DNA of 64,000 nucleotides from Levilactobacillus mulengensis (GTDB lineage: Bacteria > Bacillota > Bacilli > Lactobacillales > Lactobacillaceae), in the NCBI RefSeq assembly GCF_003946045.1, contig NZ_RHNW01000004.1, positions 62,001 to 126,000 on the forward strand. Reading direction: 5' to 3'. The translations under genes were made by a program, and so were the position numbers. Every line of letters starts with the position of its first letter. Position 1 is the stretch's first letter. The notes beneath the pieces are model-generated. The model saw nothing but the letters and a program-made list of their open reading frames with translations. It made no database searches and had not been told where the DNA came from. Positions 1 through 64,000 of the stretch are shown here, piece after piece.

Positions 1-214
1 CTATAATCAATCGTGTTCAAATACTGAAGAGTACGATTATTAATAGACATAATCGGTTGATAAAATTGCGCGAAAGGGGTTTCTTCTCACCGAAGAACGC
101 GTATAATTTTAATCAGCTTAGGACGTTAGTTAAAGTTACTGACTGCCGGGGGGATAAGTCAGTGACGATTAATACTTAAACTTAAATGGTGTGTAAATGA
201 TTGGAGGTATCACG
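1..214. other. left edge, no gene seen
   Basis: About 200 bases of AT-rich sequence precede the first gene. No reading frame with a ribosome binding site is visible. It probably holds the promoter of the downstream TetR gene, but no convincing -35/-10 pair could be fixed. Confidence 0.4.
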
Positions 215-781
215 ATGGCTGCATCGGAAACTAAGGAGCGCATTGCGGAGGCCTTGGCTTCGTTGTTGAACCACAACACGTTCGATAAGATTACGGTCCG
301 TGAAATTGCGGACGAAGCGGAAGTTCACCGGAAGACGTTTTATTACTATTTCGCAGACAAGTATGAGCTATTAGCTTTTGTCTACGAGCACTTCATTGTG
401 GAAGCGCCACGTCGCGAACAACCAATGACGTTGACCCTAGAGAACTGGCGACCAGCAGTAATTCAATTACTGGAACGGATCGCAGACCATTCAAAGATTT
501 TCCTAAACGCTTATCCGTATGACGATGGTGTTTGGCGGCAATCCACGAATGAATTTGTGGCGTCACGACTGTCAATTTTGCTCCACGCAATGCCTGAGTA
601 CCGTTACTTAAAAGAAGATGTCATTGACACTTCAGCGGAATTTATCGCTGCCGGGGCGTTAGGCATCATCAACAAATGGGCCAATGATAACTTCACGGCA
701 AGTCCGCGAACGGTTTTGGACCAAATTACGACGGCTAACCGGCTGTTCAACGGGATTTTGGATCGTTGGAAGTTGAGTTAA
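215..781 (+). CDS. TetR/AcrR family transcriptional regulator
   Basis: DNA-binding regulator of about 188 residues. The N-terminal third carries a TetR-type helix-turn-helix (TKERIAEALASLL, then ITVREIADEAEVHRKTFYYYF), and the rest is a helical ligand/dimer domain as in the YcgE/DhaS-like group of Firmicutes. An in-frame ATG exists at 197, but a GGAGG at 203-207 is placed correctly for the ATG at 215 (MAASETK), so that start is preferred. A strong terminator follows at 803-832. The next gene, an aldehyde dehydrogenase on the same strand, is a possible target, but nothing in the sequence proves it. Ligand unknown. Confidence 0.9.
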   Translation: MAASETKERIAEALASLLNHNTFDKITVREIADEAEVHRKTFYYYFADKYELLAFVYEHFIVEAPRREQPMTLTLENWRPAVIQLLERIADHSKIFLNAYPYDDGVWRQSTNEFVASRLSILLHAMPEYRYLKEDVIDTSAEFIAAGALGIINKWANDNFTASPRTVLDQITTANRLFNGILDRWKLS

Positions 782-802
782 CGCCTATATAAGCGTCACC
801 GC

Positions 803-832
803 GGGTCACTGTCAGTCAGTGACTCTTTTTTT
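803..832 (+). terminator. rho-independent terminator of the TetR gene
   Basis: Inverted repeat GGTCACTG/CAGTGACTC with a five-base loop followed by a run of T. Confidence 0.85.
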
Positions 833-928
833 GACGAAAAAATTACCGACTAATTGTCAAACCAAACGATTGGTTGCGGGCCAAAATGGATAAAAACTTA
901 CTAGACCAATTACGGAAAATGCAACCGG

Positions 929-944
929 TTGAAAGCGGTTTAGC
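929..944 (+). promoter_or_regulatory. cre-like CcpA site upstream of the dehydrogenase
   Basis: TTGAAAGCGGTTTAGC fits the catabolite-responsive consensus WTGNAANCGNWNNCWW except at the conserved C. It lies about 135 bases upstream of the aldehyde dehydrogenase start. Prediction only. Confidence 0.4.
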
Positions 945-1078
945 CTGCCCGTTTCACTAATAATTTGCTTGAAACGTCACAAACAAAGCACTGGTATTGC
1001 GCTATTTTAAAAGGTATAGTAACTCTCGTAAGGGGTTACATTGTGAATTCAGGATGACCCCATAAGGAGGAAATTAGA

Positions 1079-2494
1079 ATGGCCTACCAAACTACCAATC
1101 CCTATACCAATGAAGTTGTTAAAACTTATGAGAACGCAACACCAGAATACGTTGAAGAAAGTTTAGCCAAAGCACAAAAGTTGTACAAAGAGTGGCGGAA
1201 TGACCCCGTGTTCACGCGGACCCCAGTTTTGCACAAGCTGGCCCAAATCTTCCGGGACGAAACGGATAGTCTTGCCAAAGTCTTGACGACTGAAATGGGA
1301 AAGCTCTACACCGAAGCCAAGGGTGAAGTGATTCTCTGTGCCATGATTGCCGACTACTATGCCGACCATGCCGGCGAGTTCTTGGCACCACGGAAGATTG
1401 ACTCGATTGCCGGTGAAGCCCAATTGGAGAATCATCCCCTCGGTGTGTTGCTAGCCGTTGAACCCTGGAACTTCCCTTACTACCAAATGATGCGAATCTT
1501 CGCCCCCAATTTTGCGGCCGGTGATCCCATCGTTTACAAGCACGCTGCGATTACCCCAGCTTCAGCGTTAGCCTTTGAAGACGCCGTTCGCCGCGCTGGC
1601 GCACCAGAAGGCGCTTTAACCAACCTCTTCCTGTCCTACGACCAAGTTTCTGACGTGGTCGCTGACAAGCGGATTCAAGGAGTGGCTTTGACCGGGTCCG
1701 AACGGGGCGGTACTGCCGTTGCCGAGGTGGCCGGCAAGTACCTTAAGAAGAATACCATGGAGTTAGGTGGGGTCGATGCCTTTATCGTGGCCCACGACGC
1801 CAACATGGCTGACGTGAAGGCTATCGCACCACGGGCACGGTTATACAACGCCGGACAGGTCTGCACCTCATCCAAGCGGTTTATCGTTACGGCAAACCAC
1901 TACGATGAATTCCTGGAATCCTTAAAGGCCGCGTTCTCATCCATTAAAATGGGGGACCCCATGGATCCTGAGACGACGCTAGCGCCAATGAACTCCAAGA
2001 AGGCCAAGGAAAAGCTCCAAGCCCAGGTGGCAGAAGCCATTGCGGGTGGGGCTACACCTTACTACGTGCATGAACCAATCGATGACGACGGGCAATTCTT
2101 CATGCCAACGATCTTAACCGACATCGACAAGAGCAATCCGGCTTACGGCAAGGAAATGTTTGGTCCGGTTGCCCAGGTCTACAAGGTTGCTGATGACGAC
2201 GCAGCCGTTGCCCTGGCTAACGACGCAGACTACGGCTTAGGCGGAATTGTCTTTGCTGGCAGCCAAGAGGCCGGTGCTAAATTGGCCTCCCGTATTGAAA
2301 CTGGGATGGTCTTTGTTAACACCTTCTTCAGCTCCTTACCAGAGCTCGAATTCGGTGGGGTCAAGGGTTCCGGCTTCGGTCGTGAATTGGGCCAAAACGG
2401 GATTTCTAGCTTCATTAACCAAGAGTTAGTGGTTAAGCGTGATCGGCCAAACGACGATGAAACGGGTGGCTTGATTCTGCCACACAAGTTTTAA
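1079..2494 (+). CDS. gabD: NAD(P)-dependent aldehyde dehydrogenase, succinate-semialdehyde dehydrogenase type
   Basis: Oxidises an aldehyde, most likely succinate semialdehyde, to the acid with NAD(P)+. The 471-residue length is usual for the ALDH superfamily. Visible motifs: EPWNFPYYQ in the cofactor fold, the general base Glu228 in MELGG, and the nucleophile Cys262 in GQVCTSSKR; the C-terminal FGGVKGSGFGRELG segment is characteristic. Start ATG at 1079 follows AAGGAGG. It is monocistronic, with its own terminator, and a cre-like site upstream suggests catabolite control. Substrate preference cannot be read from sequence, so the symbol is by family similarity. Confidence 0.85.
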   Translation: MAYQTTNPYTNEVVKTYENATPEYVEESLAKAQKLYKEWRNDPVFTRTPVLHKLAQIFRDETDSLAKVLTTEMGKLYTEAKGEVILCAMIADYYADHAGEFLAPRKIDSIAGEAQLENHPLGVLLAVEPWNFPYYQMMRIFAPNFAAGDPIVYKHAAITPASALAFEDAVRRAGAPEGALTNLFLSYDQVSDVVADKRIQGVALTGSERGGTAVAEVAGKYLKKNTMELGGVDAFIVAHDANMADVKAIAPRARLYNAGQVCTSSKRFIVTANHYDEFLESLKAAFSSIKMGDPMDPETTLAPMNSKKAKEKLQAQVAEAIAGGATPYYVHEPIDDDGQFFMPTILTDIDKSNPAYGKEMFGPVAQVYKVADDDAAVALANDADYGLGGIVFAGSQEAGAKLASRIETGMVFVNTFFSSLPELEFGGVKGSGFGRELGQNGISSFINQELVVKRDRPNDDETGGLILPHKF

Positions 2495-2510
2495 AAATTA
2501 AGTGAGTTTG

Positions 2511-2545
2511 AGGCGCGTGCCGTGTGGTGCGCGCCTTTTTGGGTA
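2511..2545 (+). terminator. terminator of the aldehyde dehydrogenase gene
   Basis: GC-rich hairpin GGCGCGTGCC/GGTGCGCGCC followed by five T. Confidence 0.85.
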
Positions 2546-2745
2546 CAATCGTTTTAGCCTAGTAAGCATGGGTATATGAAATTGTTTGGTAAGAATAACT
2601 AATTATCGATTTACTCTTTCAAATATCATGCTATATAAATGGTGAATATTCCGCTTGTGACGCAGATTAAACTGTCTAAAGGGTAACTACGCCGGAAATG
2701 GATTAAGATGGCTTAGACGGTCGGATATGGCCGTATAATAGTAGA

Positions 2746-2782
2746 AATTAAAAAAGGCTCAGCCTAGAATTGGCTGAACCTT
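2746..2782 (-). terminator. terminator of the KDG operon
   Basis: Minus-strand hairpin AAGGTTCAGCC/GGCTGAGCCTT followed by T-rich sequence, 16 bases past the KDPG aldolase stop. Bases 2546-2745 between the two terminators hold no gene that I can support. Confidence 0.85.
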
Positions 2783-2797
2783 CTCTATTTTCTACTA

Positions 2798-3448
2798 TTA
2801 GGATAAGGCTAAGGCGTGATGATATTCTTCCATGAATGCCTTGGCATTGGCTGTAACACCAGCGAAGTCATCGTCGGCGGCTGGGCCAACTAATGAGCTC
2901 CCAGCACCAACAACGAAGGCACCAGCGTCGAACCAATCTGATAAGTTATCAACGTTCACACCACCAGAAGGCATGATGTTGATGTAAGGGAAAGGTCCTT
3001 TAAGCTCGTTGATAGCCTTAGGCGTTGCTAAGGAGCCAGGGAAGAGCTTAACGACTTCAGAGCCAGCTTGCATAGCAGTTTGGGCTTCGGTAGGCGTGTA
3101 AACACCTGGGATATAAGGAACTTGGTAAAGGTTGCACATCTTAGCGACATCAGCGTCAAAGGTTGGGCTGACGATGAATTCAGCACCACCGATGATGGCG
3201 ATACGTGCGCTAGTTGCGTCGAGAACAGTTCCGGCACCGATGACAACAGCAGGGTTGTTTTGGTACTTTTCAACCAGTTCACCGATAACTTGATCAGCGT
3301 TGGGAACCGTGTAAGTTAATTCGATACCCGTTACGCCACCAGCGATGACGGCATCGGCAATCTTAACTGCCTTTGAAGGTGTGTCTGCCCGAACGACGGA
3401 AACGACACCTGTTTTTTGTAATTTGTCTAAAAGATTTGCTCGCTTCAT
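2798..3448 (-). CDS. kdgA: 2-keto-3-deoxy-6-phosphogluconate (KDPG) aldolase
   Basis: Class I aldolase cleaving KDPG to pyruvate and glyceraldehyde-3-phosphate. The 216-residue protein shows the Eda/KdgA signature: Arg20 in VSVVR, Glu43 in GIELTYT, and the Schiff-base Lys134 in VVKLFPG. It overlaps the upstream kinase gene by four bases, so the two are translationally coupled. Together they form the lower half of a KDG pathway feeding central metabolism. It is the last gene of the operon, followed by a strong terminator. Some homologues also use 4-hydroxy-2-oxoglutarate. Confidence 0.93.
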   Translation of the reverse strand: MKRANLLDKLQKTGVVSVVRADTPSKAVKIADAVIAGGVTGIELTYTVPNADQVIGELVEKYQNNPAVVIGAGTVLDATSARIAIIGGAEFIVSPTFDADVAKMCNLYQVPYIPGVYTPTEAQTAMQAGSEVVKLFPGSLATPKAINELKGPFPYINIMPSGGVNVDNLSDWFDAGAFVVGAGSSLVGPAADDDFAGVTANAKAFMEEYHHALALS

Positions 3449-4413
3449 TGCGTGATCTCCTTTTGGTAAGTAGCTAAAAATTCTTTAAGCTGAGTCCGGG
3501 TAGGGTATCCCGTACTGTCACCAGCTGATTGAACAGCTAATGCTCCGACGGCACATCCGCGTTGTGTGGCTTCAGCTAATGGTAATTGGTCAAGTAGTCC
3601 TGAGAGAACACCGACAGCAAATCCGTCGCCAGCACCAACGGTATCAACGACGTGGTCAACAGGGAAGCCAGAGACTGTTTCGTTAATGCCATCTCGCGTT
3701 TTGATGTAGGCACCAGCGGGACCTAGTTTAATGACGACGGCTTGAGTCACTTCGCTTTGATTCAAATAGAAATCAGCAATTTGCTCAGGGTCATCACTAT
3801 CAATCAGAATCTTTCCCTCTTTAATTCCAGGCAAGACGAGCTGCGCTTGCTTAGCAATTTCATTGGTGACCTGAATCATCGTTGATTCATCAGCCCACAA
3901 GCTTGGACGTAAATTAGGATCAAAGGATATTGGAACTCGCTTTTCATGTAGTCGATCAATGAGGTAGTTTAAGGTGCTTAAACTTTGTGACGAGAGAGCT
4001 GCATAAATTCCTGATAAGTGCGCTAATTTAATTTGGGAAAGATCAATCGCATCGATTGCCTCGGTCGTCAAATTAGCGGCTGCACTATTCTTCCGGAAGT
4101 AGTATGTTGCTGGGTCGCCGTGACTAACCTTTTGTTTCAAGTAAAAGCCAGTCCAATGTTTTGGATCTACGCTCAAATCCGTTGTCTGGATATTATCTGC
4201 CTGCATTGCCCGACTGATGTAAGTACCAAATGGATCGTTACCAACGGCCGATACGTAGTGCGAAGTGTGATTTAAGCGTGAGATACCGACAGCGACGTTG
4301 AGTTCAGCCCCCGCTAGGAACTTAGTAAAATGGGTAGCAGTGGTTAGGTCTTGGTCTAAATCGTCAGCAGCGAAAACCACCATCGGTTCACCTAACGTTA
4401 AAAAATCAGCCAT
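3445..4413 (-). CDS. kdgK: 2-keto-3-deoxygluconate kinase (PfkB family)
   Basis: Sugar kinase of the ribokinase/PfkB family, 322 residues, predicted to phosphorylate KDG at O6 to give KDPG. The N-terminal LGEPMVVF strand and the C-terminal anion-hole/catalytic motif GAGDGFAVG (about residues 260-268, catalytic Asp near 263) are clear. Substrate assignment rests on the operon: the KDPG aldolase gene overlaps its 3' end and a KduD-type dehydrogenase lies 40 bases upstream. A different ketose is possible in principle. Confidence 0.9.
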   Translation of the reverse strand: MADFLTLGEPMVVFAADDLDQDLTTATHFTKFLAGAELNVAVGISRLNHTSHYVSAVGNDPFGTYISRAMQADNIQTTDLSVDPKHWTGFYLKQKVSHGDPATYYFRKNSAAANLTTEAIDAIDLSQIKLAHLSGIYAALSSQSLSTLNYLIDRLHEKRVPISFDPNLRPSLWADESTMIQVTNEIAKQAQLVLPGIKEGKILIDSDDPEQIADFYLNQSEVTQAVVIKLGPAGAYIKTRDGINETVSGFPVDHVVDTVGAGDGFAVGVLSGLLDQLPLAEATQRGCAVGALAVQSAGDSTGYPTRTQLKEFLATYQKEITQ

Positions 4414-4453
4414 GTTGTCTCACATCCATTTCTAAAGTAATTTGGTCAAGATA

Positions 4454-5269
4454 TTAACGAACTAAGTAACCACCATCAACGGCTAAGATGTGACCGTTTA
4501 CATAGTTGGATGCATCGGAAGCTAAGAATACAGCCACACCCATCAGTTCGTAAGTTTCACCCCAGTGCTTAGCAGGAATCCGGCCAAGAATTTCGTCGTT
4601 CCGTGACTTGTCAGCACGAATTGGGGCAGTGTTAGCAGTCTTGATGTAGCCAGGTGCAATCGCGTTAACCTGAACGTTGTAAGCACCCATTTCTGAAGCA
4701 AAGGCCTTGGTTAAACCAGCAACCCCATGCTTAGAAGCGGTGTAGGCTGGAATGAACTTACCACCTTGGAAGGAAAGCATTGAGCCGATGTTGATAATTT
4801 TACCGGACTTTTGCTTAGCAAATTCTTTAGCAGCAGCCATTGATAAGTGATAAACCACGTTCAAGTTGATGTCGATAACTTTGCGCCAGTCATCATCGGT
4901 TGATTGAAGCAAAGGATTACGCTTGATCATCCCAGCATTGTTAATCAGAATGTCAATGTGACCAAAGGTGTCGATAGCTTTTTGGATAACTTGTTGAGGA
5001 GCGTCATCTTTCGTTAAGTCAATATCAAGGAATTCAACCTTGCGGCCCTTGGATTCAACGATTTCGCGGGTAGCATCCCATTCTTCTTTGCCATAGGTTG
5101 CAACCAAGATGTCAGCACCAGCAGCAGCTAAGGCAACGGTGTAGGCTTGACCTAAACCAGTGTTCCCACCAGTTACGATGGCAACCTTGTCAGTTAAGTC
5201 GAAGAAGTTCATGTTGAATTTGTTCAGAGTAGCAGTCCGTTCTTGGATTTCGTTCATTGATTCAGTCAT
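4454..5269 (-). CDS. kduD: KduD-like SDR, 2-dehydro-3-deoxy-D-gluconate 5-dehydrogenase
   Basis: Short-chain dehydrogenase/reductase of 271 residues. The Rossmann glycine motif TGGNTGLG, the NNAG motif and the catalytic Ser...YTASK are all present, followed by LASDASNYVNGHILAVDGGY. In uronate pathways KduD interconverts 2,5-diketo-3-deoxygluconate and KDG, the substrate of the next gene. The N-terminus is about 19 residues longer than usual (MNFFDLTDK would be the usual start), yet the upstream ATG at 5269 has a GAGGG about ten bases before it. No KduI isomerase is in the window. First gene of the kduD-kdgK-kdgA operon. Confidence 0.85.
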   Translation of the reverse strand: MTESMNEIQERTATLNKFNMNFFDLTDKVAIVTGGNTGLGQAYTVALAAAGADILVATYGKEEWDATREIVESKGRKVEFLDIDLTKDDAPQQVIQKAIDTFGHIDILINNAGMIKRNPLLQSTDDDWRKVIDINLNVVYHLSMAAAKEFAKQKSGKIINIGSMLSFQGGKFIPAYTASKHGVAGLTKAFASEMGAYNVQVNAIAPGYIKTANTAPIRADKSRNDEILGRIPAKHWGETYELMGVAVFLASDASNYVNGHILAVDGGYLVR

Positions 5270-5348
5270 AAGTAAATACCCTCATTTCTAAAAAGTTTAA
5301 AGTCAGTTCAATTAACAAGAAAAGAGATGGCCACATCGCAACTTGTAT

Positions 5349-5385
5349 ATTTCTAAATAAGAAATGACGTTTCTTATTTAACACT
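5349..5385 (-). promoter_or_regulatory. IclR/KdgR-type operator pair upstream of kduD
   Basis: ATTTCTAAATAAGAAAT at 5349-5365 is an inverted repeat with six-base arms and a five-base spacer. A second, half-conserved copy, GTTTCTTATTTAACACT, follows at 5369-5385. The same 17-nt pattern recurs upstream of the iclR gene and of the PTS IIC gene, which supports a common regulator. Confidence 0.7.
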
Positions 5386-5403
5386 TTCAGTATAACGGAT
5401 AGC

Positions 5404-5437
5404 ATAAAAAAAGCAAGTACGAATTTCGTACTTGCTT
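5404..5437 (-). terminator. terminator of the iclR gene
   Basis: Arms AAGCAAGTACGAA/TTCGTACTTGCTT followed on the minus strand by a T run. Confidence 0.88.
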
Positions 5438-5449
5438 AAATAACTGATA

Positions 5450-6208
5450 TTAGAGGGTGGCGATAATCTTTGCCTGGGCGTTTTTAGCCCACTTGATAAA
5501 GTCTTCTTGTCGATCGATGGACATGCGGTACTTAGGTGTGGTGATTGAAAAGGCCCCGTACAGCTCGTTACCCTTAACCAATGAAAAACCTAAACAGTAA
5601 ACATCAGGTTCGTTTTCCTCATTGTCGATAGAATACCCTCGATTTTTAACCTGGATTAAATCTTCACGGAGCTTGTCAGGAGAAGTAATCGTATTGGGGC
5701 CGATTTGTTGTAGCTCGCCGATCTCAGCAAAGTATTTATCCAGCTGTTCATCAGTGAACGTCGATAACATAGCCTTGCCCATTGAGGAAGAGTAGAGGGT
5801 CATACTGCCACCTATTTGGGACTTGAGATTGACACTTTGGGGGCTCTCAAATTTTTTGAGAAGGGTCACTTGGTGATGGGCAATGACCCCCAGGTTAATC
5901 GTTTCTTCGGTCTGATCCCGCAGATCACTGAGAGGGCCTTGGGCGAGTTGACGAATATCAAATTCAGCCGCGACCTTTTGTCCATAACGAAATAATTCCA
6001 TACCAAGTTGGTAAGTCTTGCCGTCATCAGAACGATGAACCAGGCCAAGAACGTCAAGGGTCGTTAGAATTTTTAAAACGGTTGGCTTGGTCATTTCAAT
6101 GCCATCACTAATATCTTTAAGGGTTGGTGCGGTGCGGCATTGCGCAATGAAATCGAGGATCTCTTTTGCACGGACCACGACGGTACCGTAAAGTTTTGCT
6201 TCTGCCAT
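5450..6208 (-). CDS. kdgR: IclR family regulator, KdgR-like
   Basis: Transcriptional regulator of 252 residues. The N-terminal winged helix (ILDFIAQCRTAPTLKDISDG, then MTKPTVLKILTTL) precedes a C-terminal effector domain with LGVIAHHQVTLLKK and the IDNEENEPDVYCLGF segment typical of IclR proteins. It lies between the KDG operon and the PTS IIC gene, each with its own terminator. Its own promoter carries one copy of the operator-like palindrome (6228-6244), so autoregulation is likely. KDG or a related keto-acid is the expected effector of KdgR-type proteins; here that is inference from context. Confidence 0.88.
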   Translation of the reverse strand: MAEAKLYGTVVVRAKEILDFIAQCRTAPTLKDISDGIEMTKPTVLKILTTLDVLGLVHRSDDGKTYQLGMELFRYGQKVAAEFDIRQLAQGPLSDLRDQTEETINLGVIAHHQVTLLKKFESPQSVNLKSQIGGSMTLYSSSMGKAMLSTFTDEQLDKYFAEIGELQQIGPNTITSPDKLREDLIQVKNRGYSIDNEENEPDVYCLGFSLVKGNELYGAFSITTPKYRMSIDRQEDFIKWAKNAQAKIIATL

Positions 6209-6227
6209 AATTTATCTTCACTCCAAT

Positions 6228-6244
6228 ATTTCCAAATAAGAAAC
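6228..6244 (-). promoter_or_regulatory. IclR/KdgR-type operator upstream of iclR
   Basis: ATTTCCAAATAAGAAAC differs from the kduD site at 5349-5365 at two of 17 positions. It lies 20 bases upstream of the iclR start codon, where a bound protein would block initiation. Confidence 0.65.
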
Positions 6245-6308
6245 TTTCACTAACACTATACCTAAGATTTAGGCGGAAGTAAACCAATCGCTTAGTAAAA
6301 TTTGGTAA

Positions 6309-6340
6309 GAAAAAGGCTCCCAACCTATTGGTGGGAGCCC
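6309..6340 (-). terminator. terminator of the PTS IIC gene
   Basis: Hairpin GGCTCCCACC/GGTTGGGAGCC followed on the minus strand by a T run, 20 bases past the stop. Confidence 0.85.
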
Positions 6341-6361
6341 AAATCAGGTATGCTTGTCAAA

Positions 6362-7750
6362 TTAGACAGCTTGGTGTGCGTCGGTAGTTTCGGCGTCAGC
6401 TTTCTTTTCGTTGTCACCATCAGCGACAATCTTCTTCCGGTTGTAGAGCATTAAGGCTAATGCACATGCAGCCAGTACGATAGGGCCGACGATGTTTAAG
6501 TTCGTCGTCAAGACGTAAGTCAGCCATGCTAATGGACTAGCAGCAAAGTCGATACTTGCAACTGAGGCAGTCCCGGCAGGAATCAGGGAAGCCTGAACGA
6601 TGTGAACGGCAGACGTAAAGATTCCAGCTAAGGCAGTAGCTGAGAGAACCCCTAAGATCAGGGAAACTAAACCAACTAAGAAGGTCCGTAAAACGTTCCC
6701 TTTAGTGTATGGCAGAACCAGTGGGAAGATGTAGATCAACCCAGAGAGGCTGGCCAGTGGTAAGAATTCGTTACCAGGGATGATAACGGATAAGAACAGA
6801 ATCGTTGGTACCAATAAGAGGGAAACAACCAGAGTGGTTGGGTGTCCGATAACCAGGGCAGGGGTCATCCCAATGTTGAAGGAACGGCCTTTGAACCGCT
6901 TGCTGATTAACTCTTGAGAACGCTTGGAAATTGGAGATAAACCTTCGATGAATAAGCTCGTAATACGAGGAATCAAGACCATAACGGCACTTAAAATAAT
7001 CCCTAATTGGAGCATCTTAGCAACGGAGTAATGGGCCAAAAGACCGAGTAACATCCCGATAATAACCCCAAGGAAAATTGGGTCGCCAAGGATACCAAAA
7101 CGCTTTTGTAATTTCTTAGCATCAAAGTCAACCTTGTTCAGGCCAGGAATCCGTTCAACAATCCAGTTGACGGCAATGGCGAAAGGAATAAAGGTCACAC
7201 AGAATGCTTGTGGAATAGAGATACCGGAAAGATCCTTACCATAGAAGCTTTCCACTTTCTTTTGAGAGCGGTCGGCACCAACTAAGGTAACGATGAAGAC
7301 GATGATGGCAGCAAAGATACCCCACCAGAAACTTTTCGTCGCGATTGAAACGATAGAACCGATAAAGGCAAAGTGCCAGTAGTTCCACAAGTCAATGTTT
7401 AAAGTTTTAGTGGTCTTAGTGACTAACATAATGATGTTTACAAGTAATCCTAGAGGGATAATAATAGCACCAACCTCAGTACCAAAGGCAACAGCTGAGG
7501 CAGCTGGCCAACCAATATCTAGGGTATGTAGATGTAAACTGTAGATCTTAACCATTGAGTTAACAGCTGGTCCAAGGTTATCAGCTAAGAGTTGCGTGAT
7601 AACGTTCAAACCAACGAACCCAACCCCGACAGATAAACCTGCTTTTAATGACTTACCAATGCCCATCCCTAAGCAAATACCGAAGATGAGAAAGATAATT
7701 GGCATCATAACGCTTGCGCCAAGGGACATAATGTAATTAATAACGCCCAT
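6362..7750 (-). CDS. PTS galactitol-type transporter subunit IIC (GatC family)
   Basis: Integral membrane permease of 462 residues with about 11 hydrophobic segments. The start MGVINYIMSLGASVMMPIIF, the motif GDPIFLGVIIGMLLG and the conserved segment GMTPALVIGHPTT match the GAT family of PTS IIC proteins. The tail after residue 435 is charged and cytoplasmic. No IIA or IIB gene is adjacent, so phosphotransfer partners must be encoded elsewhere, or the protein may work without them. The promoter region holds two copies of the IclR-type palindrome and a good cre site, tying it to the KDG operon. Substrate unknown; a uronate or sugar-acid precursor is plausible from context. Confidence 0.82.
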   Translation of the reverse strand: MGVINYIMSLGASVMMPIIFLIFGICLGMGIGKSLKAGLSVGVGFVGLNVITQLLADNLGPAVNSMVKIYSLHLHTLDIGWPAASAVAFGTEVGAIIIPLGLLVNIIMLVTKTTKTLNIDLWNYWHFAFIGSIVSIATKSFWWGIFAAIIVFIVTLVGADRSQKKVESFYGKDLSGISIPQAFCVTFIPFAIAVNWIVERIPGLNKVDFDAKKLQKRFGILGDPIFLGVIIGMLLGLLAHYSVAKMLQLGIILSAVMVLIPRITSLFIEGLSPISKRSQELISKRFKGRSFNIGMTPALVIGHPTTLVVSLLLVPTILFLSVIIPGNEFLPLASLSGLIYIFPLVLPYTKGNVLRTFLVGLVSLILGVLSATALAGIFTSAVHIVQASLIPAGTASVASIDFAASPLAWLTYVLTTNLNIVGPIVLAACALALMLYNRKKIVADGDNEKKADAETTDAHQAV

Positions 7751-7901
7751 GATGGTCCTCCTTTGAGATGCTACCTAGTTCGTAAGAAAACGAGTAGAAC
7801 CCCTATATAATTAATGTGTAAGTACAGGCTGGATAACCTTTGTGTCCCTGTCACAGTGCGCGCTACTATTTGAGGTGACGAGGATTTACATCCAGAAATG
7901 A

Positions 7902-7938
7902 GTTTCTTATAAAGAAACGATAAATCCTATAAGGAAAC
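7902..7938 (-). promoter_or_regulatory. two IclR/KdgR-type operators upstream of the IIC gene
   Basis: GTTTCTTATAAAGAAAC at 7902-7918 is a perfect inverted repeat (seven-base arms, three-base spacer). A second copy, AAATCCTATAAGGAAAC, occupies 7922-7938. They sit in the divergent region between the IIC gene and the SDR gene. Confidence 0.68.
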
Positions 7939-7970
7939 TACACGTTGAGTATAACCTGACGACCTAGAAA

Positions 7971-7986
7971 TGGCAACCGCTTTCAA
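7971..7986 (-). promoter_or_regulatory. cre site (CcpA)
   Basis: The minus strand reads TTGAAAGCGGTTGCCA, matching WTGNAANCGNWNNCWW at all but one degenerate end position. It lies about 220 bases upstream of the IIC start, so glucose repression of uptake is likely. Confidence 0.65.
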
Positions 7987-8074
7987 TGAAAAAGTTTAAA
8001 CCGAACGACTTAATTCGTTTGCCAAATCAAAAGCATTAAGTAGTAGAAAACGAATAAATTATTAGCCAAAATAA

Positions 8075-8104
8075 TTTCAATAATTAAGTTTCATGTGATA
8101 TTAT
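8075..8104 (+). promoter_or_regulatory. possible promoter of the SDR gene
   Basis: TTTCAA, an 18-base spacer and TATTAT, 36 bases before the start codon. The match is moderate. Confidence 0.4.
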
Positions 8105-8139
8105 GAACGAGAACTAAAAATCAAAAGGGGTGCGTATTT

Positions 8140-8889
8140 ATGTCAGATCGTTTAAAAGGAAAAGTTGCTATTATCACTGGTGGGGTCGCCGGAATCGGCC
8201 TGGGCGTTGCGGAATGCTACGTTCGTGAAGGAGCGAAAGTTGTCCTGACTGCCAACCATAACGTGGACGGCGGGCATGCGGCCGTTGCCAAATTTGGTGA
8301 TGCGGTGAGCTTGTTTGTTCAACAAGATGTTTCTAAAGAAGCCGACTGGCAAAAGGTGATCGATGCTACGGTTGAAAAGTTTGGCCGCGTGGATATCTTA
8401 GTTAACAATGCCGGTATCGGTGGCGTTAACGGCGCTGTCGAAGACCTGTCCTTAGAAGACTGGCAAAAGGTGATTGACGTCAATCTGACCGCCAACTTCT
8501 TGGGTGAAAAGGCTGCTATCAACGCCATGAAGGCAACGGCCGACGCTAAGGGCTCCATCATTAACGTGTCCTCCGTTGCCGGTTTGGTTGGTTTACCATT
8601 TGCCCCAGCCTATTCAGCTAGCAAGGGTGGTTCACGCCTGTTGACCCACGCCACGGCTTTGAACTTGGCACAACGGAAGATCGACATTCGTGTTAACTCT
8701 GTTCACCCAGGCTGGATTGACACGGCCATTGTCCCAGAAGCTGCCAAGCAACAAATTATTGCTGGGATTCCTGTGGGCCACATGGGGAAGCCCGAAGACA
8801 TTGGTGAAGTTTGTGTTTACCTGGGTAGCGACGAATCCAAGTTCGCTAACGGGGCCGAATTCACCGTCGACGGTGGTCAGCGCGCTTAA
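8140..8889 (+). CDS. NAD(P)-dependent SDR, (R)-specific alcohol dehydrogenase-like
   Basis: Classical short-chain dehydrogenase of 249 residues: TGGVAGIG cofactor motif near residue 14, NNAGIGG, catalytic Ser in NVSSVAG, YSASK, and the C-terminal [15 protein letters not shown]. Overall it resembles the Lactobacillus brevis R-alcohol dehydrogenase (LbADH): same length, [14 protein letters not shown] start, VNSVHPGWI and a nearly identical end. A carbonyl reductase/alcohol dehydrogenase role is therefore favoured over 3-oxoacyl-ACP reductase. Substrate not determinable. Start ATG follows AAAAGGGG. Structured repeat A1 begins two bases after the stop. Confidence 0.85.
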
Positions 8890-8890
8890 C

Positions 8891-9102
8891 TTGGGTTTGA
8901 GGTAGTCGCCTTCAGGCTGGTGAAAATGGTCTGGAACGCTGTGGGCGCACGCCTGGAGCCAAAAGGCGGTCTCCAGGCTTACTTTGAGCCTCTAAAATGC
9001 GAGTCTCAAAGATAGCAGTCATCTAAGCGGTAAACCGCTAAGATGACTCCCACGGCTGGGACCATTTTCACCAGCCCTGCGGCTAACACTGGCTTAACCC
9101 AA
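8891..9102 (+). repeat. structured intergenic repeat A1
   Basis: The outer arms TTGGGTT/AACCCAA (8891-8897, 9096-9102) and GGCTGGTGAAAATGG/CCATTTTCACCAGCC enclose three hairpins: CCTGGAG/CTCCAGG, TTTGAG/CTCAAA, and GTCATCTAAGCGG/CCGCTAAGATGAC (9018-9030, 9035-9047). Family A is present about 11 times in this window. It sits directly 3' of the SDR gene, in its orientation. Confidence 0.9.
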
Positions 9103-9134
9103 TTTAGTGTTTTTTTCTTAATTTAACTGTAAAC

Positions 9135-9174
9135 GGACGTCCTCACTAACATTCGACGGTTAGTGGGGACGTTC
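9135..9174 (+). terminator. strong hairpin, probable terminator after the SDR/A1 unit
   Basis: Arms GGACGTCCTCACTAAC/GTTAGTGGGGACGTTC with an eight-base loop; a T-rich stretch (TTCTTAGTTT) follows. Confidence 0.6.
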
Positions 9175-9230
9175 TTAGTTTAGTGTCGGTTAACGTGATT
9201 CCAGTCGAAGCAACCTTAAGACATAAGAAA

Positions 9231-9274
9231 GGCGTTACCCCTTCTGCTAATTCGCAGAGTTGGTAACGTCTTTT
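9231..9274. terminator. terminator of the GNAT gene, possibly bidirectional
   Basis: Arms GGCGTTACC/GGTAACGTC with an extended stem (TCTGC/GCAGA); T runs on both sides. Confidence 0.75.
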
Positions 9275-9800
9275 AATTCGGGTGGAATTCAGATTTCAGT
9301 TTTGAGTAAACGACCGCATCACTGTAGCCGTCTTGGATGGGGATGTGCTGACGCAAAATACCATCTTGGTGGTAGTGGTTACGCTCGGCGACGCGACGGC
9401 TGGGGTGATTGTCTGTCGCTGCTAGGAGTTCTAGCTTGTGGCATTTTAGATGGGTGAACCCAATGTTTTCAGTCATGGCGAGGCTGTGCGAGATGATGCC
9501 CTGACCACGGAAGTTGCGGCCCAGCCAGTAGCCAATATCGGCGTGACCGTCCTTGAATTCGTGGAGGTCAATCATACCAGCGGGCTGCTGGTCGACCCAA
9601 ATAACTGCGAGCCACAGCTGTTTATCGGCCATTTGGCCCTGACAATAACGCAGAAAAATGCGCTCATCCGCTGTCGAAGTGGTTGTGGCGGCCCAAGGTA
9701 ACCAGCGAGAAAGATTGGTGCGGTCCTGGTCAATCAAAGCATATAACGCTGCGGCGTCCGCAATTTTGGGGTCCTTTAGCTGAATATTTGGCGTACACAT
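9273..9800 (-). CDS. GNAT family N-acetyltransferase, RimJ/RimL-like
   Basis: Acetyl-CoA-dependent N-acetyltransferase of 175 residues. The N-terminal half has the RTNLSRWLPW segment and the C-terminal half the GIGYWLGR-type strand (ADIGYWLGRNFRGQGI) that binds CoA, followed by HKLELLAATDNHPSRRVAERNHYHQDGILR, all typical of RimL/RimJ ribosomal-protein serine/alanine acetyltransferase relatives. The acceptor is unknown; many lactobacilli carry several such genes. It is monocistronic with its own terminator. Confidence 0.85.
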   Translation of the reverse strand: MCTPNIQLKDPKIADAAALYALIDQDRTNLSRWLPWAATTTSTADERIFLRYCQGQMADKQLWLAVIWVDQQPAGMIDLHEFKDGHADIGYWLGRNFRGQGIISHSLAMTENIGFTHLKCHKLELLAATDNHPSRRVAERNHYHQDGILRQHIPIQDGYSDAVVYSKLKSEFHPN

Positions 9801-9862
9801 TTAACCACCTCGTTAACTTTTTTCTTTAGGTATACGCGTGTCGGGGACAAATGTCAAAGCGC

Positions 9863-9908
9863 AAAAAAATCCCCGTTCATTGACAACAACTGCCAGCGAA
9901 CGGGGATA
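9863..9908 (-). terminator. terminator of mntH
   Basis: Arms ATCCCCGTTC/GAACGGGGAT (9869-9878, 9898-9907), then on the minus strand a run of T. Confidence 0.88.
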
Positions 9909-9917
9909 TCAGCGAGG

Positions 9918-11294
9918 TTACTTGACCAGGCCGACGGTATTAAGAATCAGGTAAATGTTTAAGATAATGAGGATGACCGCGATGATCCAACCGAGGATTC
10001 GGCTCCAGGTCCGGTTGGCGAATTCACCCATCAGCTTCTTGCTGCTAGTGAACATGACCAGCGGAATCATGGCAAATGGTAACGCGATACTCAGGAAGAC
10101 TTGCGACAACGTCAGGAGATTTTCAATCTTCGCTTCATTACCATGGTAGATAACGGCGAAGATGATGACTGGCGTCACGGAAAGTAACCGGGTGATTAAC
10201 CGTTGTGCCCAAAGTGGCATCTTTAAGTTGATGAACCCTTCCATGATGATTTGCCCGGCCAGCGTCCCGGTAATAGTTGAGCTTTGCCCGGAAGATAACA
10301 GGGCTAAGGCGAACAGCATACTCAGGATTGGACTGGCGATGGCCCCAACGATTTGACTGTCGGACAAGGCATTGAACAAGTCAACGAACCGACCGAGGTC
10401 ACTGTTGGTGCCAAAGAAGAGGGCAGCTCCCAAAATCAATAACAAACTGTTGACCACGAAGGCCAGCGTCAATTGGATGTTAGAATCAATCGTGGTGAAC
10501 TTGATGGCTTGGGCCACACTCTTGCGGTCCTTACGATCAAAGCTCCGGGTTTGTGAAATTGAGGAACCCAGGTACAAGTCATGGGGCATAACCGTTGCAC
10601 CAACAATCCCTAAGGAGAGGTACAACATCCCATGGTTCGTAATGATGCTGCTAGAAGGCAGGTAACCCTCTAACACTTGGTTCATATGGGGTTGGGCTAG
10701 GATAACTTCGTATAAGAAGACGAAGAGAATCACGGCAACCAAGGTCGCCACAATGGCTTCGATCTTGCGGAACCCTAACTTCATCAGGACCAACAGGACT
10801 AAAACATCCATGGCGGTGATGATGATCCCAACGATCAGCGGGAAGCCGAATAACAGCTTCAACGCAATCGCGGACCCAATAATTTCGGCGATATCAGTCG
10901 CCATAATGGCTAATTCAGTGACGATCCACAGGAAGAAACCGGTTCGCTTACCGGTATGTTCCCGGGTCAGCTGAGCCAAATCTTTTCCGGTGACGATTCC
11001 CAGTCGCGCCGACATAGCTTGTAACAGCATGGCGACTAAACTAGAAAGTAAAACCACGGTAAGTAACGTGTACTTGTACTGGGCACCACCGGCGATCGAC
11101 GTGATCCAGTTCCCGGGGTCCATATACCCCACGGCAATTAAGGCCCCAGGGCCGGTGTAGGCCATCAAGGTTCGCCAGAAACCCGCATTTTGCGGGACTT
11201 CAACGGTCCCATTAACTTCATCCAGGCTCTTTTGGTTGCCCCCGGTTGATTGAATCATATGGTGCTTCTTCTCGTCGGTTTCATGATTATTCAT
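9918..11294 (-). CDS. mntH: Nramp family Mn2+/H+ symporter MntH
   Basis: Divalent metal uptake, chiefly Mn2+, which lactobacilli accumulate as an antioxidant. 458 residues with 11 predicted membrane segments. The metal-site motif of TM1, [10 protein letters not shown] (DPGN), and TM6 [13 protein letters not shown] (MPH) are both intact, and the consensus transport loop [19 protein letters not shown] is present. Start ATG follows AGAGGGA. An N-terminal polar tail of about 40 residues precedes TM1, longer than in E. coli MntH but common in lactobacilli. No obvious MntR box was identified. Confidence 0.95.
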
Positions 11295-11904
11295 AAAATC
11301 CCTCTTTTCTATTGGCTTAGAAATTCAGGTAGTCGATTGACTTCTGCCTTTCCTGGTGAACGCGAGTCAGCGTCAGCGTGGCGTAAATGGTGCGAATAAT
11401 GGCAAAATTAACGAAGCTAACTCTTGTGACGCGCTTCAATTCCATTCGTAAGTATAGGCCATTTAGCCGTAATGTCAACCGTGTTGGGATTAATTTTTGG
11501 TGGGCCAAAAAAGTTTTTATATGTTTGTAACTATAATTTTTATATTAACTACTGGTGGGGGGCCTTGGGCGAAAAGCAACGTGGTGACGGTTTCATGGTT
11601 GCTCCGCCGTACCGTGTGAAAAAACCGATAAGTCGGGGGTCTACTGGCTGGTCAATGAGAACCAGAGGCTGCGACTAATTACAGGATTAGAATGGCCTAA
11701 AATTTAAACCGGAAAAATATTTTTTAGGTGTGTCGTTGTGTCCCATCATTAATGAGAACACTGGCGAGTGAAAGGGCAACTGAAACGGTTCGTTACGTTA
11801 GATTTAAAACAAAGTATAGATAACCTAGTTTTCAAAACCAGATGATTGCGTTATAATCTTAGTTATTATCGAAGAGCGAAACTAGGAGAAACGAGGTAAC
11901 CGTC
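11295..11904. other. 610-base intergenic region between mntH and degV
   Basis: Divergent promoter region. A 63-codon frame on the minus strand (11317-11508) starts with TTG, lacks a ribosome binding site and is more likely 5' untranslated sequence of mntH. No structured repeat of families A or B occurs here. Confidence 0.4.
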
Positions 11905-12759
11905 ATGCAACCAGAAAAAATTGCCATTTTAGTCGATTCCTGTTCGGATGTGCCGGCTGAAGTGTTAGCCGCCGCTGACATGGCATTGATGCCAATGAAC
12001 GTGGTCTTCCGTGACCGGGTCTACGAAGACCGATTAACCATTACCCCAACTGAATTTTATCGCCGTCAAGCGACCGAGAAGGCGACCACGGCGAGTCCCA
12101 CTGGCAAACGGATCATGGACGCTCTGGAGCGAATCCAAGCGTCCGGCTACACCCACGTGATTGCCGTCTGCATTTCTGCTGCGCTTTCCGGGACTTTTCA
12201 GGAGACGCAGCTGTTGGCGGAAGATTCGCCGTTGACGGTCCACGTGATCAATACCCGCAGTGTCGGTATCGGTAGCGGTTTTTCGGCCATCTACGCGGCT
12301 CAGTTACGGGATCAGGGGTTAGCGTTTGCCGACATCATTAAGGAAGTTGAACGCGTGACAGCACAGACGAAGGTCTTCTTTTACGTGCCAAGTCTGAAAT
12401 ACCTGCAAGCCGGAGGTCGTATCGGCAAGGTGGCCGGCATGGCCGGGACCCTTTTAAACGTGAAGCCGATTATTTCTTGCGATCCCGAGGGCATCTACTA
12501 CCCGATTGCCAAGGTCCGGGGTGCCAAACGCACGATTGGCAAGTTGCTGGACTTGGTCGATGGCGCCATTGGGGACGCCACCAAGGTCAACGTCGCCGTG
12601 TGTGATGGGGCCGACCCTGACCTGCGACAACAAGTCCTGGATCAGTTGAAGGCGGCTCACCCGAACGTGACCGACTGGTATGCCGGGGATGTGTCACCGG
12701 CTTTGGGTGTGCATACGGGACCGGGCCTCATCGGCGTCGGCGTCCAGGTTTTGGACTAA
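11905..12759 (+). CDS. DegV family fatty-acid-binding protein
   Basis: 284 residues with the DegV fold. The N-terminal ILVDSCSDVPAEVL, the TASPTGKRIMDALE segment (fatty-acid carboxylate contact Thr-Ala-Ser-Pro), FYVPSLKYLQAGGRIGK and the C-terminal GVHTGPGLIGVGV are all typical. In Firmicutes DegV/FakB proteins present fatty acids to the kinase FakA for incorporation into phospholipid; no fakA is in the window. It is monocistronic and followed immediately by structured repeat A2. Confidence 0.92.
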   Translation: MQPEKIAILVDSCSDVPAEVLAAADMALMPMNVVFRDRVYEDRLTITPTEFYRRQATEKATTASPTGKRIMDALERIQASGYTHVIAVCISAALSGTFQETQLLAEDSPLTVHVINTRSVGIGSGFSAIYAAQLRDQGLAFADIIKEVERVTAQTKVFFYVPSLKYLQAGGRIGKVAGMAGTLLNVKPIISCDPEGIYYPIAKVRGAKRTIGKLLDLVDGAIGDATKVNVAVCDGADPDLRQQVLDQLKAAHPNVTDWYAGDVSPALGVHTGPGLIGVGVQVLD

Positions 12760-12972
12760 CGGGCTTGATCTTGGATTTCGCCTCCGGGCCGGTGAAAATT
12801 GAGCCGTGACGCTGTGGGCGCACGCTGGAAGCCAAAAGCGGTCTTCCAGCTTACTTTGAGCCGAAGACCACGTCTCAAAGATAGCAGTTGTCTAAGCGGT
12901 ACCCCGCTAAGACAACTCCCACGGCTGAGCTCATTTTCACCGCCCCTGCGGCTGACACTGGTTTAACCCGCG
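12760..12972 (+). repeat. structured intergenic repeat A2
   Basis: Core 12780-12957. Closing arms GGTGAAAATTGAGC and GAGCTCATTTTCACC; hairpin 1 CTGGAAG/CTTCCAG, where most copies have CTGGAG/CTCCAG (compensatory lengthening); hairpin 2 ACTTTGAG/CTCAAAG; hairpin 3 GTTGTCTAAGCGG/CCGCTAAGACAAC. It starts at the degV stop and has the same orientation. Confidence 0.88.
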
Positions 12973-13038
12973 TGTAGTCCAGGGTGGATTCTAACTAATG
13001 GCGGTTGTAGTCAAACAGTGGCAAGCTCCCAACCAAGA

Positions 13039-13130
13039 TATCGACACAGCTGGTCACCTTGATCCGCCTCTGGTCACTGACACTGTCCACGCTAAGCTCA
13101 TTTTCACCGGCCTGGTGGCTTATACTGGTT
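13039..13130 (+). repeat. truncated B-type repeat
   Basis: Only the 3' third of a family B element is present: ATCGACACAGCTGGTCACC, then CCTCTGGTCACTGAC and CATTTTCACCGGCC. The matching 5' arms are missing. Confidence 0.75.
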
Positions 13131-14136
13131 AAATCCGCGTATAAGTCCAAGCAGACTTTAACTGTACTAGTTTGGGCTGGTTTCGTGCCGTCTCAGAGTT
13201 AGATTTACGCGAATTAACAGGTAGCTACAATATTTGAACTAGACACGCTATCAAACAATTTTTAATAACTGACGTTTGTCCAGAGATTAGCAACGAATTC
13301 GGCCAGAAACTTAGTCACTCTTACAATCTGGACGCACAAAGTTTTTTCCACTAAAAAAGCCACGATTCGCGTCGTGGCTTGAGGGGGGATACGAGCAGGG
13401 TTAGATACTTTGGGGGAGTGCTAAGTGCTGCTCGTAAAAGAGTATTAAGAATTTGGTACGACTCCGTTAGCAACAGTCTTTGTTACTAACTTGATTGTAG
13501 TGTAACCCCTAATCTAATTAGGTGCAATTGATTGGTTTCATAAATTTACTAATAATGGCGTTGGCTGTCAATCGTTGGTAAACTTAATGGCTGTTTCCAC
13601 CTGATAAGTCGGGAGAACATCACTAATTATAAATAAAATTTTTGCGGCTACATCCCGGGGTGACGGCGATGTGGCCGTATTTTTGGCGGGCATCGCGGTT
13701 AACATCGCGGGTAGTACTGACAACTCGAATTTTAGACGTATAATAGGAAACAAGCGCTGGATTGGACGATTGGCGACGACAGTTTTGCTTGGTTGGACCA
13801 AGTCACTTGGTAAACCGGGGCTTGGACGTCAATTAGTAGGCACCAACGTAGACCAATCGTTGATTTAGTTATCAGTAGATTAAGAAAAAATGGGAAAATA
13901 AAGACTTGTCACCCGTTAATCATTTATAATGGTTTTGCTAATGAAAACAATAGCTAATAAGGGCTTTAATGGGTGCGATGGCGAAATGCCCCGTGGTTTA
14001 ATTAGAAAGCCGCAGCAATTTTATGGGAGATTGGCCATCTAGGCCAAAGCGTGGCGCCGATTCAAAGTAAATTCACTTATCATTTGAATAAGGTGAATAA
14101 TAGCGACCTGTCGGCAACAACGGAGGGAGACGTAGG
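13131..14136. other. gene-free kilobase upstream of the DedA gene
   Basis: Two overlapping frames of 65-77 codons on opposite strands (13568-13868) lack ribosome binding sites and known motifs, so they are not called. A hairpin with arms AAGCCACGA/TCGTGGCTT (13358-13380) next to an A run could terminate minus-strand transcription. A second hairpin, ACGAGCAG/CTGCTCGT, spans 13391-13428. The TATAAT at 13925-13930 may drive the DedA gene with a leader of about 200 bases that contains hairpins. Confidence 0.4.
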
Positions 14137-14790
14137 ATGAGTTTAATAGCGTTGATTTGGGAGGTCATTTGGCACCCGCTGACCGTGTTAGTGCCACTGA
14201 CGAACCAGTTAGGAACAGGCATCTATCCGGTGCTATTCTTTTTAATTTTTTTGGAATCTGGCATGTTGATTTTTTCCTTTATTCCGGGGCAATCGCTATT
14301 ATTCATGGTGGGGTCGATTGCGGCCAACCCGCATTCCCAGCTAAACATTTGGCTACTGGTTTTAATGTTCACGATGGCAGCCACGGCCGGGTCGGCTGTC
14401 AAGTACATCACGACTTTAAAGTGGGGTGACCTCCAGGAAAAACTGATCGATCGGTTACCGGAGGAAAAGGTCAAACAGGCCACGGCAGTCTTTACCCGCA
14501 ACGAGGATCAAACGTTATTGATTGGGCGGTTTATCCCCTTCGTGGGGCTGTTTGTGCCAATCATAGCGGGCACCACAGATATGAAATGGCGTCAGTTCCG
14601 CTTCTATAATTTGGCGGGGAGCTTCATCTGGGTCTTCAGCTGTTCGGCGGTCGGCTACTTCTTCGGCAACACGCCGTTCATCCGCCAGAATTTCACGTGG
14701 CTGTTCATCGGCCTCCTGGCGATTCCGTTTTTGGTCCGCCAGGGCTGGCAGCATTACCGAGAAGCTCGGACGGCGAGGACTAATCGTTAG
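14137..14790 (+). CDS. DedA/VTT family membrane protein
   Basis: 217 residues with about five hydrophobic segments. DedA hallmarks: FLESGMLIFSFIPGQSLLF (acidic residue plus FxPG), and the second re-entrant region GRFIPFVGLFVPIIAGTTDMKWRQFRFYN with the conserved Arg and two Pro. DedA proteins are linked to undecaprenyl-phosphate or phosphatidylethanolamine recycling and proton-motive-force homeostasis. Start ATG follows GGAGGGAGA. Monocistronic, with a terminator at 14834-14862. The long leader upstream is a candidate regulatory region. Confidence 0.9.
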   Translation: MSLIALIWEVIWHPLTVLVPLTNQLGTGIYPVLFFLIFLESGMLIFSFIPGQSLLFMVGSIAANPHSQLNIWLLVLMFTMAATAGSAVKYITTLKWGDLQEKLIDRLPEEKVKQATAVFTRNEDQTLLIGRFIPFVGLFVPIIAGTTDMKWRQFRFYNLAGSFIWVFSCSAVGYFFGNTPFIRQNFTWLFIGLLAIPFLVRQGWQHYREARTARTNR

Positions 14791-14833
14791 AAGACAGTTG
14801 TAAAACGAGTATTAATGGGATGTCATTAAAAGA

Positions 14834-14874
14834 GGACCCTCACGTAAAAAGCGTGAGGGCCCTTACTATCTTTA
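14834..14874 (+). terminator. terminator of the DedA gene
   Basis: Arms GGACCCTCACG/CGTGAGGGCCC, followed by a T-containing but imperfect tail. Confidence 0.7.
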
Positions 14875-14925
14875 TAGTAGGTAAAAGTCATGGAAACAAT
14901 GTCCAAATGGAGTGGGCCGAGCCAG

Positions 14926-15195
14926 TCTAAGCCGCAGGGCTGGTGAAAATGAGCGGGCTGGTCGATGTTAGTGACCAGAGGCGGATCAAGGTGACCAGCT
15001 GTGTCGATGGTCTTAGCTGAGGTTTCTCACTCAGCTTAGAGCATGGGTCGACCTTTGAGACCGCTCTTTGGCTCAAAGTCGAGGTGGAAGCCCGCTCCTC
15101 AGGCTGGAACCGACCCCACAGCAGGGCACCTTGAATCCGCCGCCGGGAACGGTCAACTGCAGCGTCACGGCTCAATTTTCACCGGCCCGGAGGCG
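14926..15195 (-). repeat. structured intergenic repeat B1 (minus orientation)
   Basis: Family B, about 270 bases. Long internal stem: GGCGGATCAAGGTGACC (14980 region) against GGGCACCTTGAATCCGCC (15123 region). Hairpin TTAGCTGAG/CTCAGCTTAG; hairpin CTTTGAG/CTCAAAG; invariant boxes GTGTCGATGG and GGCTGGAACCGACCCC. Outer arms CTGGTGAAAATGAGC and GCTCAATTTTCACCGG. Confidence 0.88.
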
Positions 15196-15238
15196 CAAGA
15201 CAAAGTACAACCCCCCAGAGAAATTTGGGCATAGAAAA

Positions 15239-15278
15239 GGCCCTGAGCAACATGCGGATTACTCAGGACCTCTATTTA
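15239..15278. terminator. terminator-like hairpin
   Basis: Arms GGCCCTGAG/CTCAGGACC followed by TCTATTT. No gene reads directly into it, so it may belong to the repeat unit or to a lost gene. Confidence 0.5.
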
Positions 15279-15889
15279 GGAATCTGTTAATAAATCACTT
15301 GTTTTGGGGGGAGTGCATCTATAGACAGTGATTCCTATCATCTATCACAGTGCTTAAGGTCAGAACGTATCACGAACCAACTACGCGTATAATACCGAGT
15401 CTTGTAGTTATTCGCAAGCGAATTGTAACTGTTCCAAAAAAATGGCTAGAAAGTGTGAGGATTAGGCTAATAGCTGGCAGCGGGACTAAAATTTAGAAAT
15501 GAAACTAAGTCGGTTCCCATAAGGATTGGGTTGTTACCGGTTGCGGACAATGAATCAGCAATCGTCAAAATCAAAGAAGATTACTAGCGGAGTAGACAGG
15601 TTACGGTATCGACGTTAGACCTTAGATTAGATAAACCGCCCAAACCGCGGACTACCGGCAATTGTGGGCCTATTCGTTATTTTGACGCTGTTCTTTTTAC
15701 GCTTTTTACTTATTGAATAATAAACTAATGGCGAATTATTTCTGTGCAAAACGCACATGCTTTCACCATTTTAATGAAAGTGTGAGGAAAACTCCTGATT
15801 TACCGGGTTTTCCGAGACGAAGTCATTTATCTTTCGCTAACTTTCAAGTAGACTAGCTTTAGAATCGTTTTTCATGTAGGAGGGTAAAC
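15279..15889. other. 610-base region upstream of the NADH oxidase gene
   Basis: No supported gene. The stretch just before 15890 (AT-rich, ending TAGGAGGGTAAACATG) carries the ribosome binding site; a precise promoter could not be fixed. Confidence 0.35.
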
Positions 15890-17296
15890 ATGAAAGTCAT
15901 CATTGTTGGTAGTACACACGCTGGAACTAATGCAGCGCTACAAATTTTGCGTGATCATCCGGACACAGATGTGACCATTTACGAACGGCATACGAACGTC
16001 TCTTTCCTTTCATGTGGGATCTCATTGTTTCTTGATGGGCAAGTCAAACATCTTGAGGACATGTTCTATTCTTCACCTGAACAACTTGCGGAAGCCGGGG
16101 CAAAAGTTTTAACTCGACACAACGTGATTAAGATCGACGCAGCAACTAAGTCGGTCGAAGTCGTTGATATGGAGTCTGGGGATGTGACCACAGACACTTA
16201 CGACAAGCTGATCATGGCGACGGGGTCAACCGTGACGGTACTGCCTATTTTTGGTATCGATGAAGATAAGGTCATGCTTTGCAAGAATTATGAACAAGCA
16301 GTTGCGATTAACAAGGCTGCCAAGGGTGTTAAACGGATTGCGATTGTCGGTGCCGGTTATATCGGAACCGAATTAGCTGAAAGTTATGCGCGGACTGGCC
16401 ACGAAGTTCAGTTACTGCAATCACGTGACATCATCTTAAACCACTACGTTAACAAGGGCTTGTCTGACCATATCGTCAGCATCCTTGAAGACAAAGGGGT
16501 TAACGTGTTATTGAATCGGCGGGTGACTTCATTCACGGGGAACGATGACGGCGAATTAGTTATCGAAACCACGAACGGGGACTTCACCGCTGACTTAGCC
16601 GTTGTCTGCACGGGCTTTGTGCCCAACACAGAGTTGTTGCGGGGCCAGGTCGACATGGATCGGCACGGTGCCATCATCATCAACGACTACGTACAATCAT
16701 CTGATCCTGACATCTTTGCTTGTGGGGACGCCAGTGTGGTTAACTTTAACCCAACTGGTAAGCCAGCTTACACGCCACTGGCAACGAACGCGGTCCGGCA
16801 AGGGATGTTAGCCGGAATCAACATCTTCGGTAACATTCAAAAGTACATGGGTACGCAAGCCACGTCCGCGATGCAAATCTTTGGGCGGACATTGGCGTCA
16901 ACCGGGTTGACCATCGACCACGCGTTGAACGCAGGCTTTGATGCCGATATGGTCACGTTTGAAGGCACTTGGCGGCCAGCCTACATGCCATCAACCGATG
17001 ACCTGACCATCAACTTGGTTTACAACCGGCAAAACCGGCGGATCTTAGGGGCGCAGTTGTTCAGTCAACATGAAGTGGCCCAATCCGCTAACGCCATTTC
17101 GATTGCGATTCAAAACCGCAACACGATTGACGACCTGGCCTTCGTGGACATGCTGTTCAATCCAAACTTCGACGACCCATTCAACTACTTGAACTTGGTC
17201 GCACAACAGGCTGTGGAAAAAGAAACCAAGCGTGGCAACAATCACCCACGTTTGACGGCCGGCATGGACGAAGATCCAGAACTGACGAAAGATTAA
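15890..17296 (+). CDS. FAD-dependent NADH oxidase / CoA-disulfide reductase family
   Basis: 468-residue pyridine nucleotide-disulphide oxidoreductase. Order: N-terminal FAD motif VIIVGSTHAGTNAA, single redox Cys42 in SFLSCGIS, NAD motif IAIVGAGYIGTELAE, second FAD contact DIFACGDA, and a C-terminal dimerisation domain. The single catalytic cysteine is typical of water-forming NADH oxidase and CoA-disulfide reductase. In lactobacilli such proteins regenerate NAD+ with O2. The C-terminus extends about 15 residues beyond the usual end. The thioredoxin gene lies 131 bases downstream after a terminator. Confidence 0.9.
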   Translation: MKVIIVGSTHAGTNAALQILRDHPDTDVTIYERHTNVSFLSCGISLFLDGQVKHLEDMFYSSPEQLAEAGAKVLTRHNVIKIDAATKSVEVVDMESGDVTTDTYDKLIMATGSTVTVLPIFGIDEDKVMLCKNYEQAVAINKAAKGVKRIAIVGAGYIGTELAESYARTGHEVQLLQSRDIILNHYVNKGLSDHIVSILEDKGVNVLLNRRVTSFTGNDDGELVIETTNGDFTADLAVVCTGFVPNTELLRGQVDMDRHGAIIINDYVQSSDPDIFACGDASVVNFNPTGKPAYTPLATNAVRQGMLAGINIFGNIQKYMGTQATSAMQIFGRTLASTGLTIDHALNAGFDADMVTFEGTWRPAYMPSTDDLTINLVYNRQNRRILGAQLFSQHEVAQSANAISIAIQNRNTIDDLAFVDMLFNPNFDDPFNYLNLVAQQAVEKETKRGNNHPRLTAGMDEDPELTKD

Positions 17297-17311
17297 CGAA
17301 GTGGTAAATAG

Positions 17312-17345
17312 GACGTGATGCCTGCGGGTGTCACGTCTTTTTTTG
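17312..17345 (+). terminator. terminator of the NADH oxidase gene
   Basis: Arms GACGTGA/TCACGTC followed by seven T. Confidence 0.85.
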
Positions 17346-17376
17346 TCTACGTTGAAAACAAAAAGCTGGCGTCATC

Positions 17377-17395
17377 ATACCCCTTGGGGTATACT
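17377..17395 (+). promoter_or_regulatory. CsoR/CstR-type operator overlapping the trx promoter
   Basis: ATACCCC-TT-GGGGTAT (17377-17392) is a perfect inverted repeat of the GC-core type bound by CsoR/CstR repressors. It overlaps a -10 box TATACT at 17390-17395 and fills the -35/-10 spacer. The repressor gene is the second gene of the operon it precedes. Confidence 0.8.
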
Positions 17396-17427
17396 GATGA
17401 CACTGATTAGGAAACCGAGGAGGATGA

Positions 17428-17760
17428 ATGAACATGCAAGCAATTACGAGCAAGGATTTTGAACACATTGGTGACGACACCGCGGTCACGGTCGTGGACT
17501 TTTGGGCTGACTGGTGTGGGCCATGTAAAATGCAGACGCCCGTCCTGGAAAGTTTAGACGAAGCCTATGGTGACCAAGTGAAGTTTGCGTCCCTCGACGT
17601 TGATCAGAACCAGGATCTGGCCCAGTCCCTGGGCATCATGAGTATTCCGTCATTGGTCATCTTTAAGAATGGTATGCCAACGGAAAAGGTTGTGGGCTTT
17701 CACCCGAAGGCTGCGCTCAAGAAGTACATCGACGAAAAATTAACTGAGGTGAGTGCTTAA
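17428..17760 (+). CDS. trxA: thioredoxin
   Basis: Cytoplasmic dithiol-disulfide oxidoreductase, 110 residues. The active site WCGPCK has Cys30 and Cys33; the cis-Pro is in MSIPSLVIF and the C-terminal KKYIDEKL helix is intact. Start ATG 17428 follows GAGGAGGATGA. The repressor gene begins at 17760, overlapping the trx stop by one base, so the two are one operon. It is probably a stress-dedicated paralogue rather than the housekeeping trxA, because it is under a CsoR-family repressor. Confidence 0.92.
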   Translation: MNMQAITSKDFEHIGDDTAVTVVDFWADWCGPCKMQTPVLESLDEAYGDQVKFASLDVDQNQDLAQSLGIMSIPSLVIFKNGMPTEKVVGFHPKAALKKYIDEKLTEVSA

Positions 17761-18023
17761 TGGTTCAAACAACGTCCAGTCAATTAAAGAATCGGCTTCG
17801 GCGAGCGGACGGCCAGCTACAGGGCATCCTGAAGATGGTCGATGACGGTCGGGAATGTCAGGACATCCTGACGCAACTCGCCGCCGTTCGTTCCGGCGTG
17901 GAGCGCATGATTGGGGTCGTCGTTGCTGAAAACGTCAAGCAGTGCATTGCGGATGACCAGCTCAGCGAAGACCAGCAACACGAATTACAAACAGCGCTTG
18001 ATTTGGTTGTTAAGACGCACTAA
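17760..18023 (+). CDS. CsoR/CstR family repressor (DUF156)
   Basis: 87-residue all-helical repressor: LKNRLRRADGQLQGILKMVDDGRECQDILTQLAAVRSGVERM. Of the Cu(I)-binding Cys-His-Cys triad of CsoR only the two cysteines are present (Cys33 and Cys62, 29 apart). The His position, four residues before Cys62, is Asn58. That pattern fits CstR-like persulfide or thiol sensors better than copper sensors. It shares an operon with thioredoxin, and the operator at 17377-17392 indicates autoregulation. The sensed signal is inferred. Confidence 0.88.
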   Translation: MVQTTSSQLKNRLRRADGQLQGILKMVDDGRECQDILTQLAAVRSGVERMIGVVVAENVKQCIADDQLSEDQQHELQTALDLVVKTH

Positions 18024-18024
18024 G

Positions 18025-18232
18025 GTCGTTGTCAGCGCCTCCGGGCTGGTGAAAATGGGCCGTGGCGCTGTGGGCGCACGTCTGGAGCCTGAGAAGCGGT
18101 CTCCAGACTTACTTTGAGCCGCTGAGAAACGCGTCTCAAAGATAGCAGTTGCCTAAGCGGGGAACCCGCTAAGGCAACTCCCACGGCTGAGCCCATTTTC
18201 ACCAGCCCTGCGGCTGACGTGGGTTTAACCGA
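18025..18232 (+). repeat. structured intergenic repeat A3
   Basis: Typical family A copy. The closing stem GGGCTGGTGAAAATGGGC pairs exactly with GCCCATTTTCACCAGCCC (18 bp), extended by GTCAGC/GCTGAC. Hairpins: GTCTGGAG/CTCCAGAC, CTTTGAG/CTCAAAG, and GTTGCCTAAGCGGG/CCCGCTAAGGCAAC (18148-18161, 18165-18178). It starts immediately after the repressor gene stop. Confidence 0.92.
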
Positions 18233-18282
18233 TGACAATGTCGTCGTTATTTGACATTGATTGTGGCTGAATTGACAATTGG

Positions 18283-18352
18283 TTTGTAGTTTGTAGTTTG
18301 TAGTTTGTAGTTTGTAGTTTGTAGTTTGTAGTTTGTAGTTTGTAGTTTGTAG
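18283..18352 (+). repeat. perfect heptanucleotide tandem repeat (TTTGTAG)10
   Basis: Ten uninterrupted copies of TTTGTAG, 70 bases. It lies between repeat A3 and the crcB promoter region, about 155 bases upstream of the first crcB start. A perfect array of this length is expected to change copy number by replication slippage. Confidence 0.97.
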
Positions 18353-18448
18353 TTTGTGATTTGAGTTGCGAATGAATCTGGCTGATTGATCTACTGCTTC
18401 AAATCTTCTTGGCCAATCCGTACTCAATCTAAACTAGTTTCACTAGAA

Positions 18449-18479
18449 GTCGCCCTAGTGGCGGCTTTTTTGGTACAAT
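18449..18479 (+). promoter_or_regulatory. terminator-like hairpin and -10 box ahead of crcB
   Basis: Arms GTCGCC/GGCGGC followed by six T (18449-18471), then TACAAT at 18474-18479. The hairpin could end upstream transcription or act as an attenuator. No sequence match to the fluoride riboswitch core was recognised. Confidence 0.45.
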
Positions 18480-18508
18480 GGAAAGATACTTTTGGAGGAG
18501 GCCAGCAA

Positions 18509-18901
18509 ATGGCTAACGTGTTTGCAATTATTGTTTTTGCCTTTCTTGGGGGCAGTGGGCGTTACCTGGTGGGGCAGGCTTTACCCGAGGCGGCCGGATT
18601 TCCCTGGGCGACGATTTTGATCAACTTAATCGGTAGTGGGCTGTTGGCTTGGCTATCGCACGCCAAACGCCTGACGGCTCAGTGGCCGGAAGCCGTGACC
18701 GTGGGCTTAGGTGTCGGCGGTGTCGGGGCGTTTACGACCTTCTCGACGTTTAGCGTTGACGCCGTGCGGTTGGTGAGTGAACAACGGTGGCTAGCGGCCA
18801 TCAGTTATGTGCTGATCACCGTGATTGGTGGGATGATCTGCAGCGCCCTGGGTGTATGGATTGCCCGACGCTGGTGGACCTTTAACTTGGAGGAAGAGTG
18901 A
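18509..18901 (+). CDS. crcB: fluoride channel CrcB/FluC, first paralogue
   Basis: Small membrane protein of 130 residues with four hydrophobic helices. GGSGRYLVGQ, TILINLIGSGLLAWL and FTTFSTFSVDA are the CrcB signatures for the fluoride pore and the central Na+ site. The frame is open upstream to 18386, but the ATG at 18509 has GGAGGAGG upstream, so that start is used. It is overlapped by the second crcB gene. In many Firmicutes two dissimilar CrcB proteins form a heterodimer that exports fluoride. Confidence 0.92.
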   Translation: MANVFAIIVFAFLGGSGRYLVGQALPEAAGFPWATILINLIGSGLLAWLSHAKRLTAQWPEAVTVGLGVGGVGAFTTFSTFSVDAVRLVSEQRWLAAISYVLITVIGGMICSALGVWIARRWWTFNLEEE

Positions 18902-19257
18902 TGGCCGCGGTGGCTGGCCTGGGCGCAACCGTGGGGGCTCTGGGCCGCTACGGGATGACGCGATTGGTGCAGTCCTATCATGGCAATCGGTGGCCGCTCG
19001 CCACGCTGCTGATCAACTGGTTAGGATGTCTATTGTTTGGCTTTCTAACCGGTTGGCAAGCAACCAATTTAACCGCTGTTTTACTGGGGACCGGGGTCCT
19101 AGGTGGCTTCACGACCTACTCAACCTTTAGTCACGAGGTCATCATGCTGGCGGATCAACGCCGGTATGGCGCCATGACGCTGTATCTCTTGCTTAGTATC
19201 GTTGGTGGGTTGATATTGGCGGCCGGTGGTGGGTGGCTCGGCTGGCTCTTTCGCTAG
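18898..19257 (+). CDS. crcB: fluoride channel CrcB/FluC, second paralogue
   Basis: 119 residues, four helices. GALGRYGMTRLVQ, TLLINWLGCLLFGF and FTTYSTFSHEV match CrcB. It overlaps the first copy; either the GTG at 18898 or the ATG at 18901 can serve, both behind GGAGGAAGAG. The two copies differ clearly, which suits an obligate heterodimer more than a recent duplication. Confidence 0.92.
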   Translation: MMAAVAGLGATVGALGRYGMTRLVQSYHGNRWPLATLLINWLGCLLFGFLTGWQATNLTAVLLGTGVLGGFTTYSTFSHEVIMLADQRRYGAMTLYLLLSIVGGLILAAGGGWLGWLFR

Positions 19258-19335
19258 GCCACGATAAATCAGTGGTATTCCGGGGGAAACTTCCCTATCA
19301 TGGGGATATTGAGTGAAACGAGAGGAGTGGCAATC

Positions 19336-20160
19336 TTGGCAGAACGCTTATCGATTGCGGAACAAAATCAGGCGTTACGCGAACAACTTTCGCCAGAAAA
19401 TCAGGCTTACTGGGACGACTTGGTGGCGGCCTTGCGGCAACAGCCCAAGTACGCTAACGAGGACACCCTCCAGCGAAAAATACGGGAAATATTGCCCAAT
19501 TTATTAGTGGCCCAGTCCAAAGAACAATCCGCCCGAGACTTTTTCGGAGCGGACCCCCAGACCATCGCGGACCAGGTGGGGGCGGCTTCGACGGCTAAAC
19601 CCGCGTGGCTAACCTGGGACTTGTTGGTGCCCGTCCTAATCTTTATCTTAGGGGTTGTGTTGCCCGCAGCGATTCTACCAGCCGTACCACTACAAGGCCT
19701 GTTAATTACGGTACAATTTGGCATCTTCGTCATCGCCATGATTCTGGGTATCTGGTGGGCCGGACGAGTGACCTCGCAAATGCAGTTGGTCGGTTGGCTG
19801 GTCATCATTGTGGCGCTGTTTCTCGCGATGTGGCTGGCCGCACGAGTCGTCCCGGCGCGGGGGCTAATTTATCTGACCCGCGTTGGCGGCAGTGTGTTCT
19901 TGCTGGTCTTTGCCCTGGCCGTCACCGGTCTGACCTGGTGGCATCACCGGCGGCACGCGGATTCCTGGTTCCCCGCCATTCTGGGAAGCCTGTGGATCAC
20001 GACGCTGTTGGCCCTACTGGCGCGGTTCCCGCTGACCTCTGGGTTGATGGTGACTTCCGCGGGTAATCTGTTGATTGCGCTGGGAACGGTGTTGGCGGAT
20101 GCTAGCATCCTAATCATCGGCTGGCACATCTGGCAACTCCGCCAAACTAAATCAGAGTAA
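19336..20160 (+). CDS. DUF1129 family membrane protein
   Basis: About 274 residues: a soluble N-terminal part of about 90 residues (LSPENQAYWDDLVAALRQQ, then ILPNLLVAQSKEQSARDFFG), then six hydrophobic segments. This is the layout of the DUF1129/YfaA-like proteins found next to housekeeping genes in Lactobacillales. The frame extends back to 19300, but AGAGGAG at 19321-19327 points to a TTG start at 19336 (MAERLSIAEQ). Function unknown. Repeat A4 starts one base after the stop. Confidence 0.75.
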   Translation: MAERLSIAEQNQALREQLSPENQAYWDDLVAALRQQPKYANEDTLQRKIREILPNLLVAQSKEQSARDFFGADPQTIADQVGAASTAKPAWLTWDLLVPVLIFILGVVLPAAILPAVPLQGLLITVQFGIFVIAMILGIWWAGRVTSQMQLVGWLVIIVALFLAMWLAARVVPARGLIYLTRVGGSVFLLVFALAVTGLTWWHHRRHADSWFPAILGSLWITTLLALLARFPLTSGLMVTSAGNLLIALGTVLADASILIIGWHIWQLRQTKSE

Positions 20161-20380
20161 TTGGTTAAAAATAACCGCCTCCGGCTTCCAGGGATTCCGC
20201 CTGCTGTGGGGAACGCCTCCAGCCAAAGGGCGGTCTTCCGGCTCGCTTTGAAGCCTGGCAAAACCAGCCAGGCTCCAAAGTCGTCCCATGGTGTAAGTTA
20301 CCTAAGAAACGGTAACTAACGCCATCGACACAGCCGACTCCATCCCTGGCTTCCTGCGGCTACGATTGATTTTTAACCAA
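20161..20380 (+). repeat. structured repeat A4, chimeric
   Basis: Outer arms TTGGTTAAAAAT/ATTTTTAACCAA pair perfectly over 12 bp (20161-20172, 20369-20380). The inner closing stem is CAGGGAT/ATCCCTG, different in sequence from other A copies but still paired. It contains family B boxes (GCTGTGGGG and ATCGACACAGCC) together with A-like hairpins, e.g. GCCTGG/CCAGGC and GTTACC/GGTAAC. Confidence 0.85.
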
Positions 20381-20440
20381 TCTCTGGTTTGAGCCGGAGT
20401 GGCCGTGTGAGTTTATTTTGGAATCAATTATTCAGCTAAG

Positions 20441-20482
20441 GCCATCGACACAGCGGGGAACCTTGACCCGCTTCTGGTCGCT
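20441..20482 (+). repeat. B-type fragment
   Basis: AAGGCCATCGACACAGCGG and the following CCGCTTCTGGTC match the 3' part of family B elements; the rest is absent. Confidence 0.6.
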
Positions 20483-20567
20483 CTTGGTCGTCTCTGATTT
20501 AGTTGGTCGGGTGGACTGGTTGTTTACCATTAGATATAGTTCCTTAACAATTAAACATAAACAAAGC

Positions 20568-20613
20568 AAATGCAGACCGACAATTCCAGGAGAATTGCCA
20601 GTCTGCATTTTTT
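20568..20613. terminator. bidirectional terminator
   Basis: Arms AAATGCAGAC/GTCTGCATTT (20568-20577, 20601-20610), further extended by CAATTC/GAATTG, with T run on the plus strand. It lies 46 bases past the stop of the minus-strand LCP gene. Confidence 0.75.
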
Positions 20614-20658
20614 AATCCGTTTATTTCGGTTCAAACCGATGAAAAGTACAGGTTTCTT

Positions 20659-21654
20659 TTAAAAGCCAATCGGGTCCAACGCGTCCGTTTGGAACGTGCT
20701 GGTGGTGGCTAAGCCTAGCGCTTGGCGGAGGCCCGTTGAGACCTTCGTAATTTCACTTTGCGGTGCGATTTGGTAGTCGATGCCGTTGATGGTGGCCGGT
20801 TGGCCCTGCAGCGTTTGGGATTCGATGTGGCGGCTGGTGTGGCCGTCCTTGGTGCGTAGCCACATCAGGTCGTCGAAGGTCAGATTCGTTTGCAAATTAC
20901 TGTTGAGCGACTTCAAAACCGTTTGGTAGCGCAGGACCGAGCTCAGGCTGGCTTCCTTTAACACCAGTGCCTTGATGATTTGGCGCTGGCGAGCTTGGCG
21001 GCCGTAATCACCCAGTGGGTCCTGGTCGCGCATCCGGGAGTAGGCCAGGGCACTGGCACCATTTAGGTGAATCTTGACGCCCTTGGTGACGTTGGCCTGT
21101 TGATAGTGGAAGGTCAGTAGCGGATCAATCGTGACGCCGCCGACCGCGTTGATCATTTTCTCCAGGCCGCCCATGTTCAGTAGGACGTAGTAGTGGATGG
21201 GGATGTTGACCAGGTGCTCGACGGTCTGAATCGTGGTTTTGGCGCCGTAGAGTGGATAGGCCGCGTTGATTTTTTCCTCGTCATTTTGACTGCCGTAAAT
21301 ATTGACCAGCGTGTCCCGGGGGATGCTGGTCAGCTTGGCCGTCTGCTTCTGTGGATTAATCGTGGCGACAATCATGGTGTCGGTCCGACCAACCTGGGTC
21401 CGCCCCAGTGCGCCGGTATCGGTGCCTAACAGAAGAATGGCAAAGGGCTTGCCACTAGTAATGGTGGTATCGCTGGGCTTGCCCACGGCGTGATAGGTCT
21501 TTGAAAAAGTCTGTTGTGCCGTGTGCCAAGCGTGCCATCCGTAAAGTCCGCCGCCCACCAGGAAGAGGGCGAGCAGGGTCAATAAAATATGGCGCCCCCG
21601 GTGACGCCGACTGGTGAAATGCCGTCCCCGCGGCGGCAATGGTGCGTTTTGCAT
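20659..21654 (-). CDS. LytR-CpsA-Psr (LCP) family cell-wall ligase
   Basis: Membrane-anchored enzyme of 331 residues that transfers undecaprenyl-linked polymers (teichoic acid or polysaccharide) to peptidoglycan. One membrane segment near residues 22-42 follows a basic cytoplasmic tail. The extracellular LCP domain shows LLLGTDTG, GRTDTMIVATINPQKQTAKLTSIPRDTLV (catalytic Arg/Asp), INAVGGV and ALAYSRMRDQDPLGDYGRQARQRQII. All key residues are present. Monocistronic. Confidence 0.93.
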   Translation of the reverse strand: MQNAPLPPRGRHFTSRRHRGRHILLTLLALFLVGGGLYGWHAWHTAQQTFSKTYHAVGKPSDTTITSGKPFAILLLGTDTGALGRTQVGRTDTMIVATINPQKQTAKLTSIPRDTLVNIYGSQNDEEKINAAYPLYGAKTTIQTVEHLVNIPIHYYVLLNMGGLEKMINAVGGVTIDPLLTFHYQQANVTKGVKIHLNGASALAYSRMRDQDPLGDYGRQARQRQIIKALVLKEASLSSVLRYQTVLKSLNSNLQTNLTFDDLMWLRTKDGHTSRHIESQTLQGQPATINGIDYQIAPQSEITKVSTGLRQALGLATTSTFQTDALDPIGF

Positions 21655-21751
21655 GATAATTCCTCCCCCTTATACGCTGACAAGTATAGTCATTTACGTG
21701 GCAAATGGCGGCGACCTTTACCTAATTAGGTAGTCTTTTAACCAAAACTTA

Positions 21752-21972
21752 TCCGGCGGGTTAAGTCGTTGTATACGCCTCCGGGCGGGTGAAAATGGGA
21801 GCGGAACGCTGCGGGCGCACGGCCGGAGCCAAAGGGCGGTCTCCAGCCTTACTTTGAGCCGCTGAGAAGCGCGTCTCAAAGATAGCAATTTTCTAAGCGG
21901 TAAAACCGCTAAGGAAATTCCCACGGCTGGCCCCATTTTCACCCGCCCTGCGGCTCATGTCGACTTAGCCGG
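21752..21972 (+). repeat. structured intergenic repeat A5
   Basis: Closing stem GGGCGGGTGAAAATGGG pairs exactly with CCCATTTTCACCCGCCC (17 bp), with compensatory change relative to A3. The outer arms TAAGTCG/CGACTTA pair too. Hairpin 3: AATTTTCTAAGCGG/CCGCTAAGGAAATT. It lies between the divergent LCP and luxS genes and forms an opposite-orientation pair with A6. Confidence 0.9.
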
Positions 21973-22168
21973 CAGGAAAAATTGGTTGGTGGCTGCCATT
22001 TAACTCTCCAGTAAAAATGGTGCCTGTGCCCTAATGAATCCTATCTGAATGTAGCCAAGTTGCTGGCAGATCAGCGTTTACAAAAATGGTTATAATTCAC
22101 TAAAAGAAATTAGTGGCCGGTAGCGGTTACTTTGGTGTACAGTAAAGGAAGTATCATTAACAAGTTTC

Positions 22169-22393
22169 GTGTGGGCTAAGCCAGTGTTAGCCGCAGATAT
22201 GGTGAAAATGGGCTTAGCCGTGGTAGTTTCCTAAGCAGCTTGGCTGCTTAGGAAACTGATATTTTTGAGACTCGATTTGTGAGGCTCAAAATAAGCTCGG
22301 AGACCGCTCTGTGGCTTCGGGCGTTCGCCCACAGCGTTCCGACCCATTTTCACCATGCCGGAGGCGAGTAGAAACACTTTTGATAACCCACAC
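22169..22393 (-). repeat. structured intergenic repeat A6 (minus orientation)
   Basis: Outer arms GTGTGGG/CCCACAC. Closing stem GGTGAAAATGGG/CCCATTTTCACC. Hairpin 3 is perfect over 15 bp: AGTTTCCTAAGCAGC/GCTGCTTAGGAAACT. It ends 20 bases before the luxS -10 box. Confidence 0.9.
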
Positions 22394-22412
22394 CAAACTG
22401 GTTATTAACATA

Positions 22413-22418
22413 TATAAT
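22413..22418 (+). promoter_or_regulatory. -10 box of luxS
   Basis: A perfect TATAAT 21 bases before the luxS start. No good -35 is visible at the right distance; that position lies at the right edge of repeat A6. Confidence 0.55.
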
Positions 22419-22438
22419 GAAAAGGGAGTTGGCAAATA

Positions 22439-22912
22439 ATGGCAAAAGTTGAAAGTTTTACTTTGGATCACACAGCTGTTAAAGCACCTTACGTTCGGTT
22501 GATTACTCGGGAAACAGGGACCAAGGGCGACGTCATTTCTAACTTTGATTTACGATTAGTTCAACCTAACGAAAACGCCATTCCAACGGCCGGGTTACAT
22601 ACGATTGAACATTTATTGGCTGGTTACCTGCGTGACGAAATGTCTGGCGTCATTGACTGTTCACCATTTGGTTGCCGGACCGGGTTCCATTTGATTACCT
22701 GGGGCGAACAATCCACTGAAGAAGTTGCCAAAGCTTTGAAGGCTTCTCTACACCGGATCGCCTTTGATACGGAGTGGAAAGACGTTCAAGGCACTGACAA
22801 ATACAGCTGTGGGAACTACCGCGACCACAGTCTGTTCTCCGCTAAGGAATGGAGCAAGGATATCCTGGACAAGGGGATTTCTAAGGACCCCTTCAAGCGC
22901 GAGGTTATCTAG
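22439..22912 (+). CDS. luxS: S-ribosylhomocysteine lyase LuxS
   Basis: Cleaves S-ribosylhomocysteine to homocysteine and the autoinducer-2 precursor DPD, in the activated methyl cycle. 157 residues; metal site His54 and His58 in HTIEH plus Cys124 in [10 protein letters not shown], catalytic Cys79 in SPFGCRTGF. Start ATG follows AAAGGGAG. Monocistronic, with its own terminator. Confidence 0.98.
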
Positions 22913-22934
22913 ATTAAGCTAAACGCAAATCCCA

Positions 22935-22970
22935 AAGGAATCTGGCAGGCTGCCGGGTTCCTTTTATTTT
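22935..22970 (+). terminator. terminator of luxS
   Basis: Arms AAGGAATCTGGCAG/CTGCCGGGTTCCTT followed by T-rich sequence. Confidence 0.85.
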
Positions 22971-23067
22971 GCCTTAGCCAGTTAGTAATGTTGAATGCAT
23001 CACATTAGCAGAATCTTTGTTTGCCAGGAATGCTTGCGATATAATTAATATAATAAATGCTTTTGGG

Positions 23068-23111
23068 ATTGGTTAAACTGTCGTTGTCAGTGCCTCCGGG
23101 CTGGTGAAAAT
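23068..23111 (+). repeat. truncated A-type repeat, left end only
   Basis: GTCGTTGTCAGTGCCTCC and GGGCTGGTGAAAATG match the left end of family A (compare 18025). The copy then stops abruptly; no hairpins or right arm follow before the next gene. The rest of the 317-base gap to 23230 shows nothing else. Confidence 0.8.
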
Positions 23112-23229
23112 GACAGCCAAACAGATTATGGGATATTGATTATTTGGCAGGCAATTAGTCGTTGTAAAAGGTTTGGATTCAAACAGTGTGCAGGTTTGTA
23201 AAACGAAAAAATGTTGAGGGGATTTGATC

Positions 23230-24318
23230 ATGAAAAAGCTACATTGGGGTGTAATGGTATTGGTGGCCGTCAGCTTGGGGCTGGGCGGCAGTACGACCGC
23301 GCAGGCCTACGGGACGTATCACCAGAAGTCATCCGCTTTAAGCGTGGGGCGGATGCGGCACGTGAATAATTCTCGCGTGCACTACGTTAAGGCGCCCAAA
23401 AATTATCAGCACGCAAAGAATACCCATGGTATCAACACCATCAAACGTAGTCGGGGCACGGCGGTTACCTTTAAAACGAAATATCTGTTACCGCTACCCG
23501 GCTATCACAATCAGGCCTGGGGGAATCCCCAGGGCCTGACCACCAACGGCCGTTATCTCTACGTTTTGTACTGTCCCACGGCTTGGCACAATCGTGGGCG
23601 CATCGTGCGTTACGATATGAAAAAGCTGAATAAACTGGGTCTGACGCCGCAACAATTACAGACGGCCTACACCAGTAACGCCAAGGCTCAACTTGCCAGT
23701 CATGCGGCGGTCAAGGTTGGGCAACCGTTTGAAACGGGACACGGTCAGTCGTTGGCCTATAACTGGAAAAATCATCACCTCTACATGTGGTGTGACAGGG
23801 AAAAGTCGGCGGCCACGCCCGTCAATCAGTACGGGTACATCAAGCAGATCAAGGCCAACACCCTGACGCCCCGCTACCAGATTCGCTTCCGCCTGAAGCA
23901 CAAGCGGTTTGCGGTGCCGGGCGGCCACGTCTTAACGTTTGATAAAAAGGGGCACGCCTACTTCTGGAGTCGACCAACGACGCACCAGGCTTACATTTAT
24001 CAAGGAAGTATCTCGAAGCATCACGTGAAATTCCGCTTGACCCGGCAGGTTTTGAAACACGGGCCCGGGACCCACGTGCAGAGCATGGGCTACAACCCGC
24101 ACACCAACCGGGTTTACCTGGTGGCCGATGATTCAATCGCCAGTGTGCCAGTATCCAAGCTCTCCGGCAAGGGCCACCTGACCAAGAACAACGTGCGCTG
24201 GACCAAGTTCTCGTCCAAACGGGAATTTGAAGGCCTGACGTTTACCAAGGGTGGGCACGCCTACCTGTTGACCAATCACAATCCGGAAATCCTGCGGGGC
24301 AACCGGGTCAGTTGGTAA
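23230..24318 (+). CDS. secreted protein, possibly beta-propeller-like, copy 1
   Basis: About 362 residues with a clear signal peptide (MKKLHWGVMVLVAVSLGLGG, cleavage near AQA). The mature part has recurring strands with aromatic and glycine residues: QAWGNPQGL, GRYLYVLYCPTAWHNRGRIVRYDM, ETGHGQSLAYNW, LYMWCD, PGGHVLTFDKKGHAYFW, NRVYLVADDSIASVPVSKL, REFEGLTF. That spacing suggests a propeller-type fold, but this is inference and I do not recognise a named family. The ATG at 23230 is preferred over TTG 23224 because GAGGGG lies eight bases before it. A tandem paralogue follows 85 bases downstream. Confidence 0.8.
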   Translation: MKKLHWGVMVLVAVSLGLGGSTTAQAYGTYHQKSSALSVGRMRHVNNSRVHYVKAPKNYQHAKNTHGINTIKRSRGTAVTFKTKYLLPLPGYHNQAWGNPQGLTTNGRYLYVLYCPTAWHNRGRIVRYDMKKLNKLGLTPQQLQTAYTSNAKAQLASHAAVKVGQPFETGHGQSLAYNWKNHHLYMWCDREKSAATPVNQYGYIKQIKANTLTPRYQIRFRLKHKRFAVPGGHVLTFDKKGHAYFWSRPTTHQAYIYQGSISKHHVKFRLTRQVLKHGPGTHVQSMGYNPHTNRVYLVADDSIASVPVSKLSGKGHLTKNNVRWTKFSSKREFEGLTFTKGGHAYLLTNHNPEILRGNRVSW

Positions 24319-24403
24319 GTTTAGCAAGTTGAGAAAATCCTTATCTCCGCTAGTTGGCGGTCAGTGCAGTATACTGGCTGAAAACATTGAGGGGTGAGGG
24401 ATT

Positions 24404-25492
24404 ATGCGAAGAATTCATTTACTCGGGGCGTTAATCCTCAGTTTGGGATTGATGGGGATGGCGGTTCCCGCACAAGCAGATACGTTGGTAAAGCAGTCGG
24501 CCGCGGCCTTGGCCACACCGAAAAATTTGACGTCGTTAGATGATGCGCAGGTGCATTTCGTCACGGTACCCACGGCCTATGCCAATGCCACCAATCCACA
24601 CGGGGTGAACACGATTGCTAGCGATCAGGGTAGCGCGGTCACCTTCACCACAAAATACCTGTTGCCGATTCCGGGGTACCAACATCAGGCATGGGGCGAC
24701 CCGCAAAGTTCCGCGGTGGTTGGACAATACCTCTATGTGGTCTACTGTCCCACGGCTTGGCAGAATCGCGGCCGCATCGTGCGGTTCGATATGTCAGCCT
24801 TGGCCCAACTGAACGCGACGCCGCGGCAGATTCAAATGGTCTACGCGACCGCCGCTGATCATTCCGCCCAGGAAAAGCAGATTCGGGCGGCCATCAAGGT
24901 GGGGCCCGCGTTTGCGACCGGTCATGGCCAATCCTTAGCCTACGACTGGGCAACGCAGAAGTTTTACATGTGGTGTGACAAGGAGTCGGCGCCGCGGGTC
25001 AACCTCAGTAAGTACGGCGTGCTCCAGCAGATCAGTGCTAGCACGTTGACGCCGGTCCACAAGATTCAGTTTCGGCTGAAGTCCAAGACACTCAACGTTC
25101 CTGGTGGGCACGTCTTGGCCTTTGACCAGGCCGGTCACGCCTACTTCTGGACGCGTCCCGACCCCGTGAATGTCTACCTCTATCAGGGAACAATCCAAAA
25201 TAATCGCGTGCATTTCCAATTGACCAAGCAAATTCTGGAACACGGCCCGGGCACCTGCGTGCAAAGCATGGCGTACAACCCGCACAACGACCGGTTATAC
25301 CTGGTGGCCGACGATTCAATCGCCAGCCTGCCAGTTTCCAAGCTGGGGCAGTTGACCAGCGACGACGTGACCTGGACGGGCTTTGACTCGACCCGAGAGT
25401 TCGAGGGGTTGACCTTTGGCGATGACGGCCAGGCCTACCTGATGAGTAACCACAACCCAGAAATATTAACCAGTAACTCATTAAATTGGTAA
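24404..25492 (+). CDS. secreted protein, possibly beta-propeller-like, copy 2
   Basis: 362 residues, a tandem paralogue of the preceding gene. Signal peptide (MRRIHLLGALILSLGLMGMA, cleavage after AQA) and the same blocks throughout: HGVNTIAS, KYLLPIPGYQHQAWGDPQ, YVVYCPTAWQNRGRIVRFDM, ATGHGQSLAYDW, FYMWCDKES, PGGHVLAFDQAGHAYFW, HGPGTCVQSMAYNPH, YLVADDSIASLPVSKL, REFEGLTF. Divergence from copy 1 is largely in surface residues, consistent with an older duplication. Start ATG follows GAGGGGTGAGG. Role unknown; extracellular. Confidence 0.8.
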   Translation: MRRIHLLGALILSLGLMGMAVPAQADTLVKQSAAALATPKNLTSLDDAQVHFVTVPTAYANATNPHGVNTIASDQGSAVTFTTKYLLPIPGYQHQAWGDPQSSAVVGQYLYVVYCPTAWQNRGRIVRFDMSALAQLNATPRQIQMVYATAADHSAQEKQIRAAIKVGPAFATGHGQSLAYDWATQKFYMWCDKESAPRVNLSKYGVLQQISASTLTPVHKIQFRLKSKTLNVPGGHVLAFDQAGHAYFWTRPDPVNVYLYQGTIQNNRVHFQLTKQILEHGPGTCVQSMAYNPHNDRLYLVADDSIASLPVSKLGQLTSDDVTWTGFDSTREFEGLTFGDDGQAYLMSNHNPEILTSNSLNW

Positions 25493-25501
25493 TGATTAGC
25501 C

Positions 25502-25540
25502 AAAATGGCGCCGGCCCGATGGGACTGAGCGCCATTTTTA
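25502..25540 (+). terminator. terminator of the secreted-protein pair
   Basis: Arms AAAATGGCGC/GCGCCATTTTT with a T-rich end. Confidence 0.75.
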
Positions 25541-25654
25541 GTGGGAAAAATTCGACTACGCTTTTTGCGGTTCCAGGTGTATCCTTATGGGGTGGTGGTT
25601 GAACCAGTTGTTGGCGAAATCATTGCCGTACATAATAAATGGGAGATGTTGGGC

Positions 25655-26140
25655 ATGAAGAAGTTTTTGATCAGTCTCGTGGTCGTTTTGGCCGCAATCG
25701 TTGGGGCTAGCGCGGTGACGCCGGGGACGACGGCGCAGGCAGCGGGCTCAAAGTTTGGGTACGTTAAGAATACCCCGAAGAAGATGCGGGGGACATGGTA
25801 TCACAAGTTTAGTAAGCGTGAAGGCGGTATGTATAAAATCGTCATTAAGAAGCACAAAGTTACTCTGGGCTCGGCGACTTTTAAGAACCTGACCATCTCG
25901 AAGATGTCACAAAAGGGTAAAATTTCTGACTATAGTTTTAACAGTAAGACATTACCCGTTAGCACATCAGGTTTCTTCAGTTACACTAAGAAAATCAATG
26001 GTAAGAAGCGGAATGTCATGGTTGAAATCCCACAGGGAACCGGTATGAGACCAGCCGTTTACACGCATTTCAAGCCTAAACAAGCCTACTCCGTATCGGC
26101 CTCAGTGTTGAAGCGGTTGTCTGATCCAATTACTCAGTAG
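25655..26140 (+). CDS. small secreted RGTW-motif protein, copy 1
   Basis: 161 residues from the ATG at 25655, which has GGGAG at 25641-25645; the frame is open further upstream without support. Signal peptide MKKFLISLVVVLAAIVG with cleavage near AQAA. The mature protein is basic and begins with PKKMRGTWYHKFS, then KIVIKKHKVTLGS, KISDYSFNSKT and a C-terminal VYTHFKPKQAYS. The motif PxxxRGTWY near the N-terminus recurs in three other secreted proteins of this window, suggesting a lipocalin-like small beta-barrel (inference). Function unknown. Confidence 0.78.
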   Translation: MKKFLISLVVVLAAIVGASAVTPGTTAQAAGSKFGYVKNTPKKMRGTWYHKFSKREGGMYKIVIKKHKVTLGSATFKNLTISKMSQKGKISDYSFNSKTLPVSTSGFFSYTKKINGKKRNVMVEIPQGTGMRPAVYTHFKPKQAYSVSASVLKRLSDPITQ

Positions 26141-26151
26141 GAAGGTCGGTA

Positions 26152-26640
26152 ATGATGAAGAAATTTTTAATTAGTTTTGTTATTGTTCTGGCAACGCTGA
26201 TTGGTGGCAGTGCCCTTAACGTAGGTACTACCACTGCACAGGCAGCCATGAAGCAGCGGACTGTAAAGGTCGCGCCGAAAAAGATGCGGGGAACCTGGTA
26301 CAACTACCTGGGAAAAAAGGCGGGCATGTACAAACTGGTCATCAAGAAGCATCGGTTTACCTCTAGTATGGGTAATCAGTATAAATATACATTGCCAAGT
26401 CTGACGATTACCAAGTGGTCACAAAAGGGCAAGCGCTCAACGTATAATTTCAATAGTAAAACGCATCCTGGCGATACCGCTAGCTACTTTACCATGACCA
26501 TGAAGATTCGTGGCAAGAAGCGGACGGTGATTGCCTCACCCCAACAGGATGCAAGTCTGAAGCCGATTGTTTTTACGCACTTTAAAACGAAACATCAGTA
26601 TTTTGCGCCGCTGTCGATTCAAAAGCATTTAGCGTTCTAA
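26152..26640 (+). CDS. small secreted RGTW-motif protein, copy 2
   Basis: 162 residues, a tandem paralogue 11 bases downstream of copy 1 and certainly in the same transcript. Signal peptide with AQAA cleavage, then PKKMRGTWYNYLG, YKLVIKKHRFT, SQKGKRSTYNFNSKT, KIRGKKRTVIASP, and VFTHFKTKHQYF. Start ATG at 26152 (or 26155) follows AGGAAGG. Unknown function; strongly basic, so it may bind cell-wall polymers. Confidence 0.78.
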   Translation: MMKKFLISFVIVLATLIGGSALNVGTTTAQAAMKQRTVKVAPKKMRGTWYNYLGKKAGMYKLVIKKHRFTSSMGNQYKYTLPSLTITKWSQKGKRSTYNFNSKTHPGDTASYFTMTMKIRGKKRTVIASPQQDASLKPIVFTHFKTKHQYFAPLSIQKHLAF

Positions 26641-26654
26641 GTTATTGCCTAAAG

Positions 26655-26687
26655 AGAATTCGCCAATAGGTGACGGATTCTTTTTAT
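26655..26687 (+). terminator. terminator of the RGTW pair
   Basis: Arms AGAATTCG/CGGATTCT followed by five T. Confidence 0.75.
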
Positions 26688-26791
26688 TTCACAAAATGTG
26701 CGTGTCCTGTGAAAATAAGTGGACACCCAAGCCCCAGAATAGTTTAGACTGTAGGTAAGCAAAAATTTTACGAGAAGGGAGGCTGGACGAT

Positions 26792-27055
26792 ATGGCAAAA
26801 GAGGATTGGCAGGCGATTTACCAAGACTTGGCCGAGTTAATTGGTGAGGAAAATACGCTTAAAGTCTTTAAGGATTTTCGGGGAAGTACGGTCAACTTCC
26901 CAATGCGGTTGATGCGACGTGAGGCCTTGCAGGAGCGGATTCACGGTGATTATTCCGCTGGCGCTTCGGTGCATGAATTGAGTGCGCAGTACCAGCTGGC
27001 GGAGCGCACCGTGCGCAAGTACCTCCAGCACGAAAATAAAAACGACGGTATTTGA
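26792..27055 (+). CDS. Mor-like small DNA-binding protein, copy 1
   Basis: 87 residues. An N-terminal helical part (IYQDLAELIGEENTLKVFKDFRGSTVNFPMRLMRR) precedes a helix-turn-helix (VHELSAQYQLAERTVRKYLQ). Gly-rich strand plus P-x-R/K followed by an HTH with ERTVRKYL is the layout of the Mu Mor transcription activator family. Start ATG follows GGGAGG. A paralogue lies just downstream. No phage genes are near, so this may be a chromosomal regulator of the neighbouring secreted-protein genes (inference). Confidence 0.72.
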   Translation: MAKEDWQAIYQDLAELIGEENTLKVFKDFRGSTVNFPMRLMRREALQERIHGDYSAGASVHELSAQYQLAERTVRKYLQHENKNDGI

Positions 27056-27187
27056 CGTGCAACTGTACAATCAATCCAGCAAATAACTGTGTATGCTATG
27101 ATAGGTGTCGAAGCTATTACTATTTACCACAAAAGTTTGCTAACCTTTGTTTATAAACCTTTAAACATTCGGGAAGGCATGACAACT

Positions 27188-27442
27188 ATGGATATTGATA
27201 CAGATGCGCTCCAAGGCGTTTATAAAAAACTCAATGAACTGCTGGGGACCGACGAAATGCTCAAGTTTTATCAGGAATTTCGGGGGACCCAGTTGAACCT
27301 GCCGATGAAGCTGTACGACCGAAACGGGACGGTTGCGGCTATCAAAGACAACTACCCGCAGATGTCGGAGAAGCAGCTCGCCGATAAGTATGGCTATTCA
27401 CAACGGTGGGTCAAGCGGGTCATCAGCGAAGGCAAGAACTAG
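27188..27442 (+). CDS. Mor-like small DNA-binding protein, copy 2
   Basis: 84 residues starting MDIDTDALQGVYKKL; the frame is open upstream, but GGGAAGG (27171-27177) serves the ATG at 27188 best. Same plan as copy 1: LNELLGTDEMLKFYQEFRGTQLNLPMKLYDR, then HTH MSEKQLADKYGYSQRWVKRVI. Copies 1 and 2 are clearly related but divergent in the recognition helix, so they probably bind different sites. A lipoprotein gene follows 98 bases downstream. Confidence 0.72.
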   Translation: MDIDTDALQGVYKKLNELLGTDEMLKFYQEFRGTQLNLPMKLYDRNGTVAAIKDNYPQMSEKQLADKYGYSQRWVKRVISEGKN

Positions 27443-27540
27443 TACATACAGAAGTAGTCGGAAACAACGACGGTGCTGAGACTTGGATGACGAGTGTTGG
27501 CACTGTTTGGCAAACGGACAAAAAGATAGGGGAGCTACTC

Positions 27541-28815
27541 ATGCAAACGAAAGCGAAGTTACTCGGCCTCGCCTTAGTGGCGGTTGTGATTGTAAGCGGT
27601 TGCCGTGCAAAATCCACCACGCAGCAAAAGCTGGCCGATCAACCACAACCATCAAAACTGACAACGTTGCTGCAGCCGGTGCGAAAGCGTTCGGCGGAGG
27701 ATGCGGGGACCCGAACCAATCAGCAGGTGACTTACTCACGATTCACGTATCACCAAAATCATTGGCGGTGGGCGTTGACGACTAACAAACGCACCGTGAT
27801 CAAGGGCATCATCACCGGCGTCAAGTCACAGGATGGTCTTAAAAAATTGACGGTCAAGCTGCCCCAAAAGCAGACGGCCACGGTCATCTTTAGTTGGGTG
27901 GATAGCGCCAAGCAGGCCTATAATTTGAAGAGTACGTCACCCAAGTTCAACCGTAACTTTATCGTGGGTGATAACGGCAAGGGCTGGACAACGGGAGTGC
28001 CCGCAGAATTAAAGGGCACCTGGCAAACGGATCTGTACGCGGCTAAACGCTATCATCCGGGTGGTCTCGTTGATCCGGCTGGCGCCTATGAATCGTCGAA
28101 TGACGCGTTTATGCGGACAACTTTCTACGTGAATGCTGACAGGTTAGATGGGCGCAATGACACCTATAATCAGCATAAGGAGTTAGTTTCTGAGGGTGCC
28201 GGTTGGGGTGCTAATCACCAGGCTTCCTATAAGAAATTGGCGCATCATAATTATTGGTTGAAGTCGTATGTCATTGGGGACAAAACGGCTTTAAACGTTT
28301 ACCGGGTGCAGCTGACAAACGACCGGCTGAAGTTAATCGGGGTGTTTGGTAATATCCCAGCGATGAACAAATTGACGTCCGCACAGGCCAGGGCCGACCG
28401 GACCTATGGCGCTGCGGCTGCTCAAAAGGGGGATACCACGACGGCAAGTTCTAGTGAGCATCGTGAGAGTTCTGCCACGACCGGTACTAGCAGTAGTTCG
28501 ACCGCAACCAGTACAGTGGATACGCATAATTTAACGACTGGTCAGGTCAATCAGTGGGTCTGGTTACACTTGAAGCAGGATTACGCGGGGAAGCACGTCA
28601 CCATGCAGGACATGTTTTTCACACAAACAACGAATGATGATGGCACGCTGACGATTCAGGTCAAGGAGAATCACAGCACCGAGAACATGAAGAAACAAGG
28701 GGTCACGGAGATGGTGGACCCAACAGTGGGGTGGTACGGTATCAATTCGAAGGGTGAATTGACTGAAAACACGGCGGGTGACAGTAAAGTTATCGCCACG
28801 GAATATGGTAAGTAA
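27541..28815 (+). CDS. secreted lipoprotein with RGTW-like segment
   Basis: 424 residues. Lipoprotein signal: MQTKAKLLGLALVAVVIVSGC with a lipobox VSGC. A domain of about 200 residues contains VPAELKGTWQTDLYAAKRYHPGG, a variant of the RGTW motif of neighbouring secreted proteins, followed by a Ser/Thr-rich linker (TTTASSSEHRESSATTGTSSSSTATS) and a C-terminal domain of about 100 residues (NQWVWLHLKQDYAGKHVTMQDMFF). The start at 27541 is chosen because AGGGGAG precedes it and the signal peptide begins there; the frame runs on upstream to 27406 without signals. Function unknown. Confidence 0.8.
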   Translation: MQTKAKLLGLALVAVVIVSGCRAKSTTQQKLADQPQPSKLTTLLQPVRKRSAEDAGTRTNQQVTYSRFTYHQNHWRWALTTNKRTVIKGIITGVKSQDGLKKLTVKLPQKQTATVIFSWVDSAKQAYNLKSTSPKFNRNFIVGDNGKGWTTGVPAELKGTWQTDLYAAKRYHPGGLVDPAGAYESSNDAFMRTTFYVNADRLDGRNDTYNQHKELVSEGAGWGANHQASYKKLAHHNYWLKSYVIGDKTALNVYRVQLTNDRLKLIGVFGNIPAMNKLTSAQARADRTYGAAAAQKGDTTTASSSEHRESSATTGTSSSSTATSTVDTHNLTTGQVNQWVWLHLKQDYAGKHVTMQDMFFTQTTNDDGTLTIQVKENHSTENMKKQGVTEMVDPTVGWYGINSKGELTENTAGDSKVIATEYGK

Positions 28816-28869
28816 ATCGCGCGGACTCACGTGAAATTTGGCGGGCCGGCCTTGGAGGAATGAATAAGG

Positions 28870-29694
28870 ATGACAGTGAAAAAATGGCTTAGATTCGGCA
28901 TTGTGGGTGCGTTGGCGTTAGGCCTATTGGGGTCCACGGTAACGGCCCAGGCAACGACGGTCTCACACGAAAAAACGGCCATTAAGAAGGTAATCAAACG
29001 GGACATGGCGCCGGTTCACGGCCGATGGTCGGTCCAGGTCACGCGGTTGGACCAGCGACCACTAAGCGTGACCACGGGCAATCACAAGGTCCAGGCGCAG
29101 CGTTCGGCCAGTACCATTAAGGTCTACGTAATGCTGACGATTTTCAAACGGGCCCAGGATCACCACTTGAAACTGACCAAGACGGTGAAAACCAATTTGA
29201 AACGGATGATTTATAATTCCGATAATACGGCCACCAATGCCTTGATTCATCGGCTGGGTGGGTTCAAATTGGTCAATAAAACGGCTAAGCAGTATGGCTT
29301 TAAGCACACGCATCTAAAGCGGTACATGATGGATACGCGGGCAATCAGTCGCGGGCATGACAACTACACATCAGTGCATGATTTGACTAGGTTCTTAACG
29401 TTAGTCTCGCAACATAAGTTGTTAGGAAAAACAAAGGACAAGCAGATGATGAACTTGTTACATCATTGCAAGAATCATAGCAAACTGCCTAAGCTGGTGA
29501 CGCACGCCGCCGTATATAACAAGACGGGTGAGTTCCCAGCCAAAGGGGTGCAGAACGATGCGAGCCTGTTTAAGACGGCCCACGGGACCTACACGGTCGT
29601 TGTGATGGCACAACAGGGCAATCAGTATCAGCAGTATCACGCCATGAACCGCTTGGGCCGAGACACGGTCACCTATTTGAATCAGCATCGGTAA
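28870..29694 (+). CDS. secreted class A beta-lactamase-like serine hydrolase
   Basis: 274 residues with a signal peptide cleaved near AQA. All three active-site motifs of penicillin-interacting serine hydrolases are present in order: Ser81-Thr-Ile-Lys84 (SxxK), Ser117-Asp-Asn119 (SDN) and Lys218-Thr-Gly220 (KTG). The Glu of the class A omega loop (ExxLN) is not visible, so efficient beta-lactam hydrolysis is doubtful; a carboxypeptidase or esterase-like role in the cell wall is as likely. Start ATG follows TGGAGGAATGA. It lies 54 bases after the lipoprotein gene, probably co-transcribed. Confidence 0.85.
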   Translation: MTVKKWLRFGIVGALALGLLGSTVTAQATTVSHEKTAIKKVIKRDMAPVHGRWSVQVTRLDQRPLSVTTGNHKVQAQRSASTIKVYVMLTIFKRAQDHHLKLTKTVKTNLKRMIYNSDNTATNALIHRLGGFKLVNKTAKQYGFKHTHLKRYMMDTRAISRGHDNYTSVHDLTRFLTLVSQHKLLGKTKDKQMMNLLHHCKNHSKLPKLVTHAAVYNKTGEFPAKGVQNDASLFKTAHGTYTVVVMAQQGNQYQQYHAMNRLGRDTVTYLNQHR

Positions 29695-29701
29695 TGACTA
29701 G

Positions 29702-29729
29702 GTCGGGAGTGAAAGCTCTCGGCTTTTTT
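29702..29729 (+). terminator. terminator of the serine hydrolase gene
   Basis: Arms GTCGGGAG/CTCTCGGC followed by six T. Confidence 0.85.
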
Positions 29730-29868
29730 GTGCGCGTATAAATGCTGTTGTACAAGGATTTCTGTGCTTTCATTATTGTGAAATTTGTATGTAAATGTTG
29801 TGTAAATGGGCTATACGGCGGGGACTTTATCCGTTAACATTGGGGTAATCATTGGTGAGGGGGAGCAA

Positions 29869-29984
29869 TCATTTCCCTGGGACAACCACCCCGGCAGGTC
29901 CTTCGGCCGGAACCGGGTTGGTTGCGCGCTCAGGGGATGACCAGCAACTGATGACGTGTGAAGGTCTGACAATGATCGTCAGAC
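29869..29984 (+). promoter_or_regulatory. structured leader upstream of the antitoxin gene
   Basis: A long hairpin: base stem TCAT..CCCTG/CAGGG..ATGA (29869-29879, 29931-29940), upper stem CAACCACCCCGG/CCGGGTTGGTTG (29883-29894, 29913-29924). A second hairpin, TCTGAC/GTCAGA, follows (29965-29970, 29978-29983). It is unlike families A and B. It is probably a transcribed leader, function unknown. Confidence 0.55.
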
Positions 29985-30044
29985 AAGCGTGGTGCCAGAA
30001 CTGAGTGACTTAGACCAGCAGCAATGAACCTGGGGAGGGACATT

Positions 30045-30320
30045 ATGGACGCAACGAGTTACGCGTTTTTCCGGAAGAAGTTAAAGCACTACATGAAGCG
30101 AGTGACCAATAATCAAGAACCCTTGATGATTACTCGTAAGAACAAGCATAACGTCGTACTGATTTCCGTGGAGGAGTACAGTAATCTGCTGGAAAATCAG
30201 TTTATTTTGAGTCACCTAGAAAGCCGGGCTTGGTTACAGGCAACCGCCGAGCAAAAGGAAGCTGCGGCCGTCGTGAGTCAGGAAATGGTGACGGAACCGG
30301 CAGAAGTCGAACCGTCATAG
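30045..30320 (+). CDS. Phd/YefM family antitoxin, orphan
   Basis: 91 residues: MDATSYAFFRKKLKHYMKRVTNNQEPLMITRKNKHNVVLISVEEYSNLLENQFIL is the Phd/YefM DNA-binding fold. GGGGAGGG sets the ATG at 30045 as the start. A Txe/YoeB or Doc toxin gene normally follows at once; here a terminator and an unrelated gene follow. The C-terminal toxin-wrapping region is short and Glu/Ala-rich. It may be a solitary remnant, or a free-standing regulator with its own structured leader. Confidence 0.88.
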   Translation: MDATSYAFFRKKLKHYMKRVTNNQEPLMITRKNKHNVVLISVEEYSNLLENQFILSHLESRAWLQATAEQKEAAAVVSQEMVTEPAEVEPS

Positions 30321-30327
30321 GACAGTA

Positions 30328-30371
30328 GCGCCCTCTTCACCAAGTCATCTGGGAAGAGGGCGCTCTTTTCT
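30328..30371 (+). terminator. terminator of the antitoxin gene
   Basis: Arms GCGCCCTCTTC/GAAGAGGGCGC followed by T-rich sequence. Confidence 0.9.
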
Positions 30372-30402
30372 TAACTGAGAAAAGTGGAAATGGGGGATGA
30401 AT

Positions 30403-31635
30403 ATGACCGCCAAAATCGTGTATTTGGAACAAAACGTTCCGGATAATACTACCACGCAAGAACACAATTTATTTATGCTAGACTATCCTGTCTATCAGGT
30501 CGAAGCCAATGGTCAACTAACGCCGGTGTTGAGCACGTGGGGCAAGGTGCTCTCCATCATGATTGATAAGAAGGATCGGTTTAAAATTTTCTTCACATCG
30601 GGACGGACCTTTGTGTTAGGGAGCAAAAAAATTATGGCTTACGATACGGATGCGGATGGCCTGGATTCGGTGTCACGGATTCACAGCCACGGCTACCAGT
30701 TTGCTTCGGAACATCCCACGCTAGTTGCCCAGTCCAGCGCGCAATTGCGCTCGGTCTTTCCCAATATTCGGGTGTTACAGGAGATTCCACGCGAATACGT
30801 GGTCATTGACTGCGAGTTCGGGATTCTCTTTCGCACGCAACGAACGGGCGACCACATCGCCATGGATCGAACAACCATCGATGGCGAGAAGGCAGGAATC
30901 TTTCAGCTGGCCGCGTTGGGGTACCGGGGAGACCAGCCCCTGGATGTTTATTTCAATCGCTATTTTGATCACCCCGCCTTTGCCGCGGAAATGAAACTGC
31001 GCGGTCTCAAGGAGACGGGGACGTCTTTGGCCGACTACGAGCAACAGGCCCGGCCACTGACCGTATTGAAGGACTTTATCCAACAGGTTTTACGGCGGCA
31101 GTTACCGCTTGTTTTCTGGGACCAGGGCAATGATCTGCGCTTGCTCCGCCACACGCTGGCGGTGAACCTGCCGTACTTAGCGGAAGAGGACCGGGCGGCA
31201 TTGATGGCGCCACTCTGCGTGTTTGACGGGAGCCTGTACACCAATCAGGTCATCAACCGCAGTAATCATCAGAAGGATACCCACCATTTCTTACCGTTAA
31301 ATGGGATTGCGGGCCTGCTGAATATCTTCAACCCCAAGCAACACAATGCCTTGTGGGATGCCCAGACCACCCATTTTGTAATCGATGAGTTGGCCCGCAT
31401 CAAGCAGGCTGATCCGGTGGTTATCCAGGAACCGCGGCCGTTAGCCCCACCCATCCTGCAATTGCCAACGGCGGTTCCCGTGCCAACCGCTACCCAGCTA
31501 ACTGACCAACCGGCAGCGAAGACGTTACAGCAGTTGCGGGCAGCGGGGCAGACTTACCGGGAAATTGCCGACCGCTTCGGCCTCAGCACCAGTACGGTGT
31601 GGCGGGCAGTGAAACGGCGTGAAGAGGTTCGGTAA
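30403..31635 (+). CDS. DEDDh exonuclease-like protein with C-terminal helix-turn-helix
   Basis: About 410 residues, counted from ATG 30403 (GGGGG just upstream; ATG 30397 is too close). Residues 1-125 are an uncharacterised N-terminal domain. Residues 130-325 carry a 3'-5' exonuclease pattern: VIDCEFG (Asp136, Glu138), FWDQGNDLRLL (Asp244) and HNALWD (His314, Asp319), i.e. D-E-D-D with a DEDDh-type histidine. A Pro-rich linker leads to an HTH (LRAAGQTYREIADRFGLSTSTVWRAVKRR, about residues 378-406) of resolvase type. I do not know a named family with this combination. Monocistronic. Confidence 0.7.
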   Translation: MTAKIVYLEQNVPDNTTTQEHNLFMLDYPVYQVEANGQLTPVLSTWGKVLSIMIDKKDRFKIFFTSGRTFVLGSKKIMAYDTDADGLDSVSRIHSHGYQFASEHPTLVAQSSAQLRSVFPNIRVLQEIPREYVVIDCEFGILFRTQRTGDHIAMDRTTIDGEKAGIFQLAALGYRGDQPLDVYFNRYFDHPAFAAEMKLRGLKETGTSLADYEQQARPLTVLKDFIQQVLRRQLPLVFWDQGNDLRLLRHTLAVNLPYLAEEDRAALMAPLCVFDGSLYTNQVINRSNHQKDTHHFLPLNGIAGLLNIFNPKQHNALWDAQTTHFVIDELARIKQADPVVIQEPRPLAPPILQLPTAVPVPTATQLTDQPAAKTLQQLRAAGQTYREIADRFGLSTSTVWRAVKRREEVR

Positions 31636-31761
31636 AGTGCCCGTCAGTCCTGCCAAGAACTGGTATTCCTTTAACATTAATTAATTTATAAGGCCTGGAA
31701 CGTTAATTTTTACGAAAAGGCCGTATAATGAAAACAGTTCAAGGGATAAGGGGATTGATGA

Positions 31762-33078
31762 ATGATGGGAAGATGGCAACCGCTACGGGGATTGTGGCGG
31801 ATTAATCAGCGAATGGAACAGTGGCGAGCTATGCGGGCGATTAAAGAGGCGTTACGAGTAGCGTACCCCTTTATTTTAGTGATGACTTTAGTGGACGTTA
31901 TCGGACAAAGCTTTTTAGCCTCCAGCGGCTTTTTCTACCAAATTTATCATATTGGGAATTGGCTGCCCGGCATCGACTTGTGGCAACAGTTCTTCCAGGC
32001 GTTAAGTCTGGTTGTTAACGGTGTGGTGGCGGTCATCGTGGCCTTTACAACCGGTCATTATTTGGCACGGACCTACCGTGGAGATGCCCTAGCAGTTGGT
32101 GTGATGAGTGCGCTAGCCTTTCTATCGCTCAACGTGAATTACGATATGCTGGGGATGCCTAATTCTGAGAGTGAAGGCATGTCGTTATTTGTCGAGAATA
32201 ATTTAGGCCCACAAGGGATCTTTTTGGCCATTGTCGTTGGTTTGGCAGTGGGGTGGCTGGGAAGTCATTTAATGGCAAGCCTAACAAATTGGCAGCAACG
32301 CCATCCCCGTTTCGGTCAGATGTCCTGGGCCAGCCGGGTCGCGTGGCCGACTATCTTCGTGCTGATCATCACGGTTGCTTTGGGGTATGGTTTCAGTTGG
32401 TTCACGGATGGCGGGATGAATGATCTGGTCTACCAGGCACTGAGCGCAGTCGTGGTGAATCCCGGTCACCGGGGCTTCATTATTTTAGGCATCACGACGT
32501 TGAGTAATATCTTATGGTGGTTGGGTTTCATTGGCCCCGTTTCATTGGCTGGAAATAGCTCGGTGACTTCTCTGCAAAACCTGGCCTACGCCGTTCAGCA
32601 TGGGTCTGGTTGGGGCGCCCCAAACGCGGTGACGCTTCATACCTTGGGCGATGCCTACGCCAACTTCGGGGGTGCCGGCATGACACTGGCCCTGTTGATT
32701 GCGATTGGTTTGGTCTCCAAGCAAGCCAGTTACCGGCGGGTAGCGGGCCAGACTTTCTTGCCCAATTTGGTTAATTTGAATGAACCTACGCTACTGGGGT
32801 TACCTGTTTTGTACAATCCCATCCTGTTGATTCCCTTTCTAGTAGCGCCCGCAGTGAACATTGTGTTGGCTTGGTTTGCCATTACCTGGAAGCTGGTCCC
32901 GCCAATCGTGTATCCGGTGCCACGGACGACGCCGGGACCACTGATTGCTTTTCTGGGAACCGGCGGAGACTGGCGTGCCTTGCTACTTAGTCTGGTGTGC
33001 TTAACCATTTCGGTCTTGATCTATATTCCATTTGTTCGGTTACTGAATCACGAAGGGGGCGAGGACCATGCGGCATAG
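31762..33078 (+). CDS. PTS IIC permease, lactose/cellobiose type
   Basis: 438 residues, about ten membrane segments. The substrate-site signature LNEPTLLGLPVLYNPILLIPF and the earlier GNSSVTSLQNLAYAVQHG mark the Lac/Cel (CelB/LacE) IIC family. No IIA/IIB genes are adjacent; instead a DUF915 hydrolase gene overlaps its 3' end by 11 bases. The sugar is unknown; phosphorylation would need IIA/IIB from another locus. The TATAAT at 31724-31729 is a probable -10 box. Confidence 0.85.
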   Translation: MMGRWQPLRGLWRINQRMEQWRAMRAIKEALRVAYPFILVMTLVDVIGQSFLASSGFFYQIYHIGNWLPGIDLWQQFFQALSLVVNGVVAVIVAFTTGHYLARTYRGDALAVGVMSALAFLSLNVNYDMLGMPNSESEGMSLFVENNLGPQGIFLAIVVGLAVGWLGSHLMASLTNWQQRHPRFGQMSWASRVAWPTIFVLIITVALGYGFSWFTDGGMNDLVYQALSAVVVNPGHRGFIILGITTLSNILWWLGFIGPVSLAGNSSVTSLQNLAYAVQHGSGWGAPNAVTLHTLGDAYANFGGAGMTLALLIAIGLVSKQASYRRVAGQTFLPNLVNLNEPTLLGLPVLYNPILLIPFLVAPAVNIVLAWFAITWKLVPPIVYPVPRTTPGPLIAFLGTGGDWRALLLSLVCLTISVLIYIPFVRLLNHEGGEDHAA

Positions 33079-33961
33079 TTGGTGGCGGTGGCTTCTCGGG
33101 GTGATCGCCGTGCTGGTGATCTTTCTTCCTAGTGTGGGCTGGATGCAACAGCGCATCACGCAATATAAAACAAACTATCGAACGCCCTTGAACCCGACCA
33201 TCATGGTCCCGGGGTCGAGTGCGAGTCAAAATCGCTTTGATACACTGATTACGCAGTTGCGTAAAGAAACTAAGGCTAGTCATAGTGTGTTAAAGGTCAA
33301 AGTGGCCGAGAACGGCCAAATTTCCTATACCGGGTCGATTCGGCAGGGGGATAATCAACCGTTTATTGTGATTGCCTTTGAAAATAATCGTGATGGCTAT
33401 GAGAATATTAATAAGCAAGCCAAGTGGTTATCGCTGGCGATTAAAGACTTGGTGAAAACTTACCACTTCAATCACTTTTCGGCGCTGGGTCATTCCAATG
33501 GTGGGCTGATTCTTAGCCTGTTTCTAGAGAAGGACTTCCCGCAGATCAAGCACGTGGCCATTGATAAACTGATGACCATCGCGACACCGTATAACATGGA
33601 GTCCGATAGTACAACGACCCGGACGGCGATTCTCAAGGAGCTGGTCGCGGGTCGCAGCAACTTGCCAAAGAAGCTGACCGTGTACTCCGTAGCGGGAACG
33701 GAAAATTATTCCAGCGATGGCACGGTGCCAGCAAACAGCGTCAATCAGGGGAAATACGTCTTTCAAAATCAGGTGGCGCACTATACCCAGATTACCGTCA
33801 CCGGGGATGATACGACTCATTCGGACCTGCCGCAAAATAAGCAGATTGTCTTGTTGATTCGGCAATATCTCTTGCAGGAAAACTTGCCGGCCAAGGATCG
33901 GTATCAACGGCCCAGCAAGAACCAGCAACGTTCCATTACCGGGGAGACCGGTCTGCCTTAA
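33068..33961 (+). CDS. DUF915 alpha/beta hydrolase, membrane-anchored
   Basis: 297 residues. A signal anchor near residues 6-25 precedes an alpha/beta-hydrolase of the DUF915 type: IMVPGSSASQNRFD, nucleophile elbow GHSNGG, and the late acidic/His region SDGTVPANS and DTTHSDLP. It overlaps the PTS IIC gene and is translationally coupled to it. DUF915 proteins are thought to be cell-surface hydrolases; substrate unknown. A second member lies at 61876. Confidence 0.88.
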   Translation: MRHSWWRWLLGVIAVLVIFLPSVGWMQQRITQYKTNYRTPLNPTIMVPGSSASQNRFDTLITQLRKETKASHSVLKVKVAENGQISYTGSIRQGDNQPFIVIAFENNRDGYENINKQAKWLSLAIKDLVKTYHFNHFSALGHSNGGLILSLFLEKDFPQIKHVAIDKLMTIATPYNMESDSTTTRTAILKELVAGRSNLPKKLTVYSVAGTENYSSDGTVPANSVNQGKYVFQNQVAHYTQITVTGDDTTHSDLPQNKQIVLLIRQYLLQENLPAKDRYQRPSKNQQRSITGETGLP

Positions 33962-34001
33962 AGGTTTGGTATAATGGAAAAAAACGGTGGGGGTCTTCTC
34001 G

Positions 34002-34859
34002 GTGAATTTTCGACAACTAGAATATTTTTTGGCGGTCGCCAATGCTGGTCAGATTACGGCAGCGGCGCAACAGCTGCATATGGCCCAGCCGCCACTGAGC
34101 TATCAGTTAAAGCAGTTAGAAACGGAGATGGGTGTGACCCTCTTGAACCGCTCAGCTAGTGGCACGACATTAACGCCCGCGGGGCAACTCCTGCGAGACT
34201 ATGCGCAACAGCTGGTCGATCTCAGAGACCGGGCGGACAGCCAGGTGCGGTCGCTGGGACAAGGACTAGCGGGCGTGTTATCGGTTGGCGTGATTTCTTC
34301 ATCGATTGGGGCAACACCGAACGCCAAGCTGCGCACCCTCACGCGCCATTACCCTAAGGTCCAGATTCGTTTGTTTGAAGACAACACGTACGGACTGATT
34401 GATCGGTTAGAAAAACATCTAATTGATGTGGCCATCGTGCGGACGCCCTTTACGGCACCAGGCCTAGCCAGCAAGGACCTGGCTACGGAATCAATGGTGG
34501 CCGTGGTACCTAAGAAGTATGACCACTTTCCAGCGGCCACGTTAAAGGTCGAGGACCTAGCGACCGTTCCCCTAATTATTTATCGGCGGTTCGAGCACCT
34601 GTTCCAGGCGACCTTCACTGAAAAGCAAATGGCACCGTTCATTGCTTGTACTTGTGATGATGCCCGAACAGCGGTCCAGTGGGCCGAGTCACGGATGGGG
34701 GTGGCGGTCGTGCCCCAGTCGGTGGCGGAACAGACGAGTGGTCTACAAACTAGTGTCCGGCAGATTCGGTATCAACCGTGGCGCACGACCCTGAAGCTGG
34801 TTTGGCCAGAACAAATCACGCCCAGCCCGCTCCTCCAGCGGTTTATCGACAGCTATTGA
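34002..34859 (+). CDS. LysR family transcriptional regulator
   Basis: 285 residues. N-terminal winged helix FRQLEYFLAVANAGQITAAAQQLHMAQPPLSYQLKQLETEMG; C-terminal periplasmic-binding-like effector domain. A GGTGGGGG eight bases before the GTG at 34002 decides that start over GTG 33987. A -10 box TATAAT lies at 33970-33975. Targets unknown; the next gene (sulfite exporter family) is 355 bases downstream on the same strand after a terminator. Confidence 0.9.
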   Translation: MNFRQLEYFLAVANAGQITAAAQQLHMAQPPLSYQLKQLETEMGVTLLNRSASGTTLTPAGQLLRDYAQQLVDLRDRADSQVRSLGQGLAGVLSVGVISSSIGATPNAKLRTLTRHYPKVQIRLFEDNTYGLIDRLEKHLIDVAIVRTPFTAPGLASKDLATESMVAVVPKKYDHFPAATLKVEDLATVPLIIYRRFEHLFQATFTEKQMAPFIACTCDDARTAVQWAESRMGVAVVPQSVAEQTSGLQTSVRQIRYQPWRTTLKLVWPEQITPSPLLQRFIDSY

Positions 34860-34912
34860 AGCCAAAACGACGTTGGAATGCGATAGTCTATCATATGTTA
34901 AATACAAAATAA

Positions 34913-34953
34913 AAGAAGTTGCCATATGATTTTTGTATGGCAACTTCTTTTGC
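34913..34953 (+). terminator. terminator of the LysR gene
   Basis: Arms AAGAAGTTGCCATA/TATGGCAACTTCTT, with T-rich end. From here to 35214 lies the promoter region of the TSUP gene; nothing else is seen. Confidence 0.9.
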
Positions 34954-35214
34954 TTATGAAAGCGATTGTAAGCCTGAACGTTTCCCCTTAGTTAAGGGTA
35001 GAAATTGGTTGAAAGTCATTGGGGTTAAGAAAAACATTATATTTGATATTGCACAAATTTGAATAACGAGGTTCGGAAACGCTGATATTTAGGTAATTGT
35101 AAATGTGAATTATTTAACAAATGAACAACGAATTATTCTCTGGCAAACTTGCCGCCACCCCCACAAAGGTTGATAATCGGTTAAGTAAATTGATGAAGGA
35201 GGCATTAGTCACTT

Positions 35215-36060
35215 ATGATTCATACAACCATTATTATGTTGGCCGTGGGTATCTTCGCCGGAATTGCCGGGGCCATTTTAGGTATCGGTGGTGGGATGAT
35301 CATCACGCCAATCTTAACCCTTGGGATGGGGTTAAACATTAAATACGCGATTGGGGCCAGTATCATTGCCGTTATCGCCACCAGTTCAGGATCAACCATC
35401 GCCTACCTGCGCGATAACGTGTTAAACTTGCGGGTCGCCATGTTCTTGGAAATTGCGACGACCATTGGGGCCATCGTGGGGGCCTTGTTGACCGGGGTCT
35501 TGGATCCCAAGTACCTGTACTTGTTGTTCGGATGTTTACTCGTTTTCTCCGGGTGGAACATGTACCGCAAGCTACGGCGCGGGTCCGAAGTCTTACAACG
35601 GGTTGAACCGGATAAGATTGCGGCTAAGTTGAAATTAAATGGAACTTACTTTGATAAGGCCGAAATGAAAGATATTGATTACCAGGTTGAAAACGTGCCT
35701 GCCGGTTTTTCCGTGATGTTTGGGGCCGGGGTCGCTAGTGGGTTACTGGGCATTGGGTCCGGGGCCTTCAAGGTGATGGCATTGGATACCTTCATGAAGA
35801 TGCCACTGAAACCTTCCAGCTCAACGTCCAACTTGATGATGGGGGTTACGGCGGCAGCGAGTGCCACGGTGTACTTCTTTAACGGCGCGATTTTACCAGG
35901 GATTGCCGTTCCCATGGCCTTAGGTATCTTGGGTGGTGCCGTGATTGGTTCACGGATCATGCAAGTTCTGCCAGCACGGTGGATTCGGATCGTCTTTATT
36001 CCAATTATCTTGTACATTGGATTTGAAATGTTATTTAAAGGATTGGGGGTTCACTTCTAA
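35215..36060 (+). CDS. TSUP (TauE/SafE) family anion permease
   Basis: 281 residues, about eight membrane segments in two homologous halves, each with the TSUP motif: GAILGIGGGMIITPIL near the N-terminus and GLLGIGSGAFKVMAL in the second half. Family members move sulfite, sulfonates, thiosulfate or organic acids; the substrate here is unknown. The next gene (DUF1634) starts on the last base of the stop codon, a common partner of TSUP in Lactobacillales. Start ATG follows GAAGGAGG. Confidence 0.9.
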   Translation: MIHTTIIMLAVGIFAGIAGAILGIGGGMIITPILTLGMGLNIKYAIGASIIAVIATSSGSTIAYLRDNVLNLRVAMFLEIATTIGAIVGALLTGVLDPKYLYLLFGCLLVFSGWNMYRKLRRGSEVLQRVEPDKIAAKLKLNGTYFDKAEMKDIDYQVENVPAGFSVMFGAGVASGLLGIGSGAFKVMALDTFMKMPLKPSSSTSNLMMGVTAAASATVYFFNGAILPGIAVPMALGILGGAVIGSRIMQVLPARWIRIVFIPIILYIGFEMLFKGLGVHF

Positions 36061-36437
36061 TGGCACAAAAACCAGCAACGACCGCCAGAGAAATGGCACA
36101 GGTCGAAACCATTATTGGGCGAATTCTTCAGGTCGGCGTTATTTTCTCCGCCATTGTCATGTTGATTGGCTTAGCCTTGTTCCTGGTCACCGGTTATTCC
36201 GGCTACGAAGGGGATTTTGTGCCCCGGCAAATGGGGATGATTTTGGCCGGCACGTGGCAATTAAAGCCCTACGCCATCATGATGCTTGGGGTGTACTGCC
36301 TGATTTTAACGCCCGTCTTGCGGGTCGTCGTTTCCATCTACGCCTTTTATAAAGAAAAGGATCACCTGTACGTGGCCATCACCACGTTAGTGTTAATTAT
36401 CTTACTCATCGCCTTAGCGATTGGGGTTAAAGGATAA
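36060..36437 (+). CDS. DUF1634 membrane protein, TSUP partner
   Basis: 125 residues, three hydrophobic segments: VETIIGRILQVGVIFSAIVMLIGLALF, YAIMMLGVYCLILTPVLRVVVSIYAF and the C-terminal YVAITTLVLIILLIALAIG. This matches DUF1634. It overlaps the TSUP gene by one base and presumably forms an accessory subunit. Function not established. Confidence 0.85.
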   Translation: MAQKPATTAREMAQVETIIGRILQVGVIFSAIVMLIGLALFLVTGYSGYEGDFVPRQMGMILAGTWQLKPYAIMMLGVYCLILTPVLRVVVSIYAFYKEKDHLYVAITTLVLIILLIALAIGVKG

Positions 36438-36461
36438 GCCACAGAATAGAAGAATGTGTGA

Positions 36462-36491
36462 AGCTCGGGAGGTGACTCTCGGGCTTTTTTT
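36462..36491 (+). terminator. terminator of the TSUP operon
   Basis: Arms AGCTCGGGAG/CTCTCGGGCT followed by seven T. Confidence 0.88.
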
Positions 36492-36585
36492 ATGGAAAAA
36501 TGAGCTGGTAAAATCAAGTGACAGTTGGCCCGGTTATGCTAAACTAAAAGGTAAGTAGATTTTCAGAAACGAGAGGCGACTCACC

Positions 36586-37821
36586 GTGGGAACACGTAAG
36601 ACCGAGCAATGGCGGCGGAATTTAGCCGTCTTGTGGTTAGGGACATTTATTGCCGGCATGGGATTCAGTGAAATCATGCCATTTATTTCGTTATACGTCG
36701 ATGACCTGGGGACGTTTACCAAGGGCCAGCTGACCATGTATAGTGGGTTGACCTACGCGGCGACCTTCTTTGTGATTGCCGTGGTGTCACCGTTATGGGG
36801 CAAGCTGGCGGATCGGAAAGGCCGAAAACTCATGCTACTCCGGTCCTCGTTGGGGATGGCCGCCGTCATTGGCTTGATGGGGTTTGTGACCAACGTGTGG
36901 CAGTTGATTGGCCTGCGCTTCTTACAAGGCTTCTTTGCGGGATACATCCCCAATGCCAGTGCGCTGATCGCGTCGGAAACGCCGAAGGAAAAGAGTGGTA
37001 ATGCCCTGGGTATCCTGACGACCGGTTACGTGAGCGGTAATTTGATTGGTCCGGTGTTGGGTGGTATCCTGGCCCAGGTCTTTTCGATTCGGTGGACGTT
37101 TATCCTGACCGGGATTTTCCTAATTATCGTGTTTTTCCTGAGCGCAACGCTGGTCCATGAACACTTTACGCCCATCAGTAGGGAGCGCCAGGCGCAGGCC
37201 GGTTTTTTCCTGAAACAGGTGAAGAATCCGACTCTCATCGTGGTGTTATTGGTCTCGACCATGTTTATTCAAATAGGCAATAATTCCATCACCCCAATCA
37301 TTAGTCTGTATGTCCGACAACTGATGCATCATACCGGCCCCATCACGCTGGTTGCCGGGATCATCGCGGCCTTACCGGGGATTTCAACCTTGTTGGCGGC
37401 CCCGAAACTGGGCGAGTACGGCGATCGGCACGGGACGCAACGCGTGTTGGTGTTTGGCTACGTCTTTGCCGTCTTGATGTACTTCCCTCAAGGCTTCGTG
37501 ACCAGCGTTTGGCTACTCGGTATTTTCCGGTTTATGATCGGGATTTCGGACGGGGCCCTGTTCCCAGCGGTGCAAACGATGTTGACGAAGAATGCGCCAC
37601 AGTCGTTGACCGGGACGGTCTTCAGCTGGAATCAATCCTTTCAGGCCCTCGGCAGTATGCTGGGTGCCATGCTGGGTGGGGTGGTCGCCAACTGGTTCAA
37701 TTACAACGGCGTCTTTATGTTTACCGCCTTGACGCTGTTATTAAATTTCTTATTACTAGCGTGGCTGGTGCCCGAGATGCGGCAATGGCACAAGCGACCC
37801 GCTAAAAGGAGCGCAAATTAA
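36586..37821 (+). CDS. MFS multidrug-type efflux transporter
   Basis: 411 residues, 12 predicted helices. Motif A between TM2 and TM3 is GKLADRKGRK; TM5 carries the antiporter-type motif TGYVSGNLIGPVLGG. This places it with DHA1 drug:H+ antiporters (PmrA/NorA-like). Start is a GTG after GAGAGGCGACTCACC. The stop overlaps the start of the small alarmone synthetase gene by one base, an unusual pairing that suggests joint expression. Confidence 0.88.
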   Translation: MGTRKTEQWRRNLAVLWLGTFIAGMGFSEIMPFISLYVDDLGTFTKGQLTMYSGLTYAATFFVIAVVSPLWGKLADRKGRKLMLLRSSLGMAAVIGLMGFVTNVWQLIGLRFLQGFFAGYIPNASALIASETPKEKSGNALGILTTGYVSGNLIGPVLGGILAQVFSIRWTFILTGIFLIIVFFLSATLVHEHFTPISRERQAQAGFFLKQVKNPTLIVVLLVSTMFIQIGNNSITPIISLYVRQLMHHTGPITLVAGIIAALPGISTLLAAPKLGEYGDRHGTQRVLVFGYVFAVLMYFPQGFVTSVWLLGIFRFMIGISDGALFPAVQTMLTKNAPQSLTGTVFSWNQSFQALGSMLGAMLGGVVANWFNYNGVFMFTALTLLLNFLLLAWLVPEMRQWHKRPAKRSAN

Positions 37822-38483
37822 TGGCTAACGAGAACTTACCTGCACAGTTTCCCAACGATCCGACTTCATTGAAAGCTATCGACCAGTTTCGGTCGTTGAT
37901 GTTGAATTACCGGAGTGCGGTCCAGGTCGTTGAAACCAAGATTCACTACCTTGACCAGGAATATCAAATTCAAAATGGCCACACGCTGGTCGACAGTCTC
38001 CAGTCACGCATCAAATCGCCGGAGAGTATTCTTGAAAAGGTGCAACGCAAACATTTGGCGCTTAACCTGCAGACGCTACCGGACCAGATGCATGACATTG
38101 CTGGTATCCGGGTCATTGTGCGGTTCGAGGATGATATTTTGTCCATGGAACGGCGACTGGAGAAGCAACCCGATATTAAAATTTTAAATCGCAAGGATTA
38201 CGTCTCCAAGCCTAAGCCCAACGGTTATCGGAGCCTGCACCTGATTCTAGCGGTGCCCGTCTTTTTGGCGGCCGGTGTCCAAGAGGTTACGGTCGAGGTT
38301 CAGATTCGGACGATTGCCATGAATTTCTGGGCCTCACTTGAGCATGAATTGAGTTATAAAAAGAACGTGCACCACCAAGATGAGCTGCGGCGTGAACTGA
38401 TTGCCAAGGCTGAGTTGGTGCATCAACTGGACCAGGACATGAATGGCATTAAGAATCAGATTCGGGCGGAAGAAAATATTTAG
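37821..38483 (+). CDS. relQ: small alarmone synthetase, RelQ-type GTP pyrophosphokinase
   Basis: 220 residues, synthetase domain only, without HD hydrolase or TGS/ACT domains. Motifs: RIKSPESILEK (63-73, ATP/G-loop), DIAGIRV (92-98), KPKPNGYRSLH (131-140, substrate loop) and EVQIRTIAMNFWASLEHELSYK (159-180, catalytic Glu). C-terminal helices allow tetramer formation as in RelQ/YjbM. It makes (p)ppGpp from GTP/GDP and ATP. Coupled to the upstream MFS gene. Confidence 0.93.
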   Translation: MANENLPAQFPNDPTSLKAIDQFRSLMLNYRSAVQVVETKIHYLDQEYQIQNGHTLVDSLQSRIKSPESILEKVQRKHLALNLQTLPDQMHDIAGIRVIVRFEDDILSMERRLEKQPDIKILNRKDYVSKPKPNGYRSLHLILAVPVFLAAGVQEVTVEVQIRTIAMNFWASLEHELSYKKNVHHQDELRRELIAKAELVHQLDQDMNGIKNQIRAEENI

Positions 38484-38493
38484 TGTGATTTTA

Positions 38494-38528
38494 AGCGCAC
38501 TCGACAACCAGTCGGGCGCGCTTTTTTT
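38494..38528 (+). terminator. terminator of the MFS-relQ operon
   Basis: Arms AGCGCACTCGAC/GTCGGGCGCGCT, then seven T. Confidence 0.88.
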
Positions 38529-38605
38529 ACGTGGGCGAACGGTGCATTTGTCTGCTAAAGTAACCGTTTTCGTGATAAACTTAACCTATGAAGGGAGCGG
38601 ATCAT

Positions 38606-39019
38606 ATGTTACGAAATAAAGTGATGACCGTTTTAGCCGTTAGCGCACTAGGACTAGGATTTGAAGGCCTCATCCAGGCACCACAACCGGCGGCCGCTAA
38701 GCAGAGCGTTTACCAGAAGATTCCCAAGCGTTACCGGGGGACTTGGAAGCTCAAGCATTCGACCGGTCGCGTGAAAAAGGGTAGTCAGTTGAAGATTAAG
38801 GCGCGGGTCTTTAAGAGTGATTTCGGTACATACAAGGACAAGCAACTGGGCGTTCACATTGGTAAGAAGGTCGGCAAGAAGTACGTGTCCGTCTTCCAAA
38901 TCGCCAATGGAAAGCAGGTTGGCGAGTACAACGTTTTGCGCCGGACCCATTATAAGAATCAGGTCGCACTGAAGTGGACGTTCAACACCTCAACCGCCTA
39001 CTACGTCAAAGCTAAGTAA
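38606..39019 (+). CDS. small secreted RGTW-motif protein, copy 3
   Basis: 137 residues from ATG 38606 (AAGGGAG at 38591-38597). Signal peptide ends near AAA. The mature start YQKIPKRYRGTWKLKHSTGRVKKG contains the PxxxRGTW motif shared with the genes at 25655 and 26152; the end is WTFNTSTAYYVKAK. Closely paired with the gene at 39515. Basic, extracellular, function unknown. Repeat B2 begins at the stop codon. Confidence 0.78.
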   Translation: MLRNKVMTVLAVSALGLGFEGLIQAPQPAAAKQSVYQKIPKRYRGTWKLKHSTGRVKKGSQLKIKARVFKSDFGTYKDKQLGVHIGKKVGKKYVSVFQIANGKQVGEYNVLRRTHYKNQVALKWTFNTSTAYYVKAK

Positions 39020-39294
39020 CGGGTGAAAACTGGGCCTGGTCGCGGTGGTTTTCGTTCCCGGCGGCAGATTCAAAGTGACCTGCTATGGGGCCGGTTACAG
39101 CCAGAGGGCGGGCTTCCACCTCAATTTTGAGCCAGAGTGCGGTCTCTAAGGTTGTCCCATGGGCTAAGCTGAGTGGGAAACCTCAGCTAAGGCCATCGAC
39201 ACAGCCGGTCACTTTAATCTGCCTCTGGTCACTAACAACGACCTAGCTGGGCCCGGCTTTCTCAGTTCCGTGGCTGACACGGGTTTGACCCGTT
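39018..39294 (+). repeat. structured intergenic repeat B2
   Basis: Family B. Outer arms AACGGGT/ACCCGTT (allowing one mismatch). The long internal stem GGCAGATTCAAAGTGACC pairs with GGTCACTTTAATCTGCC over 17 bp with one bulged C; the sequence differs from other copies but pairing is retained. Hairpin TAAGCTGAG/CTCAGCTAAG. Directly 3' of a secreted-protein gene, same orientation. Confidence 0.88.
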
Positions 39295-39514
39295 GTTGCG
39301 GTTAGTTCTTGAGGTGGTTGGGTTGTCTGGTGTTGTCTGGGGCGTTCACGCTGTTTGTAGTTGAAGCCACACTAACAGTTATTCTGTTCCAACGAGTACC
39401 TATTCCTACACGTCACGCCACGTTTCTTTGTTAAGTTACCTTGCCAAGCGGTTTCCTAGTACCCAAACTCTGCTCATCTAGTGATACGCTAAATGGTGAG
39501 GGGAGTGGATAGCT

Positions 39515-39910
39515 ATGCTGAAACAATTATTCATGACGACAATTGCTGCGACCACTTTGGGCTTGGGGGCCACCATGTTGACGGCGCCTCAGCCGGCCGC
39601 TGCGCAGAGCGTTTATCAGTCGGTGCCACAGGCTTATCGGGGGACTTGGAAACTAAAGCACGCCACTTGGTCAGCGAAAAAGAATCTCAAATTAAAAATT
39701 ACCGCGCGCTCGTTTAAGAGTCAGTTTGGGTCTTATGCGGGCAAGGAACTAGGGGTCTATCAAGGCAAGCACAGCATCTCGGTCTTTAAGATTGCCGGGG
39801 GCATGCAAGTGGGGGCGTACAACACCCTGCAACGCACGCGCTACCAGCAAAAGCCCGCCTTGAAGTGGTCGTTTAACGGCCAATCGATGACCTATGTTCG
39901 GGAACGGTAA
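39515..39910 (+). CDS. small secreted RGTW-motif protein, copy 4
   Basis: 131 residues. Signal peptide MLKQLFMTTIAATTLGLGAT with AAA cleavage. The mature part begins SVYQSVPQAYRGTWKLKHATWSAKK and shares with copy 3 the segments KITARSFKSQFGSY, GVYQGK, ISVFKIAGGMQVG and ALKWSFN. Start ATG follows GAGGGGAG. Tandem duplicates separated only by repeat B2. Function unknown. Confidence 0.78.
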   Translation: MLKQLFMTTIAATTLGLGATMLTAPQPAAAQSVYQSVPQAYRGTWKLKHATWSAKKNLKLKITARSFKSQFGSYAGKELGVYQGKHSISVFKIAGGMQVGAYNTLQRTRYQQKPALKWSFNGQSMTYVRER

Positions 39911-39935
39911 ACTAGTTGATACTTAGAACGAGAAA

Positions 39936-39976
39936 GCGGCAATCACCCAGCATGACCGGATGATTGCCGCTATTTT
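39936..39976 (+). terminator. terminator of RGTW copy 4
   Basis: Perfect arms GCGGCAATCA/TGATTGCCGC, then TATTTTC. Confidence 0.85.
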
Positions 39977-39982
39977 CATACA

Positions 39983-40012
39983 AAAAAGCCTCAGCATCAG
40001 CCAAGGCTCCGT
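39983..40012 (-). terminator. terminator of the small membrane protein gene
   Basis: On the minus strand AGCCTTGG...CTGAGGCT followed by six T. Confidence 0.65.
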
Positions 40013-40025
40013 TTATCGATCAAGC

Positions 40026-40244
40026 TTAACGTGACTTTTTATCACTGGAAGCTTGGTTATCACGGCTAAGTAGCGTGATTCCGTTGACCGCAATCACAGC
40101 GACTACTGCCATCCAGATCCCAATTTTCATGGGTTCCCAAGTCATTTGTTCCAACGTACCACCGATGTAACCCATAACTTCGCCGAAGATAACGGACCAA
40201 AAGATCACGACTAAATTAGATTCAAGCCACTTCACACGTGTCAC
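40026..40244 (-). CDS. small membrane protein, DUF2929-like (YjzD)
   Basis: 72 residues with two hydrophobic helices: NLVVIFWSVIFGEVMGYIGGTL and IGIWMAVVAVIAVNGITLL, and a polar C-terminus. The FW...GEVxGYIGG pattern resembles the DUF2929/YjzD proteins of Firmicutes. Start ATG follows GTGACACGTG with a weak ribosome binding site (GAGGTG). Function unknown. Confidence 0.65.
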   Translation of the reverse strand: MTRVKWLESNLVVIFWSVIFGEVMGYIGGTLEQMTWEPMKIGIWMAVVAVIAVNGITLLSRDNQASSDKKSR

Positions 40245-40360
40245 CTCACAATCGTTATTAGTTTACCACGATTAGTCCTTCAACGGGTAATTAAGTTTGC
40301 GCTCGCAGGTAAATTTCTCACCAATTTATTGTATGACCTGACAGAGCGTGGTCGTCTGTG

Positions 40361-40389
40361 TTGCGAATGGTGGCGTTTTCTAGTATACT
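40361..40389 (+). promoter_or_regulatory. promoter of the antiporter gene
   Basis: TTGCGA (40361-40366), 17-base spacer, TATACT (40384-40389). Predicted start near 40396 gives a leader of about 108 bases. Confidence 0.75.
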
Positions 40390-40395
40390 GTATGA

Positions 40396-40503
40396 AATAT
40401 AGATTAGAGATGGTTGAAGCGATTGCTTTCAAGAACAGCGTCCTCCTTGGGTTGGGGGGACCGTTTTGAGGCGGTCGCTTTTTTCGTGCGAGGGAGGAAA
40501 CTT
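40396..40503 (+). promoter_or_regulatory. attenuator-like leader of the antiporter gene
   Basis: Three hairpins: P1 TTGAAGC/GCTTTCAA (40414-40432), P2 GTCCTCC/GGGGGAC (40440-40461), P3 GACCG/CGGTC followed by GCTTTTTT (40459-40484). P2 and P3 share bases 40459-40461, so they exclude each other; P3 with its T run is a terminator that ends 20 bases before the start codon. This is the logic of a riboswitch or attenuator. No known class was recognised. Confidence 0.6.
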
Positions 40504-41700
40504 GTGGAACTATTAAAAGACTTAACGTTAATCTTATTGGCAACAACCGTGGTGGGACACTACTGTACCCGTATCGGGATTCCGGCCGTTATCGGCCAAC
40601 TGTTGGTGGGGGTCCTGGTGGGACCGGCCATGTTGGGCTGGATTTCACTCAGCCACTCACTGGAAGGCTTTGCGGAAATCGGGGTCATCATCCTGATGTT
40701 CATCGCCGGCCTCGAAAGTGATTTGCAACTGTTGAAACGCTACCTGAAGCCCAGCGTGTTGGTCGCCCTCATGGGGGTGCTGATCCCCGTGCTGGGGACG
40801 TACGCCGTGGGGATGTTTTACAATTTGGGCGTCACAGAAAGCCTCTTTATCAGTGTGATTTTCGCCGCCACGTCCGTGTCAATTTCCGTGGAAGTCTTAA
40901 AGGAAATGAACGCGTTAAATAGCCGCGAGGGGACCACGATTCTGGGGGCCGCCGTGGTCGATGACGTGTTGGCCGTTGTGATTTTGAGTGTGCTGGTCAG
41001 CACGACCGGGACCGCCGTTGGTGAGAGCGCCGCGCAGTCCAGCAGCCTCTTACTGACCACGATTGAACAGGTGATTTACTTTGCGGCCATCTACCTGGTC
41101 GTCCGCTGGTTAGCGCCTTACATGGCCAAAATTGGCGAACGTTTGTTGATTCCGATGGGTCCAACACTGATGGCTATCATTCTATGTTTCGGGATGGCTT
41201 ACGTGGCCGAACTCGTGGGTTTAAGCGACGTGGTCGGGGCCTTCTTCGCCGGTATCGCGATTTCCCAAACGACGGCGCGCTCCACGGTCGACCGGCACAT
41301 TGAGCCAGTCGGCTACGCGCTGTTCATTCCCGTGTTCTTTGTCAGCATTGGGTTGAACATGGACTTCAATGGCTTGGGCAAACAGATTGGGTTCATCCTA
41401 GTTCTGACGGTCGTGGCCGTGCTGTCCAAACTGATCGGTGCCGGGAGTGGGGCCAAACTGGCCGGCTTCTCCTGGGGCAGTTCCGCCGCAGTGGGTGCCG
41501 GGATGGTATCTCGGGGTGAAATGGCCTTGATCATCGCCCAAATCGGGTACGCGGCTAAGCTGATGTCGCCGGTCCGTTACTCGGCAATCGTGGCGGCAAT
41601 CATTATCGCGACGCTGTTGGCACCGTTCCTGTTACGGTGGACGATGGACCGCGTGCACCGTGGGGAAGTCGACCGCTCCAAAGTCCGCCCGTCCGAATAA
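40504..41700 (+). CDS. CPA2-type cation:proton antiporter (KefB/NapA-like)
   Basis: 398 residues from a GTG at 40504 behind GGGAGGAAAC; the frame is open upstream only through the leader. About 12-13 helices. GIPAVIGQLLVGVLVGPAMLG, EIGVIILMFIAGLESDL and the core AAVVDDVLAVVILS (two Asp, the Na+/H+ site of CPA2) are clear. No C-terminal RCK domain. Exchanges Na+ or K+ for H+. Transcription probably depends on the leader. Repeat A7 follows the stop. Confidence 0.9.
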   Translation: MELLKDLTLILLATTVVGHYCTRIGIPAVIGQLLVGVLVGPAMLGWISLSHSLEGFAEIGVIILMFIAGLESDLQLLKRYLKPSVLVALMGVLIPVLGTYAVGMFYNLGVTESLFISVIFAATSVSISVEVLKEMNALNSREGTTILGAAVVDDVLAVVILSVLVSTTGTAVGESAAQSSSLLLTTIEQVIYFAAIYLVVRWLAPYMAKIGERLLIPMGPTLMAIILCFGMAYVAELVGLSDVVGAFFAGIAISQTTARSTVDRHIEPVGYALFIPVFFVSIGLNMDFNGLGKQIGFILVLTVVAVLSKLIGAGSGAKLAGFSWGSSAAVGAGMVSRGEMALIIAQIGYAAKLMSPVRYSAIVAAIIIATLLAPFLLRWTMDRVHRGEVDRSKVRPSE

Positions 41701-41711
41701 AAGTTTTGTCT

Positions 41712-41912
41712 TTGTTGGCGCCTCCGGGCTGGTGAAAATGGGCCGTGTCGCTGTGGGCGCACGCCTGGAGCCAAAGGGCGGTCTCCAGACTTACTTTGAG
41801 CCGAAAGTCACGTCTCAAAGATAGCAGTTGCCTAAGCGGGGAACCCGCTAAGGCAACTCCCACGGCTGAACCCATTTTCACCAGCCCTGCGGCTAAGACT
41901 CGTTTAATTCGT
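41712..41912 (+). repeat. structured intergenic repeat A7
   Basis: Family A, nearly identical to A3: closing stem GGGCTGGTGAAAATGGG/CCCATTTTCACCAGCCC; hairpins CTGGAG/CTCCAG, CTTTGAG/CTCAAAG and GTTGCCTAAGCGGG/CCCGCTAAGGCAAC. It starts about 12 bases after the antiporter stop. Confidence 0.9.
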
Positions 41913-42160
41913 GGTCGGCTGTAGTCTGGTTTGCTAGTTTTTGGGTGTCTAACAAGGATCGCTGGGTGAGGCGACAGTCTACTATCGAAAAATACGATGC
42001 AATCGAATGAGTCAGCCGCGAATTAACTTGGTGGTTGGCTCATTTTTCTGTTCCCAATTTCCGTCGTTTCCCGCCCTTAGGGAATTGCCTACTTGTCGGT
42101 AGCAAAAAATGTGATACACTGCAATTGTAAGAGCTTTCACTACAGATTGGAGTGCCCGTC

Positions 42161-42772
42161 ATGTTCCAGACCATTCTAACGGCCGTGATGCTGTATACCG
42201 CCACCGCCGTTGACCTGCTCGTCATCCTCTTAATGTACTTTGCTCACGTCAAAGACAAACGCCAGTACCTGGATATTTACCTGGGGCAGTACCTGGGGTC
42301 CGTGGCGTTGATTTTGATGAGCCTCTTTTTCGCGTTCGTGCTACACTATGTGCCCGAAAAATGGATGTTGGGCTTATTGGGATTGATTCCCATCTACTTT
42401 GGGATTCGGGTCTGGTTCGTTGAGGACTCCGGGGAGGCCAAGGCGAAGGAACGCCTGCACAGCAAGGGCCTCAGTAAGTTGACCGAGACCGTGGCCATTG
42501 TGACCATTGGCAGTTGTGGGGCGGACAACCTCGGGCTGTTCGTGCCGTACTTTGTGACGCTGACCCACCAACAGCTCATCGTGACGCTCATCGTCTTCCT
42601 GATCATGATTTACTTGCTGGTGTTCACGGCGCAGAAAATTTCCTGTCTCCCTGGAGTCGGGGAGTTCATCGAGCGCTACAATCGCTGGGTCATTTCGGCC
42701 ATCTATATCGGCCTAGGTCTCTTGATTATTTTGGAAAATGGCACGATTCCGCAGTTACTTAAATTTTTGTAA
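42161..42772 (+). CDS. CadD-like cadmium resistance/cation transporter
   Basis: 203 residues, five or six membrane helices: LYTATAVDLLVILLMYF, then YLDIYLGQYLGSVALILMSL, GLLGLIPIYFGIRVWF and VTIGSCGADNLGLFVPYF. The AT-VD-L, GLIPIYFGI and GADN motifs are those of the CadD family (LysE superfamily), whose best-known members confer cadmium tolerance. The ATG at 42161 is used because TTGGAG is eight bases before it. The real substrate may be another cation. Confidence 0.87.
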   Translation: MFQTILTAVMLYTATAVDLLVILLMYFAHVKDKRQYLDIYLGQYLGSVALILMSLFFAFVLHYVPEKWMLGLLGLIPIYFGIRVWFVEDSGEAKAKERLHSKGLSKLTETVAIVTIGSCGADNLGLFVPYFVTLTHQQLIVTLIVFLIMIYLLVFTAQKISCLPGVGEFIERYNRWVISAIYIGLGLLIILENGTIPQLLKFL

Positions 42773-42777
42773 ACGAA

Positions 42778-42817
42778 AAGCTGGCGCTAACCTGTGAAGG
42801 GTTAACGTCAGCTTATT
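42778..42817. terminator. bidirectional terminator between CadD-like and yfhO genes
   Basis: Arms AAGCTGGCGCTAACC/GGGTTAACGTCAGCTT, T-rich on the plus strand and A-rich upstream. Confidence 0.85.
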
Positions 42818-42821
42818 TTGG

Positions 42822-45548
42822 TTAAAAACGATGTTGATTTGCTAAATCCTCTTCGCGTTTTTTCAGGGGCCGTTGCCATTCTACCGTGACCCACAGGAGG
42901 AGGAAGATGGCGAAGCTGGCCAAACTAATGGTCATGCCCAACTTCAGTCCTGGTGTGGTGTAGTGCAGGACAACGTGGTTCTTGCCCGGCTTGAGCGGCA
43001 CGCCGATCATTCCCGGATAGTTGTGGCGCACGGGAATCAGGGATTGCGCGTGCATGGCCGCTTGAATGGCGACTGGTTTGCCATTGACCGTTGCCGACCA
43101 ACCCGGCGTCTTCGGAATCGCGACGTAGAGTAGGTTACGGTCCGTGGTCCCCGTGACGTCCCCGGACAACCAGGAGACACCGCTATTGGCCCGCAGTTTG
43201 AACCGTTGTTGCTTCAAACTATCGGCCAGTTTGACATATTTACGCTCGTTCATTGAGGCAAACTGGTTGGTGTAGCCCGCCAGTGGAGCCTGAGTGACGT
43301 AACTGATCTTCAGCACGTCGCCCTTGGTGAACCAGCCCAATTTTGCCAAATATCGGTAACCATCGGCCTTGATCATGGGTCTGACGGAACGGCCGTTGAC
43401 CGCCAAACTCGAGTAGATTATCGCGTTGGCCGGTGAGTAGCCGTGCAACAGGCCGGTCGCGGTGACCCGCACCTTAAAGGTTTGGACAAAGCGTTGGTCC
43501 GGCATCTCGGTTGAGCCGGCAACCCGTTTGAGGTCGTCCTCATGCGCCCGGTGAGTCGTGACGCTCAGCACCTTCACGGGAGCCAGCGTATTCTTAGGCG
43601 CATCTAAGGCCGCCAGAATGCGTTGCTGGTTGATCAATGCCGCCTGGTCATCCAACTGGAGCTTGCCAAACTTTTGTGGCACCGCGAAGCCGAAACCGGC
43701 GTACGTGTCCAGCCGGTCGACCGGGTCCTGGTGCTTCGCGTTCAGCCGATATTTAACGCCCATCAGCGTGTCGCTCAGACTGGAATAGCCCTGCGAACTG
43801 ATCCGCCGCGCGTTCGGACTGAAGTAGCCGAGGTCGTGTTGGAAGACCCGAGCCTGCTCGTTCAGCGTGGAACTGTAGTAACTGACGCCAGGGTAATTGA
43901 ACATGATGGCGTCGTTGTAGTGGTTGTAAACGCCGCTGTAGGCCCGGCCAATTTGCGAATGGCTGAAGTCGATGCGGTGCAGGTTCGGTTTAGATTTGGC
44001 AGCCGTCACCCGGTTGAGGTTAGCGGCGTCCTTTTGGTAGTATTTTTCAAACTTGGGCTGCGAACCCCATTCCATGCCCTGCGTGGCCATCAGGAAGGTG
44101 CCCCCGAGCTCAAACGAAATCAAGACGCCCATTAAGCCCAGGCGAATCGGCCGCCACTCGGTGATAAAGAGTAGCATCGTGTTGAGCAACAACAGGCCCA
44201 ATGCCGGCCACAGTAGGTGAAAGGCCGGTTGGCTCATAACGTACAGGTCGTGATTGTAGCTGGGCAGCAAGTGGTCCCAAACGGTTGGAATCACCTGGGC
44301 GCTCAGAAAGCCGATGACCAGTAGGCCCGCGGCCCAGACCAGGGCGAGGACCTTTTGCGGGTCGTTCATCGACTGCGACGGGTGCGTTTGCCAAGCCCGG
44401 TAGGCCGTCGTCAACGCCAGGAACGTAAAGAAGTAGACGTTGCGGTACGGGAAGCCAGCGGGCTGCTGGAACATGTGCCAGGCGGTGTTTAATACCGTGA
44501 TGAATAGGCCCAGTCCCATGACAATTAAGAGCCACATCGTTCGCTTCTTTTCCACCGCGTGAATCTGCGGCGAGACGAAGTAGACGATGAGCAGGAGAAA
44601 CATCAGCGTGCCCATGAATAACGACGGTGCGTGGTATAAATGAGACACGTAGGTGCTGGTGCCCGGCGCAAACTGGGCGAGCACTTCCGGCCCGAACATT
44701 GGCGTGGGCAGGTAGTTGTTGATGAAGAAATTACTCTTTCCGGTCAGCAGCATCCCCATCGCTGTCGGAATCAGTACGATCATCGACATCCCACCGGCAA
44801 CCAGGGAGCCAATCGTGAATTGGCGGATGGCCGGCCAGTGCATGTGCCAAACGTCCTTGAATGGCGTCGCGGTTGGTTGATGTTCAATGATTAAGTAGAT
44901 AAAGTACATAACTGAAAATAGGCAAGTCATATAACCCATATAGTAATTGCTAATGATGGTGACGGTCAGACTAACCGTGTACAGGCCATAGTGGTGCAGG
45001 CTGACGATGCGGTGCAGGCCCAGCGCGACCAGCGGCAGCCAAATCAGGGCGTCCAGCCACATCATGTCGTAGAAGTACATGCTAACGAATCCGCACAGGC
45101 TAAAGGCCGTGGTGAACAGTAACATGGACCAGCCGCTCTTTAAGAAGGCGTGCCGGATGAAAACGGCCATGGTCAGGCCAATCGTACTAATTTTTAAAAT
45201 AATGATCCAGGTCATCGCCACCGGCAATTTGGTCGCCGAGAAGAGAAAGACCAGGAGATTGAATGGACTGATGACGTAGTAGGTCAGGAGGGGAATAATG
45301 CCGCTCCCAGACCCGAGTGAGAAGGAAAACAGGTGGAACTGCCCGTGCAGGACGGTTGCCCGCAAATTTTCCAGAATGGGGATGTACTGGGTCCCCATGT
45401 CGCTAAACAGTAAGTTTCGTGGGCCAAACGGTGTAATCTGTAAACGCCAAAAGATTAGACACAGAATGGCGAATGGAATTAGAAATGCGCCCCCATACAC
45501 CCAGCGGCTAACTCTTAGGGCCGCTAGGGTGTGCCGTTGTTGCTTCAT
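42822..45548 (-). CDS. YfhO family membrane protein
   Basis: About 908 residues from ATG 45548 (GGAGGGG upstream). The frame continues through repeat B3 to 45707, but that part is repeat sequence, not protein. Twelve or more helices occupy the first 520 residues, with FSDMGTQYIPIL and SFSLGSGSG near the start, then a large extracellular C-terminal domain and a last helix. YfhO proteins are GT-C-fold enzymes implicated in glycosylation of teichoic or lipoteichoic acids. Start codon and repeat B3 are only about 45 bases apart, so the promoter must lie in or beyond the repeat. Confidence 0.9.
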   Translation of the reverse strand: MKQQRHTLAALRVSRWVYGGAFLIPFAILCLIFWRLQITPFGPRNLLFSDMGTQYIPILENLRATVLHGQFHLFSFSLGSGSGIIPLLTYYVISPFNLLVFLFSATKLPVAMTWIIILKISTIGLTMAVFIRHAFLKSGWSMLLFTTAFSLCGFVSMYFYDMMWLDALIWLPLVALGLHRIVSLHHYGLYTVSLTVTIISNYYMGYMTCLFSVMYFIYLIIEHQPTATPFKDVWHMHWPAIRQFTIGSLVAGGMSMIVLIPTAMGMLLTGKSNFFINNYLPTPMFGPEVLAQFAPGTSTYVSHLYHAPSLFMGTLMFLLLIVYFVSPQIHAVEKKRTMWLLIVMGLGLFITVLNTAWHMFQQPAGFPYRNVYFFTFLALTTAYRAWQTHPSQSMNDPQKVLALVWAAGLLVIGFLSAQVIPTVWDHLLPSYNHDLYVMSQPAFHLLWPALGLLLLNTMLLFITEWRPIRLGLMGVLISFELGGTFLMATQGMEWGSQPKFEKYYQKDAANLNRVTAAKSKPNLHRIDFSHSQIGRAYSGVYNHYNDAIMFNYPGVSYYSSTLNEQARVFQHDLGYFSPNARRISSQGYSSLSDTLMGVKYRLNAKHQDPVDRLDTYAGFGFAVPQKFGKLQLDDQAALINQQRILAALDAPKNTLAPVKVLSVTTHRAHEDDLKRVAGSTEMPDQRFVQTFKVRVTATGLLHGYSPANAIIYSSLAVNGRSVRPMIKADGYRYLAKLGWFTKGDVLKISYVTQAPLAGYTNQFASMNERKYVKLADSLKQQRFKLRANSGVSWLSGDVTGTTDRNLLYVAIPKTPGWSATVNGKPVAIQAAMHAQSLIPVRHNYPGMIGVPLKPGKNHVVLHYTTPGLKLGMTISLASFAIFLLLWVTVEWQRPLKKREEDLANQHRF

Positions 45549-45591
45549 GAATACCCCTCCGTTATTGATCCTGGTTAAATTGTCCTTTGCT

Positions 45592-45860
45592 TTGACAGCG
45601 CCTCCGGGCTGGTGAAAACTGGGCTTGGTCGTGTCCGTTCCCGACGGCGGGCTCAAACTGCCCTGCTGTGGGGTCGGTTCCAGCCAAAGTGCGGGCTTCC
45701 ACCTCAACTTTGAGCCTGAGATGCGGTCTCAAAGGTTGCCCCATGCTCTAAATAGAGAAAATCACTCTATTAAGACCATCGACACAGCCGGGCAGTTTGG
45801 CCCGCCTCTGGTCACTTCCACGACCGGCCCAGTTTTCCCAGCCCTGCGGCTGACACGGAA
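45592..45860 (+). repeat. structured intergenic repeat B3
   Basis: Family B. Outer CTGGTGAAAACTGGGC/GGCCCAGTTTTCCCAG. Internal stem GGCGGGCTCAAACTGCCC pairs with GGGCAGTTTGGCCCGCC. Hairpin TAAATAGAG/CTCTATTAA, a sequence not seen in other copies but still paired. Oriented opposite to yfhO and covering its upstream region. Confidence 0.9.
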
Positions 45861-46180
45861 TTTAATCCGCATCAATCGTCGTGGACGGTCTGCTTTTGTG
45901 ATGATGTGTTGGTGAAAATGGTGTCGCGTCCGTTCCCAGCGGTGCGCTACGGTAATCGTCCTGCTGTGGGGTCGGTTCCAGCCTGAGAAACGGGCTTCCA
46001 CCTCAACTTTGAGCCTGAGAAGCCCCATGCTCTAAGCTGAGTGAGAAGCCTCAGCTTAGAGCATCGACACAGCTGGTCGCCTTGGCGCACCTCTGGTCAC
46101 TTCCACAACTGGCCCAATTTCACCAGCCCTGCGGCTGACACGGAATTTAATCCGCATCAGTCGTCGTGGATGGCCTGCTG
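45848..46180 (+). repeat. repeat B4 inside a 284-base tandem duplication with B3
   Basis: The unique right flank of B3 (45848-45896, beginning TGCGGCTGACACGG) recurs with few changes right of B4 (46132-46180), so B4 and flank are a tandem duplicate of B3 and flank. B4 (45905-46150) lacks about 15 bases (GCGGTCTCAAAGGTT of B3), removing one side of the TTTGAG/CTCAAA hairpin. Confidence 0.85.
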
Positions 46181-46857
46181 TTATTATTTCATGGTACGTC
46201 GTTTTTTATCCTTGATGATTGCTAACTAGTTTTTAGTCAATTGTGAAGCAATTGGTTGTGACCCCACTCCGAAAGTCAGCAAGGGTCAAACCAACCAGTA
46301 CCAAATATGTCTGACTATAATAGAATACCATGCAGACTCTTTGGTTAAAAGTCTACCGCAAAAATGGGGGAGCTCCGTCGGTGATGCCCCAAACTTCGTA
46401 AAAACTTAGCGTTTAGTTAGGGGAACGACTTAAGCTCGCGGTCAGCTCCGGGACTCGTCGCCGATTTTCGGTGATTTGGGGCGGCTAAACTAGGTGAATT
46501 TTCAAGGGAGTTTAGCCAAGTTAATATAGGCGTAACCCGACAACTTAAGGTTACGTTATTGTTAATGGTGTAGGGTGTAAGCTTAATTACGCTGGCCGGA
46601 AACGATAAGACCGGGTAACCACTCCGGATACGCAATCAGTTGTGGTAAAATTTAGCTGATTGGTTGCTTAAATTTAGTAGCCGAGGTAATTGAATTGTTG
46701 TTAATAAAACGAACTGTAAGCTAAAAGGTTGTCGGTCTGAGACAAATGTTTCAGGTCATTCACTACGCTTTAATGGATTACGCCGTCAGTGATTACCTGT
46801 GTCAACAGGCACGAGCATGTACCCGAAATTGACGACGGCAGTTGGTACGGGTTAAAT
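46181..46857. other. 680-base region without a supported gene
   Basis: No frame with a ribosome binding site or recognisable motif; a 72-codon minus-strand frame (46417-46635) is not supported. An inverted segment (CGGCTAAACTAGGTGAATTTT versus GGGAGTTTAGCC, around 46482-46517) may fold. It could be a decayed gene. Confidence 0.35.
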
Positions 46858-47125
46858 CCGTGTGAGCCGCGGGGCTGGTGAAAATGAGTCAGTCGTGGAA
46901 GTGACCAGAGGTGCGCCAAGGTGACCAGCTGTGTCGATGGTCTTAGCTGAGTGGTTTTCTCAGCTTAGAGCATGGGACGACCTTTGAGACCGTACTTTGG
47001 CTCAAAGTCGAGGTGGAAGCCCGTTTCTCAGGCTGGAACCGGCCCCACAGCAGGGCGTCTTGAGCGCACCGCCGGGAACGGACGCGACGCGGCTCATTTT
47101 CACCAGCCCGGAGGCGCGGACAACG
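46858..47125 (-). repeat. structured intergenic repeat B5 (minus orientation)
   Basis: Family B. Outer GGGGCTGGTGAAAATGAG/CTCATTTTCACCAGCCC. Internal stem GGTGCGCCAAG against CTTGAGCGCACC: GC pairs replaced relative to B1 and B2 with pairing retained. Hairpin CTTAGCTGAG/CTCAGCTTAG. It ends about 35 bases before the response-regulator ribosome binding site. Confidence 0.88.
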
Positions 47126-47171
47126 ACCAATTTAAACTAAACCAAGATAAAATTATTAGGAGGAATGCCCG

Positions 47172-47864
47172 TTGCGTACTACTGCGAAGGTATTAGTTGT
47201 CGAAGATGAAAAGGAATTATCCGCGGACATTGTCGAATTAATTTCGCCAATTTGTGAAACCGAAACCGCCTTTGATGGCGAACAGGGGGAGTTTTTAGCC
47301 AGCCAGGATGTGTTTGATGCCATCATCTTGGACCTGATGCTCCCTGGCGAAAGTGGGCTGGACCTGCTTTTACACATCAGAAATAAGGGTATCAAGACCC
47401 CCGTACTGATTTTGACCGCCAAAGATACAATTGCCGATAAGTTGCGGGGCTTCAATGATGGGGCCGATGACTATGTCACCAAGCCCTTCCATCGGGAAGA
47501 ATTACTTGCTCGCATGAAGGCGTTATTGAAGCGGACAGGTCATCTGAATAGCTCGGATGTGATTACCCTCGGCCAATTGTCAATCAACACCAGCAAGCAT
47601 TTAGCCACCTTTAACGGGGAACCCTTGACGTTGAAGGGACGTGAGTTTGATCTGCTGGCTTATTTAGTCGCCAATCCGGGGACAATTATTACCAAGGAAC
47701 AAATTTTCAACCGGCTGTGGGGCTTTGACTCCGAGACCAGCCTGTCCGTGGTCGAGGTCTACATGAGTAACCTGCGCAAAGAGCTGAAGAATGCCGGTAG
47801 TGACCTGTCGTTGCGGACCATCCGGAATGCGGGGTACATCGTGGAGGCCCCAGATGAGCAATAA
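47172..47864 (+). CDS. OmpR/PhoB family response regulator
   Basis: 230 residues. Receiver domain with the acidic pair Glu11-Asp12, phospho-acceptor Asp54 in IILDLMLPG, Thr and Lys in LTAKD and TKPF; C-terminal winged helix with GREFDLLAYLVANPG and SVVEVYMSNLRKEL. It starts with TTG at 47172 after AGGAGG at 47159-47164. Its 3' end overlaps the sensor kinase gene by 11 bases. CiaR-like in general shape; the stimulus is unknown. Confidence 0.92.
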   Translation: MRTTAKVLVVEDEKELSADIVELISPICETETAFDGEQGEFLASQDVFDAIILDLMLPGESGLDLLLHIRNKGIKTPVLILTAKDTIADKLRGFNDGADDYVTKPFHREELLARMKALLKRTGHLNSSDVITLGQLSINTSKHLATFNGEPLTLKGREFDLLAYLVANPGTIITKEQIFNRLWGFDSETSLSVVEVYMSNLRKELKNAGSDLSLRTIRNAGYIVEAPDEQ

Positions 47865-49203
47865 AGTCAATCGCGCCCAACAGTGGCGGCTTTTTTGGAG
47901 CAGTTTCATCGGCTTTACTCTAATCTTTGTGTTGCTGGGAATCATCGTGTTCGTGCTGTTTCGGCGGACGATTCTGACGTCTACGGATCAGACATTGCGG
48001 GTCGAACGTAGCGCTCGGTTGGCGGGGCCGCCACAACAGAAGACGGTGCAGCCCTTTCAAAAGGATAAGCAGGACGCGCAACAGGCCCTGCACCGAACCG
48101 CCATTCATCCGTTCATGACCACGACGATAATTTTTAACACGAACGGTAAAATCTTAAACAAAATGCAACTGGGCTCGCGCTACGAGACGCTGAAAAATGT
48201 GGTGCTGGACACCGCGCAGCAGGGACAACTCCATTCGATCATCATCAATGACAAGTATAATTTCCGAACATTACTGGTGAAAGTGCCGCAGAGCAATACG
48301 GATAAATCGGTGGCGGGGAAGTACCTGCTGATCATGGAAAACATTGACCCACAAAAGGCCGCCATGCATACGTTTACCAAGGTCATGTTGATTACCATGG
48401 GCGTCTTCTGGCTACTGTCAATCTTGATGAGCATGTGGATGTCACGCTTGACCATGCGGCCGATTCTTCGGTCGTGGGGCCGGCAGACCGAGTTCGTGGG
48501 TAACGCCGCGCATGAGTTGCGGACACCGTTGACCATTATCCAAAATAAATTGGAGCTCCTCCTGACCAAACCGAACGATAAGATTATTGATCAGGCGGAA
48601 AATATTGCGATTGCCAGCAGTGAGAGTCAGCGACTTCAAAAGCTGACCCAGGATCTGTTGGCGCTAGCCCGGTCGGATTCCAATACGCTGCAAACGAACT
48701 TTGAACCGACGCACGTTGCCCAGTTCTTAGACCGGACCGTGGAACCCTACACGGAAATTGCCGCCAGCCAGGGGAAAAAGCTGGTCATGGAACCCGTGGC
48801 GGATTTCAAGGCCACGCTGGATCAGAACCTCATCCATCAATTGATGAATATCCTGATTGATAACGCCATGAAGTATTCGCCCAAGGGCAGTACTATCACG
48901 GTGACGGCCAAGTTAAGCACTCGTAAGTGGCAACTGATTGTTGCCGACCAAGGTATCGGTATTCAGGCGGCCGACCGCAAACGAATCTTTGACCGGTTCT
49001 ACCGCGTCGACACGTCTCGGAGCCGGAAAACTGGTGGCAACGGCTTAGGCCTGTCGATTGCGCAGTGGATTGTCAGCCTCCATCACGGTACCATTGCCGT
49101 CAGGGACAACCAGCCGCACGGGAGCCAGTTTGTGGCGACGCTGCCCCTCAATCCAGAAAATGGGTTGACCAGCCGGTACGAAAAGAAATCGAAGAAAAAG
49201 TAA
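47854..49203 (+). CDS. sensor histidine kinase
   Basis: 449 residues from ATG 47854 (the frame upstream overlaps the regulator gene). Two membrane helices (near residues 15-35 and 180-200) flank an extracellular sensor of about 140 residues, without a recognisable HAMP domain. H-box FVGNAAHELRTPLTIIQNKLELL with His220; N-box LIDNAMKYSPKG; G-boxes DQGIGI and GNGLGLSIAQWIV. Pairs with the overlapping OmpR-type regulator; CiaH-like. Confidence 0.92.
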   Translation: MSNKVNRAQQWRLFWSSFIGFTLIFVLLGIIVFVLFRRTILTSTDQTLRVERSARLAGPPQQKTVQPFQKDKQDAQQALHRTAIHPFMTTTIIFNTNGKILNKMQLGSRYETLKNVVLDTAQQGQLHSIIINDKYNFRTLLVKVPQSNTDKSVAGKYLLIMENIDPQKAAMHTFTKVMLITMGVFWLLSILMSMWMSRLTMRPILRSWGRQTEFVGNAAHELRTPLTIIQNKLELLLTKPNDKIIDQAENIAIASSESQRLQKLTQDLLALARSDSNTLQTNFEPTHVAQFLDRTVEPYTEIAASQGKKLVMEPVADFKATLDQNLIHQLMNILIDNAMKYSPKGSTITVTAKLSTRKWQLIVADQGIGIQAADRKRIFDRFYRVDTSRSRKTGGNGLGLSIAQWIVSLHHGTIAVRDNQPHGSQFVATLPLNPENGLTSRYEKKSKKK

Positions 49204-49230
49204 GGCGACTTAACTAAGCGGTCGTCAATC

Positions 49231-49266
49231 AGGTTCCAGCTAGTTATCTGCGGCTGGAACCTTTTG
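49231..49266 (+). terminator. terminator of the two-component operon
   Basis: Arms AGGTTCCAGC/GCTGGAACCT, followed by TTTTG. Confidence 0.85.
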
Positions 49267-49361
49267 TTTACCCCAGCCAACGCGTAACCATTCAACCCGG
49301 AAAAAGTTTCAATGGCGCCGGTTCTATGGTAAGGTTGTTTCATCAAGACCGCTGGCTGGTG

Positions 49362-49577
49362 GGACTATTAGTCGTTGTCTTTGCCTCCGGGCTGGTGAAA
49401 ACTGGGCCGTGACGCTGTGGGCGCACGTCTGGAGCCGAAAGGCGGTCTCCAGACTTACTTTGAGCCTCTAAGAAACGAGTCTCAAAGATAGCAGTTGCCT
49501 AAGCGGGGAACCCGTTAAGGCAACTCCCACGGCTGAGCCCATTTTCACCAGCCCTGCGGCGGACGGCGGCTTAGTCC
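49362..49577 (+). repeat. structured intergenic repeat A8
   Basis: Family A: outer GGACTA/TAGTCC; closing GGGCTGGTGAAAACTGGGC with GCCCATTTTCACCAGCCC (one bulge); hairpins GTCTGGAG/CTCCAGAC, CTTTGAG/CTCAAAG, GTTGCCTAAGCGGG/CCCGTTAAGGCAAC. About 160 bases past the kinase gene, same orientation; it forms an opposed pair with B6. Confidence 0.88.
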
Positions 49578-49741
49578 ATCGGTGAGCTGGTCATTATCTA
49601 ATTTGATGGATATGTCAGTCGATATGATGACTGTAATTAGCTGTATTAATAATAAATATGATTGAAATCGTTAGAAATAAACATAATGTTAAAGCAGTTT
49701 GATCTGAAATGGGCGGTTGAAGTAAGTTAGCGCCACAGTAA

Positions 49742-49956
49742 AATGCGTGAACCGGTGTCAGTGACCAGAGGCGGGCCAAAGTGCCCAGCTGTGTCGGTGG
49801 CCTTGGCTGGGGTCCTTTCCCAGCCTAGCCCACGGGACGACCTTTGAGACCGGTCTTTGGCTCAAAGTCGAGGTGAAAGCCCGTTTCTCAGGCTGGAACC
49901 GACCCCATAGCAGGGTACTTTGAGCCCGCCGCCGGGAACGACTAGGGCACGCATTT
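49742..49956 (-). repeat. structured intergenic repeat B6 (minus orientation)
   Basis: Family B with outer arms AATGCGTG/CACGCATT. Hairpin CTTGGCTGGG/CCCAGCCTAGC replaces the usual CTTAGCTGAG/CTCAGCTTAG with pairing retained. Boxes GTGTCGGTGG and GGCTGGAACCGACCCC. It lies just upstream of the LacI gene. Confidence 0.86.
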
Positions 49957-50027
49957 TTCCGCTGGCAAGGTGACGAACCCAGCCGACCGGTTCGGATCAA
50001 CTGATGAATAAGGAGTATGTCAAAAAG

Positions 50028-50993
50028 ATGTTAACTATCCGCGATATTGCCGCGAAGGCCGGGGTCTCAGTATCGACCGCCTCACGGGCTTTAAATAATA
50101 ATCCGCGCATTAGCCAGGCGACCCGGGAACGCATCCAGGCGCTGGCCGAGGCGGAGGGGTATTTGCCAAATTACAATGCGAAAAATTTAACGGCGGGTGA
50201 AGCAAATGCCGTGGGAGTAGTCTTTCCGACTGCCGACCACAGTCATCCTGAAAATCCCTTCTACATTGACCTGTTACGGGGTATCAACGGCCAATTAACC
50301 CAACGACATTACGTGTTGTCCGTGGCCATCAGCAAGACGTCCGCGGATCTGTTGGAGAACGTCAAATCCATGGTCGTTCAGGGGAAAATCAAGCGATTCG
50401 TCCTCATGTATGCGCACCACGATGACCCGATTGCGGCCTTCCTGCGCCAGCACCATTTACGGTTCGTGACGATTGGTCAGCCGGATGACAACGCCAACGA
50501 TTACTTCGTGGACAACGATAACCTCCAGGCCGGGATCGGTGGGGCCACGTATCTGTTAGATCAGTTACAGGTCAAGCATCCCGTTTTCGTGGAGTCGGCG
50601 CACGACTGGGCCTACGAACAACAGCGGCGTCAGGGGTACGAACGCGTCGCTGCCAGCTTCAACGTGGAACCGTTGACCTGCAAGTTAGGCGAGGTCAATC
50701 GGGCCCGCTTGTTCATTAAGCAACATCCAGAAATTGATGGCATTATGGCGACCGATGATTTTAACGCGATTGAGTTCTATCGTTTGGTTCGTGAACAGTC
50801 CAGCATCCGTAATTTTCCGGTCGTCAGCTTTAACCACTCGCTACCAACAGGTTTGACGGATGCCAATTTGCATTCGGTGAACTTGTTCCCGGAAAAAATG
50901 GGTTCCGCGACCGTAGCTTTGCTGTTTAGTGACCGGGAACCTTTGGACACACCGACCCCCGGACAAATCAGAATTCCGTACGAAATTAAATAG
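50028..50993 (+). CDS. malR: LacI family regulator of the maltose locus (MalR-like)
   Basis: About 321 residues. N-terminal HTH LTIRDIAAKAGVSVSTASRALNNNPRISQATRERI with hinge helix; periplasmic-binding-like effector domain with DRDPIAAF-like segment and MATDDFNAIEFYRLV. The start is uncertain: ATG 50028 begins at the conserved LTIRD but is 12 bases from AAGGAG; ATG 50004 adds eight residues and has no ribosome binding site. It lies upstream of maltose transporter and phosphorylase genes, so a MalR role is inferred. Confidence 0.85.
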   Translation: MLTIRDIAAKAGVSVSTASRALNNNPRISQATRERIQALAEAEGYLPNYNAKNLTAGEANAVGVVFPTADHSHPENPFYIDLLRGINGQLTQRHYVLSVAISKTSADLLENVKSMVVQGKIKRFVLMYAHHDDPIAAFLRQHHLRFVTIGQPDDNANDYFVDNDNLQAGIGGATYLLDQLQVKHPVFVESAHDWAYEQQRRQGYERVAASFNVEPLTCKLGEVNRARLFIKQHPEIDGIMATDDFNAIEFYRLVREQSSIRNFPVVSFNHSLPTGLTDANLHSVNLFPEKMGSATVALLFSDREPLDTPTPGQIRIPYEIK

Positions 50994-51000
50994 ATTGTGA

Positions 51001-51045
51001 GGGCCTGCACGACTGGCGATAAATCCAGTCGGCAGGCCTTTTTTA
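51001..51045 (+). terminator. terminator of the LacI gene
   Basis: Arms GGGCCTGCACGACTGG/CCAGTCGGCAGGCC, followed by T run. Confidence 0.88.
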
Positions 51046-51058
51046 ATTGTCAGCGGCA

Positions 51059-51107
51059 TAAAAGCGCTTTAAAAAAGTTCCAAAAAAAGTTGCGCAAACG
51101 GTTGCAT
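51059..51107 (+). promoter_or_regulatory. MalR/CcpA operator region of the maltose transporter
   Basis: AAAGCGCTTT (51061-51070) is a perfect LacI-type palindrome. TGCGCAAACGGTTGCAT (51091-51107) on the minus strand reads ATGCAACCGTTTGCGCA, a cre consensus match except for the two degenerate end bases. Both lie within 130 bases of the transporter start. Confidence 0.65.
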
Positions 51108-51187
51108 TAATTTCAATCCGGTGCAATAATGATTCATGTAATCGTTTTCAGCAATTATTTAAAAATGAGATTTTAGGAGGTTTTCAC

Positions 51188-52561
51188 ATGTCAGATGTTG
51201 CTTCTGAAAAGGCACCAACAGCTGAAGTCAAGCCCAAAAGTGGCCTGCCTAAACTGCCTGCCAGTACAATTTGGATGATCAACTTTGGTTTCTTGGGGGT
51301 TCAAACGGCCTTCACGTTACAAAGTTCTCAAATGAGTCGGATCTTCCAAACCATTGGGGCCGATCCTAACAGTTTAGGGTGGTTCTTCATTTTGCCACCA
51401 TTGGCCGGCTTGATTGTGCAACCGATTGTCGGGTACTATTCCGACAGAACTTGGGCACCAAAGTGGGGTGGCCGCCGGTTACCTTACCTGTTACTTGGGA
51501 CGATTGTCGCGGTCATTGTCATGTGCCTGTTGCCTAACTCAGGGAGTATGGGCTTCGGGTACGCGTCACTAGCTGCCTTGTTGTTCGGTGCCATTACCGT
51601 GGCCTTCCTGGACTTGTCTTCTAACGTTGCCATGCAACCGTTCAAGATGATGGTCGGGGACATGGTCAACGATGACCAGAAGAGTTACGCTTACGGGATT
51701 CAAAGTTTCTTATCCAACACGGGTGCCGTTTTAGCCGCCATCCTGCCATTCCTGTTCGCCGCAATTGGGATTGCCAACACCGCCTCTAAAGGGGTTGTGC
51801 CCGCAACGGTTAAGGTTGCCTTCTATGTTGGGGCTATCCTGTTGGTCATCACGAGTTTATTCACGATTTTCCGGGTTCACGAATATGATCCAGATACTTA
51901 TGCAAAATACCATGGCATTACCAAGGAAGATAACGCTGAAGGTGGGAACTGGTGGACGTTACTGAAGTCCGCACCTAAGGTCTTCTGGACCGTTACCTTA
52001 GTACAATTCTTCTGCTGGGTGGCCTTCCAATACCTGTGGACTTACTCTGCCGGTGCTATCGCTGCCAACGTTTGGCACACGACGAACGCCGCATCCGCTG
52101 GCTACCAGGCTGCTGGTAACTGGTACGGGGTCTTAGCCGCCGTGCAATCCATCGCCGCTGTTATTTGGTCATACGTTTTGGCTAAATTACCAAACAACGT
52201 GCACAAATTGGGTTACGCCGGAAGCTTAGGCTTAGGTGCCCTTGGGTTTATCTCCGTCTTCTTCCTGCACAACCAATACGCTTTGATCGTGTCATTTATC
52301 TTAGTTGGGATTGCTTGGGCTGCGATGAACACTTACCCATTGACTATGGTTACCAACGCTTTGTCCGGTGCCCACATGGGGACTTACCTGGGATTATTCA
52401 ACGGTTCAATTTGCTTGCCACAAATCGTTGCTTCCTTAGCTAGTTTCGCCTTGTTCCCACTGCTCGGTGGTGCCCAAGCCAACATGTTCTTGTTAGCTGG
52501 TGTCATCATGGCTATCGGTGCCTTCTCCGTCGGTGCCATCAAGGAAACGTACAAGGCTTAA
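51188..52561 (+). CDS. malT: maltose:H+ symporter, MFS/GPH type
   Basis: 457 residues, 12 helices, of the glycoside transporter group also called SLC45-like: NFGFLGVQTAFTLQSSQMSRIFQTIGADPNSLGWFFILPPLAGLIVQPIVGYYSDRTW near the N-terminus, then DLSSNVAMQPFKMMVGDMV. Such transporters lie next to maltose phosphorylase in lactobacilli and take up maltose unphosphorylated. Start ATG follows TTAGGAGG. Repeat A9 begins about eight bases past the stop, A10 follows, then the phosphorylase gene. Gene symbol by context. Confidence 0.88.
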   Translation: MSDVASEKAPTAEVKPKSGLPKLPASTIWMINFGFLGVQTAFTLQSSQMSRIFQTIGADPNSLGWFFILPPLAGLIVQPIVGYYSDRTWAPKWGGRRLPYLLLGTIVAVIVMCLLPNSGSMGFGYASLAALLFGAITVAFLDLSSNVAMQPFKMMVGDMVNDDQKSYAYGIQSFLSNTGAVLAAILPFLFAAIGIANTASKGVVPATVKVAFYVGAILLVITSLFTIFRVHEYDPDTYAKYHGITKEDNAEGGNWWTLLKSAPKVFWTVTLVQFFCWVAFQYLWTYSAGAIAANVWHTTNAASAGYQAAGNWYGVLAAVQSIAAVIWSYVLAKLPNNVHKLGYAGSLGLGALGFISVFFLHNQYALIVSFILVGIAWAAMNTYPLTMVTNALSGAHMGTYLGLFNGSICLPQIVASLASFALFPLLGGAQANMFLLAGVIMAIGAFSVGAIKETYKA

Positions 52562-52569
52562 ACGGATGT

Positions 52570-52767
52570 TTGCATCGCCTTACCGGTTGGTGCAAATGGC
52601 CCGGAACGCGGTGGGCAGGACGCCCGAAGCCGAAGGGCGGTCTTCGGGCTCGCTTTGAGCCTCTTAGACCGAGTCTCAAAGTCGCCAGTTACTGAGCGTA
52701 GCGCTCAGTAACTCCCACGGCTGAGGCCATTTGCACCAACCTCACGGCTAACATCGGTTTAAACCGG
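52570..52767 (+). repeat. structured intergenic repeat A9
   Basis: Divergent family A copy. Closing stem GGTTGGTGCAAATGGCC pairs exactly with GGCCATTTGCACCAACC (17 bp): both arms changed relative to A3. Hairpin 1 CCCGAAG/CTTCGGG; hairpin 2 CTTTGAG/CTCAAAG; hairpin 3 AGTTACTGAGCG/CGCTCAGTAACT, perfect 12 bp. Confidence 0.92.
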
Positions 52768-52884
52768 CCAGTTCTTTTCCTTAACTGATTGCTTCAAGTT
52801 GATTGACGTTAACTTGTATGATGTCATTGTGATACTGGTTTATCTTATCGGTTACCTATTGATCAATAAGTAGCGGGCTATTTC

Positions 52885-53092
52885 AATGGTTAAACCAGTA
52901 TTAGCCGCAGGGAGCCTGTAAATGGGCCCAGCCGTGGGAATCTTCTTAGTGGCTCTGCCGCTTAGAAGATTGATATCTTTGAGACGCTGTGGCGGCTCAA
53001 AGTAAGCGCGGAGACCGCTTCTTGGCTCCGGGCGTTCGCCCACAGCGTTCCGGTCCCATTTACAGGCTCCCGGAGGCGGACAACACACCATT
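52885..53092 (-). repeat. structured intergenic repeat A10 (minus orientation)
   Basis: Closing stem GGGAGCCTGTAAATGGG pairs exactly with CCCATTTACAGGCTCCC (17 bp), again both arms changed. Outer AATGGT/ACCATT. Hairpin 3 AATCTTCTTAGTGGC/GCCGCTTAGAAGATT with one mismatch. It forms an opposed pair with A9 ahead of the maltose phosphorylase gene. Confidence 0.92.
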
Positions 53093-53226
53093 TATAACAT
53101 TGTAAATAAACTGGCCAAATAAACTTTGGCTGGGGCGGCCTGAGGGTTTAACCATTTTGGCTGAGCGCTTGGGTCGCTTTTCATTTAAACGAAAATTACA
53201 CACTTAAAAAAGGAGACATGTTTACC

Positions 53227-55497
53227 ATGAAACGTATTTTTGAGGTACAACCTTGGAACGTCATTACCCATACTTTTGACCCCCAAGACAAGCGTCTTCA
53301 AGAATCCATGACTAGCTTAGGTAACGGCTACATGGGGATGCGGGGTGACTTTGAAGAAGGTTACTCTGGCGACTCTTTACAAGGCATTTACTTGGGTGGC
53401 GTCTGGTATCCAGATAAGACCCGGGTCGGCTGGTGGAAGAACGGTTATCCCAAGTACTTCGGTAAAGTGGTCAATGCCGTTAACTTCATCAAATTACCCA
53501 TCGAAATCAATGGTCAAGCCGTTGATTTAGCCAAGGATAAGTTTAGCGACTTCACCTTGGACCTCAACCTGCAACAGGGTGTCTTGAACCGGTCCTTCAC
53601 GGTTGAACGCGGGGATGTCAAGGTTGCCTTGACCTTCCAACGTTTCTTGAGTGTGGCCCAACAAGAACTCTCCGTTCAAAAGGTCACGGTCAAGAACTTG
53701 AGCGACGCCAGCGTTGACGTCACCATCAAGCCCAGCATCGATGCCGATGTTAAGAACGAAGAAGCCAACTACGACGAACGGTTCTGGGACGTCTTAGCCG
53801 CAGAACAAGGCCAAGACAGCGGTAGCGTGGTTGCTAAGACGACGCCTAACCCATTTGGCACCCCACAATTCACTTCTGGGATGGAAATGCGCACCGTGAC
53901 GGATCTTAAGAGCGTGGCCGTTACCCAACCGAACGACAAAGAAGTGGTCAACGCCTACACCGGGAGTTTAGCTCCGCAAGCAACCACTGAATTGGAAAAG
54001 CGGGTTATCGTGGTGACGTCTCGTGACTACGACACCCAAGAAAAATTAACGGCCGCTATGCACGAACTTAGCGACAAGGTTGCCAAGTCTTCCTATGAAG
54101 ATTTATTCGACGCCCACACCAGCATCTGGGGCAAGCGTTGGGAGAAGTCTGACGTAGTCATCAACGGCGACGACGAATCGCAACAAGGGATTCGTTTCAA
54201 CCTGTTCCAGCTGTTCTCCACTTACTACGGTGAAGATTCTCGCTTGAACATTGGGCCTAAAGGGTTCACGGGTGAGAAGTATGGTGGTGCCACTTACTGG
54301 GATACCGAAGCCTTCGCCGTTCCCGTTTACTTGGGAATCACGAATCCTGAAGTGACCCGTAACCTGTTGATGTACCGTTACAAGCAATTGGACGGTGCCT
54401 ACATCAACGCCAAGGAACAAGGCTTAGACGGTGCCCTCTTCCCAATGGTGACCTTCGACGGAATCGAATGCCATAACGAATGGGAAATCACCTTCGAAGA
54501 AATTCACCGGAACGGTGACATTGCCTTCGCCATTTACAACTACACGCGTTACACCGGCGATACCAGCTACGTCCTGCATGAAGGGGCCAAGGTCTTGACC
54601 GAAATTTCTAAGTTCTGGGCCGACCGGGTACACTTTAGCAAGCGTAACAATAAGTACATGATCCATGGGGTCACGGGTCCTGACGAATACGAAAACAACG
54701 TTGACAACAACTGGTACACCAACATTCTGGCCCAGTGGACGTTGAAGTACACGTTGGAGATCTTGGGTAAGGTTGACAAGGAAACGGCTAAGAAGCTGAA
54801 CATTTCCGCCGACCAAAAGGCCAAGTGGCAAGATATTGTTGACCGGATGTACCTGCCTTACGACAAGGACTTGAACATCTTCGTTCAACACGATGGCTTC
54901 CTAGACAAGGACATCGAACCCGTCAGTGCCATTCCAGACGGTCAACGCCCAATCAACCAAAACTGGTCGTGGGACAAGATTTTGCGGTCACCTTACATCA
55001 AGCAAGGGGACGTGCTCCAAGGTATCTGGGACTTCATCGACGACTTTACGCCGGAACAAAAGAAGTCAAACTTTGATTTCTACGAACCATTGACGGTTCA
55101 CGAATCAAGTCTGTCTCCCGCAATTCACTCCGTCTTAGCCGCTGACTTGCACTACGAAGACAAGGCCGTTGAATTGTACAACCGGACGGCCCGTTTGGAC
55201 TTGGACAACTACAACAACGATACGGTCGATGGCTTACACATCACGGCCATGACCGGTGGCTGGATTGCCGTGGTTCAAGGATTCGCTGGCATGCGGGTTC
55301 GCGATGGGCAATTACACTTTGCCCCATTCCTGCCTAAGCAATGGAAGAGCTACAGCTTCCGTCAAGTCTTCCGTGGTCGCCTGATTGAAGTCAGCGTTCA
55401 CGCTGATGGCCCACACTTCAAGCTGATCAGTGGGGAACCATTGACGATTGACGTGGCTGGTGAAAAGGTCAACTTAAGCGCCGCAGTCACTGAATAA
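53227..55497 (+). CDS. mapA: maltose phosphorylase, GH65
   Basis: About 756 residues. Splits maltose with phosphate into glucose-1-phosphate and glucose. The start MKRIFEVQPWNVITHTFDPQDKRLQESMTSLGNGYMGMRGDFEE and catalytic-domain motifs GYLGRVYWDTEAF-like (GATYWDTEAFAVPVYL), HNEWEITFEEIHRNGDIAFAI (general acid Glu) and HGVTGPDEYENNVDNNWYTN are those of bacterial maltose phosphorylase. ATG 53218 is only two bases from AGGAG, so ATG 53227 is preferred. A beta-phosphoglucomutase gene, usual neighbour, is absent from the window. Confidence 0.96.
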   Translation: MKRIFEVQPWNVITHTFDPQDKRLQESMTSLGNGYMGMRGDFEEGYSGDSLQGIYLGGVWYPDKTRVGWWKNGYPKYFGKVVNAVNFIKLPIEINGQAVDLAKDKFSDFTLDLNLQQGVLNRSFTVERGDVKVALTFQRFLSVAQQELSVQKVTVKNLSDASVDVTIKPSIDADVKNEEANYDERFWDVLAAEQGQDSGSVVAKTTPNPFGTPQFTSGMEMRTVTDLKSVAVTQPNDKEVVNAYTGSLAPQATTELEKRVIVVTSRDYDTQEKLTAAMHELSDKVAKSSYEDLFDAHTSIWGKRWEKSDVVINGDDESQQGIRFNLFQLFSTYYGEDSRLNIGPKGFTGEKYGGATYWDTEAFAVPVYLGITNPEVTRNLLMYRYKQLDGAYINAKEQGLDGALFPMVTFDGIECHNEWEITFEEIHRNGDIAFAIYNYTRYTGDTSYVLHEGAKVLTEISKFWADRVHFSKRNNKYMIHGVTGPDEYENNVDNNWYTNILAQWTLKYTLEILGKVDKETAKKLNISADQKAKWQDIVDRMYLPYDKDLNIFVQHDGFLDKDIEPVSAIPDGQRPINQNWSWDKILRSPYIKQGDVLQGIWDFIDDFTPEQKKSNFDFYEPLTVHESSLSPAIHSVLAADLHYEDKAVELYNRTARLDLDNYNNDTVDGLHITAMTGGWIAVVQGFAGMRVRDGQLHFAPFLPKQWKSYSFRQVFRGRLIEVSVHADGPHFKLISGEPLTIDVAGEKVNLSAAVTE

Positions 55498-55509
55498 AAA
55501 TGTGTGTAC

Positions 55510-55703
55510 GATTTTCGTTCCCGGCGGCGGGCTCAAGCGGCCCTGCTGTGGGGTCGGTTCCAGCCGAAGGGCGGGCTTCCACCTCAACTTTGAGCCTGAA
55601 AAGCGGTCTCAAAGGTTGCCCCATGGGCTAAGCTGAGTGAGAAACCTCAGCTAAGACCATCGACACAGCTGGGCGGCTTGGCCCGCCTCTGGTCACTGAC
55701 GGG
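55510..55703 (+). repeat. structured intergenic repeat B7
   Basis: Family B. Internal stem GGCGGGCTCAAGCGGCCC against GGGCGGCTTGGCCCGCC (with a central mismatch and bulge); hairpin CTAAGCTGAG/CTCAGCTAAG; TTTGAG/CTCAAA. The outer GGTGAAAA arms are lost. It follows the maltose phosphorylase gene by 13 bases, same orientation. Confidence 0.85.
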
Positions 55704-55748
55704 GTTCGCACCCGTTTTTATCAAGCTGATGACTAAGCAGTTCTGCCG

Positions 55749-55932
55749 GCGCCTTCGGCATGGTGAAAATGAGACCGGTTCGCTGTAGGCGCCCGTCTGG
55801 AGCCAAAAGGCGGTCTCCAGACTTACTTTGAGCCTCCTAACCCGAGTCTCAAAGATAGCAGTTTTCTAAGCGGTAAACCGCTAAGAAAACTCCCACGGCT
55901 GAGCTCATTTTCACCATGCCTGCGGCTGACGC
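55749..55932 (+). repeat. structured intergenic repeat A11
   Basis: Family A: closing GGCATGGTGAAAATGAG with CTCATTTTCACCATGCC (17 bp exact), a further compensated variant. Hairpins GTCTGGAG/CTCCAGAC, CTTTGAG/CTCAAAG, GTTTTCTAAGCGG/CCGCTAAGAAAAC. Directly after B7, same orientation. Confidence 0.9.
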
Positions 55933-56143
55933 TGGTTTAGCCCATAGGTAGGCGGAGTCATCAAGTTTGCAATTACACAAATATAGTCAAAAGGCAGCGC
56001 TCACGTTTATGGTGGGCGCTGCTTTTGCTGTCGATTGCGGTTAGGAAGTTGAGTGTGTCTCGCTGTGTATTGGGTTAACGCCTCGAAGATATCGCCCGGT
56101 ATAATTTGCTTAAATTTCAATCCGATTCAAGGGGATGATGGCG

Positions 56144-56620
56144 GTGAAAAAGCAAAATTTCATCATTGACGCTAATTTCAAGCGACTGCGAAACTATTGG
56201 TTGGCTTACGCATTGGGCCTGGTTACTTATTTGCTAGGACTTTTGGCTAATTGTCGCTGGATCTTCGACCGGATTGTGCTGGTGTGGGATGGGGTTTCCT
56301 GGTACTTGACGGTTAACCTGGTGGTGCTCTTTCCAGTGATCTGCATTGTCGGTGAAAAGGTGATTGCCCGCCATTACCGACATAGGGTGCCGCAGTTTGG
56401 CGATGCTGCGGGCATGCTTCAGAATCAACAGGCCTATGCGCACCTGGGTGGGCCATTCTTGATGGGTGGGTCCATCCGGGTTAAACGGCCGACCAGTCAC
56501 GCTGGTGATTTTGACGTTTGGGTCCGTCGGTTGATTGATTTCTTGGGTGTCGTGTTGGCCCCACTAGTTTTAGTTGGGTTGCTGGGAATACTTAGCTGGC
56601 AACGGTTGATGAGTCGGTAA
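56144..56620 (+). CDS. membrane protein, SdpI/DUF1648-like layout
   Basis: About 158 residues with three hydrophobic segments: YWLAYALGLVTYLLGLLA, WYLTVNLVVLFPVICIVG and a C-terminal LGVVLAPLVLVGLLGILSW. The FPVI...GEKVIARHYR part faintly resembles DUF1648/SdpI proteins, but the match is weak, so no function is proposed. Among ATG 56135, ATG 56138 and GTG 56144, the GTG is the right distance from AAGGGG. Convergent with the LysR gene; they share a terminator. Confidence 0.6.
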   Translation: MKKQNFIIDANFKRLRNYWLAYALGLVTYLLGLLANCRWIFDRIVLVWDGVSWYLTVNLVVLFPVICIVGEKVIARHYRHRVPQFGDAAGMLQNQQAYAHLGGPFLMGGSIRVKRPTSHAGDFDVWVRRLIDFLGVVLAPLVLVGLLGILSWQRLMSR

Positions 56621-56656
56621 AAATAGTCCTCACCGTAAGTGGTGGGGGCTATTTTA
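56621..56656. terminator. bidirectional terminator
   Basis: Arms AAATAGTCCTCACC/GGTGGGGGCTATTTT, shared by two convergent genes. Confidence 0.85.
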
Positions 56657-56665
56657 GTAACTGAT

Positions 56666-57583
56666 TTAGCGAATTGCCCGTACCAACTCATCAGTCAAGA
56701 AACGGGTTAACTGTTGAATCGTTGAATCCGCTGTGGTCAGGGTCATGATGGAGGTGTCGGTCCGGATAAAATTGGTTGGCAGGGGCATCAGGTTGTAGCG
56801 ACCCGCGGGCAAGTGGCGTTCGGCCAGTTTGCGGGTCGTGATGGTTGTGGCATTGGTCATGTTGAAGACGGTTTTCAGGGCGCTGGCCGGCGTCGGCAAG
56901 AACAGCTGGTTACGGGGGTGAATGCCGACGCGTTTGAAGAGGTTATCCACGTAGGCTTGAAATTCGGAGTGGCCAGAAAGCCCAATGTAGCGGCACTCAG
57001 CCATTCTGGTCAGCGTGTCGTCCTCTAAGGGCAGGTAGAGCGTACTGGGGTCAAACGGCTCACAGGAGTCGGCAATCGGCAGGTAGAAAATGGGCGAGGG
57101 GAGGTCGTTGATTTCAATGTCTGCGGCGTTCCAACGCTGACCAATTGTAATATCGATAGCGCCCTCAGCCAGGTCACTGGCCACGTTGCGGGTCTGCGAT
57201 TGGGTGAGTTCAATGTTGGCTTGGGGATGGGCATCCAGGTAGCGCGTGATGGCGTCAATAATGTCCTCAGTCAGAAAGGGATTCGTGTTGCTGATACGAA
57301 TGGGACGGGATTGTTGCGCCTTGAGATTTTCAATGCCCGTGTTTAAACTGTCCTCGGCACTGGCGATTTTTTTCAGACTATTGAGAATAAAAACGCCAAA
57401 CTTGGTGAGTTCTATCGGCTTGTCACGGCGGTTGATCAGCACGACGCCAAACTTGTTTTCCTCTTCCTTTATGATGCGGCTCACGTAGGGCTGACTCAGG
57501 TAAAGCCGGTCGGCAATTTCCGAAATGGTGGCCGAAAATTCGACGGATTGCAGAATACTTAACAAGGTTCGTTGACGATTCAT
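56666..57583 (-). CDS. LysR family transcriptional regulator
   Basis: 305 residues. HTH FSATISEIADRLYLSQPYVSRIIKEEENKFGVVLINRR, then an effector domain beginning PIRISNTNPFLTEDI. Divergently transcribed from the nitronate monooxygenase-type gene at 57738, with 154 bases between, the usual arrangement for a LysR regulator and its target. Effector unknown. Confidence 0.9.
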   Translation of the reverse strand: MNRQRTLLSILQSVEFSATISEIADRLYLSQPYVSRIIKEEENKFGVVLINRRDKPIELTKFGVFILNSLKKIASAEDSLNTGIENLKAQQSRPIRISNTNPFLTEDIIDAITRYLDAHPQANIELTQSQTRNVASDLAEGAIDITIGQRWNAADIEINDLPSPIFYLPIADSCEPFDPSTLYLPLEDDTLTRMAECRYIGLSGHSEFQAYVDNLFKRVGIHPRNQLFLPTPASALKTVFNMTNATTITTRKLAERHLPAGRYNLMPLPTNFIRTDTSIMTLTTADSTIQQLTRFLTDELVRAIR

Positions 57584-57737
57584 GGGATTCGACTCCTTTG
57601 GTCATGGGTTATTACACTTTGGTTATATTTTAAGAATGAATGCGTATTGGTCAGGGGCGCTCTTTGCTAATATAATAACACTTGTGAACAGATTTACAAA
57701 TTGAAAATAATCAAAAATCACCCAGGAGGTAATAGTC

Positions 57738-58712
57738 ATGACCAATCGAATTTGCGATATTTTAGGAATTGAGAAGCCCATTATTCAGGGACCACTACTG
57801 TGGTTGACGGATGCTAAATTGGTGGCCGCCGTCAGCAATGCCGGTGGTTTAGGCGTGTTAGGGTTCAACGCGGGCCAAACCACGGGCACAAAGTCCTTAG
57901 ATGAGACGATGGACCGGATGCGTACGGAAATTCATAAGACCAAGGCACTGACCGACAAGCCATTTGGATTGAATTTCGGACCGACCGGTGAGCCCAAGAC
58001 CGACACCTTTACGCGGCCAACACTGGACCTGATCTATGCCGAAAAGATTCCGGTGGTGGCCTACGTGGGGCCAATCGTCCCCGCACTGTTCAAGGAATTA
58101 CACGAGCACGGGGTCAAAATCGTTTACCGGTACATCACGCCGTCCGTCGAGAATGCCCGTCAGGCCGAAGCCAATGGCGCCGACATCATCGTGGCTACTG
58201 GTTTTGACGAGGGGGGCACCGTGCCCGAAAGAACCGTGGGGACCTTGTCCATCGTGCCATTATTAGTCGATGCAGCTGACCATACGCCCATCATGGCCGC
58301 TGGGGGCATTACGGATGCCCGGACGGCGAAGGCTGCTTTTGCCCTCGGTGCGGAAGGCGTGTACTGTGGCACGGCCTTTCTGGTGAGTCAAGAATCGCGG
58401 ATGGCCGAAAATATCAAGGAACAGGCCGTTGCGACCAATGCCGATGACATGTTGATGTACCGGTCAGAACCAGCCTACTACCGGTCCTTGCCGGGCGAAT
58501 TGCCAAATCATTTGTTGGAGATGAACCAAGCTGGCGCAACCGGTCAGGAAATCTTCAAGGCGTCTAATGCGTATGATGGTATGCGTCAGGGGATGCTGGT
58601 TGGGGACCTCAGTAAGGGTTACGCCTCATTTGGTCTCGGGATTTCTAACATCCACACGATTGATCCCGTACAAACGATCGTTGACCGAATCAACGCGGGG
58701 ATTCCTGCCTAA
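57738..58712 (+). CDS. NAD(P)H-dependent flavin oxidoreductase, nitronate monooxygenase family
   Basis: 324-residue FMN-binding TIM barrel. Begins with CDILGIEKPIIQGPLLWLTDAKLVAAVSNAGGLGVLGF, characteristic of the nitronate monooxygenase/FabK family; NGADIIVATGFDEGGT and ITDARTAKAAFALGAEGVYCGTAFL form the FMN phosphate site. Whether it oxidises nitronates (for example 3-nitropropionate) or another substrate is open; it is not in a fatty acid cluster, so FabK is less likely. Start ATG follows CAGGAGG. Probably controlled by the divergent LysR gene. Confidence 0.88.
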   Translation: MTNRICDILGIEKPIIQGPLLWLTDAKLVAAVSNAGGLGVLGFNAGQTTGTKSLDETMDRMRTEIHKTKALTDKPFGLNFGPTGEPKTDTFTRPTLDLIYAEKIPVVAYVGPIVPALFKELHEHGVKIVYRYITPSVENARQAEANGADIIVATGFDEGGTVPERTVGTLSIVPLLVDAADHTPIMAAGGITDARTAKAAFALGAEGVYCGTAFLVSQESRMAENIKEQAVATNADDMLMYRSEPAYYRSLPGELPNHLLEMNQAGATGQEIFKASNAYDGMRQGMLVGDLSKGYASFGLGISNIHTIDPVQTIVDRINAGIPA

Positions 58713-58716
58713 CTAA

Positions 58717-58752
58717 AAAGGGAGCTGTGACGATTGGGTCACAGCTCCTTTG
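58717..58752. terminator. bidirectional terminator
   Basis: Perfect arms GGAGCTGTGAC/GTCACAGCTCC (58721-58731, 58738-58748), between convergent genes. Confidence 0.9.
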
Positions 58753-58764
58753 TCATATATTATG

Positions 58765-59208
58765 TTAAAAATCGTTAGGCATATTTTCCTGTTGCTGTTC
58801 CTTGGCCTTGACCATGGGCGCGTCTTCTTGCCAGTAGGCCAGCCATTCACCGTGCGTGGTCAGGCTTTCCAGGTCGAGTTGGTCCTTGACCAAAAAGTCT
58901 TGTTCGAGCCGCTCTTTGAAAGTCGTGAGGAGGTGTTGCATGGTCGCGAGGTTTTCGTTCAGGTCGTCACTGCCCAGGTTGGCGATGTCCGTTTCAAATT
59001 CCGTGCGGATAGCGGTTTCAATTTTACGAAGCTGCCGTTCCTTGTCACGGGCCAGTTTCGGTTGGTTGTGCACGTCAAACGCCATGGCGGGGCTTACGCC
59101 AACGAATTGCGCGCTGATTTTAGGTAAGTCGAGGCCGTAGGGAACCTGATCCTCATCCCGGTTGCCATAAACGGTAAAGTCGCGAATGACCGTTAAGATT
59201 TCTGTCAT
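58765..59208 (-). CDS. conserved hypothetical protein, about 147 residues
   Basis: Starts at ATG 59208 behind AAGGAG. Soluble and acidic: MTEILTVIRDFTVYGNRDED, then LPKISAQFVGVSPAMAFDVHNQPKLARDKERQLRKIETAIRTEFE, ending in a Glu/Gln-rich tail. No catalytic motif, signal peptide or membrane segment. I do not recognise the family. Convergent with the oxidoreductase gene. Confidence 0.7.
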   Translation of the reverse strand: MTEILTVIRDFTVYGNRDEDQVPYGLDLPKISAQFVGVSPAMAFDVHNQPKLARDKERQLRKIETAIRTEFETDIANLGSDDLNENLATMQHLLTTFKERLEQDFLVKDQLDLESLTTHGEWLAYWQEDAPMVKAKEQQQENMPNDF

Positions 59209-59259
59209 GTGATTTTCTCCTTTTGGGAACAATGTTATCTCAAGTTTACGGCATGGAAA

Positions 59260-59302
59260 AACCCACGTCAAACGAAGCCGCGGGCAGGGTTTGACGTGGG
59301 TT
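59260..59302 (-). terminator. terminator of rpsN
   Basis: Perfect 14-bp arms AACCCACGTCAAAC/GTTTGACGTGGGTT; on the minus strand a T run follows. It lies 415 bases past the rpsN stop, beyond the tandem repeats. Confidence 0.85.
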
Positions 59303-59338
59303 GTGTTTTGAAATTTTGTTCAGTTTCTGGTGGACTTT

Positions 59339-59640
59339 GAAACGTGCTCCGCGAGCCAGACTCCTGCGCTTAACCCGGGTTCAGCAATGAACTGTGCCAT
59401 TGACCGGGGACAGTGTTAGGTCGTTTGACTGGTTCTACACGGAACAATCCCGGTCCTGGCGGCCTCTGAAACGTGCTCCGCGGGGCAGGTCCCTGCGCTT
59501 AACCCGGGTTCAGCAATGAGCTGTGCCATTGACCGGGGACAGTTTTAGGTCGTTTGACTGGTTCTACACGGAACAATCCCGGTCCTGGCGGCCTCCGAAA
59601 CGTGCTCCGCAAGGCAACTCCCTCCGCTTAACCCCATTAA
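59339..59640 (-). repeat. 129-base tandem repeat, about 2.3 copies
   Basis: Units begin with GAAACGTGCTCCGC at 59339, 59468 and 59597: exact period 129. The first two units are nearly identical; the third breaks off after about 40 bases into unrelated sequence that forms a hairpin with loops of GGTCCCCC type. No open frame is conserved. The strand is given as that of rpsN, whose 3' region contains it. Confidence 0.92.
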
Positions 59641-59717
59641 GCACCGGACCGGGTCCCCCGGTCGGGCACTTAATGACGTTAATGCTCAGGAGTTAACCGC
59701 CTTGCTCCGCACTCTGT

Positions 59718-59987
59718 CTACCAGCTAGCCTTCCGGACCCCGGGAATTTGTCCCTGATGGGCTAATTGGCGGAAGTTTAACCGGGATAAACCGAACTTGC
59801 GCATGTAGGCGTGTGGTCGGCCGTCGAGGTGGTCTCGGTGGTGCATCCGAGTTGGGGAGGCATCCCGCGGTAACAGGGCGAGTGCTTCGTAATCGCCCGC
59901 TGCCTTTAATTCAGCGCGGCGTTCCGCGTACTTTTCAACGGTTTTTTCAATCCGTTTTGCTTTTGCAATCTTTGACTTCTTTGCCAT
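59718..59987 (-). CDS. rpsN: 30S ribosomal protein S14, zinc-independent (C-) form
   Basis: 89 residues: [69 protein letters not shown]. It lacks the CxxC...CxxC zinc ligands of the 61-residue S14 form, so this is the C- paralogue that substitutes under zinc limitation. It stands alone, away from the ribosomal operon, as expected for such a paralogue. Upstream is AT-rich; a Zur box was not convincingly seen. Confidence 0.97.
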
Positions 59988-60114
59988 GAATAGATGTCGC
60001 TCCTTTATAAATAGTAATAATTACGTTTTACTAACTTAGCATAATGGCCATTTAATTGTCAAACGAAGCGACTCGAAAATTCCAGGTAGGCGCAATCACT
60101 TAACGTTGCTAAAA

Positions 60115-60155
60115 AAATCTGACCACCCACAATAAAGGGGAAGTCAGATTTTTTA
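60115..60155. terminator. terminator-like hairpin upstream of rpsN
   Basis: Arms AAATCTGAC/GTCAGATTT with T and A runs on both sides. Probably stops read-through from the repeat B8/galM side. Confidence 0.7.
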
Positions 60156-60249
60156 ACAGCTATCTTTAGAGAAACGCACGCAGAAAAACTTTCTGCTAAT
60201 GCTCGCAATAAGCTAAGCCGACTACCACAAGTAAGCCCATGATGGTGGG

Positions 60250-60527
60250 TTAAACCCGTGTCAGCCACAGCTTTGGTGAAAATGTGCCAGCGTGGTAAGT
60301 GTCAGTGACCAGAGGTGGGTCAAAATGCCCAGCTGTGTCGGTGGTCTTGGCTGAGGTTTTTCTCAGCCTAGCCCACGGGACGACCTTTGAGACCGATCTT
60401 TGGCTCAAAGTCGAGGTGGAAGCCCGTCCCTCAGGCTGGAACCGACCCCATAGCAGGGCGTTTTGAACCCACCGACGGGAACGAAAAGTTACCGCAGGTT
60501 AGCGCATTTTCACCAGATCTGTAGCGC
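60250..60527 (-). repeat. structured intergenic repeat B8 (minus orientation)
   Basis: Family B. Internal stem GGTGGGTCAAAATGCCC against GGGCGTTTTGAACCCACC, a further compensated variant. Hairpin TTGGCTGAG/CTCAGCCTA. Outer GGTGAAAATGTGC against GCGCATTTTCACC. It begins 33 bases past the galM stop, in galM orientation. Confidence 0.88.
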
Positions 60528-60559
60528 ACAACGACGTTTATCTCACCAAAATCAAGGGC

Positions 60560-61591
60560 TTAGTAAGTGATGTCGTAGATGATTTCGTCGCGCTTGGTCT
60601 CGCCCGGCGCCAGCTTAACGTCTCCAAATTCAGGGAAGTTCTGGGAATCAGGTAACCCTTGTGCTTCCAACGCAACGCCCATGTAGGGTTGGCCGGCGCC
60701 GGTCGTCAACTTCATGTCGGACGTGAAGGAGTTCGCGGTGAAGACCACGAGGCCATTACGCTTAGACTTGATGGTGACGGCCCGGTTGGATTGTGGATCG
60801 GATAATTTGGCGACCATGTCGTCGGCACCGGGAACCACGTGGTACACGTCATCGAAGCCCTTTTCGGGGATGTCTTGGAGTCCACGGATGGCCTTGCCTA
60901 AGTTCTGACCGTCGGCAAAATCGTAAGGGGTGCCGGCGTTAGCGACCATCTTCCCGGTTGGCAGTTTTTCGCCATCCAGGTCGAGGTGTTCTTGACTGTT
61001 GATCTGCAGCGTTTGCCCGGAAATCAACTGGTCATCGCCGACGTTAAAGTAGACGTGCAGCGTTGGGTTGAAGAGGGTCAGCGCCGTGCTAGTAGCTTCG
61101 AAGGCCAGGGTCACGCGGTCGTGGTTGTCCAGACTGTAGATCATTTTCGCCGTCAGGTCGCCGGGGAAGGAGTCGTCGGTACTCTTGAAGGTGTGGGTCA
61201 AAATGATCCGCGCCTTGTCGGGGTCCGTAGTGTCCAGGTTGCCGGCCCAGTTGACCGTGTTGAAGCCGTGAGGGCCACCGTGCAGGGTATTCTTTCCTTC
61301 ATTAGGATCAACGTGAACGGTTTGACCGTCTAAGTCAAAAGTCCCGCGGGTGATTCGCCCAGCAGTTCGGCCAATGCCCATGCAAACGTAGAACGGATTG
61401 TCGAGGTAATCGGCCATCTTGTGGTAAGATAGCACCAGATTCTTATCACCCTTGGCAGTCGGGACCATTAACTGATGTAACGTGGCCCCCCAGCTCAGGA
61501 TGGCAAGCTTCACACCATTGTCGTTTTCAATGGTGTATTCAGTGACGGCTTCATTTTGGTAAGTATCCCAGTGGTTCGTAGCAGTTTGCAT
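60560..61591 (-). CDS. galM: aldose 1-epimerase (mutarotase)
   Basis: 343 residues. Interconverts alpha and beta anomers of glucose/galactose, useful after maltose phosphorolysis. Motifs: GRTAGRITRG, NTLHGGPHGFNTVNW (catalytic His), NPTLHVYFNVGDD (second His in THxYFN-like position), DDVYHV and GVALEAQGLPDSQNFPEFG (catalytic Glu). Monocistronic; a cre-like site lies 24 bases upstream of the start codon. Confidence 0.94.
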   Translation of the reverse strand: MQTATNHWDTYQNEAVTEYTIENDNGVKLAILSWGATLHQLMVPTAKGDKNLVLSYHKMADYLDNPFYVCMGIGRTAGRITRGTFDLDGQTVHVDPNEGKNTLHGGPHGFNTVNWAGNLDTTDPDKARIILTHTFKSTDDSFPGDLTAKMIYSLDNHDRVTLAFEATSTALTLFNPTLHVYFNVGDDQLISGQTLQINSQEHLDLDGEKLPTGKMVANAGTPYDFADGQNLGKAIRGLQDIPEKGFDDVYHVVPGADDMVAKLSDPQSNRAVTIKSKRNGLVVFTANSFTSDMKLTTGAGQPYMGVALEAQGLPDSQNFPEFGDVKLAPGETKRDEIIYDITY

Positions 61592-61614
61592 AGCAAGTCC
61601 TCGTTTTCTATTTG

Positions 61615-61630
61615 TCTAAAGCGGTTTCAT
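61615..61630 (-). promoter_or_regulatory. cre-like site upstream of galM
   Basis: The minus strand reads ATGAAACCGCTTTAGA, matching the cre consensus apart from the conserved C of the right half. Confidence 0.45.
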
Positions 61631-61803
61631 TTAAGTCTATCATATATTTTTATCCGGACAATTGTCAAATGAATTTCTAACAAAAACCAATAATTGGTGC
61701 GGTTAATCACAAGCCGGTTGTCAGGCAACGTTTGTTTGGCTAAGATAGGCCATAACTTATGCGGATGAATTTCCGGGTAAAAATGTTAACGGTGACAAAT
61801 GTT

Positions 61804-61832
61804 TTGTGAACGAAATTTCACTTGTGTACAAT
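61804..61832 (+). promoter_or_regulatory. promoter of the DUF915 hydrolase gene
   Basis: TTGTGA (61804-61809), exact 17-base spacer, TACAAT (61827-61832). Confidence 0.7.
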
Positions 61833-61875
61833 TGAGAGAACTGGCATAATGGATTAGTTTAAGGAGGGTTGCGGT

Positions 61876-62691
61876 ATGTGGCGTAAATTACGTTGGTTGC
61901 CAATGGTTTTGGGTGCAAGTTGGTTGGGGTTTCACTGGGCGAGTCGACAGACGACCCCAGCAGAGCCCTTGCGACGACGGCGACCGGGGGTAACTTACAC
62001 GACAACGCCGACACTCTTTATTCCTGGCTGGGGCGGCAACGCGTGGACCTATAATGGGTTATTGCGGTGGCTGGCCCGAGCCGGATTTGGTCACAAAGTG
62101 TTAACGGTGCGTGTCGACCGTCACGGGGAGTTACATGTCACTGGCAAGTGGACCGGCCAAGCCGACAATCCACTGATTCAAGTGATCTTTGACCACCCAT
62201 TTACGGCCGACTATCAACAGCAGATTGGCTGGATCACCGCGATTTTGCGGTACTTAAAAAGCCACGACCACGTGCAAGCCTATAATCTCGTGGCTCACTC
62301 GTGGGGTGGCAGTGCTGCAGTTAATAGTTTGTTATTGTACGGTGCGGCGGGGGATGTTCCCCGGCTGAACCGCTTAGTCCTCTTGGGCGCCCCCGTTGAT
62401 GAACATGATGCGGATCACCCCGTTGATGCCACTTTTCAGCGGCTACGGGCCACGCCGGTCGACTGGTCGGCTCTGGGGACGGGGATGATTCACAATGTCT
62501 ACGGCACGCTTTCTGGGCGGCTCACGGATGGGTCCGTCCCGGTGTCTCAGATTACCCCACTGCGCCCGCTACTAGCGGACAGTGCGCTTGGGTATCAAGA
62601 ACACCACGTTCCCGGCGTTGGGCACGGCCGGCTCCACAGCTCACCACGGATGTGGCGGCTGATTGCCCGGTTACTGTGGGCAGACGAATGA
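61876..62691 (+). CDS. DUF915 alpha/beta hydrolase
   Basis: 271 residues. Uncleaved signal/anchor at the N-terminus (LPMVLGASWLGFHWA), then LFIPGWGGNAWTYNGLLRWLARAG, nucleophile elbow AHSWGG, DGSVPVSQ and the catalytic His region GVGHGRLHSSP. Same family as the gene at 33068 but not closely similar. It faces outwards; substrate unknown. Start ATG follows AAGGAGGG. Confidence 0.87.
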   Translation: MWRKLRWLPMVLGASWLGFHWASRQTTPAEPLRRRRPGVTYTTTPTLFIPGWGGNAWTYNGLLRWLARAGFGHKVLTVRVDRHGELHVTGKWTGQADNPLIQVIFDHPFTADYQQQIGWITAILRYLKSHDHVQAYNLVAHSWGGSAAVNSLLLYGAAGDVPRLNRLVLLGAPVDEHDADHPVDATFQRLRATPVDWSALGTGMIHNVYGTLSGRLTDGSVPVSQITPLRPLLADSALGYQEHHVPGVGHGRLHSSPRMWRLIARLLWADE

Positions 62692-62734
62692 GACAGGCTA
62701 CCAGCAACTAACCGTTTGAATGGTTTAGCTAGTT

Positions 62735-63553
62735 TTAAACTTCGTCGGCTAAAATGGCCTCAATGACATCTAATACGCCATCGTGATCATTATCGGCGGG
62801 GGTAATTAGGTTGGCGACCTGTTTCACGGAATCCGTTCCGTTCTGCATCGCGACGCCGAGTCCCACGTGGGCCAGCATCTCCCGGTCGTTGTCGTTGTCG
62901 CCAAAGGCAGCGATTTCGCTGGGATCGATCTGCCAGGTCTTGGCGAGTTTGGTCAGACCAATGGCCTTGTTCATGTGGGCGGCGACGATATCGATGCTGC
63001 CAAAGCCACTGGCCATGGCGTTGATCTGTCCCGGGAACCGGGCATTGAGCTTAGCGGCCAGTTGCTGGATGGACTCGTTGGGCCACTCACCGTTGATTTT
63101 ATAAATGGTGTCGTGGACCTGCGTCAGGTCAGGCACCCGGACGATGTTGTTGAAGAAGTAATCCTGAGATTTCGGGTCCGCGGGTTGGTCCGTCTGGTTG
63201 ATGTAGGTGCCATGAGCCCCAGACAGGCGCAGTACTTGCGGCCGGAGGGTCTCATCAGCGAGAATGGCGGTCACCACTTGGGTAACGACCGTGGCATCGA
63301 CCGGCGTTTCTAGCAAGGTCTGGCCCTGGTCAACGATCAAGCACCCATTTTCCGCGACGAACGTTTGGACGCGGGGCGTGGGGGCAAACACTTTCTTTAA
63401 ATGGCCGAGGTGGTTACCACTGGCTACGACAAAGTGGATGCCGGCAGCGGTCAGGCGGGTGAGTTGTTGGTCAAAGCGGGTGTGGTTGTATTGCCGTTGT
63501 GAATTCAGGAAAGTCCCGTCAACGTCGGTGGCAATCAGTTTAATACGTGTCAT
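62735..63553 (-). CDS. Cof-type HAD-IIB sugar phosphatase
   Basis: About 272 residues from ATG 63553 (GGAGA seven bases before). HAD motifs: DVDGTFLNSQ (nucleophile Asp and acid Asp), VASGN (motif II), and GDNDNDREMLAHVGLGVAMQNG (motif IV); the IIB cap lies between. Such enzymes dephosphorylate sugar phosphates or FMN; the substrate is not readable. Confidence 0.9.
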   Translation of the reverse strand: MTRIKLIATDVDGTFLNSQRQYNHTRFDQQLTRLTAAGIHFVVASGNHLGHLKKVFAPTPRVQTFVAENGCLIVDQGQTLLETPVDATVVTQVVTAILADETLRPQVLRLSGAHGTYINQTDQPADPKSQDYFFNNIVRVPDLTQVHDTIYKINGEWPNESIQQLAAKLNARFPGQINAMASGFGSIDIVAAHMNKAIGLTKLAKTWQIDPSEIAAFGDNDNDREMLAHVGLGVAMQNGTDSVKQVANLITPADNDHDGVLDVIEAILADEV

Positions 63554-63798
63554 GTTGGTCTCCTTCATGTGTTAAGAATTTCTAATATTAATGATAAAGA
63601 CTTCCGGTTAGGAATTCAATGGTGTAGGTTAACGAGAGAATGAAAATAACGGTTCTAATTACTAGTGTTTTTAATCAATATGCTATAAACTATTAATAAA
63701 TCGGTAACATAAAGACTGAAAGTAAGGGTTATAATAAATGGTTAGCGGGTCAGATAGTAGAAGCCACGCTAACGCAATACAGAAAGGAAGAAAGATTA

Positions 63799-64000
63799 AT
63801 GACGCAAACGAACGATTTAAACCAATCCTTGGAATGGTTCTCACAACTCCAAAAGATCATGCGGCCAGTAACCACGATTAAAACGGAGGATATCACGATT
63901 TCGTTGGAACAATTTAACTTGTTGCACGCCATCACTGACCAAAAGGAAGAATTCACGCCAACCAAATTTGCTGGGCAAATTGGCGTTTCCAAGTCAATGA
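63799..64000 (+). CDS. MarR-like regulator, 3' end cut by the window
   Basis: ATG 63799 follows AAAGGAAG. The visible 67 residues (MTQTNDLNQSLEWFSQLQKI, then ISLEQFNLLHAIT and FTPTKFAGQIGVSKSM) match the first helices and start of the winged helix of MarR proteins. The gene continues past the right edge. Confidence 0.65.
   Translation, partial: MTQTNDLNQSLEWFSQLQKIMRPVTTIKTEDITISLEQFNLLHAITDQKEEFTPTKFAGQIGVSKSM

Follow-up and report, generated by a model that had tools for sequence, protein, structure and literature searches.

A dispersed cloverleaf repeat of Levilactobacillus with covarying stems, whose fold may be kept mainly as DNA

Our study revealed that positions 52570-53092 of the window (the whole stretch of 64,000 nt that was analysed, which corresponds to 62001-126000 of contig C31 of the 3.11 Mb source genome) contain two separate copies, A9 (+) and A10 (-), of a large family of repeats with a covarying cloverleaf fold. 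The copies are in opposite orientation and face each other between an MFS gene and a GH65 gene, with cores placed by covariance model at 52584-52752 (+) and 52900-53071 (-). The original prediction, that compensatory changes across copies support a selected structure, holds as an observation, and the family is larger than was then described. We consider it somewhat probable that A9 and A10 represent a MITE-like, non-coding foldback element whose fold is kept mainly as DNA; the joint changes of the arms agree no less well with a fold maintained in DNA than with an ordinary RNA gene.

Abundance and range of the repeat family

A profile built from four copies located 10 full copies in the window, plus weaker relatives, and a covariance model (R1) was built from ten window copies. 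R1 scored the ten A copies at 157-197 bits and the remaining 21 rows at 49 bits or less, the latter being B-type copies or copies read on the opposite strand. The B type has the outer arms of A with a different interior, and 143 B copies scoring 40 bits or more were counted in the examined sequence of the source genome. Apart from A9 and A10, the copies in the window were as follows.

8914-9087, +, A copy, R1 192.5 bits
12786-12956, +, A copy, R1 173.1 bits
14970-15141, -, B-type copy, R1 and alignment
18043-18218, +, A copy with the A3 P1 arm at its start, R1 196.8 bits
20183-20364, +, divergent B-like copy, R1 and alignment
21783-21958, +, A copy with the A5 P1 arm at its start, facing 22186-22359, R1 183.4 bits
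22186-22359, -, A copy, R1 175.6 bits
39063-39233, +, B-type copy, R1 and alignment
41726-41897, +, A copy, R1 189.4 bits
45646-45816, +, B-type copy inside A-type P1 arms, R1 and alignment
45938-46104, +, weak B-type copy, R1 23.5 bits and alignment
46862-47109, -, B-type copy inside an A-type P1 arm, R1 and alignment
49389-49564, +, A copy, R1 197.3 bits
49760-49930, -, B-type copy facing the A copy at 49389, R1 and alignment
55526-55697, +, B-type copy (second interior) after the GH65 gene, R1 49.0 bits and alignment
55757-55930, +, A copy A11, R1 181.4 bits
60304-60473, -, B-type copy, R1 and alignment

The genes at 50004-55497 encode a LacI-type regulator, a sugar-symporter-like MFS protein and a GH65 protein; they may be a disaccharide operon in which A9 and A10 separate the MFS gene from the GH65 gene. 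The two copies of a 25-nt near-repeat, 84 % identical, lie at 51102-51126, upstream of the MFS gene, and at 56106-56130, upstream of a small ORF at 56135, and this repeat is possibly an operator of the LacI-type regulator (50004-50993). Elsewhere in the window, 42822-45707 (-) encodes a large protein with a match below the cut-off to the glycosyltransferases PgfM1/PgfM2.

The source genome carries at least 150 R1-matching copies (150 of 150 candidates scored). A set of 105 matches, 143-181 nt long, was drawn from 1.226 Mb of its sequence, which is no fair sample of density, because the contigs and stretches were chosen after copy locations were known. R1 matches were found in 33 of the 35 Levilactobacillus genomes searched, with none in G022 and G031, while a single copy used as a DNA query matched 32 of 58 genomes, 31 of them in the genus and one weakly outside it (E 6e-4). 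Among the 73 of 103 named loci that were searched, Lacticaseibacillus, Limosilactobacillus and Schleiferilactobacillus gave R1 scores of 32-66 bits, and these divergent relatives were loci L050, L081, L092, L046, L043, L023, L064, L048, L083 and L093; three pattern hits beyond the lactobacilli (L071, L077 and L115) gave no R1 match. Plasmid and phage collections gave no match to one copy used as query. Rfam gave no match at gathering score within the 64,000-nt window, and at E values up to 10 just two chance-level matches (E 7 and 8) within 52500-53150. A literature search, mostly of records without full text, found no description of this family, and nothing resembling it appears in the accessible portions of PMC2864571 and PMC8632094. 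As in MITEs, the copies are small, numerous and dispersed, have no coding capacity and are almost all intergenic, with 3 of 177 overlapping a called gene.

Fold of the element

The cloverleaf comprises an outer stem (P0), a closing stem (P1), a further stem (P2), three hairpins (P3, P4 and P5) and extra junction pairs. In A9 and A10 these were placed as follows.

52558-52570, +, A9 P0 5' arm TTAAACGGATGTT, complement of 52750-52762 with one mismatch
52584-52752, +, A9 core, R1 157.2 bits
52585-52601, +, A9 P1 5' arm, exact complement of 52725-52741
52608-52615, +, A9 P2 5' arm, partner 52714-52721
52618-52619, +, A9 junction positions (columns 39 and 40), partners 52686 and 52685, covariation at 40/109, coordinates counted by hand
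52622-52649, +, A9 hairpin P3, fold and covariation
52651-52684, +, A9 hairpin P4 with two extra pairs (columns 73/108 and 74/107) and a one-base bulge, fold and covariation
52687-52713, +, A9 hairpin P5 (hairpin 3 of the original prediction), fold and located arms
52714-52721, +, A9 P2 3' arm CCCACGGC, fold
52725-52741, +, A9 P1 3' arm, exact complement
52750-52762, +, A9 P0 3' arm AACATCGGTTTAA, complement of the 5' arm
52900-53071, -, A10 core with P1 arms at 53055-53071 and 52910-52926, R1 176.5 bits

All five closing-arm pairs that had been quoted were located, each with an exact complement: A3 (18043-18060/18191-18208), A5 (21783-21799/21932-21948), A9 (52585-52601/52725-52741), A10 (52910-52926/53055-53071) and A11 (55757-55773/55904-55920). 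The varying arms of hairpin 3 were likewise recovered, as GTCATC/GATGAC at 9018/9042, GTTGTC/GACAAC at 12887/12911, GTTGCC/GGCAAC at 18148/18173 and in two further copies, GTTACTGAG/CTCAGTAAC at 52688/52704 (A9), and TTTTC/GAAAA within the sequence of A11. With overlapping 17-mers counted singly, 8 perfect inverted pairs at a spacing of 100-200 nt were found in the window, and none was present in any of 10 base-shuffled windows.

Outside the core, flank composition of 176 copies showed P0 ends resembling GGGTTAAAC ... GTTTARCCC, with a clear signal 3' of the core and a weak one 5' of it. The flanks of a copy pair better with each other than when swapped between copies (-23.7 compared to -17.7 kcal/mol near the core and -19.3 compared to -15.6 kcal/mol further out), and by these two measures the element has terminal inverted repeats. 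The 5' arm of P0 in A9 includes the stop codon of the MFS gene (52559-52561; ORF end 52561). Inverted copying of the host flank may be a source of P0 complementarity, for which one case (G021_C1:145789) is suggestive. Mean folding energy by strand was -107.8 (+) compared to -109.4 (-) kcal/mol, which does not decide between the strands.

Covariation between paired positions

Across 105 copies, 95.8 % of 6232 cells were paired, compared to 32.5-50.1 % with slid partners, and 44 of the 61 pairs had changed on both sides (850 such cells), which none of 500 shuffles equalled; these counts lean towards the structure, because the alignment was fitted to the model. In a tree-based null, every column was evolved along a FastTree tree with as many changes as Fitch parsimony assigned to it (8 replicates), and column pairs were scored by the G statistic with average-product correction. 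Covariation above phylogenetic expectation was found by this null, which is our own and not R-scape: 26 column pairs at least 4 apart exceeded every simulated value, consisting of 22 of the 61 structure pairs and 4 others. The 39 structure pairs not above the null include many that are invariant or nearly so. The outcome named in advance as refuting the original prediction, an absence of such covariation, was not observed.

Three of the four extra pairs are Watson-Crick junction pairs, namely 40/109 (GC 54, CG 35 and AT 11 of 105), 73/108 (TA 85, CG 19) and 74/107 (AT 63, GC 39, CG 1), and the fourth, 1/198, is not. Together with 39/110 the three junction pairs were paired in 97.8 % of 418 cells; for this set two of five measures (the number of pairs with a double change, and further pair types) were not above shuffles, and a slide of +3 still paired 69.1 %. 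Between orthologues, 40/109 had no double change and few single ones, and 73/108 and 74/107 had several Watson-Crick doubles; in G021, five copies among the listed haplotypes had C/T at 40/109. In other species, pattern parsing read 57 of 69 copies, in which 40/109 was G-C in 50 of the 52 read, and hardly variable there, 73/108 was Watson-Crick in 48 of 57 and 74/107 in 50 of 57.

With 22 pairs beyond the null and three junction pairs that folding had missed, the pattern is therefore not that of random decay, and the claim that paired arms change together is borne out. The selected structure that had been proposed stands as a maintained fold, given the covariation and the constraint on the core described below, whereas covariation does not establish base-by-base selection on RNA.

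Double changes and constraint between orthologous copies

Orthologous copies were compared among the source genome (G000), L. lanxiensis 13B17 (G021) and L. wangkuiensis 6-5(1) (G012), both also Levilactobacillus. Flank anchoring paired 30 of 104 copies for G000-G021, 25 of 104 for G000-G012 and 19 of 72 for G021-G012, with 53, 33 and 12 Watson-Crick double changes, respectively, and gene anchoring gave 34 doubles in 35 copy pairs, two pairs of <80 % identity having been dropped. At a core identity of ≥85 %, the comparisons retained 26, 19 and 17 copies; 9, 2 and 4 of these carried the doubles, now reduced to 24, 2 and 5. Because of this fall, many of the doubles appear to come from diverged, probably replaced copies; chance is estimated to yield about one or two doubles per comparison, and the excess is therefore clear in G000-G021 only.

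The loss of most doubles with the diverged copies is what would be seen if hairpins or interiors were exchanged by gene conversion or replacement, both arms arriving from one donor and their changes being only seemingly compensatory. The exchange of A and B interiors (see below) and the faster change at variable sites (11.6-12.0 %, compared to 8.8 % in flanks) also agree with such imported blocks. We nevertheless regard them as a quite improbable explanation of the family, as for six rewritten helices in copies with ≥90 % identity outside them (five in G000-G021, one in G021-G012) no second copy of the query-genome version was found, in a search that took in roughly 39 % of G000 and one quarter of the other genomes, with two target-side strings uncounted. 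The closing stem of A9 illustrates both sides of the argument. Of seven adjacent P1 pairs, five have both bases different from those of the G021 orthologue (TTGGTGC/GCACCAA compared to GTGAGAA/TTCTCAC), and the enclosed interior is almost unchanged (94.7 % identity outside P1). The G000 arm occurs in A9 alone within the examined G000 sequence, and the G021 arm has one further occurrence in examined G021, which agrees with a donor.

Rewriting of this kind on both arms is also expected of template switching. According to excerpts of PMC8794818, this process gives multi-base compensatory changes that keep stems perfect; it is a mutation mechanism and not a repeat family. Under such a reading, quasi-palindrome template switching in a selfish or dead repeat would produce the pattern by mutation only, without selection on the fold. 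Clumping of doubles in G000-G021 favours it: all anchored copies gave 73 pairs of doubles in the same copy and helix (random mean 16.5, maximum 34), with 5, 209 and 5 of 2000 helix-label shuffles as high in the three comparisons, and after removal of diverged copies the 24 doubles of G000-G021 still gave 26 such pairs (mean 4.1, maximum 14; 0 of 2000 label shuffles as high). Furthermore, 10 of these 24 doubles need a transversion. However, clumping was absent from the other two comparisons once diverged copies were removed, where only 2 and 5 doubles were available, the two-base junction helices covary too, and conserved sites change 5-8 times more slowly than flanks in G000-G021. Mutation without selection on the fold is thus, in our view, very unlikely.

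Slow change of conserved sites was seen in all three comparisons. Sites conserved in ≥97 % of copies changed at 1.6, 1.5 and 1.1 % when paired and at 1.1, 2.7 and 1.2 % when unpaired, compared to 8.8, 7.7 and 7.9 % in the flanks, and sites <85 % conserved changed at 7-12 %. The slow sites therefore indicate that the core is constrained, or else homogenized by exchange among like copies. Imported blocks and template-switch mutation probably contribute whichever reading holds.

Turnover and exchange of interiors

Of 355 syntenic intergenic regions shared by G000 and G021, A copies are present in 61, and in 30 of the 61 their number is not the same in the two species, in genomes whose 400 matched proteins have a median identity of 97.8 %. 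Thirteen regions had one A copy in one species and one B copy in the other, and seven had A compared to neither. Six regions were read; four had the B interior between both recovered outer arms, one had the 5' arm only and one could not be assigned. To our knowledge, no mechanism has been described for the exchange of an interior inside a kept stem.

Comparison of filled and empty sites gave 15 rows for 13 distinct copies. Direct repeats were clear at 3 of the 12 sites printed (TTTCT, TAATTA and an imperfect 11-nt repeat), and several differing sites were interior deletions rather than empty sites. At G021_C2:140045-140343 and G021_C2:232031-232559, shortened elements with fewer hairpins lie where G000 has a full A copy, perhaps representing a further mini-form. 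A link to REP/RAYT systems was not seen, as Y1 transposases occur in 23 of 35 genomes and the repeat in 33; G012 had no Y1 match and at least 79 copies, and G031 had five Y1 matches and no copies. A Y1/RAYT partner enzyme was rejected, since the Y1 distribution does not track the repeat, and the search, which covered the Y1 family, yielded no partner enzyme.

A fold in RNA or in DNA

Position relative to genes was examined for 176 copies from G000 and G021, with genes and terminator-like sites called by our own simple scripts. A total of 92 copies are sense to the 5'-side gene, with its stop codon at most 58 nt away in 78 of them and at most 32 nt away in 55; these sense copies are therefore probably transcribed. 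The other 84 are antisense to that gene and face its start (class medians 84.5 and 124.5 nt), and the 3'-side distance has a median of 448 nt. The usual orientation of a copy is away from the gene edge and into the intergenic region, and the 21 two-copy regions comprise 17 facing, 4 tandem and no back-to-back arrangements. Terminator-like sites lie on the 3' side of 72 of the 92 sense copies and on the 5' side of 9, the 3' side being much longer; in 68 of the 77 sense copies with such a site in the region, all sites are 3', where free placement would give 48.9. The element as its own terminator was set aside, as these sites, called by our own finder, lie mostly beyond its 3' side.

The sense copies close to stop codons, the 3' placement of terminator-like sites, the strong covariation and two near-constant G.U-like pairs would suit a functional structured RNA, transcribed in 3' UTRs and selected for its RNA fold in stability, processing or termination. 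We consider this unlikely, given that 84 of 176 copies are antisense, that copies turn over quickly (30 of 61 regions differ), that Rfam gave chance-level matches at most, and that G.U is rarer than A.C at variable pairs. At the variable pairs of the 176 copies there were 243 A.C and 99 G.U (105 and 56 in sense copies, 138 and 43 in antisense copies), a count made without the third P2 pair and the innermost P1 pair (the latter where it is G.U), two columns that are near-constant and G.U-like. When the near-constant columns were included for G000 copies, G.U numbered 237 and A.C 145, and G.U pairs as constant as these would be in keeping with a sense-strand RNA. Other species gave 81 A.C compared to 27 G.U (69 of 118 matches, leaving out six columns that are largely G.U), and 69 B copies gave 33 A.C compared to 23 G.U in 3372 cells (leaving out 3 of 52 pairs, largely G.U). 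In the stems of 15 tRNAs, G.U made up 21 of 333 pairs, with A.C not judgeable there because the program may mark accepted pairs only.

Single changes in close orthologues produced G.U and A.C at 31 and 32, 25 and 26, and 11 and 24 pairs in the three comparisons. At paired positions single changes were transitions or transversions in ratios of 64:23, 52:16 and 38:15, compared to 387:215, 303:142 and 234:114 in flanks, and this slight richness in transitions hints that mismatches other than wobble pairs are selected against. At unpaired sites, A/G transitions (7.1 %) exceed C/T transitions (3.9 %), and part of the A.C excess may therefore be mutational. G.U is not preferred at variable pairs, yet these counts do not cleanly dispose of an RNA.

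Under the reading that we favour, of a foldback element kept mainly as DNA, the element would be mobile, and its cloverleaf would serve chiefly as a DNA structure, a single strand or cruciform recognized by the machinery that moves it. Exchange of blocks between copies and template switching from arm to arm may help to keep the arms complementary, and any use by the host, such as stability of 3' UTRs or a transcript boundary, would be secondary. In attC sites, the bottom strand is the folded form. By analogy, the bottom strand of the repeat might fold as a single-stranded cloverleaf and act as a recombination substrate, with Watson-Crick pairs and G.T tolerated (A.C on the top strand), and an enzyme at the outer stem might swap A and B interiors; we offer this narrower proposal tentatively and hold it to be doubtful.

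Comparison with known repeats

The best reading, judged from published descriptions, would place the family near the YPAL, ERIC and Correia elements. ERIC is one long fold, whereas the Levilactobacillus element has three hairpins on stacked stems. In excerpts of PMC2229807, ERIC (IRU/RU-1) is 127 bp, with TA at its termini and a proposed role in mRNA stability in which orientation matters. The same excerpts describe YPAL/RU-2 of Yersinia as 168 bp and not A+T-rich, with target repeats of 3 to 26 bp, filled and empty sites, and targets that span or adjoin dyad symmetry. YPAL is alike in size and may be alike in having filled and empty sites, but the Levilactobacillus element has an outer stem and cloverleaf, covarying junction pairs and two alternative interiors. 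Correia/NEMIS elements, again from excerpts of PMC2229807, have terminal inverted repeats and occur in two forms, of ~107 and ~155 bp, set apart by an internal segment. These two forms are somewhat like A and B; however, the ends described there are 24 bp with TA, and A and B have different interiors rather than one interior and an added segment. The MRSC-65-2 motif, in the accessible part of PMC11109978, shows strong covariation, is likely a selfish element and may matter structurally as DNA; as described there, it is a single long stem spread over many phyla, whereas the Levilactobacillus element is a cloverleaf. Three stem-loop clusters are described for Lactobacillus johnsonii in the accessible part of PMC2267715.

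Conclusion

In summary, the element is dense in the intergenic regions of a genus used in food fermentation, and its interior is exchanged inside a kept stem. Covariation is widely read as proving that an RNA is functional. The present family provides hundreds of natural replicates with very strong covariation and a substitution pattern that is not clearly RNA-like, and it therefore offers a usable test of the extent to which selection on RNA is mimicked by DNA-level structure, block exchange or template switching.
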